In this document: positions 1-40,584 of the stretch, piece by piece | How the letters are laid out: each line of letters begins with the position of its first letter | How positions within the stretch are numbered: the first letter of the stretch is position 1 | Source of the DNA: an uncultured Parabacteroides sp. | GTDB lineage: Bacteria; Bacteroidota; Bacteroidia; Bacteroidales; Tannerellaceae | Assembly: GCA_947036995.1 (NCBI GenBank) | Contig: CAMQTD010000003.1 | Span: 1 to 40,584, forward strand | Length of the DNA: 40,584 bases | Reading direction: 5' to 3' | The notes under the pieces: model-generated | Told to the model about the DNA's origin: nothing | The model's database searches: none | The model's input: the letters and a program-made list of their open reading frames with translations, nothing else | Translations under genes and position numbers: made by a program

Positions 1-43
1 ACTACTAAATCCTTTATCTACACTAAAATCTCTTTGAAAAAAA

Positions 44-87
44 GTGATAGAGGAGTGACAGAAAAGTGATAGTAAAGTGATAGAGGA
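44..87. repeat. 11-nt tandem repeat, 4 contiguous units (GTGATAGAGGA / GTGACAGAAAA / GTGATAGTAAA / GTGATAGAGGA)
   Basis: Units start at 44, 55, 66 and 77 in exact 11-nt register; related GTGATAGA units at 141 and 149. Confidence 0.9.
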
Positions 88-310
88 ATTTTTTAAGAAA
101 CAGTGTATCTATCTGTATATAAGCATTTTGAAAAACAGTAGTGATAGAGTGATAGAGGAATTGAAAAAAAACTTTCTGGGAATGTTGCGCTGGCTATTTT
201 TTTGACCAAAATAAACAGTAGTGTAGGGAGAAATAGACGGTGTCTATCTCATGGTAGACAGTAGTGCGTTGAGAAAAAGACAACGTCTATTTATACATTC
301 TCAATCTTCT

Positions 311-414
311 GCAATGTTTTGTGCTGAAAGCCGTAATGTTTCACACTAAAAACATTGCGGCTTCCAGCACAAAACATTACGGGTTCTGATATAAAACATT
401 GCAGCTTTTGAAAT
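311..414. repeat. 22-nt-period repeat array with orientation switch: two units on minus (311-341), three on plus (349-370, 371-392, 393-414)
   Basis: AAAACATTGCGGCTTCCAGCAC / AAAACATTACGGGTTCTGATAT / AAAACATTGCAGCTTTTGAAAT. Arms 311-341 and 350-380 are inverted repeats matching at 28/31 positions. Confidence 0.88.
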
Positions 415-420
415 ACATTA

Positions 421-465
421 AAAAAGGCTACTACCCCTTTCCATCGAAAAGAGTAGTAGCCTTTT
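421..465 (-). terminator. intrinsic terminator downstream of nagB
   Basis: AAAAGGCTACTA (422-433) pairs with TAGTAGCCTTTT (454-465), with a T-run on the minus-strand RNA. Confidence 0.8.
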
Positions 466-490
466 AATTGTATCAGCGATAAATCAAATC

Positions 491-1303
491 CTATTTCAAC
501 AATGTTGCAGGACAAAGATTTTCGTTTTCGATATCTTTAAAGTAGTTATAAGTTCCAACTTTAAGTTCTACTGTTGCAGCTTCGTCACATACGATGATAC
601 CTTTTGGATGCAGTTGTAGGGCTGTGATTGTCCACATTTGGCTGATCGCACCTTCAACTACTTGTTGTAAAGCGCGTGCTTTGTTGTGTCCGTTTACCAT
701 AATCAATACTTCTTTAGCATCTAATACAGTACCTACACCTACTGTTACTGATGTTTTAGGCACTTTAGTTACATCGTTATCAAAGAAACGAGAGTTTGCA
801 ATGATTGTGTCTGCTGTTAAAGTTTTCACACGTGTGCGTGAAGCAAGTGACGAACCTGGCTCGTTAAAAGCAATGTGTCCGTCAGGACCGATACCACCTA
901 AAAACAAATCAACACCACCTACTGCTTTCATGTCTGCTTCGTAAGCTGCACATTCTGCTTCAAGGTCTGCTGCGTTACCATTCAAGATGTGTACGTTTTC
1001 AGCTTTGATATCTACATGGCTGAAAAAGTTGTTCCACATAAATGAGTGGTAGCTTTCTGGATGCTCTTTTGGTAAACCTACATACTCATCCATATTGAAT
1101 GTGATGATGTTTTGGAACGAAATAACACCTTGTTTGTGTAATTCGATCAAACATTTGTACATACCCATTGGAGATGATCCAGTAGGTAGACCCAATACGA
1201 AAGGTTTTTCTGCTGTTGGGTTTGCTTTTTTAATCTTAGCGGCTACATAGTTAGCTGCCCACGACGATAGTTGGTCGTAATTTGGTTCAATAATTAATCT
1301 CAT
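491..1303 (-). CDS. nagB: glucosamine-6-phosphate deaminase
   Basis: 270 aa, [24 protein letters not shown]..., [12 protein letters not shown] and [26 protein letters not shown] motifs. Confidence 0.97.
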
Positions 1304-1337
1304 AATGCTTTATACTATTTAATGTTCAAAACTCCGT

Positions 1338-2549
1338 TTATTCGGCGATATTTTCTGATTTGTTATTCAATCGTTCTGCCATTGCTTTACCTAATGCTAG
1401 ACAAGCGACATAACTTTCCGATTTCATTCCTTGCTTTTGCTCCACTGGAGATCCTACAACTTCCCATTTCGATGCCGTAGCAAATTCTGTTAAGCGTTTC
1501 ACGGCATTACCTGCCCAAGTGAACGAACCGAAGTATCCCAAGTAACGATTCTTTATATCCCTGATCTGAATTTTTGAAAGTATAGATTCTATCTCAGGAA
1601 AAAGAGCGTTGCTATAAGTAGGGCTACCAATAATTAATCCCTTATATTTAAATACATCTTTAATAATGTATGATGCGTGCGATTTAGAAACGTTGTGCAT
1701 TAGAATATTTTTCACTCCATTAGCAGCTAATTCCGAAGCAATCACTTCTGCCATCTGCTCTGTGTTTCCGTACATGCTGCCGTAGATAATTACAACACCG
1801 TCTTCGGCTTCGTATCGACTTAGTGTATCGTAAATACCGATCGCTTTTTGGATATGCTCACGCCATACAGGTCCGTGTGTAGAACAGATTGTTTGAATAT
1901 CAAGTGCGGCTAGCTTTTTGAGTGCTTTCTGAACAGGAACACCGTATTTACCAACAATATTGGCGTAATAACGGATCATCTCTTCCCAATATTTATCTAC
2001 ATTCATATCACAATCAAGCACAGCGCCATCAAGTGTACCAAAGGTTCCGAATGCATCGGCAGAGAATAGTACTTTATCTGTACTATCGTAAGTTACCATC
2101 ACTTCGGGCCAGTGTACCATCGGAGCCATGTAAAAATTTAGTTTGTGCGATCCAAGATCTAACACATCTCCCTCTTTTACTTCGTGTAGCCCTTCAGTGA
2201 TTCCGTGATAGCCATCCAACATACCGAATGTTTTGCTGTTTCCAACAATTTGCACATTGGGATAGAATTGACGAAGCAAGCGAATAGAGCCTGCATGATC
2301 GGGTTCCATATGGTTTACGATTAAGTAATCCAATGCTTTTCCATTTAACTGCGCTTCGATCTTTGCAAGAAACTGCTCCGAATAGCCAATGTCTACGGCA
2401 TCAATCAATGCCGTTTTATCATCCATTATTAAATAAGAGTTATACGAAACACCTTGTGGTAGGGGCCAAAGGTTCTCGAAAAGAACCTTTTGACGATCGT
2501 TTACTCCTACGTAATATATACTGTCTGTGATATTAGTCAACTTGTACAT
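1338..2549 (-). CDS. A-type flavoprotein / flavodiiron protein (metallo-beta-lactamase plus flavodoxin domains)
   Basis: 403 aa; N-terminal HMEPDHAGS diiron motif; C-terminal flavodoxin IIYGSMYGNTEQMAEVIA. Confidence 0.94.
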   Translation of the reverse strand: MYKLTNITDSIYYVGVNDRQKVLFENLWPLPQGVSYNSYLIMDDKTALIDAVDIGYSEQFLAKIEAQLNGKALDYLIVNHMEPDHAGSIRLLRQFYPNVQIVGNSKTFGMLDGYHGITEGLHEVKEGDVLDLGSHKLNFYMAPMVHWPEVMVTYDSTDKVLFSADAFGTFGTLDGAVLDCDMNVDKYWEEMIRYYANIVGKYGVPVQKALKKLAALDIQTICSTHGPVWREHIQKAIGIYDTLSRYEAEDGVVIIYGSMYGNTEQMAEVIASELAANGVKNILMHNVSKSHASYIIKDVFKYKGLIIGSPTYSNALFPEIESILSKIQIRDIKNRYLGYFGSFTWAGNAVKRLTEFATASKWEVVGSPVEQKQGMKSESYVACLALGKAMAERLNNKSENIAE

Positions 2550-2555
2550 GTCTAA

Positions 2556-3371
2556 TTATTTTTTTCTAAGGGCATTATAAACAAACCAAACACCCGCTAA
2601 AACAAAAGGGATACTAAGCCATTGTCCCATATTAAGGGTCATATTGTCCTCAAAATGTTCTTGGTTATTCTTTAAGAATTCAATAAAGAATCTTGATAAA
2701 AAGATACCAATCATAAATACACCAAAAATCAATCCTTGCTTTTTATAAGCATCTTTTTTCCAATAAAGCCACATCGAAATGGCAAATGTTATAAGATATG
2801 AGATCGCTTCGTATAGTTGTGTAGGATGCGAAGGCGCTGTAAAGATTGGCTCTGCACCTCTGCGCCACTGTCCGATGTTTTCGATAAAACGAAAACCCCA
2901 AGGGAATTCGGTTGTATGACCGTATATCTCGTGATTCATCAAATTTCCGAAACGTATCATTGCAGAAACTAATCCTGTAGGTACAACCAAGCGGTCGAAA
3001 GTCCACATCATAGGCTTATGCGTAACACGCTTTGAAAAGAAATAGATAGCAATGATGATACCTATTACCCCTCCATGACTTGCCAATCCGCCTTCCCATA
3101 TTTTGAGAATATCTCCGGGATTGGCAAGATAATAAGTTGGGTCGTAAAATAAACAGTGTCCTAACCGGGCGCCGATCACCGTACCGAGCATCGTATAAAT
3201 AAGAATCTTATCTAACCACTCTTCTGGTATAGATTCTTTTTTAAATATTTTCTCCATTATTTTGTAGCCAATAAGAAATCCTAAGGCAAACATTAATCCA
3301 TACCAGCGTATCTCTCGTGGACCAATGGTAAAAATGGTCGGATCGGCAGTCCAAGTTATAAATGACAACAT
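2556..3371 (-). CDS. lgt: prolipoprotein diacylglyceryl transferase
   Basis: 271 aa membrane protein; RWYGLMFALGF, GARLGHCLFYDP, GGLASHGGVIG, RFGNLMNHEIYG motifs. Confidence 0.96.
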   Translation of the reverse strand: MLSFITWTADPTIFTIGPREIRWYGLMFALGFLIGYKIMEKIFKKESIPEEWLDKILIYTMLGTVIGARLGHCLFYDPTYYLANPGDILKIWEGGLASHGGVIGIIIAIYFFSKRVTHKPMMWTFDRLVVPTGLVSAMIRFGNLMNHEIYGHTTEFPWGFRFIENIGQWRRGAEPIFTAPSHPTQLYEAISYLITFAISMWLYWKKDAYKKQGLIFGVFMIGIFLSRFFIEFLKNNQEHFEDNMTLNMGQWLSIPFVLAGVWFVYNALRKK

Positions 3372-3393
3372 TGTATATTTTATTTTATAATGA

Positions 3394-4290
3394 CTATACT
3401 AAACGTCTGATTAGATCTTCTCTATCTCCTGGCAACATATCAATCATCGGAAGTTCGATCATCGTGTATGCTCCTGGCTGTTGCTTGAAGCTGGCACGTG
3501 CTACCGATACTAATACTTGTGCTGTTAATGCTGGGTTATTGATACGCATGCTGAAATCGATCAACTGATTTTGCGTTTTCCCAGAAACACCTTTGCGTGA
3601 TAGGTTTACACCATGTCCCATATCTAATAGGTTCTCTACAGATTCAACTTGCATAACGTGTGTATCATCATGAACGAAATATTCGTCTTTCTTGATATTT
3701 GCTGCTACGGTGTTAAAATCAAAACCTGGCTTAACTTCGATATAAACCATACGACGGTGAACGCCTGTACCTGTAGGAATAGTCATAGAAAGTGCTGCTT
3801 CAACACCATCAATCGCTTTAACAGCTACAGTGTGTCCCATACTCATACCCGGACCAAAGTTTGTATATGTAATTCCTTTTGGAACCATCGCTTCAAGTAG
3901 TGCACGCACAACCGAGTCGCTTCCTGGATCCCATCCAGCAGAGATAATAGCAACGCTATTGTTTGCTTTTCCGACAGCAGCAAGTTCTCTACGAAGATCT
4001 ACAATACCACCGTGGATATCGTAACTATCTACTGTATTAATGCCCATCGCTAAGATTTGTTTTGCAAAAGCTTCAACGCTACGTGTTGGAGTAGCTAAAA
4101 CGGCTACGTCTACATCCTTAAGTTTGGTGATACAATCTACCACATCATAACTCTTCAATTCGTCAGGTACATCATTCGCATTACGACGTACTACACCTGC
4201 AACCTCGAAATCAGGAGCAGCCTGTAAAGCGTCCAAAACATATTTACCAATGTTACCATAGCCAACAATAGCAGCTCTAAACTTTTTCAT
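3394..4290 (-). CDS. ddh: meso-diaminopimelate D-dehydrogenase
   Basis: 298 aa; FRAAIVGYGNIGKYVLDAL Rossmann start, GWDPGSDSVVRALLEAMVPKGITYTNFGPGMSMGHTVAVKAI. Confidence 0.95.
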   Translation of the reverse strand: MKKFRAAIVGYGNIGKYVLDALQAAPDFEVAGVVRRNANDVPDELKSYDVVDCITKLKDVDVAVLATPTRSVEAFAKQILAMGINTVDSYDIHGGIVDLRRELAAVGKANNSVAIISAGWDPGSDSVVRALLEAMVPKGITYTNFGPGMSMGHTVAVKAIDGVEAALSMTIPTGTGVHRRMVYIEVKPGFDFNTVAANIKKDEYFVHDDTHVMQVESVENLLDMGHGVNLSRKGVSGKTQNQLIDFSMRINNPALTAQVLVSVARASFKQQPGAYTMIELPMIDMLPGDREDLIRRLV

Positions 4291-4379
4291 ACACTTATTT
4301 TTTTTATGTTATATACTCATAATCTATTCTCACGACTTTATCCAAAACGCTACAAGAGCACTTCTGCAGTTTCGCACCG

Positions 4380-4387
4380 CAAAGTTA
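4380..4387 (-). promoter_or_regulatory. Bacteroidetes-type -7 element for ddh operon (TAACTTTG on minus)
   Basis: CAAAGTTA on plus; matches TAnnTTTG; about 90 nt upstream of the ddh start. No clear -33 element. Confidence 0.55.
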
Positions 4388-4491
4388 ACTATTTCTGCGT
4401 TATTCTCCGCTGCTTATAGGCGTGATTATAGACCCCAACAAAAATACAGAAAATAATGTCTGCAGAAGATATAATGCAAAATTCTTTTTAT

Positions 4492-4499
4492 TAATTTTG
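4492..4499 (+). promoter_or_regulatory. Bacteroidetes-type -7 element for ruvA (TAATTTTG)
   Basis: TAnnTTTG match 33 nt upstream of the ruvA ATG; embedded in TGCAAAATT-N9-AATTTTGCA. Confidence 0.6.
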
Positions 4500-4532
4500 C
4501 ATTTCACACACACAAATAACACGTAACATAAA

Positions 4533-5123
4533 ATGATAGAATATATTAAAGGAGAGATTACAGAGTTAACACCTGCCCTTATGATTATGGAAACAGGCGG
4601 AATTGGATACGCAATCAGTATATCATTAAATACATATACCGCATTTAATGGTAAGGATACAGGGAAAATATATATCCACGAAATAATCCGAGAAGATACA
4701 CATCAACTTTATGGATTTGCAGAGTTGTCAGAACGTGAACTATTCTTACTCCTAATCAGTGTTTCTGGTGTGGGGGCAAATACAGCACGTATGATACTCT
4801 CTTCTCTTCCTCCAAACGAATTAATTGTGGCTATTGTTGATAAAAACGAAGCGCTGCTCACAAACGTAAAAGGGATCGGAGCCAAAACAGCTCAACGAAT
4901 TTTAATTGATTTAAAAAATAAGGTGAAAAGCCCTACAACAGGAAATTCGACAAATAATACGGCAAACACACCAAATCATGCTGTGGCAGAAGAAGCTGTA
5001 GCGGCACTAGTAATGTTGGGATTCCAGAAAAATGCATCTCAAAAAGCAGTTGTTTCGATCTTGAAAATTTCGCCAACTGCTGCAATTGAGCAAGTTATAA
5101 AATCTGCACTGAGAATGTTATAA
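4533..5123 (+). CDS. ruvA: Holliday junction branch migration protein RuvA
   Basis: 196 aa; MIEYIKGEITELTPALMIMETGGIGY, LISVSGVGANTARMILSSL, VKGIGAKTAQRILIDLKNK helix-hairpin-helix motifs. Confidence 0.97.
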   Translation: MIEYIKGEITELTPALMIMETGGIGYAISISLNTYTAFNGKDTGKIYIHEIIREDTHQLYGFAELSERELFLLLISVSGVGANTARMILSSLPPNELIVAIVDKNEALLTNVKGIGAKTAQRILIDLKNKVKSPTTGNSTNNTANTPNHAVAEEAVAALVMLGFQKNASQKAVVSILKISPTAAIEQVIKSALRML

Positions 5124-5285
5124 ACATGAAGTTATATATTAAATCAGACATAGATAAACAATAATTAAAAAAAAGAACGCTATCGTTTATTAAATCCATA
5201 AAGTTAAAAAGAAAAGCTCTATTAGATAACCTACTGAATACAAAGATTCTTAATTGTTAATTTAACATCATACAAAAAAAGAGTG

Positions 5286-5322
5286 ATCACCCATCATTAA
5301 ACATTTTTTAATGATGGGTGAT
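5286..5322. terminator. perfect 16-bp stem hairpin between ruvA and the histidine kinase gene
   Basis: ATCACCCATCATTAAA - CATTT - TTTAATGATGGGTGAT; A7 tract on the left flank, T-rich right flank. Confidence 0.6.
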
Positions 5323-5371
5323 GAATATTTTCATGTTTTTTGTGTGATTATTAAACTTAAACACCCTTTAT

Positions 5372-6949
5372 TTGTTCTTTATAAAGATTAGTAAAAAAAG
5401 TCGAAAAATGAGAAAGTCTACTATATGGTTACTTGCTGTTGTTATGGGGTTCGCCTTTGCAGGTTTATTATACCTACAGGTTAGCTATGTAAGCACGATA
5501 CTAAAGACGCGAAACGATCAATTTAATGAAATCGTTAAACGAAGTCTGCATCAAGTATCTCGCGCATTAGAGTTGGAGGAAACACGTAAAATGCTCGAAG
5601 ACGATATCAAAAACAACGAATTGCTATATCAAAATGATGTAAAACAGATTGATGATCTTGTTAAGCATGGTAAGTATCAATCTCAAATAATAGATCCTAC
5701 AGGCAGTATTGATTATACAGAGACAGAGGGCTTCGGTACCAGTAAAGTAGAACAAACTCCTATCCTAAGCAATCCGACACAACGCAATAATATTGTTTCA
5801 ACATCTCGTCAGATGCAACAAATCCTGCGAGAGCGATATAAATATCAAAATGGGTTGATGTATGAAGTATTACTAAGCCTTTTAACAACAACAAATTTAA
5901 ACCCAATCCAAGAGCGGATTGATTTTAAACAGTTAAACATCTATTTGAAACAAGAGTTTACGAATAACGGGCTTAACATTCCATTTATATTTTCGGTAAT
6001 TAATAAAGATGGACATGTAGTATATCAAAATGGAGAGATTAAAAAAAATTATCCTGCTGGGGCTATTACACAGGTTCTGTTTTCGAACGACCCTCCATCT
6101 AGATTAAACTACTTAAAGGTATATTTTCCAACAAAAAGTAGTTATATATTTAGTTCAGTAGAGTTTTTAGCACCATCGGTTGCTTTTACGCTGGTATTGC
6201 TTATTACATTTATTGTAACAATTGCTTTAGTATTCAGACAAAAGAAATTGTCTGAAATGAAAAATGACTTTATAAACAATATGACACATGAGCTTAAAAC
6301 ACCTGTATCAACAATCTCACTAGCAGCACAAATGCTTAAAGATTCTGATATAACAAAAAGCCCTGACGTGTTTAAACATATTGCTGGCGTTATAAATGAC
6401 GAAGCTAAACGACTCGGATTCCTTGTAGAGAAAGTGCTTCAAATGTCTCTTTTCGAACGTCAAAAAGCTGCATTAAAACTAAAGGAGTTGGATGCAAATG
6501 ATTTAATCGCAAATATTGCAAATACCTTTAAACTAAAGGTGGAAAAATATGGCGGAGAGATAGACATCGAATTGGAAGCTGAAGAGTCGGCTATTTATGT
6601 AGATGAAATGCACTTTACAAATGTATTATTCAATTTAATGGATAATGCTGTTAAATACAGAAGAACTGATTTGCCACTAAAATTGATGGCAAGAACAAAA
6701 AACGAGAATGGAAAATTAATCCTCACCATTGAAGACAATGGCGTGGGTATAAAAAAAGAGTACCTTAAAAAGGTTTTTGATCGTTTCTTTAGAGTGCCTA
6801 CAGGCAATGTGCACGATGTAAAAGGATTCGGTTTAGGATTGGCTTATGTACGCAAAATAATAGAAGACCTCTCTGGCTCAATTCGTGCAGAGAGCGATAT
6901 CAATAGTGGAACAAAATTTATTATTACTTTACCTCTTATAAAAAGTTAG
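5372..6949 (+). CDS. rprX: membrane sensor histidine kinase, RprX-like (start possibly 5408, MRKSTIWLL)
   Basis: 525 aa; two TM segments, HisKA MTHELKTPVSTISLAAQML, HATPase NLMDNAVKYR...GFGLGLAYVRKI; adjacent to an RprY-like regulator. Confidence 0.9.
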   Translation: MFFIKISKKSRKMRKSTIWLLAVVMGFAFAGLLYLQVSYVSTILKTRNDQFNEIVKRSLHQVSRALELEETRKMLEDDIKNNELLYQNDVKQIDDLVKHGKYQSQIIDPTGSIDYTETEGFGTSKVEQTPILSNPTQRNNIVSTSRQMQQILRERYKYQNGLMYEVLLSLLTTTNLNPIQERIDFKQLNIYLKQEFTNNGLNIPFIFSVINKDGHVVYQNGEIKKNYPAGAITQVLFSNDPPSRLNYLKVYFPTKSSYIFSSVEFLAPSVAFTLVLLITFIVTIALVFRQKKLSEMKNDFINNMTHELKTPVSTISLAAQMLKDSDITKSPDVFKHIAGVINDEAKRLGFLVEKVLQMSLFERQKAALKLKELDANDLIANIANTFKLKVEKYGGEIDIELEAEESAIYVDEMHFTNVLFNLMDNAVKYRRTDLPLKLMARTKNENGKLILTIEDNGVGIKKEYLKKVFDRFFRVPTGNVHDVKGFGLGLAYVRKIIEDLSGSIRAESDINSGTKFIITLPLIKS

Positions 6950-6951
6950 TT

Positions 6952-7686
6952 ATGGAAGAAAAAATGAAGATCTTCTTTTGCGAAGATGATGAAAATTTAG
7001 GAATGCTTTTAAGAGAATACTTACAAGCAAAAGGGTATATTACAGATCTTTTCGCTGATGGCGAAGCAGGTTATAAAGGCTTTACAAAAGGAAAATACGA
7101 TCTTTGCGTATTGGACGTAATGATGCCTAAAAAAGATGGCTTTACTTTAGCTCAAGAAATTAGATCAATCAATCCTGATATCCCTGTTATCTTTCTTACA
7201 GCAAAAACGATGAAAGAAGATATCCTAGAAGGATTTAAAATTGGAGCAGACGATTATTTGACAAAACCTTTCAGCATGGAAGAGCTTTTGCTTCGTATTG
7301 AGGCAATCCTTCGTCGCGTAAAAGGTAAAAAGATGAAAGATGTACCATTTTACAAACTTGGTAACTTCTTATTCGACACACAGAAACAAACACTTTCTAT
7401 TGGCGAAAAAGTTACAAAGTTAACAACTAAAGAGTGCGAACTTTTAAGTTTACTATGTGCTCATGCAAATGAAATTTTAGAGCGTAACTACGCTTTGAAA
7501 ACAATCTGGGTAGATGATAACTACTTCAATGCAAGAAGCATGGATGTTTACATCACTAAACTTCGTAAGTTGTTGAAAGATGATGCTGGAATTGAGATTA
7601 TCAATATCCACGGTAAAGGTTATAAACTAATCACTCCTTCTGGCGAAGAGCAAGTGCTTGACGAAAGTACAATTCAAGTATTGTAG
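6952..7686 (+). CDS. rprY: OmpR-family response regulator, RprY-like
   Basis: 244 aa; receiver domain CEDDENLGMLLREYLQAKGY...VLDVMMPKKDGFTLAQEI...TAKTMKEDILEGFKIGADDYLTKPFSMEELLLRIEAILRR; C-terminal winged helix. Strongly resembles Bacteroides RprY. Confidence 0.92.
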   Translation: MEEKMKIFFCEDDENLGMLLREYLQAKGYITDLFADGEAGYKGFTKGKYDLCVLDVMMPKKDGFTLAQEIRSINPDIPVIFLTAKTMKEDILEGFKIGADDYLTKPFSMEELLLRIEAILRRVKGKKMKDVPFYKLGNFLFDTQKQTLSIGEKVTKLTTKECELLSLLCAHANEILERNYALKTIWVDDNYFNARSMDVYITKLRKLLKDDAGIEIINIHGKGYKLITPSGEEQVLDESTIQVL

Positions 7687-7705
7687 TCTATAAACATTGA
7701 CATAT

Positions 7706-7757
7706 AAAAAGGGAGAGCTTATCAATACAATTGTATTTGATAGGCTCTCCCTCTTTT
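7706..7757. terminator. bidirectional terminator between convergent rprY and yqeY
   Basis: AGGGAGAGCTTATCAA-TACAATTGTA-TTTGATAGGCTCTCCCT flanked by A- and T-rich tracts. Confidence 0.85.
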
Positions 7758-7775
7758 ATATACTAAGTGTTTATA

Positions 7776-8225
7776 TTACGCAAGTAAACGTTTTACTGTT
7801 TCAGAAATAGCACGACCCTCTGCCTTTCCTGCTAATGCCTTAGAAGCTGCACCCATTACTTTACCCATATCTTTAGGACCTTCTGCTCCAACTTCTGTAA
7901 TGATTGATTTGATTTTAGCATCTAACTCTTCTGCTGTCATCTGTGCTGGAAGGTAAATTTCGATACATGCAACCTCTTCAAGCTCTTTTGCTGCCAATTC
8001 TGGACGATCTTGCTTGCTAAAAATATCAGCACTGTCCTTACGTTGTTTCACCATCTTTTGAAGAATCTTGATTGCAACATCTTCAGAAAGTTCTCCATCA
8101 CCACCTTTTACGGTTTTAGCTTCGATAAATTCTTTTTTAATTCCTCTTAAAGCCTCTAATCTTACTTTATCTTTTGCCAACATGGCTTTTTTAATATCAC
8201 CACTTACTTGTTCAAATAAATCCAT
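7776..8225 (-). CDS. yqeY: GatB/YqeY-domain protein
   Basis: 149 aa; MDLFEQVSGDIKKAMLAKDKVRLEALRGIKKEFIEAK..., EIYLPAQMTAEEL, GPKDMGKVMGAASKALAGKAEGRAISETVKRLL. Confidence 0.95.
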   Translation of the reverse strand: MDLFEQVSGDIKKAMLAKDKVRLEALRGIKKEFIEAKTVKGGDGELSEDVAIKILQKMVKQRKDSADIFSKQDRPELAAKELEEVACIEIYLPAQMTAEELDAKIKSIITEVGAEGPKDMGKVMGAASKALAGKAEGRAISETVKRLLA

Positions 8226-8242
8226 TATATGTTGTTGTTTAA

Positions 8243-9601
8243 TTATCTAAAACTAATTATTGTTGCTGCTTTTGCACTACCAATCTCTTTATTAATTGGG
8301 GTTACAGGCTTGGTATATGATGGCTCTAACTTCGTTTCCGGGTTACGCATATGCGAAATTGCCTTTGGATCTCTGTTATAGGTTGGGATCTCTTCCATTA
8401 AAGAGATCAATGCATCATCATCAAGCTCTTCTACACTCAGAACAACTGATTTAGAGCGTGTCGGAATTCTTCTAGAAGAGATATCTTCACCGTAGTAACG
8501 TCTGCGCAAATCTGATTCTGCTTGCTCTTTAAGTCGCTTATCCTCTAAACGACGAAATTCCTCTTCACTCATTCGGCTACTATCCATTGAGCGTGCATCG
8601 TATAAATCGGGAATGCTATCTACACCAAATCCAGTAGCTAAAATAGTTAATTTCACCTGTGTATCTAATGATTCATCAATGGCTGTACCCCAAATTACTT
8701 CAATATCACGACCAAATTGTTTCATGAATTCATGAATATGATTCATCTCTTCCATCAACAACTCTTTTTTCTTACTGAAAGAGACGTTTAATAATATTTT
8801 CTTAGCTGAACTGATATCGTTATTATTTAGTAGCGGCGAAGTTAAAGCGTCTTTTATTGCTTTACCTACACGCTCATCTCCTTCTCCAAAACCAGTACTC
8901 ATAATGGCAACTCCTCCATCTTTCATGGTAGAGTTAACATCGGCAAAGTCTAAGTTTATCAATCCTCTTACAGTGATAATCTCTGCAATACTCTTGGCTG
9001 CGATTGTTAATGTATCATCAGCTCTACCAAATGCATTTAGAATGGTTAGGTCTGAATATATTTCGCGCAAACGCTCATTGTTTATCACAAGTAAAGCATC
9101 TACATTTTTAGCAATTTCTTCGACACCTGTAAGGGCTTGCATAATCTTACGATCACCTTCAAAAACAAATGGAATTGTAACGATACCTACCGTTAGTATG
9201 CCTAAATCTTTTGCTACACGTGCAATCACTGGTGCAGCTCCTGTTCCGGTACCTCCACCCATTCCGGCTGTAATAAAAGCCATTTTGGTTCCGTCTGATA
9301 AAACGGAACGAATCTCATCCAAGCTTTCTTCTGCAGCCATGCGTGCACGTTCTGGTTTGTTACCTGCGCCTAACCCTTGTGTTATCTGTCTGCCAAGTGG
9401 TATTTTAACAGGTACTTCAGATTCAAAAAGTGCCTGATTATCGGTGTTTGCCAACACAAATTTAACGTCGTGAATACCTTCTCTATACATGTGTGTTACA
9501 GCATTACCGCCACCACCGCCAACACCTATAACCTTAATTATAGCTGGACTATCCGTATTAGGTTCAGTCGAATAGTTGAATTTCAATATTGTATCGTCCA
9601 T
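8243..9601 (-). CDS. ftsZ: cell division protein FtsZ
   Basis: 452 aa; GVGGGGGNAVTHMYREGI, GMGGGTGTGAAPVIA tubulin signature. Confidence 0.98.
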   Translation of the reverse strand: MDDTILKFNYSTEPNTDSPAIIKVIGVGGGGGNAVTHMYREGIHDVKFVLANTDNQALFESEVPVKIPLGRQITQGLGAGNKPERARMAAEESLDEIRSVLSDGTKMAFITAGMGGGTGTGAAPVIARVAKDLGILTVGIVTIPFVFEGDRKIMQALTGVEEIAKNVDALLVINNERLREIYSDLTILNAFGRADDTLTIAAKSIAEIITVRGLINLDFADVNSTMKDGGVAIMSTGFGEGDERVGKAIKDALTSPLLNNNDISSAKKILLNVSFSKKKELLMEEMNHIHEFMKQFGRDIEVIWGTAIDESLDTQVKLTILATGFGVDSIPDLYDARSMDSSRMSEEEFRRLEDKRLKEQAESDLRRRYYGEDISSRRIPTRSKSVVLSVEELDDDALISLMEEIPTYNRDPKAISHMRNPETKLEPSYTKPVTPINKEIGSAKAATIISFR

Positions 9602-9625
9602 TGCAATTTTCTTTTTTTAGATTTG

Positions 9626-10954
9626 TTATTCAGTATCATCAGCAAAAAGCTTTGATGATAGACCGTCTATCATCTTTTTGAATGAATTACCTGTACCCTC
9701 TTTACGAGTGCGAGACTGAACATTTTTCTTCTCTTCTTTATGTTGTGGTTCTTCTACGATTGGTGTTGGTTCTTTATGTGTAGCAATCGGCTTAACTTCG
9801 ACAGTAGCACAATTATCTTTACCATACAGTAACAAACCAATAGCTGTAGCATATTCACAACTCGTTGTAATACTATCTTCTGTTTCTAAAAGAGATTTTC
9901 GCGCTGTGGCAAAGCGAACAGGCATATTAAATCTCTTCTTAATTACATCGGGTAGATCCTTAAGTAAAGCACCTCCTCCAGTGATAATAACACCAGCTCC
10001 CAATAGGCGATTCAAACCTAGTTGGTCTAATCTACTGTATATATTATCTAGGATTTCATGCACACGTGCTTCAATAATATTATTTAGCTCTGCAACTTTT
10101 ATTTCACGCATCTTAGTTCCTTCGGCAGAATTCACTTGCACTGTTTGGTCAGAAGCAAGATCAAAAATGGCACTTCCTTCATTTTTCTTGATACGTTCAG
10201 CTTCAGACTCTACAATATGTAAGCTTGTTATATCGCGTGTAATCAAATTTGAACCAAATGGAATAACAGTCAGATCCTTTAACAATCCATTTTTATATAC
10301 GGTTAGTGTAGTTACCCCAGCACCAAAACCTAGCATTGCACAACCTAAATCACGCTCGTCTTCGGTCAGCACCGCTTGTGCTAATGCCAATGGCGAAACT
10401 ACAACTTCTGCAATTTTAATTTTTGCTCGGTCTTCGATACTCTTAATTATATTTCTTTTTAAGGTAGGACGTCCAACAACTAACTTATATTTTACTTCTA
10501 TTTTATTACATGGAACTCCAATAGGAATCATCTCTTGCTTATCATCCAAAAAATAAACAGGGGATACAGCTGCTAAAACATCTAACATATCAGGGTGATA
10601 GCTACAGCACTCTTCGTACAAAGATTTAATAACATCGTCTGTAACAACACCATCTAATCCTAATACTCTTGAGACTCCGTAATCAATTGTTTTAATAGAT
10701 TGCCCGCCAACACCAATGTATAATTTGGCAATTGTTACTCCAGATAATTTATTCTCTAACTTACGAACTAATTTTTTTATTTTATTCGCAGTCTCTTCAA
10801 CATTATAGACACAACCGCGCCGTATACATGTTGTTGACACTTCTGTATCGTAGGCTATAACAGAGAGGGATCCTTGTGCATTACACTGCCCCACCATGCC
10901 TACCATACTAGAGGTACCTAAATCAATGGTTGCTATAAAGTCTGTATGTTTCAT
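9626..10954 (-). CDS. ftsA: cell division protein FtsA
   Basis: 442 aa; ATIDLGTSSMVGMVG actin-like fold, SHS2-like insert, GAGVIITGGGALLKDLPDVIKKRFNMPVR. Confidence 0.96.
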   Translation of the reverse strand: MKHTDFIATIDLGTSSMVGMVGQCNAQGSLSVIAYDTEVSTTCIRRGCVYNVEETANKIKKLVRKLENKLSGVTIAKLYIGVGGQSIKTIDYGVSRVLGLDGVVTDDVIKSLYEECCSYHPDMLDVLAAVSPVYFLDDKQEMIPIGVPCNKIEVKYKLVVGRPTLKRNIIKSIEDRAKIKIAEVVVSPLALAQAVLTEDERDLGCAMLGFGAGVTTLTVYKNGLLKDLTVIPFGSNLITRDITSLHIVESEAERIKKNEGSAIFDLASDQTVQVNSAEGTKMREIKVAELNNIIEARVHEILDNIYSRLDQLGLNRLLGAGVIITGGGALLKDLPDVIKKRFNMPVRFATARKSLLETEDSITTSCEYATAIGLLLYGKDNCATVEVKPIATHKEPTPIVEEPQHKEEKKNVQSRTRKEGTGNSFKKMIDGLSSKLFADDTE

Positions 10955-10960
10955 TCCTTT

Positions 10961-11689
10961 TTATTTTTTTGTACAAACAATCTGATTTTTAAACTTTAAA
11001 CTGACTGTTTTGTATCTATTCCAACCCACAACAGGGATTGCTTGTTCATAGAACAGTCTTAAATTCTGTAATTTCCCCTCAAAATTATCAATTTCGCCTA
11101 AAATAATTTGACATTGACCTACTCGAGGGACTAATACGATTTCATTATCAGATCGAACATAAATTTGGTCGATTTGATTATTCCAAAAATCATCGTTCTG
11201 CAAAAATAGTGCAAATTTGTATAACTTCTCCTTTACATACTCTTTTTTTGCATATCCAGTTACAATTGGGACATGCACAACATATCTATAAGATATTGGC
11301 ATGAAATTCCCCTCATTATCTATATAGTAGCTACCCGCATTATTTAGGACTCTAAGAATAGGTATTTTTTGAATTACATTCATTTTAATTCTTGCTGAGG
11401 GTGTTTTGTAAACCTCTACAGTTCGAATCATTTCGTTTTTCAAAAGTGCCATTTCTATTTTATGCGTATTAATTTCACTCATTTTTAACCCTTTTGGATT
11501 CAATGATGACTTTTTCAAAATAGAAACAACATCTGCTTCATTGACAAAGTGCTTATCCAAACTATCTTTGACAACAATTTGTATACCCACACAATCCTTA
11601 TCGCGCCCTTCTCCATAGAAAAAGAAGGCTGCAAAAACAAGATAGCAGGATATCAGCACAACCAATACAACAGAGAGTGTTCGAATCAT
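10961..11689 (-). CDS. ftsQ: cell division protein FtsQ
   Basis: 242 aa; N-terminal TM, POTRA-like region, position between murC and ftsA; 4-nt ATGA overlap with murC. Confidence 0.88.
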   Translation of the reverse strand: MIRTLSVVLVVLISCYLVFAAFFFYGEGRDKDCVGIQIVVKDSLDKHFVNEADVVSILKKSSLNPKGLKMSEINTHKIEMALLKNEMIRTVEVYKTPSARIKMNVIQKIPILRVLNNAGSYYIDNEGNFMPISYRYVVHVPIVTGYAKKEYVKEKLYKFALFLQNDDFWNNQIDQIYVRSDNEIVLVPRVGQCQIILGEIDNFEGKLQNLRLFYEQAIPVVGWNRYKTVSLKFKNQIVCTKK

Positions 11690-13062
11690 TTTGTTTCTAA
11701 AATATTTTTAACGGGTGATACTAAGCGATCAATATCACCTGCTCCAAGCATTAATACTATGTCAAAGGTACTGTTTTTTACAACTAAAAGCAATTCTTCT
11801 TTACTACAAAGTTGTTTCTTTTTAATAGTTACACGATCCAGTATTAACTGAGATGTTATACCCTCAATAGGCTCTTCTCGTGCAGGATATATATCTAAAA
11901 GAATTAATTCGTCTAAAAGAGATAATGCTTTTGCAAATTCATCTATAAAATCGCGTGTGCGTGAATACAAATGAGGCTGAAACACACCCGTTACTTTACG
12001 CCCTGTGTAAAGGGCTTTGACAGAAAGAATACTTGCTTCTAATTCTGTTGGATGGTGTGCATAATCGTCTATCAAAACAAGATTATCTCTTTTGATATGA
12101 AAATCGAATCTACGACGTGGACCTTCAAAAGAAGCAATCGACTCTTTTAATTCTGTAAAACTAGCACCTGCAATCCAGGCTGCTGCCATAGATGCTACGG
12201 CATTTTCAATATTTATTTCGGCAGGAACTCCTAAATTAACATCACGAATGGCTCCCATTGGTGTTATAAAGTCAAATGTAATTTTACCATTTCCAATCAA
12301 AACATTTTCAGCTCTAAAATCTCCGCCATCTGCAACAGAATAGGTATATTGAATAACACCTGGCTGTAAACGTGGTGTTACATCAATTCCTTTTTTTACA
12401 ATTAGATAACCATCAGGACGTATCAAAGAGGTAAAATGCTCAAAGCTCTCGCGATAAGCCTCTGCTGTTCCATAAATATCAAGATGATCAGGGTCTGCAG
12501 AAGTTATTACTGCAATATAAGGATTTAACTGATGAAACGATCGATCGTATTCATCAGCTTCAATCACCGTATATTCACTTGTATCTGAGAGTAATAGATT
12601 ACTCTCGTAATTCTTTAATATACCACCTAAGAAAGCATTACAGTCGACTGTTGATTGCTTTAACAAATGTGCTGCCATCGAAGATGTTGTTGTTTTACCA
12701 TGTGTACCAGCAAAACAAATACCTTTTGAATAGCGTGTTATTATTCCGAGAACTTCGGCTCTTTTTTTGATTTCGAACTGATTGTCTCTAAAATAACACA
12801 ATTCTGTGTGAGATGCTGGAATAGCTGGTGTATATACTACTAACGTTTGCTGAGGGTCTTTACAATAAGCTGGAATAAAGGCTACATTATCTTCGTAATG
12901 TATAGCTGCTCCCTCTTTATTTAAAGCCTCTGTTAGATCAGTAGCTGTACGGTCGTAACCTGCAACACTTTTGTTTATGGATAGAAAGTAGCGAGCTAAA
13001 GCACTCATCCCAATCCCTCCAACTCCAACAAAATAAACCGATTTGATTTTTTGTATATCCAT
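11686..13062 (-). CDS. murC: UDP-N-acetylmuramate--L-alanine ligase
   Basis: 458 aa; VYFVGVGGIGMSALARYFL, GTHGKTTTSSMAAHLL, DDYAHHPTELEA. Confidence 0.97.
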   Translation of the reverse strand: MDIQKIKSVYFVGVGGIGMSALARYFLSINKSVAGYDRTATDLTEALNKEGAAIHYEDNVAFIPAYCKDPQQTLVVYTPAIPASHTELCYFRDNQFEIKKRAEVLGIITRYSKGICFAGTHGKTTTSSMAAHLLKQSTVDCNAFLGGILKNYESNLLLSDTSEYTVIEADEYDRSFHQLNPYIAVITSADPDHLDIYGTAEAYRESFEHFTSLIRPDGYLIVKKGIDVTPRLQPGVIQYTYSVADGGDFRAENVLIGNGKITFDFITPMGAIRDVNLGVPAEINIENAVASMAAAWIAGASFTELKESIASFEGPRRRFDFHIKRDNLVLIDDYAHHPTELEASILSVKALYTGRKVTGVFQPHLYSRTRDFIDEFAKALSLLDELILLDIYPAREEPIEGITSQLILDRVTIKKKQLCSKEELLLVVKNSTFDIVLMLGAGDIDRLVSPVKNILETK

Positions 13063-13063
13063 C

Positions 13064-14185
13064 TTATTTTTTAGCCTTACTAGGTTCTACTATTTTTAGT
13101 ATTTCATCTACAATCCGATCCGCAGCATTACGCAGTGCTAAATCGGCTATATGACTACTCATTTTTTTTAATTGTGAATCATCTCGAACAACATCTAATG
13201 CCGTTACAAATAATTTTGAACGTGCCTCCATATCTGTAATCATAATCGCTGCCTCTTTTTGAACTAGTGCCTGTGCATTTTTAGTTTGATGATCTTCAGC
13301 TACATTAGGAGAGGGAACTAATATTACAGGCTTTTTCAACAGACACAACTCTGAGATAGAGCTGGCACCTGCACGCGAAATAACTAAATCGGCTAGCGCA
13401 TAGGCATAATCCATTCGGTTGATAAAGTCTGCATGATAAATTTTAATTCCTCTATATGCCTTTAAAAACTTAGTCGCTTCTTTGTAGTATAACTTCCCTG
13501 TCTGCCAAATTAGTTGCACATCATCAGCTTCAAATAGGGTATCAAGAGAAGCTATTACACTTGCATTAATTGTTTTTGCCCCTAGGCTTCCTCCTACAAC
13601 TAGGATTGTTTTTTTACCTTTCGTTAATCCAAAATAAGCCAAGGCTTCATCCTTTTTATCTAGCGCTTCTTCTAAGTCTTGCCTTACAGGATTACCTGTT
13701 ATTGTTATTTTATCTGCAGGGAAGAATTGTTCCATCCCTTCGTACGCAACACAAATCCGATTGGCAGATCGTGCTAATAGTTTATTCGTAACACCTGCAT
13801 AAGAATTCTGTTCTTGAATCAATGTTGGTATACCCAACCAACTAGATACACGTAGTACAGGTCCACTAGCAAACCCTCCAACGCCAATAGCAATATTGGG
13901 TTTGAATGATCGAATTGTTGCATAGGCTTTAAACAGACTTTTAATCAATTGATAACCCACTTTGATATTTTTCAATAAGTGAGCACGATCAAATCCACTC
14001 ACTGGCAGTCCAACAATTTTATACCCTGCTGCTGGCACCTTTTCCATTTCCATTCGGTTCTCGGCTCCTACAAAAAGGATCTCCACCGATGGATTACGTT
14101 GTTTTAGCTTGTTGGCAATAGATATGGCTGGAAATATATGACCTCCAGTTCCACCTCCACTTATTATTATACGATATTTTTTCAT
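13064..14185 (-). CDS. murG: UDP-GlcNAc:undecaprenyl-PP-MurNAc-pentapeptide GlcNAc transferase
   Basis: 373 aa; ISGGGTGGHIFPAISIAN, VVGGSLGAKTIN, SRAGASSISELCLLKKPVILVPSP. Confidence 0.97.
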   Translation of the reverse strand: MKKYRIIISGGGTGGHIFPAISIANKLKQRNPSVEILFVGAENRMEMEKVPAAGYKIVGLPVSGFDRAHLLKNIKVGYQLIKSLFKAYATIRSFKPNIAIGVGGFASGPVLRVSSWLGIPTLIQEQNSYAGVTNKLLARSANRICVAYEGMEQFFPADKITITGNPVRQDLEEALDKKDEALAYFGLTKGKKTILVVGGSLGAKTINASVIASLDTLFEADDVQLIWQTGKLYYKEATKFLKAYRGIKIYHADFINRMDYAYALADLVISRAGASSISELCLLKKPVILVPSPNVAEDHQTKNAQALVQKEAAIMITDMEARSKLFVTALDVVRDDSQLKKMSSHIADLALRNAADRIVDEILKIVEPSKAKK

Positions 14186-14202
14186 CTCTTCTCTATTTAG
14201 TG

Positions 14203-15447
14203 CTATTCGATAGCATAAGTTGATTCGTTCAAATTATTATTTATCAATTCGTCTGCTACTAATGGTTCTACTGGCTCAACAGGTTGATCTTCGTCACCCA
14301 TGTGTGCAGTAAAACGACTAATACTTAATATTATTCCAAAATAGACACATGTAAGTACTGTTGATGTACCACCACGACTCATAAGAGGTAATGGCTGACC
14401 CGTTACAGGAAATAAACTTACTGCTACGGCAATATTAATCAATGCTTGAATCACTAAAAGCAATCCACATCCTAAAATTAAATACTTCGGAAATAGACTA
14501 TTACATTTGCGTGCAATTACACCAACTCTGAACAACAGCATAATATACAGCAATAAAACGAACAAACCACCCACTAAACCCATCTCTTCGATAACTATAG
14601 CATAAATAAAATCGGAATATGCTTGTGGTAAAAAATCACGTTGCTGTCCATGCCCTGGCATTTTACCAAAAACACCGCCTCTTGCTATTGCTATTTTTGC
14701 ATGTGAAACTTGATAGTTTTCATCATTTATTCTGTAGGTATTAATATCTAGCACATTTTCTTCAGAAGAAAAATTTGTAATTCTATTTTGCCATGTACCC
14801 AATCGTTTGGGCATTTTATCCATTGCACTGGCAGGTGTAAAATAGAGTATACTAAAAAACAGTGCTATAAGTATCCCAATTACTCCTGCTAAAGAGATCA
14901 ATCTTTTAAATGAAATATCTCCTATAAACATCATCAAATATGAGACTGTAAACAACAATGCTGCTGTAGAAAGGTTTTCGGTAAATATTAAAGCACAGGT
15001 AGCCACAACACCTACCACAATAATGCGAAACATCTGTTTTTCCGAATACTTTTTTAGCGAACTGAGTGTCAGTGAAATAAAGATCAAGCAGCCCAACTTG
15101 GCTAATTCAGATGGCTGAAATGGCACACCTGCTATAGATAACCAGCGCTGCGTATCATTAACCTCTGCTCCCAATACCAGCGTTAGAGCAAGCATCACTA
15201 TCGAAATAGGAAAGAACACCACACCTGCTTTGAGGTATTTAACAGGTAAATTATGTATAATAAGTGCTACAACTGTTCCTGCCAATAAAAACATGGTGTG
15301 ACGCATAATCGGACTCCAGTGATTGGCATGCTTATAAGCTAACATACTTGTTGCACTAAAAACTTCAACAACAGAGATTAGACACAAAAACATGTATATA
15401 ATCCAAATAACTCTGTCTCCTTTAAATAATTTATTTGCTAAATCCAT
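14203..15447 (-). CDS. ftsW: SEDS glycosyltransferase FtsW
   Basis: 414 aa polytopic; QRWLSIAGVPFQPSELAKL, DFIYAIVIEEMGLVGG, PLPLMSRGGTSTV. Confidence 0.95.
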   Translation of the reverse strand: MDLANKLFKGDRVIWIIYMFLCLISVVEVFSATSMLAYKHANHWSPIMRHTMFLLAGTVVALIIHNLPVKYLKAGVVFFPISIVMLALTLVLGAEVNDTQRWLSIAGVPFQPSELAKLGCLIFISLTLSSLKKYSEKQMFRIIVVGVVATCALIFTENLSTAALLFTVSYLMMFIGDISFKRLISLAGVIGILIALFFSILYFTPASAMDKMPKRLGTWQNRITNFSSEENVLDINTYRINDENYQVSHAKIAIARGGVFGKMPGHGQQRDFLPQAYSDFIYAIVIEEMGLVGGLFVLLLYIMLLFRVGVIARKCNSLFPKYLILGCGLLLVIQALINIAVAVSLFPVTGQPLPLMSRGGTSTVLTCVYFGIILSISRFTAHMGDEDQPVEPVEPLVADELINNNLNESTYAIE

Positions 15448-15459
15448 GTGTATATATAT

Positions 15460-16812
15460 TTAAAGATTACGAACAGCTGTTTTAAATTGATTGCCTCGAT
15501 CCTCGTAGCTTGTAAACAGATCAAAACTTGCACAACAAGGTGAAAGTAATACGGTCTGTCCTTTAGTTGTATTTCGGTAGGCAATATCAACAGCCTCCTC
15601 CATCGAGTTCGCATCTTTAATACAAGCAACCGCTCCATCAAAAAAAGCATGAAGCTTCGTGTTGTCTACGCCTAAAAAGATCAAACACTTAACCTTTTCT
15701 TTCACTAAAGCCTCTATCTCTATATAGTCGTTTCCTTTATCTGTTCCACCTAAAATAAGTGTGAGATCAGTACGAACACTTTGTAGTGCATACCAGCAAG
15801 CGTTTACATTGGTGGCTTTAGAATCGTTGATATAATCAACTCCACGCACACGTGCAACTTTCTCTAGCCGATGTTCTACACCTAAGAAATCACTTAGCGA
15901 AGCTCTTATTTGGTCATTATGAATATCTAATAACTTTGCTGAAATACCTGATGCTAACGAGTTATACACATTGTGTGTTCCCAACAAAGCTAGTAAATCT
16001 TGCTCCATAACAAATTCACCTTGTGGGGTTTTAAAAACTAACTCGCCATCCTCCACATAGCCTTTAGTCTCTTCATCTTTGTGAAGGCTAAAAGGAAAAC
16101 ATGAGGCAGCAGGTGTATATTTTGACAACTCTTTTTTTATAATCGGATCGTCGTTCCAATAGATAAAAGCATCTTGTTCTGTTTGATTTTGTAAAATTCG
16201 GAATTTTGCATCAATATAATTTTGCATTTCATAATTATATCGATCCAAGTGATCTGGCGTTACATTCAACAGTATAGCAATGTCTGCTTTGAATTTATAC
16301 ATATTATCCAATTGAAAACTACTCAATTCAATTACATAATAATCATGTGGATCTATTGCTACTTGTAATGCCAAACTATGACCTACATTTCCTGCTAATC
16401 CAACATCTAAACCTGCTTCTTTTAATATATGATAGGTCAACATGGTAGTGGTTGTTTTCCCATTGCTACCTGTAATACATACCATTTTAGCTTGCGTATA
16501 TCTCCCGGCAAATTCTATTTCAGAAAGAATTGGGATCTCTTTCGCTATTATTTTCTTTATTATAGGTGCTTTGTCTGGTATGCCTGGACTTTTAATAATC
16601 TCTGTAGCATCCAATATAGACTCCTCTGTATGCGTACCCTCTTCCCACGTTATATTATATGTATTCAACAACGCTTTATACGCTGGTTTGATTTCAGATT
16701 TATCTGAAACCAAAACAATAAATCCTTTTAACTTAGCCAATATAGCGGCACCAGTACCACTCTCTCCAGCACCTAGTATAACTATCTTTTTTTGAATATT
16801 TGTAGCATCCAT
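15460..16812 (-). CDS. murD: UDP-N-acetylmuramoylalanine--D-glutamate ligase (start trimmed from ORF-track 16872 to MDATNIQKKIVILGAGESG)
   Basis: KIVILGAGESGTGAAILAK, CITGSNGKTTTTMLTYHIL, NDSKATNVNA; the longer start would overlap the mraY 3' end. Confidence 0.94.
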   Translation of the reverse strand: MDATNIQKKIVILGAGESGTGAAILAKLKGFIVLVSDKSEIKPAYKALLNTYNITWEEGTHTEESILDATEIIKSPGIPDKAPIIKKIIAKEIPILSEIEFAGRYTQAKMVCITGSNGKTTTTMLTYHILKEAGLDVGLAGNVGHSLALQVAIDPHDYYVIELSSFQLDNMYKFKADIAILLNVTPDHLDRYNYEMQNYIDAKFRILQNQTEQDAFIYWNDDPIIKKELSKYTPAASCFPFSLHKDEETKGYVEDGELVFKTPQGEFVMEQDLLALLGTHNVYNSLASGISAKLLDIHNDQIRASLSDFLGVEHRLEKVARVRGVDYINDSKATNVNACWYALQSVRTDLTLILGGTDKGNDYIEIEALVKEKVKCLIFLGVDNTKLHAFFDGAVACIKDANSMEEAVDIAYRNTTKGQTVLLSPCCASFDLFTSYEDRGNQFKTAVRNL

Positions 16813-16814
16813 AG

Positions 16815-18074
16815 TTAACGCATTTTTAATGTTACGATTGTCAATACAGCCAAAACGATTCCTATCAACCAAAAACGAACTACTATTTTTGATTCAGGAA
16901 CAACCATATATGGTTTCTGAATTAAAGCCTGTATCCCTGAATTTCCTGCCTTTTGAAAATGATGATGTAAAGGTGTCATTTTAAAGATTCGCTTACCAGC
17001 ACCATATTTCTTTTTTGTTATCTTAAAGTAAGCAACCTGCATCATAACAGATAAACTCTCTACTAAAAAGATACCACACAACATAGGGATTAATAACTCT
17101 TTGCGGATAATAATAGCAAATACAGCAATTACTCCACCAAGCATCAAACTGCCTGTATCTCCCATAAAGACTTGTGCTGGATATGAATTGTACCACAAAA
17201 ACCCTACTGTTGCGCCAATAAATGCTGCTGCAAATATAACCAACTCTTCGGCATGAGGTATAAACATTATATTCAAAAACGAAGCGAATTGAACGTGGGA
17301 GGACATATATGCCAATATCCCAAGCGAAACACCAATAATTGCAGAACTTCCCGCAGCTAATCCATCAAGCCCATCGGTTAAATTGGCTCCATTAGACACT
17401 GCTGTTACTACAAATATAGTCATTATCACAAATAGTAGCCAAGCTGCTTCCTCTTTGTAATCCCCTGTCCATGAGACAAGCTGCGCATAATCAAAATTAT
17501 TATTCTTTAGAAAAGGAATCGTTGTTTTTGTCGATTTCACCTCTTCTGTCGGATAACGCACATCTTCAATTACATTGTTATTATTTACTTCTAGATTTTC
17601 TCGAATCACAACATCTGGACTTAAATAAAGGGTGACACCAACAATCAAGCCCAATCCTATTTGGGCTATAATTTTGAATTTACCTTTTAATCCATCTTTA
17701 TCCTTTTTAAATACTTTGATATAATCATCTATAAAACCTAACGCTCCAAGCCAAACCGTTGTGAAAAGCATTAATAACAGATAAATATTATCTAACTTTG
17801 CAAACAACAATGATGGAATAATGATCGATATTAAAATAATAACACCTCCCATAGTTGGTGTTCCTTTCTTACTCATTTGGCCTTCAAGACCTAAATTCCG
17901 AACCGTTTCTCCAATCTGAAAGTATTGTAATTTATCTATAATACGCCTTCCAATAACGGTCGAAATCAATAAGGAAACGATCAATGCCAAAGATGATCTC
18001 ACTGAAATGTATCTAAACATACCAGCTCCTGGAAAATCTAACTGATCTAAATAACTAAATAGATAATATAACAT
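16815..18074 (-). CDS. mraY: phospho-MurNAc-pentapeptide-transferase
   Basis: 419 aa polytopic; [64 protein letters not shown]; includes the insertion typical of Bacteroidetes MraY. Confidence 0.97.
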
Positions 18075-18086
18075 TGCGTTCCCTTC

Positions 18087-19553
18087 TTATTTTTGTTGTA
18101 AAACAAATAATTCTCTTAATTTTTCTCTGTCATCAAAATGAATCTTCACTCCCTGAATATCTTGATAATCTTCGTGTCCCTTGCCTGCTACTAAAATAAC
18201 ATCGCCCGGAACAGCAAGCATCGTAGCTGTTTTAATTGCTTGAGAGCGATCTGTGATGCAAAGTGTACGTTGCAAATCGTCTTTAGTTAAACCAGCTACC
18301 ATATCTTCAATAATCAACGCTGGATCTTCAAATCGTGGATTATCAGCAGTTAAAATCACCTGATCACTTAACTTTGCAGCCTCTTTTGCCATTAATGGAC
18401 GTTTTCCTTTGTCTCTATTTCCACCAGCACCAACTACAGTGATTATTTTTCCTGTAGAACAAATAACCTCTTTTATTCCATTGAGTACATTTGTAATGGC
18501 ATCAGGCGTATGCGCATAATCAACAATAGCTGTGTACCCTAGTGGTGATGCTATTGTTTCAAAACGACCTGACACCGAATGTAAATCACTTAGAATGATC
18601 AAACACGTTTCCGGATCTTTCCCTAAACTTATAGCTGCACCATATACAGCAAGTAGGTTATAGACATTGAATTTCCCAACAAAATGAACCATTAATTCAC
18701 GTCCATTTATCACCAATTCGGTTCCATCCAAATGCGATTCTAATATTTTAGCTTTAAAATCAGCCAATGTTCGCAATGAATAGGTGTATTTTCGGGCTGC
18801 CGAATTTTGAAGCATCACTTGACCAACCTTATCATCGGCATTCGTTAATGCAAATGCTGTTGATGGCAACTGATCAAAGAAAGCCTTTTTTGCTTTTAAA
18901 TAAGCTTCAACTGTTTTATGATAGTCTAGGTGATCACGTGTTAGATTCGTGAAAATCCCTCCATCAAAAGACAATCCAGCGATTCTTTTTTGATCTATAG
19001 CATGAGAACTCACCTCCATAAATGCATACTCACAACCACCCTGCACCATCTTTGACAAAAGATCGTTCAATTCAATTGGGTCTGGCGTTGTATGTGTTGC
19101 TGGGATGGGTTGTTCGTCAATATAGTTACATACGGTCGACAAAAGACCGACTTTATGCCCCATTTTACGAAACATATCATACAACAAGGTTGCAATAGTT
19201 GTTTTCCCATTAGTACCTGTTACACCGACTAATATTAATTTTTCGGAAGGACAACCACTCCATTGTGAAGCAATACAACCTAAAGCTTCTGCTGAATCAG
19301 ATACTTTAACAAACACGCACGCATCATCTATAATTTCAGGAAGCTGTTCGCAAACAACAACCGATGCACCTAATGCAATCGCCTTTGTTATATAGTCGTG
19401 TCCGTTTGTAGCCGATCCATTGACTGCTACAAATAAAAATCCTGCAGTAATTTTGCGCGAGTCAGCCTGTATGCCTTTAACTTCAACATGCTCATCTCCT
19501 ATTATTTCACAAATCGTTACCGATTTTAATAATTCCTTTAATTTCATATACAT
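18087..19553 (-). CDS. murE: UDP-MurNAc-L-Ala-D-Glu--2,6-diaminopimelate ligase (start possibly 19547)
   Basis: 488 aa; [49 protein letters not shown] (DNPR signature for DAP). Confidence 0.96.
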
Positions 19554-19563
19554 TCCTCCTTTT

Positions 19564-21717
19564 TTATCTAAGTACTAACGAAACAGTATGCCCTGGCACG
19601 ACCCTACGGCCAACAGGTAAACTTTGAGAAACTACCTTTCCTACACCAGTTAGATGAACTCTTAATCCAGCCTTTTCCATCAAGTAAACAGCATCTTTAG
19701 CCCCTAAACCTCTTGAATTTGGAACAAGACCCTCTATTACTTTAATATCCTTAAGTCCTAAATTATTCGCATCTACTGTATATTTAGGAAGCACCCAACT
19801 TGTTTCAATACTATCATCATCATAATCAACATCCAATTCATCTAAAACATACTCTAGCGACGACCAATCCCCTCCCTTAGCGTGAGGCACCATTTGTGCT
19901 AAAGAGTCTTGTTCCATATCGGATAAATCAATGGTTAAGTTATTTGAATATACTTTTTCTGCTATATTTTTAAATACAACACCAGACATACCACCTCCAG
20001 AAGGATATCCTCTGCGAGGCTTTCTCACAACTACAATACAGGAGTACTTTGGTTTATCTGCTGGAAAATATCCACAGAATGTTACTTGATGACTTTTGCC
20101 CCCTGCAGTATATCCCTTACGACCTTGTGAAATTTGTGCTGTGCCCGTTTTACCTGCAATACGAACAACATCTGAGTGAACAGCCTTACCTGTACCTTGT
20201 TCTACAACACCGACTAACATTTCGTGAATAATCTCTAATGTTTTACTTTTACAAATCGAAGACCTTATCACCTTTGTTGAAAATTTCTGGATAACCTCTC
20301 CTTCATTTTGTATCTCTTTCGTAAATATAGGATGAACCATTTTCCCATCATTTGCTATTGCATTAAAAAACGTAAGCGTATAAATAGGTGGGATTTGTGT
20401 TTCGTATCCAAAAGACATCCACGGAAGTGCTGTTTTAGACCAGCGAACCAATGAATCCTTTGGATGCCTAATCTTTGCCCGACCCGACCCTGGTATTTCT
20501 AAATCCAATCGTTCGTTCAAACCAATTCGATAAAGTCCATCAACAAATTTACCAGGATTGTGTTCATAGCCTTTAAGAATGACTTTAGCAATGCCTATAT
20601 TTGAAGAGTACCAAATTGACTGTGCTGCACTTATGCGGTGATAACCACCTTTGTTTGCATTATGGTCGGTCATGCGCGCCCCTTTGTACATATAGATACC
20701 ATTTCCTACATCTATTGTATCGGTTGGAAGCACAATTCCATCATCTAAAGCAACCATCATAGAGGCGATTTTAAAGGTCGATCCTGGCTCTATTTCATCT
20801 GCTACAGCAAAATTCTTTGTTTCAGCATAAACTCCAGCATTCAACCGACCCATATTTGATATTGCTTTTATCTCTCCCGTCTTGACTTCCATAAGCACTG
20901 CTGTTCCAGATTCGGCATCAATCTCTTTAAGTTTATCAACCAAAGCCTTCTCTGTAATATCTTGCAGCTTTATGTCGATGGTTGTTATAATATCCATACC
21001 ATCAATCGGCTCTACTTCGACTACATTGGTCCATCCTGTACCCACACGCTGCACAGAATTCACTCCCGACACTCCGCGCAGTAGCGAATCATATTGAAGC
21101 TCTAAACCATTTTTTCCACGAGAATCTCCACTAGACTCTATTTCTCCATAAATATCACCAATGGTTCGTGCAGCCAACGAATTAAATGGGCGCTGGCGCT
21201 GCACCATCTCTTTAACATAAAATCCACTCTTATAAGAGTGATATTTCAAAAAAGGAAACCGCTTAATTGATTTATAATCAGAATAAGAAACTTTGTTTTT
21301 ATATAATGTAAACTGCCTGCTTTTAGACTTGTATCCTTTTAGTAAGTGAGCCTTATATCCAGCTGGAGATCTATCTTTCAACTTCTGAGAAAGCATTAAC
21401 GAAAGCGAATCTAGATTGTCTTTAAACAGTTGATATTTGAATCCGTTGGCTTTAAAATCCATGTACAGATAAAACTTTGGCGCACTTGTAGCCATCAGCT
21501 TACCATCGGAGGAGTATATATTACCTCTTCTTGCTAATACCTGTCGGTTGGGGCGCTGTTGCTTTTCAGCAATCGCCATCCAAAAATCTTTTTCTATAAA
21601 TGCTGTATTAAAAATACTCCAAAGAATACCCAATACAACAATACCCAGCGCAGCTACTATAAACATATAGTTGCGCATAGCCTTATTTCCTTTCGTACTC
21701 TTTAAATCATTCATCAT
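19564..21717 (-). CDS. ftsI: penicillin-binding protein, division transpeptidase with C-terminal PASTA domain
   Basis: 717 aa; N-terminal [18 protein letters not shown] dimerisation domain, [12 protein letters not shown] (SxxK), YSSN, KTGTAQ motifs, PASTA-like tail. Confidence 0.95.
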
Positions 21718-21719
21718 CT

Positions 21720-22052
21720 TTATTCGTAAAGTTCAAACGGAGGCGCCTTAGCGCCTTCCAATTCCATACCATTTTCTTGTAGCAAAATTTCTATTTGTGA
21801 CTGTCTGCTATTTCCTGTTAATTCAGCAGAGATCGAAAGCGCTTCAAAACGCACATCGCGTAGTTGTTGTTGAAGCTTATCAATCTGTTTTAACTTCTGC
21901 ATACACGCATAGCGATTTCCAATAAAAAAGAAAAGCAGCACCACAATCAAAGCCAGCATACGGGTATGCTTTAAAATAAAATCTTCTTTTAATATTCCTC
22001 CACCAATGATGTAAAGGATCGATATTTTCTTCTCTTTTTTAGTTGAATGCAT
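21720..22052 (-). CDS. ftsL: FtsL-like small division membrane protein
   Basis: 110 aa; single TM (MLALIVVLLFFFIGN) followed by coiled-coil KQIDKLQQQLRDVRFEALSISAEL; lies between rsmH and ftsI. Confidence 0.8.
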   Translation of the reverse strand: MHSTKKEKKISILYIIGGGILKEDFILKHTRMLALIVVLLFFFIGNRYACMQKLKQIDKLQQQLRDVRFEALSISAELTGNSRQSQIEILLQENGMELEGAKAPPFELYE

Positions 22053-22084
22053 ACAATTTCTTTTCTCAATAATTAAACATCGAT

Positions 22085-22999
22085 TTACAATTTAGCTGCA
22101 ATTCTTAATTTCGCACTTCTTGAACGCGGATTCAAACCGACCTCTTCGTCCGAAGGGATAATAATCTTATTGTTGATCAACGCAAATGGCGTTTGAAAGT
22201 TTCCATAGAAATCTTGCGTTGCCTTTCCTTCAAAATTACCTGTTTTAAAGAAATTCTTTACCAAACGATCTTCCAACGAGTGATACGTCATTACAACGAT
22301 TCTTCCATTTGGCTTCAAAACTGCCAATGCTTGCAATAGCATCTCTTTGAGCGCTTTCATTTCGTCATTCACTTCGATACGCAACGCTTGAAACACTTGC
22401 GCTAAAAATTTCTTCTCTTTCTCTCTTGTTGTATAAGGCTTTATCAACTCTAACAAATCTGTTATCGTCTCTAATGGCTTCGTAGCTCTTGCTCTTACAA
22501 GTACTGAAGCTAATTTTCGAGCATTTTTCAACTCCCCATATAAGTAAAGCACATCTGCCAAATCCGATTCCGAATACGTATTTATAATATCGGCAGCTGT
22601 TTTTCCCGAACGTGTATTCATGCGCATATCGAGCGCACCTTCGAAACGAAACGAAAAACCTCTATCTTTATCATCAAAATGATGAGACGAAACACCTAAA
22701 TCGGCTAACAAGCCATCCACTCCATCCACTTTATGGTATTGCATAAAGTTTTTCAGATACCGAAAGTTACTTCTTACAAAAGTAAAGCGAGTATCTCCTA
22801 TTATATTTTTCTCGGCATCAGCATCTTGATCAAAACTATATAAATGTCCGTCAGCCCCTAAGCGATTTAAAATCTCTCTAGAGTGCCCACCTCCACCAAA
22901 AGTAACATCTACATAAGTACCGTTTGGGAGAATAGATAACCCTTCCATGCACTCATTTAACATAACAGGAACATGATAACAAATCTCTTTATCTTCCAT
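22085..22999 (-). CDS. rsmH: 16S rRNA (cytosine1402-N4)-methyltransferase
   Basis: 304 aa; YHVPVMLNECMEGL, GTYVDVTFGGGGHSREIL, DGLLADLGVSSHHFD, PNGRIVVMTYHSLEDRLVKNFFK. Confidence 0.97.
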   Translation of the reverse strand: MEDKEICYHVPVMLNECMEGLSILPNGTYVDVTFGGGGHSREILNRLGADGHLYSFDQDADAEKNIIGDTRFTFVRSNFRYLKNFMQYHKVDGVDGLLADLGVSSHHFDDKDRGFSFRFEGALDMRMNTRSGKTAADIINTYSESDLADVLYLYGELKNARKLASVLVRARATKPLETITDLLELIKPYTTREKEKKFLAQVFQALRIEVNDEMKALKEMLLQALAVLKPNGRIVVMTYHSLEDRLVKNFFKTGNFEGKATQDFYGNFQTPFALINNKIIIPSDEEVGLNPRSRSAKLRIAAKL

Positions 23000-23059
23000 T
23001 TTTTTAACGTATAAATTTTATCAAGCACTTAAAAATCAGACTAAGTAGCTTATTGATTG

Positions 23060-23067
23060 TAAAAGTA
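23060..23067 (-). promoter_or_regulatory. candidate -7 element for the dcw operon (TACTTTTA on minus)
   Basis: One mismatch to TAnnTTTG, about 60 nt upstream of the rsmH start. Confidence 0.4.
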
Positions 23068-23195
23068 GCTATTTCCATAGTGCCCACACAATAATTAATA
23101 AATTAATTAATAAAAAGTTTTCAACAAGCCAATAAATTATAGCTTCTTGGAGCGAAAAAGCAAACTAAAGAGGATTAATATCGAATTATTAACCA

Positions 23196-23203
23196 TATCT
23201 TTG
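23196..23203 (+). promoter_or_regulatory. Bacteroidetes-type -7 element (TATCTTTG) for acyltransferase pair
   Basis: Exact TAnnTTTG, 10 nt before the ATG at 23213. Confidence 0.65.
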
Positions 23204-23212
23204 TAGATTACA

Positions 23213-24058
23213 ATGCACAATGTTATATTAATGGAAGAAAATAATAGGATACAATTAGACATCAAAAGCGTTCTTGAACAAAGAGCGCCTGCTATTGCAA
23301 ACAAGATTCCTCGTTTTGCATTAAATTATTTGATACGAACAGTGCATCAAGATGAGATCAACGATATACTGACTCGCTATCACGATAAGCAAGGTGTCGA
23401 CTTTATGATCGAACTGCTCGACTATTTTAAGCTTACGCTAAAAATAGTAGGAGAGGAAAACATCCCAACCACTGGAAGATACACATTTGTATCGAATCAT
23501 CCATTGGGAGGATTAGATGGCATCTGCCTGTCTGCGGTTATAGGCGAAAAATATCAGGGGAAAATTAAATACCCAGTAAACGATTTACTGCTTTATCTCC
23601 CAAACCTAAAAGATATTTTTATTCCAATCAATAAACACGGCGTACAAGGAAGAAAAAATGCACTTATCATGCATGAGGCTTATCTATCAGACAATCAGAT
23701 CATCACATTTCCTGCTGGAATGTGTTCAAGAAAGAATAATGGCATCTTAAACGATTCTGAATGGAAGAAAAACTTTATTCAAAAATCAATTGAGTACCAA
23801 CGAGACATCGTACCAGTCTTTTTTGAAGGCGAAAATTCTGCTTTCTTTTACCGATTTGCTCGTATAAGAAAAAAGCTCGGATTCAAAATGAATTACGAAA
23901 TGATATACCTTCCTGATGAAATATTCACAAATAAGTCGCGTACCTTCACCATTCATTTTGGCAAACCAATATCTTGGGAAACATTCAACAAAAGCCAATC
24001 TGCAGCAGCATGGGCAACATGGGTGAAAGAGGTGGCTTACAATCTAGTAAAAAAATAA
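23213..24058 (+). CDS. glsA: PlsC-like acyltransferase, probable glycine-lipid O-acyltransferase (GlsA-like); start likely 23231
   Basis: 281 aa; FVSNHPLGGLDG (HxxxxD-like acyltransferase motif), ITFPAGMCSRKNNG; directly followed by a GNAT-like N-acyltransferase gene. Confidence 0.75.
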   Translation: MHNVILMEENNRIQLDIKSVLEQRAPAIANKIPRFALNYLIRTVHQDEINDILTRYHDKQGVDFMIELLDYFKLTLKIVGEENIPTTGRYTFVSNHPLGGLDGICLSAVIGEKYQGKIKYPVNDLLLYLPNLKDIFIPINKHGVQGRKNALIMHEAYLSDNQIITFPAGMCSRKNNGILNDSEWKKNFIQKSIEYQRDIVPVFFEGENSAFFYRFARIRKKLGFKMNYEMIYLPDEIFTNKSRTFTIHFGKPISWETFNKSQSAAAWATWVKEVAYNLVKK

Positions 24059-24067
24059 ACAAACAAT

Positions 24068-25033
24068 ATGCAAGACGTTATTAACCCTATCAGTCGTGAA
24101 ATTATCAAATCCGAACTGACCAAAGAGAAGCTTTTAAGGAAAACAAATAAAGCGAATAATGAGATTTACATCATTACTCACCACGACTCGCCTAACACCA
24201 TGCTAGAAATTGGGCGTTTAAGGGAAATTGCATTCCGTTATTATGGAGGAGGCACTGGCATGCCTGTGGATATCGATTCCTTTGACACCATGGATAATGC
24301 ATACAGACAACTTATCGTATGGAGCCCTGATGATGAGCAAATTTTAGGGGGTTACCGTTTTCTATGTGGAAGTGATGTGCAATTTGACGAAAATAAAAAA
24401 CCTATTTTAGCCACATCGCATCTATTCAACTTCTCTGAAGACTTCATTCGCGATTATCTACCAACTACAGTAGAGCTAGGTCGCTCATTTGTAACACTAG
24501 AGTATCAATCAACACGATTAAACTCTAAGGGAATATATATTCTTGATAACTTGTGGGATGGTTTAGGTGCACTCTCTGTGGTAGACCCTAATTTAAACTA
24601 TTTCTACGGAAAAGTTACCATGTATAATACATACGATGCTAACGCTAGAAATATGATTTTGCATTTTCTTAAAATGCACTTTCCAGATATTGAGAACTTA
24701 GTTACACCGATTCACCCGCTTGTTACAAATACAAACGAAGATGAGATGAACCAATTATTTTCTCAAGAAACATTTAAAGAGAATTACAAGATATTAAATA
24801 CCGAAGTGCGTAAATTGGGTATTAATATCCCTCCATTGGTTAATGCGTATATGAGCTTATCGCCAAATATGCGTATGTTTGGTACTGCAATCAATGAAGA
24901 GTTTGGTGATGTAGAAGAAACAGGTATCTTAATTGCTATCAATGAGATATTAGAAGATAAAAAGAAGCGACATATTGAAACTTTTTTGCTTGACGAAGGA
25001 CAAACGCCTGCGCTTATACGTAACAACGATTAA
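24068..25033 (+). CDS. glsB: GNAT-fold N-acyltransferase of the OlsB/hemolysin-like family, probable glycine N-acyltransferase (GlsB-like)
   Basis: 321 aa; REIAFRYYGGGTGMPVDIDSFDTMDNAYRQLIVWSPDDEQILGGYRFL, VELGRSFVTLEYQ. Confidence 0.78.
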   Translation: MQDVINPISREIIKSELTKEKLLRKTNKANNEIYIITHHDSPNTMLEIGRLREIAFRYYGGGTGMPVDIDSFDTMDNAYRQLIVWSPDDEQILGGYRFLCGSDVQFDENKKPILATSHLFNFSEDFIRDYLPTTVELGRSFVTLEYQSTRLNSKGIYILDNLWDGLGALSVVDPNLNYFYGKVTMYNTYDANARNMILHFLKMHFPDIENLVTPIHPLVTNTNEDEMNQLFSQETFKENYKILNTEVRKLGINIPPLVNAYMSLSPNMRMFGTAINEEFGDVEETGILIAINEILEDKKKRHIETFLLDEGQTPALIRNND

Positions 25034-25065
25034 GCGTTAATATATCACGCTAACATATTATACTG

Positions 25066-25109
25066 AAAGCCTAAATTAGAACACTAAAACAGTTCTAATT
25101 TAGGCTTTT
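25066..25109 (+). terminator. intrinsic terminator after glsB-like gene
   Basis: AAAGCCTAAATTAGAAC - ACTAAAACA - GTTCTAATTTAGGCTTTTA, 17-bp perfect stem. Confidence 0.85.
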
Positions 25110-25134
25110 ATTGTATCATCACCCTCCATATACT

Positions 25135-25179
25135 AAAAAAGGTTGTAACTGCCCTAGATAGAGCAATCACAACCTTTTT
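25135..25179 (-). terminator. intrinsic terminator downstream of asnS
   Basis: AAAAAAGGTTGT ... ACAACCTTTTT. Confidence 0.75.
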
Positions 25180-25208
25180 ATTTATCTATAAACAGCTTGA
25201 TTCTGTAA

Positions 25209-26615
25209 TCAAAAATCTGCTGATTTAGGCGTACGTGGGAAAGGAATAACGTCACGGATGTTAGTCATACCTGTTACGAAAAGTAACAAACGCTCAAATC
25301 CAAGACCGAATCCTGAGTGAGGTGCTGTACCGAAACGACGGGTATCCATATACCACCAGATATCTTTTTCAGGTACACCCATCTCTTTGGCGCGTGTAGA
25401 TAGTTTTTCGTAATCCTCTTCACGTTGTGAACCACCAATGATTTCACCAATCTTAGGGAACAATACGTCCATGGCGCGAACAGTCTTGCCATCTTCATTT
25501 TGCTTCATGTAGAATGATTTGATCTCTTTTGGATAGTCTGTTAAGATAACAGGACACTTAAAGTGATCTTCTACTAAATAACGCTCGTGCTCCGAAGATA
25601 AATCTGCTCCCCAATAAACAGGGTATTCAAACTTATGACCATCAGCAACAGCCTTTTCTAAGATAGCTACTCCTTCGGTGTATGCAAGACGGATAAAATC
25701 CTTCTCCATCACTGAGTGAAGACGCTCAATCAACTCTTTGTCGAACATATTGTTCAAGAATTGGATATCCTCCATACAGTTGTCTAACGCCCATTGAATA
25801 CAAAACTTGATAAAGTCTTCAGCTAATTGCATATTTTCAGCAATTTCGTTGAAAGCTACTTCAGGTTCGATCATCCAAAACTCAGCCAAGTGGCGAGGTG
25901 TGTTTGAGTTCTCTGCACGGAATGTAGGTCCAAATGTATAGATAGCACCCATTGACATGGCAGCTAATTCTCCTTCGAGCTGTCCCGAAACCGTTAGGCT
26001 GGTTGCTTTTCCGAAGAAATCATCGCTATAATCAATAGATCCATTCTCATCCTTCTTCAAGTCGTAAAGATTCTTTGTCGTTACTTGGAACATTTGTCCA
26101 GCACCCTCACAATCCGAACCAGTGATGATTGGTGTGTGAAAGTAAAAGAATCCTTTCTCGTGAAAGAATTTGTGAATGGCAATTGCCATGTTGTGACGGA
26201 TACGGAAGATTGCACCAAACGTATTCGTACGCGGACGAAGGTGTGCAATTTCGCGCAAGAACTCCAACGAGTGTCCTTTCTTTTGTAAAGGATACGTGTC
26301 AGGATCTGCTGTACCGTATATTTGGATCTCCGTAGCTTGAATCTCAGCACTCTGTCCTTTGCCTTGTGAGGCAACTAATGTACCATTTACATTGATACAA
26401 GCTCCAGTAGTGATTGGCTTCAAGTACGCTTCGCCAAACTTCTCAACATCTACAACTACTTGAACATTATTAATTGTAGATCCATCATTCAATGCGATAA
26501 AATTAACAAGTTTGCTACCTCTACGTGTGCGCACCCATCCTTTCACATTCACCTGCGTACCAAAAGCTTCGCTCTTGACTACATCTACAATTTTAGTTCT
26601 GCTTATTGTTTCCAT
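25209..26615 (-). CDS. asnS: asparaginyl-tRNA synthetase
   Basis: 468 aa; OB-fold [23 protein letters not shown], class II motifs, [29 protein letters not shown]. Confidence 0.97.
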
Positions 26616-26639
26616 TGTTAGTATTTTTCTTTTATAATG

Positions 26640-28313
26640 TTATTCAAAGGCTCCCATACGAAGCGCATTTACCTCTTTTTCGTTTAAGTAACGCCATTTA
26701 CCGCGTGGTAAATTCTTTTTAGTTAATCCTGCAAAGTACACACGGTCTAGTTTCATTACGTGATAACCCAATGCTTCGAATATACGACGCACAATACGGT
26801 TACGACCTGAGTGGATTTCGATACCTACTTGAGATTTATCGTCTTCGCTTGCATAACTGATCGCATCTGCATGAATCTCTCCATCTTCAAGCTCGATACC
26901 GTCTGCAATCTTAGCCATATCTTCCATAGTTACGTTCTTGTCCAACCAAACGTGGTAGATCTTTTTCTTCTTGAATGAAGGGTGTGTTAGCTTTGAAGCT
27001 AAATCGCCATCATTAGTAAGAAGTAGTACACCTGTTGTATTTCTGTCTAAACGACCTACTGGGTAGATACGCTCTTGACAAGCACTCTTCACTAAGTCCA
27101 TAACAGTAAGACGCTCTTGTGGATCGTCCGATGTTGTTACACAGTTCTTAGGTTTGTTAAGTACCATATAAATCTTACCTTCAATTTGAACTTCTTTCTC
27201 CTTGTAGACAACATTATCTTGGCGTGTGATCTTAGTTCCTAATTCTGTAACTAACTCACCATTTACAGTTACAAAACCATTTTGGATCAATTCGTCAGCC
27301 TCACGACGTGAACAAACACCTGCATTCGCTAAGTATTTATTTAAACGAATTGGCTCGTTTGGATCTGCTAATACCTCTTTGTACTTCAACTGTTTCTGAA
27401 GACTGTATTTTGCATTCGGGTTGTAATCGTCGCTGCGACGGACTGGTTTGCGACTCTCGTTGCTAAATCCACCACGGCTATTATTATTATTATTATAACC
27501 ACCACCTCTGTTGTTATCGCCATATGAACTTGGACGACTGTTTCCACCACCAAATGAAGGGCGACTTGGACGATCATTTCCAAACGAAGGACGACTCGGA
27601 CGGTTATTACCACCATCTCTGCTATCAAATGACGGACGACTTGGGCGACTGTTCTCATCGTAATTATTTACGCGAGTGTCTCCTACACGAGGTCTTCTTT
27701 TCTTTTCGCCATCACCACCTGCTTGCGAAGATGTGAATGGACGTGCTGGTCTATTGTATGACGAATTACCTTCACCATAGCTATTACCACCACCATAAGA
27801 GTTGCCACCATTATTAAACGATGGACGGCTGCTTCCACCCTCTCTGTTTCCAAAAGATGGACGGTTATTGTTAAATGATGGACGACTTGATCCACCTTCT
27901 CTATTTCCGTATGCCGGACGGTCGTTGCCTGAGTTGTTGTAACTATTAAAGTTACGCTCTCTTGACTCTCCGCCACCATTGTTAAAGCTTGGTCTTGCAG
28001 GACGGCTTACAGATCCTTCATTGTTGTAAGATGAAGATCTATTACCTTCTTCTCTATTTCCGAATGATGGACGGTTGTTTCCGTATGAAGGTCTATTGTC
28101 TCCGTACGAAGGTCTTCCACCACCATAACTTCTATCTCCTCCACGGTCATTTCTGTCCGTGTTGTTGTAAGGTTTTCTTTCATAGTTACCTCTCTCAGGT
28201 CTGTTGTAATTCTGATTATAAGGCTGTCTCTCACCCTGTTGTTCTCCGCCTTCGCGTCTTACACTTGGGATAACTTTTCTTGGACGAGATTCTTCTCTGT
28301 CTTCTGCGTTCAT
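26640..28313 (-). CDS. RluB-family 23S rRNA pseudouridine synthase with a long N-terminal low-complexity extension
   Basis: S4 domain IRLNKYLANAGVCSRREADELIQNGFVTVNGE; catalytic YPVGRLDRNTTGVLLLTNDG; about 310 aa N-terminal Arg/Gly/Asn/Ser-rich repeats. Confidence 0.92.
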   Translation of the reverse strand: MNAEDREESRPRKVIPSVRREGGEQQGERQPYNQNYNRPERGNYERKPYNNTDRNDRGGDRSYGGGRPSYGDNRPSYGNNRPSFGNREEGNRSSSYNNEGSVSRPARPSFNNGGGESRERNFNSYNNSGNDRPAYGNREGGSSRPSFNNNRPSFGNREGGSSRPSFNNGGNSYGGGNSYGEGNSSYNRPARPFTSSQAGGDGEKKRRPRVGDTRVNNYDENSRPSRPSFDSRDGGNNRPSRPSFGNDRPSRPSFGGGNSRPSSYGDNNRGGGYNNNNNSRGGFSNESRKPVRRSDDYNPNAKYSLQKQLKYKEVLADPNEPIRLNKYLANAGVCSRREADELIQNGFVTVNGELVTELGTKITRQDNVVYKEKEVQIEGKIYMVLNKPKNCVTTSDDPQERLTVMDLVKSACQERIYPVGRLDRNTTGVLLLTNDGDLASKLTHPSFKKKKIYHVWLDKNVTMEDMAKIADGIELEDGEIHADAISYASEDDKSQVGIEIHSGRNRIVRRIFEALGYHVMKLDRVYFAGLTKKNLPRGKWRYLNEKEVNALRMGAFE

Positions 28314-28375
28314 TTGATAATAATTAAATGAAAATTAGTAAATAGCAACCTCACGGTCACGTTATATATAAATAA

Positions 28376-29719
28376 TTAAATTCCTGTATAGTTGTGAGGT
28401 GTTACCGCCTTTAATTCGGCTTTAACAGCATCGCTCACATTAAGTGTATCGATAAAATCACGGATCGAATCTTCAGTGATACCGCTATTGGTACGTGTCA
28501 ACTCTTTCAATGCTTCGTAAGGTTTTGGATATCCTTCGCGGCGTAGAATAGTTTGAATTCCTTCAGCTACTACTGCCCAACAATTATCCAAATCTCTGAA
28601 CAATATGTGTTCGTTTAATAACAATTTTCCGAGTCCTTTTGTTAAGCTTTGGAATGCAATTTCGATATGAGCCATCGGAACGCCTACATTACGCAATACT
28701 GTAGAGTCTGTTAAATCTCTTTGTAAGCGTGAGATAGGAAGTTTTATTGCTAGGTGTTCAAGGATAGCATTTGCCATACCTAAATTTCCTTCTGCATTCT
28801 CAAAATCGATTGGGTTTACCTTGTGAGGCATTGCCGAAGAACCTACTTCGCCTGCTTTAATCTTCTGCTTGAAGTATTCCATCGAGATGTATTGCCAGAA
28901 ATCTCTGTTCAAGTCAATCAAGATTGTGTTAATACGTTTCATTGCGTCAAAGATAGATGCCATGTTATCGTAGTTAGAGATCTGCGTAGTCCACTCTTCG
29001 CGGCTCAAACCTAAAACTTCATTTACAAAATGGTTACCAAATGCTTTCCAATCTTGTGTTGGATATGCTACATGGTGTGCATTGAAGTTACCCGTTGCTC
29101 CACCAAATTTGGCTGAGATAGGAATTTGTTTCAATTGCCCCAATTGTTGCTCTAAACGGTAAACGAATACCATAATCTCTTTCCCTAAACGTGTAGGAGA
29201 TGCTGGCTGTCCGTGCGTTTTAGCAAGCATTGGAATAGCTGTCCATTCGTCTGCATACTTCTTCAATAGTGTAATTACCTTATCTAATGATGGGTAATAT
29301 ACCTCTTCTAATGCATCTTTCATCGAAAGAGGCACAGATGTATTGTTGATATCTTGAGACGTAAGTCCGAAATGAATAAATTCTTTATAAGATTCAAGAC
29401 CTAAAAGGTCGAATTTTTCTTTGATAAAGTACTCTACTGCCTTTACATCGTGGTTTGTTACCGCCTCGATCTCTTTTATGCGTGCAGCATCTTCGACAGA
29501 AAACGCACGATAAACGTCACGTAAAGACTCTTTCATTGCGTCTGCATCCAAGCCATGAAGCTGAGGAATAACAGATGAAAGCGTTATGAAATACTCAATT
29601 TCAACTTGCACTCTATATTTAATAAGTGCAAATTCAGAGAAGTAAGCAGCAAATACCTCTGTCTTACCTCTATAGCGCCCATCAACAGGCGAAATAGCAG
29701 TCAGTGTAGAAAACATCAT
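28376..29719 (-). CDS. purB: adenylosuccinate lyase
   Basis: 447 aa; LTAISPVDGRYRGKTEVFAAYFSEFALIKYRV, GSSAMPHKVNPIDFENAEGN signature. Confidence 0.97.
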   Translation of the reverse strand: MMFSTLTAISPVDGRYRGKTEVFAAYFSEFALIKYRVQVEIEYFITLSSVIPQLHGLDADAMKESLRDVYRAFSVEDAARIKEIEAVTNHDVKAVEYFIKEKFDLLGLESYKEFIHFGLTSQDINNTSVPLSMKDALEEVYYPSLDKVITLLKKYADEWTAIPMLAKTHGQPASPTRLGKEIMVFVYRLEQQLGQLKQIPISAKFGGATGNFNAHHVAYPTQDWKAFGNHFVNEVLGLSREEWTTQISNYDNMASIFDAMKRINTILIDLNRDFWQYISMEYFKQKIKAGEVGSSAMPHKVNPIDFENAEGNLGMANAILEHLAIKLPISRLQRDLTDSTVLRNVGVPMAHIEIAFQSLTKGLGKLLLNEHILFRDLDNCWAVVAEGIQTILRREGYPKPYEALKELTRTNSGITEDSIRDFIDTLNVSDAVKAELKAVTPHNYTGI

Positions 29720-29741
29720 AATACATTATTAATAATATGCA

Positions 29742-29749
29742 CAAAGTTA
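29742..29749 (-). promoter_or_regulatory. -7 element for purB operon (TAACTTTG on minus)
   Basis: CAAAGTTA on plus, 23 nt upstream of the purB start. Confidence 0.6.
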
Positions 29750-29910
29750 AGCTATTTTCTTGAATAACACACCTTAAATTGTGTAGGTTTTTACTATATT
29801 ATATCAAATTCAAAATTCGCATATCCTATTATACATTAGATACTTGTGTTAAATTAGATGCATTTTAATCATTAAGCTACCGCACTTAAAGAATATGTTT
29901 AGATAATCCC

Positions 29911-29918
29911 TACCTTTG
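29911..29918 (+). promoter_or_regulatory. -7 element (TACCTTTG) for zinc-ribbon/lrgAB operon
   Basis: Exact TAnnTTTG, 27 nt upstream of the ATG at 29945. Confidence 0.6.
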
Positions 29919-29944
29919 CAGACTGAATTAAAATAAATAAAAGC

Positions 29945-30145
29945 ATGAGAAAGAAGCGTTGCATACAGTGTGGTATTTCAAATCTATACCTCAAAAATGA
30001 TCTTAACGAGATTCGTTTAATCTTTGTATTATCTGATAAATCAATCATCCCAGCTAAAGAAAACGAAACGCTAGAGGGCTTTAATACCGACACGATTTAC
30101 TGTTTGGGTTGCTCGTGGTCTGGTTCTGTAAATCGTTTAAAGTAA
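29945..30145 (+). CDS. small zinc-ribbon-like protein of unknown function
   Basis: 66 aa with two Cys pairs (CIQC...CLGC); promoter motif upstream; 22 nt ahead of lrgA. Confidence 0.75.
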   Translation: MRKKRCIQCGISNLYLKNDLNEIRLIFVLSDKSIIPAKENETLEGFNTDTIYCLGCSWSGSVNRLK

Positions 30146-30167
30146 AATAGTCGAAGTTATATCAATC

Positions 30168-30521
30168 ATGATTAAAGAAGTTTTTTTCGTCTTGTTCTTT
30201 TACTTTATTGGAGAGCTGGTCAGTTATTTCATCAATGGATTTATACCTGGAAGTGTAATTGGAATGATGCTCCTATTTGTTTCATTGGTATTCAAGTGGG
30301 TAAAACCAATCAAAGTAGAGCGTGTATCTAAGGCATTGACAGATAATATGGGATTTTTCTTCCTTCCTGCTGCGGTGGGATTAATGGATTCGATGGATTT
30401 CATCTCACGTTATTGGACTATCATCGTAACAGTAGCATCCGTTAGTACATTAATGGTACTAGCAACTGTAGGATGGGTACAACAAAAAATGGAACAAAAG
30501 GAGGTAACACCAGATGAATAA
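30168..30521 (+). CDS. CidA/LrgA family membrane protein
   Basis: 117 aa, 4 TM; FFYFIGELVSYFINGFIPGSVIGMMLLFVSL..., NMGFFFLPAAVGLMD. Confidence 0.92.
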   Translation: MIKEVFFVLFFYFIGELVSYFINGFIPGSVIGMMLLFVSLVFKWVKPIKVERVSKALTDNMGFFFLPAAVGLMDSMDFISRYWTIIVTVASVSTLMVLATVGWVQQKMEQKEVTPDE

Positions 30522-31212
30522 ATTAGTAGAAACAGAACTTTTCGCCCTACTCTTAGCTACAGGAAGCTACGTATTGGCAGTAGCATTATACAAGAAAACA
30601 AAGATCGGAATCCTGCACCCGCTTATTACATCTATAGCCCTTATCATTGCAGTGCTTAAACTTTTAGAGGTAGACTATCCCACATTCAGAGAGGGAACTC
30701 GGTTTATCCATTTCCTACTAGGACCTTCGGTTGTAGCATTAGGATACGTATTATACCAACAGATGCAGTATATTAAAGGAAATGTAGTTTCGATACTTAC
30801 AGCAATATTTGTAGGCTCTGTAGTCGGCATATTGAGTGTTGCATTTATTGGCACATGGATGGGGGCAGATGCTACGCTTATCGCTACCCTCCAACCCAAA
30901 TCAGTAACAACACCTATTGCGATGGATATATCGCGCAATACAGGCGGAATCCCCTCATTAACTGCAATCGTTGTTGTGTTAGTGGGTCTTTTTGGCAGCG
31001 TGGTAGGTCCTTTTGTAATGAAAACACTTGGAATAGAGAGCCGCATCGCTAAAGGATTAGCCCTTGGCGCATCAAGTCACGGTATAGGCACTTCGGTGGC
31101 TTTGCAAATCGGAGCTATCGAAGGAGCACTAAGTGGATTGGCTATTGGATTGATGGGCATTATTACGGCGATTATGATTCCGATTGTGAAGTATATAATG
31201 GAATTATTCTAG
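30514..31212 (+). CDS. LrgB family membrane protein
   Basis: 232 aa; LLGPSVVALGYVLY, LQPKSVTTPIAMDISRNTGGIPSLTA, GASSHGIGTSVALQIGAIEGALSGLAIGLMGI; 8-nt overlap with lrgA. Confidence 0.95.
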   Translation: MNKLVETELFALLLATGSYVLAVALYKKTKIGILHPLITSIALIIAVLKLLEVDYPTFREGTRFIHFLLGPSVVALGYVLYQQMQYIKGNVVSILTAIFVGSVVGILSVAFIGTWMGADATLIATLQPKSVTTPIAMDISRNTGGIPSLTAIVVVLVGLFGSVVGPFVMKTLGIESRIAKGLALGASSHGIGTSVALQIGAIEGALSGLAIGLMGIITAIMIPIVKYIMELF

Positions 31213-31238
31213 CATAAATTTTTCTCTGCATAAAAAAC

Positions 31239-31280
31239 ACAAAAGAGGTGTGAGAAATAAATTTCTCACACCTCTTTTGT
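31239..31280. terminator. perfect 20-bp-stem bidirectional terminator between lrgB and prs
   Basis: ACAAAAGAGGTGTGAGAAAT-AA-ATTTCTCACACCTCTTTTGT. Confidence 0.9.
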
Positions 31281-31309
31281 ATATATAAAGATCGCTTTAA
31301 TATAATCAA

Positions 31310-32251
31310 TTAGATTACATAAAGAGAACTAATAGACTCTGCATTGCATACACGACGGATCGCTTCGGCAAACATTGGTGCGATAGACAAGATACGTGCC
31401 TTTTCGCAAGTTTTGTTATAAGGAATACTATCTGTAAAGATCATTTCAGTTAGGTCAGACTCCGTTACACGTTGTGTTGCAGGGTCGCTCATTACTGCGT
31501 GACTTACAATAGCACGTACAGACTTAGCACCATTCGCAAGCATCAAATCTGCTGCTTTTGTGATAGTTCCGGCTGTATCAACCATATCATCAATAAGTAA
31601 TACATCTGCACCTTTTACATCTCCAATAATACGCATTTCTGCTACTTCATTGGCGCGAAGGCGAGATTTGTGACAAATAACCATCGGAACACCTAAGTAT
31701 TTAGAGTAGCTACTAGCACGTTTTGTTCCACCTACATCAGGCGTTGCAATAATCAAGTTATCGATTGGTAAATCAGACTTGATATAGTCTAAGAATACCG
31801 ACGATGCATACAAGTGATCCACAGGTACATTAAAGAAACCTTGAATCTGGTCTGCGTGTAGATCCATCGTAATTAAACGATCAATACCTGCAGTTGCCAA
31901 CATGTCTGCAATTAATTTTGCACCAATACCTACGCGAGGCTTATCTTTTCTGTCTTGACGTGCCCAACCAAAGTAAGGGACTACGGCAATAATAGAATGT
32001 GCAGAAGCTCTCTTTGCTGCATCAACCATAAGGAGAAGCTCCATTAAATTGTCTGCGCTAGGAAAAGTTGATTGTACCAAGAACACATCTCTACCGCGAA
32101 TAGACTCTTCGTAAGAGACAGAGAACTCGCCGTCAGCAAAATGTTGAACGTTCATTTGTCCAAGTGGACAATCAAGACTCTTGCATATTTTTTCAGCAAG
32201 ATACCGGGATTTGGTACCCGAAAACACTAAGTAAGGAGTTTGATAACTCAT
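31310..32251 (-). CDS. prs: ribose-phosphate pyrophosphokinase (start trimmed to MSYQTPYLVFSG)
   Basis: FSGTKSRYLAEKICKSL, VVPYFGWARQDRKDKPRVGIGAKLIADML, DLHADQIQGFF, DDMVDTAGTI; -7 motif at 32298-32305 overlaps the longer start. Confidence 0.95.
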   Translation of the reverse strand: MSYQTPYLVFSGTKSRYLAEKICKSLDCPLGQMNVQHFADGEFSVSYEESIRGRDVFLVQSTFPSADNLMELLLMVDAAKRASAHSIIAVVPYFGWARQDRKDKPRVGIGAKLIADMLATAGIDRLITMDLHADQIQGFFNVPVDHLYASSVFLDYIKSDLPIDNLIIATPDVGGTKRASSYSKYLGVPMVICHKSRLRANEVAEMRIIGDVKGADVLLIDDMVDTAGTITKAADLMLANGAKSVRAIVSHAVMSDPATQRVTESDLTEMIFTDSIPYNKTCEKARILSIAPMFAEAIRRVCNAESISSLYVI

Positions 32252-32297
32252 CGTTCCGAATATTTTATCTTTGAGTGAATAGATTGAAATAGACCAC

Positions 32298-32305
32298 AAA
32301 AGTAC
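32298..32305 (-). promoter_or_regulatory. -7 element for prs (TACTTTTG on minus)
   Basis: CAAAAGTA on plus; TAnnTTTG match 47 nt upstream of the trimmed start. Confidence 0.55.
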
Positions 32306-32354
32306 GAAAACAATTAATAATAATGGCTTACTTCGTTGATTTATTTCAAACTAT

Positions 32355-34052
32355 TCACATCTTGCCGTACGTAAATTTCAACAATAACACCCCATAAGCG
32401 TCTACTGATACTTGGTAGGGGGATAATGGCGTAAGCGTTCCAACGCTCTTTTTGTTTGTTATTAGGTTTTCGACTACGGCAACCTTATTGTCTGGAATTT
32501 TCAGAAAATCAAACGCTTCAGATGGGATATTCACCTCAACGTTTACGGCTTGACTGTCAAAATTAGCTACAACAAGTAGTAACTCTTGGTCTGCATTACG
32601 CAAGAATGCAAATTGCTTACCGTTGTCAAACTTCGGATTTGCTTCGTTAGCATACATCAAATCAAACAACGAACCCGCTGTAATACACTTCTCTGTACGA
32701 CAGATATTGAGTAGTTGTTTGTAGAAATGTTTCAATTCAGCCTCTTCAGTAGTTAATTGTGCTGTTCCAAAGTCGCCTTGATTGTTCCATCTACGCAATT
32801 TGTCTATGCTCCAGTAATCAAATATTGTGGTTCGCCCGTCTACGCCACTGAATCCTTCGTGCTCCATTGCAGGCTCGCCTAGCTCTTGACCGCTATAGAT
32901 CATCACAGGATTGGTGCTAAGGGTACTCAATACCGTCATTGCAGGAATTCCTTTTGCTCCATCTCCGGCAAAAAAGTCGGATGCGATGCGTTGCTCATCG
33001 TGATTTTCGAGGAAGTTAAGCATATGATCTTGGATATCGGATACAGCGTGGCAGCAGTGCGTAATGTTACAAGCTGCAGTTTGTCCGCAGGTAACAGCGC
33101 GTAATGTGTCGTAAAGACCAACCTTGTCGTAAAGGTAATCAAATCCACCTGTGTGTATGTAGTTTCTGTATTGCGCAGGATTGTACACTTCGGCTATAAA
33201 AATTACGGCTGGATATTTATCTTTGATCTCTTGAATTACCCAATGCCAAAAAGCTACGGGTACCATCTCTGCCATATCGCAGCGGAATCCGTCTACACCT
33301 TTTGATGCCCAAAACAACAAGATGTCTCGCATCTTAATCCATGTATCGGGCATGGGGTCAAAGTGCTCTTGGTTTCCGTTCAGGTAATCTACACCGTAGT
33401 TTAGTTTCACGGTTTCGTACCAATCGTTTGTTGTTGGGCTTGCCGTGAACTGATCGTTACCTGTAGCTTTGGCCGGAAACTCTGAATATGGATAATCTTC
33501 TTGCTGTGCATCACCATAAAGTGTAAATGGCTGCTGTGTGATGTAGTAGAAGTTGTTTGTCGGAGCAAACGACTCGGAGGTATTATCTCCATCGCCTAAG
33601 TTTTGTACATAAGAGGGTTTAACATCAGAGTGGTACTGTCGTGCTACGTGGTTGGGCACAAAATCAATTATTACACCCATCTTCTCATCGTGTGTACGTT
33701 GCACTAGCTCTTGAAACTCTTGCATTCTGTTGTCGATCTGATTGGCTAGATCGGGATCTATGTCGTAATAGTCTTTAATGGCATAGGGAGATCCGGCTTT
33801 TCCTTTTACAACGAGCGAGTGGTCTTGCTGAATACCAAATTCGGTATAGTTAGTCTCCGTGGCATGTTCGATGATGCCTGTGTACCAAATATGGCTAATA
33901 CCTAGCTCTTTAATCTCTCTAAGCGCTTTGCCGGTAAAGTCTGCCATTTTACCGCATCCGTTTTGTATCAAACTTCCATTCTCAATGGGGTTTGTACGTT
34001 GATTTCCAAACAAACGTGGAAATACTTGATAGATTGTTAGTTTTTCATTCAT
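32355..34052 (-). CDS. GH13-family alpha-amylase, cytoplasmic (no signal peptide)
   Basis: 565 aa; IDFVPNHV, GVDGFRCDMAEMVP, FIAEVYNP, FLENHDEQRIAS conserved GH13 regions. Confidence 0.93.
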   Translation of the reverse strand: MNEKLTIYQVFPRLFGNQRTNPIENGSLIQNGCGKMADFTGKALREIKELGISHIWYTGIIEHATETNYTEFGIQQDHSLVVKGKAGSPYAIKDYYDIDPDLANQIDNRMQEFQELVQRTHDEKMGVIIDFVPNHVARQYHSDVKPSYVQNLGDGDNTSESFAPTNNFYYITQQPFTLYGDAQQEDYPYSEFPAKATGNDQFTASPTTNDWYETVKLNYGVDYLNGNQEHFDPMPDTWIKMRDILLFWASKGVDGFRCDMAEMVPVAFWHWVIQEIKDKYPAVIFIAEVYNPAQYRNYIHTGGFDYLYDKVGLYDTLRAVTCGQTAACNITHCCHAVSDIQDHMLNFLENHDEQRIASDFFAGDGAKGIPAMTVLSTLSTNPVMIYSGQELGEPAMEHEGFSGVDGRTTIFDYWSIDKLRRWNNQGDFGTAQLTTEEAELKHFYKQLLNICRTEKCITAGSLFDLMYANEANPKFDNGKQFAFLRNADQELLLVVANFDSQAVNVEVNIPSEAFDFLKIPDNKVAVVENLITNKKSVGTLTPLSPYQVSVDAYGVLLLKFTYGKM

Positions 34053-34065
34053 AATTCTTGGACTT

Positions 34066-34881
34066 TTAACTTAAGTATTTATTAAATAAAAGATCGTGCT
34101 GATTTTCTTGAATCAGTATTTCAAATCGTCTTTTAGCTGCATTGTATCCTGTGTTTGAGATCAGGTCTACGTTCTCAATATCGAACGTTTTATAGATACC
34201 GAACTCTTCCGCTTCGATCAATAGATCGCACAACTCACGGTCTTCAAGTGTATTGGCTCTAAACATATAATGATAAGAGCGCTCAGCAATACTCATAATA
34301 GATTGTTTATACTTTACGGGTATCAGTGGGCTTACGTTAACGCCTACGACACGTTCGCACTCGTCTCGAATGGTAGATACGGGGAAATTTTTAAACAATC
34401 CACCATCTACATAATGAACGCCATTGATATTAACTGGGTTAAATACAATGGGGATACTACAGGAGGCTATAATGGGATCAATTAGCGAACCACTTCTAAA
34501 CTCGTGTATTGTACCATTATCGAGATCTGTGGTTACTACAACAAGGGGGGTCTTTAGCTCTTCAAACGTTTGCGCACGTAGGTGTCGTTTTAAAAAGTGA
34601 CGAAACCTTCCGCTATCAAATATCCCTGCCTTGGGAAGTTGAAGCTGTGCAAATTCAGAAAACTCCCGACCCGTGAAAAGGTCTTTAATCTCATCTGCCG
34701 AATAACCATCGGCAAACAAAACACCCATCAGTGCTCCGGCGCTAGTTCCTGCAATAATATTGGGCTTCAAGCCATACTCTTCGAGTAGCTTAAACACTCC
34801 TATGTGAGCGAAACCTTTGGCTCCTCCTCCGCTAAGTGACAAGCCGAGCTTGTGTTGTTTAATGCCTGTTGTTTTATCCAT
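34066..34881 (-). CDS. patatin-like phospholipase
   Basis: 271 aa; LSLSGGGAKGFAHIGVFKLLEEYGL, GTSAGAL (GxSxG), DGGLFKNFPV (DGG). Confidence 0.94.
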   Translation of the reverse strand: MDKTTGIKQHKLGLSLSGGGAKGFAHIGVFKLLEEYGLKPNIIAGTSAGALMGVLFADGYSADEIKDLFTGREFSEFAQLQLPKAGIFDSGRFRHFLKRHLRAQTFEELKTPLVVVTTDLDNGTIHEFRSGSLIDPIIASCSIPIVFNPVNINGVHYVDGGLFKNFPVSTIRDECERVVGVNVSPLIPVKYKQSIMSIAERSYHYMFRANTLEDRELCDLLIEAEEFGIYKTFDIENVDLISNTGYNAAKRRFEILIQENQHDLLFNKYLS

Positions 34882-35176
34882 GACTATCGTATGCAGGTAA
34901 ACCTTATTGTGTTCAACAAATATGCAAATAATTACTTAATATAACAACGCAAACAAGAAATATGTTTCGTTTTTGCATTGTATTTTTTCTTTATTCCGCT
35001 TAAATGGTTCTATATTGAAGCTTTCCAACACCTTTAAAATGAATATCCTATAAAACTTTATAAATATACAAAAGAGACTGCTGCACTGAAAAACAAGCAT
35101 ATAGATCATGTTCTAAAATCTTTCAAATTACACATTGGAAAAATTGCATGTTGACATAAACACATCAAATAGCCAC

Positions 35177-35192
35177 TATAACGATCGTTATA
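35177..35192. promoter_or_regulatory. perfect 16-bp palindrome TATAACGATCGTTATA (operator-like)
   Basis: Self-complementary sequence in an AT-rich intergenic region; function not demonstrated. Confidence 0.35.
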
Positions 35193-35292
35193 ACACAAAT
35201 TCAAAGATTTTACTAATTTCAATTATCAACACAAATGCTTAAATAGCACACAATAGCATGCGATTTTAAAAAGCGATGCACCTTTTTTTACG

Positions 35293-35430
35293 AAGCAGTA
35301 GTACTTTTAAAAAAAAAGTGCAGTACTTTTTGGTCGAAGCCGCAGACCTTTTGGTAAAAAAGTATACGGATTTGAGGGAAAAAGTGCCTGCCTTTGGGTG
35401 AAAAAGTATACGGATTTTTGATGAAAGCCC
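35293..35430. repeat. degenerate 22-nt-period direct-repeat array, 7 units
   Basis: Aligned G of the (A/G)AAG unit start at 35295, 35318, 35339, 35362, 35384, 35406, 35427 (spacings 23, 21, 23, 22, 22, 21); AAAGTATACGGATTT occurs twice. Confidence 0.85.
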
Positions 35431-35740
35431 TATTATTAGGTTCAAAACGTGGGATTAAATAGGCAAAAAGCGCTAGAAGAGAGTAAAACAGTAGTGCTCT
35501 TTGAGTTTCAATATGGAGATGAAAAAGCATTTTTAACAGCACAAAGCAAACAAAACAGTCGCTAAAGAAACTAAATTCATCTTTATTCCCCCTCAACAAT
35601 AGCAAACTGAAAAAGCTAAACTTCGCTCTACTGAATTATAGCAAACTACACCTCACAACCAACAACATAAGGCTTATACAGCGAAGTTAAATTATCAAAA
35701 TGTCAAAATGATAAAACAGGTTCTTAATAGGGATAAAAAA

Positions 35741-35776
35741 AGAAAGCGGCTGAAGAACTAAATCTCCAGCCGCTCG
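35741..35776 (-). terminator. intrinsic terminator downstream of the GH20 gene
   Basis: Minus-strand AGCGGCTG-N14-CAGCCGCT followed by TTCTTTTTTT. Confidence 0.85.
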
Positions 35777-35803
35777 ACTTATAATATGCTTGATGTTGTT
35801 GTA

Positions 35804-38131
35804 TTAATCAACACGAATTTCGTCTACAAACATGTAAGCTGCATTGCCAGCTCCACCATGCCATGCAGGAAGATCGCCTGTTTTAATCACTACCTGTAGG
35901 TAGCGAGCTTTGATTGGGGCAAACGTAATTTCGTGGTTAAAGATACCATCTTTATCTTTCTTTCCTTGTTCAGCAATCTTTTTAGTTGCTATTTCGCGGA
36001 ATGTTTTACCATCTTCAGATACAGATACGGCTACGTTTGTAGCACCCATTACCCAGTCTCCTTTTACCACTAAGTTAGCGAAAGCTACTTTAGAGAATTC
36101 GGTTGCTGCTTTAAAGTCGATGGTTACATCTAGATCGTTGGCACGGAATCCGATCCAACGTCCTGTTTTATAGTTATCGTTTCCGTTCAATCCATCAATC
36201 AACGCATCTGCACCGTTAAAGGTGTACCCTTTGTCGGCTGCTTTGTTTAATGTGATAGGCTTCAAGCTCGCTTTGTTAAGCACCACTTTTTCGTTTAATA
36301 TACGGCTGTTTCCGGCTGGACGCACAACGATTGCTTTAAGCATACACGCTTTACCAATTTCGATTGGTTTTGTATATACCTCAGATGCTGCTGTTGGGTC
36401 GTTACCATCAAGTGTGTAATGGATTGTACCATCTGTACCTAATGTAGAGAGTGTTACGTCTAGGCTACCTGTTGCAGGGTTTGGTGTGTAGACTGCTTTC
36501 ACGTCAAATACGTGTTTAGCATAGTTGAAGCCCTCTTGTTCGTATAGATTAATCATACGTAGTAGGCGTGGAAGAAATGCTTCGTAGTTCTTCTTCTCAG
36601 GCATTGTCCATTGAACTTCACTCAACGCAGCTACACGTGGGATTAACATGTATTCTACTTGTGCGTAGGTTGGCATGTATTCTGTCCAAAGGTTTGCTTG
36701 TGTACCAATAATGAATTTCTCCTCCTCTGGTGTTAATCCAGCAGGAATAGGCTCGTAGCTATATACGCGCTCAATGTTGCTATAACCACCAATAGCCAAT
36801 GGCTCTTCTTTATCTAAAGATTGGTAGTGGTCGAAGTATAGGTGCGAACCTGGAGTCATAATAACATCGTGCTTCAGCTTTGCTGCTTGTGCGCCATATT
36901 CTACACCACGCCATGCCATAAGGGTTGCGTTTGGTGCTAATCCGCCTTCAAGAATTTCGTCCCAACCAATAATCTGACGTCCTTTCGAGTTAACGAATTT
37001 CTCCATACGTGTAATTACATAACTCTGCAAACGGTGCTCAGCACTGTGTTCAGCGTCAGCTTTGATTCCTTCTGCTTTGATACGTGCTTGACACTTAGGG
37101 CACTTCTCCCAACGTGTTTTAGGGCACTCATCTCCTCCGATGTGTATGTATTTTGATGGGAATAGTTCGATCACTTCAGTAAGAACATCTTCGACAAATT
37201 TAAGTGATTGCTCGTTTCCGGCACAAAGCACTTCGTCGAATACACCAAACGAGGTTACTACTTCGTATGGTCCACCTGTACAACCAAATGCAGGGTAGGC
37301 AGCCAATGCAGCTTGCATATGTCCTGGAAGGTCTATCTCTGGAACAATTGTAATGAAACGCTCCGAAGCATAAGCTACAACTTCGCGAATTTCGTCTTGT
37401 GTGAAGTATCCTTGGTAAGGCTTACCATCGTATTCGCCAGAATTGCGTCCGATAACAGTCTCTTTACGTTTAGAACTAATCTCGGCAAGGCGAGGGTATT
37501 TCTTGATCTCAATACGCCATCCTTGGTCTTCAGTTAAGTGCCAGTGGAAGGTGTTGATATTACTCAATGCTAATACATCAATAAACTGCTTGATTGAGTC
37601 TACTGGGAATGTGTGGCGACCCACGTCTAAATGCACACCACGGTACTTGAAGCGTGGAAAGTCTACCACCTCAACGCTTGGAAGTTCAATATCCATTCCA
37701 TTGCTCATTGCAGGGATTGCTTTACGAAGTGTTTGTACACCATAAAAGATACCTGCTTCTGTAGATCCGTTGATCGTGATATTTTGTTTCGAAGTTGTTA
37801 GTTTATACCCTTCTGGCTGCTCAATGCTTTTATCTAAAGATAGAATAATAACGTTGCTGCTTGGGGTTTCTGTTGTAACAGCTAGTTTCTTGTCGGTCGC
37901 TTTTTCGATATAGCTTGCAAGAAAATTAGCTGTACGCTGCAATTTTGCATTTCCTTCAGGATAGCTAATTGCTGTATTGTTGTTTAAAAAGAAAGGGGCT
38001 TCACTTCCCATTGTGATCTCTTGAGGCAAAGGAATCACGTCGTAATGTGCTTTTGGCTTAGGTGCATTGCTGCACGAAGATACCATCGTTGCAAGTGCTA
38101 CTGCACAGATGCTTTTGAAAATGTGTCTCAT
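35804..38131 (-). CDS. GH20 beta-N-acetylhexosaminidase lipoprotein (start trimmed to MRHIFKSICAVALATMVSSC)
   Basis: Lipobox-like VSSC; GH20 RGVHLDVGRHTFP, HWHLTEDQGWRIEIKKYP, HIGGDECPK; C-terminal chitobiase-like and F5/8 type C-like regions. Confidence 0.94.
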   Translation of the reverse strand: MRHIFKSICAVALATMVSSCSNAPKPKAHYDVIPLPQEITMGSEAPFFLNNNTAISYPEGNAKLQRTANFLASYIEKATDKKLAVTTETPSSNVIILSLDKSIEQPEGYKLTTSKQNITINGSTEAGIFYGVQTLRKAIPAMSNGMDIELPSVEVVDFPRFKYRGVHLDVGRHTFPVDSIKQFIDVLALSNINTFHWHLTEDQGWRIEIKKYPRLAEISSKRKETVIGRNSGEYDGKPYQGYFTQDEIREVVAYASERFITIVPEIDLPGHMQAALAAYPAFGCTGGPYEVVTSFGVFDEVLCAGNEQSLKFVEDVLTEVIELFPSKYIHIGGDECPKTRWEKCPKCQARIKAEGIKADAEHSAEHRLQSYVITRMEKFVNSKGRQIIGWDEILEGGLAPNATLMAWRGVEYGAQAAKLKHDVIMTPGSHLYFDHYQSLDKEEPLAIGGYSNIERVYSYEPIPAGLTPEEEKFIIGTQANLWTEYMPTYAQVEYMLIPRVAALSEVQWTMPEKKNYEAFLPRLLRMINLYEQEGFNYAKHVFDVKAVYTPNPATGSLDVTLSTLGTDGTIHYTLDGNDPTAASEVYTKPIEIGKACMLKAIVVRPAGNSRILNEKVVLNKASLKPITLNKAADKGYTFNGADALIDGLNGNDNYKTGRWIGFRANDLDVTIDFKAATEFSKVAFANLVVKGDWVMGATNVAVSVSEDGKTFREIATKKIAEQGKKDKDGIFNHEITFAPIKARYLQVVIKTGDLPAWHGGAGNAAYMFVDEIRVD

Positions 38132-38204
38132 TGTGTTTAAGTTGTAATTTGAGTTTGAAAACATGGACAAAGAGCGCTTCTCAAGAAGCTAACTCTTTGT
38201 GTTG

Positions 38205-38212
38205 CAAAGATA
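38205..38212 (-). promoter_or_regulatory. -7 element for GH20 gene (TATCTTTG on minus)
   Basis: CAAAGATA on plus; TAnnTTTG match between the uvrB stop and the GH20 start. Confidence 0.6.
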
Positions 38213-38228
38213 AATAAAATCTTTAATT

Positions 38229-40247
38229 TTATACTTTAGTTTTTAGTAAATCTTCTAATTTAATCAGTTCGTCGCGTAGTTGTGCTGCTTCCATAAATTC
38301 TAATTTCTTGGAGGCTTCGAACATCTGTTTACGCGTTTTGTCAATGCTTTTTTGAAGCTGAGGCTTCGTCATAAACTGTACAATAGGATCTGCTGCGTAG
38401 GTTTGTGTAGGCTCTACGAAAGAGTACGCTTCGGCATTCTTGCGTTTGTTACCTAGTGCCGAAACGGTGTTCTTTACAATTTGGGTTGGGGTAATACCAT
38501 TCGCTTCGTTATAGGCTAACTGCTTTTCGCGCCTGCGGGTGGTTTCGTCCATCGTTTTGCGCATGCTATCGGTTATTTTATCGGCGTAGAAGATTACTTT
38601 TCCGTTTACATTTCGCGCAGCACGTCCGGCTGTTTGTGTGAGCGAACGATACGAACGTAAAAAGCCCTCTTTATCGGCATCCAAGATGGCAACTAACGAA
38701 ACTTCGGGTAGGTCTAATCCTTCACGCAAAAGGTTTACACCAATAAGCACATCGAAAAGCCCTTGACGTAAATCATCCATAATCTGAATACGCTCCATCG
38801 TATCTACATCCGAGTGGACATAGTTACAGCGCACACCCATACGTCCGAGGTAGGTGTTTAACTCCTCCGCCATTCGCTTTGTTAGGGTTGTAACCAATAC
38901 ACGTTCGTTGGCTGCTGTACGTAGGGTGATCTCTTCCATCAGATCATCAATTTGATTCAGGCTTGGGCGCACTACAATCAAGGGGTCTAATAGTCCCGTT
39001 GGTCGAATCACTTGCTCAACGATCACCCCCTCGCTTCGATTCAATTCGTAATCGGCAGGGGTTGCACTGATGTAGATGGCTTTGGGTGCCATTGTTTCAA
39101 ACTCCGCGAACGTAAGTGGGCGGTTATCCATGGCTGCTGGTAGGCGAAAGCCATACTCAACAAGGTTGATCTTACGTGCACGATCGCCTCCATACATGGC
39201 TTTGATCTGGGGCATGGTTACGTGACTCTCGTCAATTACCATGAGGTAGTCTTTCGGGAAATAGTCTAACAGACAGAATGGGCGTGTGCCTCCATCTCTG
39301 CCATCAAAGTAGCGCGAATAGTTTTCGATACCTGAGCAGTGTCCTAATTCGCGAATCATCTCCAAATCGAATACAACACGTTCGTAGAGTCGTTTGGCTT
39401 CGTAGTGCTTGCCTATATCTTTTAAGAATTCTACTTGTGTACCTAAATCTACATCTATCTGCCCGAGTGCCGAAAGCATGCGCTCTTTGGTTGTTACAAA
39501 AAGGGTGGTCGGGTAGATGTTTAGTGTATCTTGCTCGTTAAGTTCTTGTCCTGTGGTAGGGTTAAAAGAGCAGATTCTTTCTACCTCGTCTCCCCAAAAC
39601 TCAATGCGATATGCCATACCATCGTATCCTTCTACGGTAGGGAATATATCTACCGTATCACCGACTACACGGAACGAACCTGGCGAGAACTCTAACTTAT
39701 TATTGATGTAATGGGCATCTACGAAACGGCGCAATAGGTCGTCTCGTAAGATTGTCATCCCTTTTACAAGGTGTGTAACACGCTCGGCAAAAGAGGTTGG
39801 ATCTGCCATACCATAAATACATGACACGGAGCTAATCACAATCACATCTTGCCTACCCGAAAGGAGGGAGGCTGTAGTGCGAAGACGTAACTTCTCTATC
39901 TCGTCGTTAATGGCGAGGTCTTTCTCAATATAGGTATCTGAGGTAGGGAGGTAGGCTTCGGGTTGGTAATAATCGTAATAGGAGACAAAGTACTCTACGG
40001 CATTGTTCGGAAAGAAACTTTTAAACTCACTATAAAGCTGTGCCGCTAACGTTTTGTTGTGGCTCAGTATCAGTGTAGGTTTGTTTATCTCTTTGATAAC
40101 ATTGGCTATGGTAAATGTTTTACCCGACCCTGTAACACCGAGCAGTGTTTGGAAGGGAACTCCCGCACGCAGCCCTTCGGTCAATGATTTGATTGCTTCG
40201 GGCTGATCTCCTGTAGGAGCAAAAGGGGAGGAGAGTTCAAAATTCAT
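38229..40247 (-). CDS. uvrB: excinuclease ABC subunit B
   Basis: 672 aa; FQTLLGVTGSGKTFTIANVI, YYDYYQPEAYLPTSDTYIEKD, GVNLLREGLDLPEVSLVAILDADKEGFLRS, C-terminal UVR motif. Confidence 0.98.
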   Translation of the reverse strand: MNFELSSPFAPTGDQPEAIKSLTEGLRAGVPFQTLLGVTGSGKTFTIANVIKEINKPTLILSHNKTLAAQLYSEFKSFFPNNAVEYFVSYYDYYQPEAYLPTSDTYIEKDLAINDEIEKLRLRTTASLLSGRQDVIVISSVSCIYGMADPTSFAERVTHLVKGMTILRDDLLRRFVDAHYINNKLEFSPGSFRVVGDTVDIFPTVEGYDGMAYRIEFWGDEVERICSFNPTTGQELNEQDTLNIYPTTLFVTTKERMLSALGQIDVDLGTQVEFLKDIGKHYEAKRLYERVVFDLEMIRELGHCSGIENYSRYFDGRDGGTRPFCLLDYFPKDYLMVIDESHVTMPQIKAMYGGDRARKINLVEYGFRLPAAMDNRPLTFAEFETMAPKAIYISATPADYELNRSEGVIVEQVIRPTGLLDPLIVVRPSLNQIDDLMEEITLRTAANERVLVTTLTKRMAEELNTYLGRMGVRCNYVHSDVDTMERIQIMDDLRQGLFDVLIGVNLLREGLDLPEVSLVAILDADKEGFLRSYRSLTQTAGRAARNVNGKVIFYADKITDSMRKTMDETTRRREKQLAYNEANGITPTQIVKNTVSALGNKRKNAEAYSFVEPTQTYAADPIVQFMTKPQLQKSIDKTRKQMFEASKKLEFMEAAQLRDELIKLEDLLKTKV

Positions 40248-40277
40248 CTTTGTCTTCTGTTTTAAGTATTACAATAT

Positions 40278-40469
40278 TCAAATAGGACGCTTTGGCATAA
40301 CAATCCAAAGAATAAAATAGGCTATAACACCCATAAAGGCAGTAAAGAATGTTAGCAACGCATACACAACGCGCACAACTGTTGGATCTAACTCTAAGTA
40401 ATCGGCAATACCTGCACATACGCCTGCAATCATCCCACGGTTAGATCGCATTAATTTTTTCTTTTCCAT
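40278..40469 (-). CDS. PspC-domain membrane protein
   Basis: 63 aa; KLMRSNRGMIAGVCAGIADYLELDPTVVRVVYALLTFFTAFMGVIAYFILWIVMPKRP. Confidence 0.92.
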   Translation of the reverse strand: MEKKKLMRSNRGMIAGVCAGIADYLELDPTVVRVVYALLTFFTAFMGVIAYFILWIVMPKRPI

Positions 40470-40508
40470 TATACGAATTATTTAAAGTGTTTATCTTATA
40501 TAAGGAAC

Positions 40509-40550
40509 AAAAGGTCCTAAATGTTTAAATAAAACAAGTTAGGACCTTTT
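40509..40550. terminator. hairpin terminator for a gene beyond the window
   Basis: AAAAGGTCCTAA ... TTAGGACCTTTT, upstream of the PspC-domain gene. Confidence 0.65.
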
Positions 40551-40584
40551 ATTAGACAGTTATCGGATTAAATACCTTCTGACT

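Follow-up and report, generated by a model that had tools for sequence, protein, structure and literature searches.

Intergenic arrays on a 22-nt step, many of them just upstream of HU-winged-helix genes, as probable docking lattices for those proteins

Introduction

Plasmid iterons and partition-site repeats are tandem protein-binding repeats that lie about two helical turns apart, often before the gene of their own binder. For the Bacteroidales, the open-access literature on intergenic or palindromic repeats and on HU-HIG proteins offered BrickBuilt and other work on P. gingivalis as its only relevant entries, and our search of it found no binding sites for HU-HIG/HU_rel proteins. BrickBuilt is a minisatellite/MITE of P. 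gingivalis with a 23-nt unit, AGAYCATARTATCCTCTCRTRTG, and with leader and tail inverted repeats (PMC4596501). Like the arrays described below, BrickBuilt repeats in tandem at about two helical turns, lacks spacers, is always intergenic, is present in multiple copies and belongs to a Bacteroidales species (PMC4596501). The BrickBuilt unit has no match in the window, that is, in the whole 40,584-nt stretch from an uncultured Parabacteroides sp. analysed here, even when 3 mismatches are tolerated.

The window carries an array of a kind that recurs, on the same 22-nt step, through this genome and the Bacteroidales. Many such arrays lie just upstream of genes for HU-winged-helix (HU-wHTH) proteins and are probably docking lattices for those proteins; by extrapolation, an HU-family protein is also the candidate binder of the window array.

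Results

The window array

In a fixed register, a chain search places the array and its units as follows.

35269..35422, + strand: window array, seven units at a step of exactly 22 nt
35269, 35291, 35313, 35335, 35357, 35379 and 35401, + strand: starts of the seven units
35357..35378, + strand: unit 5, AAAAAGTATACGGATTTGAGGG, which recurs 44 nt on as unit 7
35379..35400, + strand: unit 6, AAAAAGTGCCTGCCTTTGGGTG, a different core inside the same frame
35401..35422, + strand: unit 7, AAAAAGTATACGGATTTTTGAT, the last unit

The array that an earlier note had pointed out is real: across 35293–35430 the identity at lag 22 is 0.517, against an expected 0.265 ± 0.043, and 0 of 1000 dinucleotide shuffles reach the observed value. 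The seven units counted there stand, but the extent given, 35293–35430, has to be shifted to the span listed above, which starts one unit earlier. The spacings of 23, 21, 23, 22, 22 and 21 read at that time are replaced by exactly 22 in all six intervals, the irregularity having come from anchoring on different letters. The frame of each unit consists of an A-tract, about 10 variable nucleotides, a T-tract and a GG-rich linker. At lag 44 the identity is 0.63, higher than at lag 22, because the units alternate, with 35347–35373 matching 35391–35417 at 93% over 27 nt. Several other arrays of the same class (class E, below) end in last units like unit 7 (AAAAAGTAYRCGG-TTTT). The palindromy of the seven units in the array is weak (p = 0.09 against column permutations), and a relative on contig C175 is clearly palindromic.

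It was rightly held that the array is not a protein repeat, since 22 is not divisible by 3 and the array is intergenic; a 105-aa ORF spanning it matched no family in a Pfam comparison. Likewise it is not CRISPR, because there are no spacers between the units, which are degenerate and abut at 22 nt.

The 'gene desert' in which the array had been placed is a 922-bp gap flanked by genes for a patatin-like phospholipase and a GH20 hexosaminidase. A second array of the same family lies near the contig start, where the earlier note had marked its first array at 349–407; it belongs to class D.

34066..34881, − strand: patatin-like phospholipase gene, start codon 387 bp away from the window array
35804..38170, − strand: GH20 hexosaminidase gene, 3' end toward the window array
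300..413, + strand: class D array, AAAACATTGCGGCTTTT units on a 22-nt step with an internal orientation switch

No TAnnTTTG box was found on either side of the window array and no HU gene adjoins it, the HU-HIG genes of this genome being located on other contigs. We file it as a dispersed 22-nt lattice array and not as an HU operator, because there is no adjoining HU-wHTH gene or box and its palindromy is weak.

Three other repeats of the window were recorded. Palindromic class G units (AATAGACGGTGTCTAT-like) at 200–290 adjoin the class D array, a pairing seen again on C10, C33 and C46. GTGATAG tandem units with an 11-nt (22-nt) step occupy 1–131, and arrays of similar GTGATAG units recur close to class B arrays on C9 and C23. 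A 57-nt tandem repeat in two copies is present within a coding region at 27810–27922.

Array classes in the genome

The draft genome comprises 226 contigs totalling 2.59 Mb, at 80% completeness, of which 1.47 Mb was read for array counts; the comparison genomes drawn included no second member of the source organism's genus. An unbiased lag scan of intergenic DNA within the 1.47 Mb gave 38 clusters at lags 21–23 and 17 at lag 44, with 1–12 clusters at most other lags. These periodic clusters fall into several unrelated sequence classes that have one 22-nt step in common, and classes devoid of A-tracts (ACACCCGGGTGT, GACCNNGGTC) still keep it.

The window array belongs to the E/D class and qualifies as a member of the intergenic, multi-copy array class on a 22-nt step as defined here. 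About 23 E/D arrays of 3–8 units, mostly spaced at exactly 22 nt, are present in the 1.47 Mb. They were called by chain scoring with a reversed-sequence control, an iterated unit profile having been abandoned when it drifted into AT-rich noise; the chain scores are 27–97 bits and the control maximum is 21 bits. Genes beside E/D arrays turn their 3' end toward the array in 23 cases and their 5' end in 14, and the arrays are somewhat enriched between convergent genes.

A further group of classes has an ACC-NN-GGT core, with 17 intergenic arrays in this genome, most of them containing exactly four cores 22 or 23 nt apart. Nearly all pairs of ACCNNGGT at most 70 nt apart are separated by 21–24, 44–46 or 66–69 nt. 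The TAnnTTTG box adjoins none of the 38 sides of E/D arrays inspected and none of the 26 inspected for dispersed ACC arrays of this genome. The dispersed arrays are therefore not ordinary promoter operators, and that role was rejected for them in this genome.

Arrays upstream of HU-HIG genes

Among 112 proteins flanking ACC arrays, HU-HIG was the commonest Pfam family (10/112). A blind set of 40 HU-HIG genes was then picked by Pfam score alone, with arrays ignored, and the 300 bp upstream of each gene were scanned. The top upstream lag was 22 in 26 of 28 HU-wHTH genes (about 200 aa; z 3.3–10.8), whereas it was 22 in 2 of 13 short HU genes (Fisher p = 1.7e-6); the figure of 28 overstates independence, since some members of the set are mutual paralogues or orthologues (for example L302/L303 and L313/L321). 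For one member, L285, the blind test used a reference on the wrong strand, and its array does exist. Among short HU-HIG genes of genome G010, four (L305, L307, L308 and L309) have their best or near-best upstream lag at 30 nt and not at 22.

The arrays upstream of HU-wHTH genes usually consist of about four palindromic units located 120–215 bp ahead of the start codon, and their words vary between genes. In 14 of the 28 genes a TAnnTTTG promoter box lies 19–29 nt before the array, which therefore sits about at the transcript start. In the genome under study, the HU-wHTH genes on C6 and C171 are preceded by class A ACC arrays, and the short HU gene on C210 by a class B ACC array; other arrays of classes A and B are dispersed elsewhere. 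On C28 and C115 an E-like array lies upstream of a short HU gene, the two genes being paralogues, and G010 has one near a truncated HU gene. For the array of one Parabacteroides HU gene there are two dispersed four-unit relatives in P. gordonii and four in P. faecis, and the words of the gene's array and of its relatives differ in concert between the two species.

The predicted structure of an HU-wHTH protein comprises an HU core and a C-terminal winged helix (pLDDT 91), and each of the 34 aligned members is matched by both PF18291 and TIGR01201. The best match to the predicted fold is 4fmr, which is from B. vulgatus and is annotated as putatively DNA-binding; a sequence search for a solved structure spanning both the HU and the winged-helix domain found none. 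The HU-HIG/HU_rel family is expanded in the Bacteroidales, where a single Parabacteroides genome can have as many as 54 matches.

Arrays across the Bacteroidales

Of 393 genomes of the order, 6 contain three ACC-NN-GGT cores at exactly 22 nt, with a different inter-core sequence in each, and at least 117 stretches of named genomes, mostly Bacteroidales, carry four cores with that same exact spacing. Four units are present in 69 of 108 distinct arrays from the four-core scan, which itself selected for 22 nt. When that selection was removed and the rest of the intergenic DNA at these loci was scanned, there was an excess at lags 20–22, the cluster count reaching as many as 17 at lags 21 and 22. 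Bacteroides arrays of AAAAAGACCGCGGTCTTTTT units unite the E frame with the ACC core. Unrelated units thus keep one step in this genome and across the order, in agreement with the earlier proposal that spacing is more constrained than sequence. The two checks proposed along with it also left it standing: shuffled sequence lacks an equal 22-nt signal, and both this genome and its relatives hold further arrays.

One class is represented in P. gordonii and P. faecis by 11 arrays, each with exactly four cores. Two orthologous array sites, L145/L176 and L276/L283, are common to both species, and some of their other ACC arrays have no counterpart at the orthologous site in the sister species; dispersed array copies have thus been gained or lost between species. 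Some orthologous dispersed arrays lie upstream of genes, for example of a TonB-type-receptor-like gene, and most are devoid of promoter boxes. At L145:1064–1137 (P. faecis) and L176:3294–3367 (P. gordonii), the orthologous ACC arrays have identical constant ACC/GGT letters. By hand count, about two thirds of the positions in their variable triplets differ, as do about a tenth of those in the flank. A reading of these triplets as a hypervariable 'barcode' was dropped because the orthologous pair L276/L283 differs far less. In two Parabacteroides species, two ACC arrays (L133/L273 and L191/L278) are situated between an RND-efflux-transporter-like gene and an outer-membrane efflux gene.

Discussion

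On balance we lean slightly toward reading the 22-nt arrays as a protein-binding lattice of HU-family proteins, the window array being brought in by extrapolation. Tandem sites two helical turns apart would be occupied side by side by HU-family dimers (PF18291/TIGR01201, typically HU plus a C-terminal winged helix), presumably with one dimer per unit. The 22-bp step would be fixed by the HU architecture and the letters by the winged helix, or another reading part, of each paralogue, so that many sequences could share one step. Dimers on successive sites would face the same side of the DNA and may form a short nucleoprotein filament. Each regulator would bind the array ahead of its own gene, in autoregulation, as well as a small family of dispersed arrays; at its own promoter the filament may repress by covering the transcript start. 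The wider picture, to which we give even chances, is that Bacteroidales genomes each encode many HU-winged-helix paralogues, every one with its own palindromic word on the one 22-bp lattice, acting on itself and on a small, fast-changing dispersed set, and that E/D is one such set.

The association of HU-wHTH genes with other array classes gives the idea of a bound protein strong indirect support, from which an HU-family binder for the E/D class, the window's own, may be extrapolated. The E-like arrays ahead of short HU genes and the Bacteroides arrays that unite the E frame with the ACC core speak for it. Against such a binder for E/D stand the lack of an HU gene beside typical E/D arrays, the weak palindromy of their units, a unit number of 3–8 instead of four, the lack of a TAnnTTTG box on their sides and the surplus of neighbouring 3' ends over 5' ends.

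It seems to us rather unlikely that we are dealing with mobile but non-autonomous, or self-copying, DNA, such as a minisatellite in a MITE-like element of the BrickBuilt kind, with no host function and a step inherited or set by the mobilising machinery. Arrays of this origin would be dispersed, intergenic and multi-copy, as observed, and the E arrays on C3, C11 and C56 have a common unit order at 71–77% identity within unlike flanks. The absence of ACC arrays from orthologous sites of sister Parabacteroides species also fits, as do the imperfect inverted repeats into which ACC arrays continue beyond their units. Mobility leaves unexplained, however, both the single step across unrelated sequences and the fixed promoter position at HU-wHTH genes together with its rarity at short HU genes, and the single empty site that was closely aligned showed no target-site duplication.

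Action as RNA, through long hairpins or terminators of the REP/BIME kind and with no DNA-binding partner, we regard as improbable. ACC arrays and many class D arrays do fold into long hairpins, and the enrichment of E/D arrays between convergent genes would suit terminators, but repeated palindromes yield hairpins automatically and the two-base centres of ACC-NN-GGT make poor hairpin loops while being ordinary for dimer sites. The + strand of the window array is not unusually stable (z = −1.1; −3.9 for the other strand), and Rfam covariance models run against the window and 16 array loci matched nothing on the arrays. Least probable of all is an artefact of chance or composition in AT-rich DNA, or intrinsic curvature from phased A-tracts with no specific partner. 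The A-tracts of the window array do recur at about two helical turns, yet the signal is reached by no shuffle, reversed sequence fails to give scores at the E/D level and the step persists where A-tracts are lacking.

If the arrays are HU lattices, they would account for a class of intergenic repeats that pervades gut bacteria, and the fixed lattice with its interchangeable words would offer a clean example of geometry evolving independently of sequence specificity. As candidate sites for HU-HIG/HU_rel proteins, one word per paralogue, the arrays make the function of that family directly testable.

Comparison with known systems

A link to HU is not reported for BrickBuilt in the available part of its description (PMC4596501). 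Within HU-HIG/HU_rel (PF18291, TIGR01201), it is the HU-wHTH members that carry upstream 22-nt arrays, whereas the window array has no such gene adjoining it. REP/BIME elements with RAYT are likewise dispersed intergenic palindromes, and the strict 22-nt lattice is a feature of the arrays described here. The RAYT/REP model was set aside, no Y1 (REP-type) transposase having been found in this genome (80% complete) or in three other array-bearing genomes searched (G107, G212 and G372). Compared with plasmid iterons and partition-site repeats, the present arrays differ in their many copies on the chromosome and in the many sequence classes that run in parallel, all on one step.
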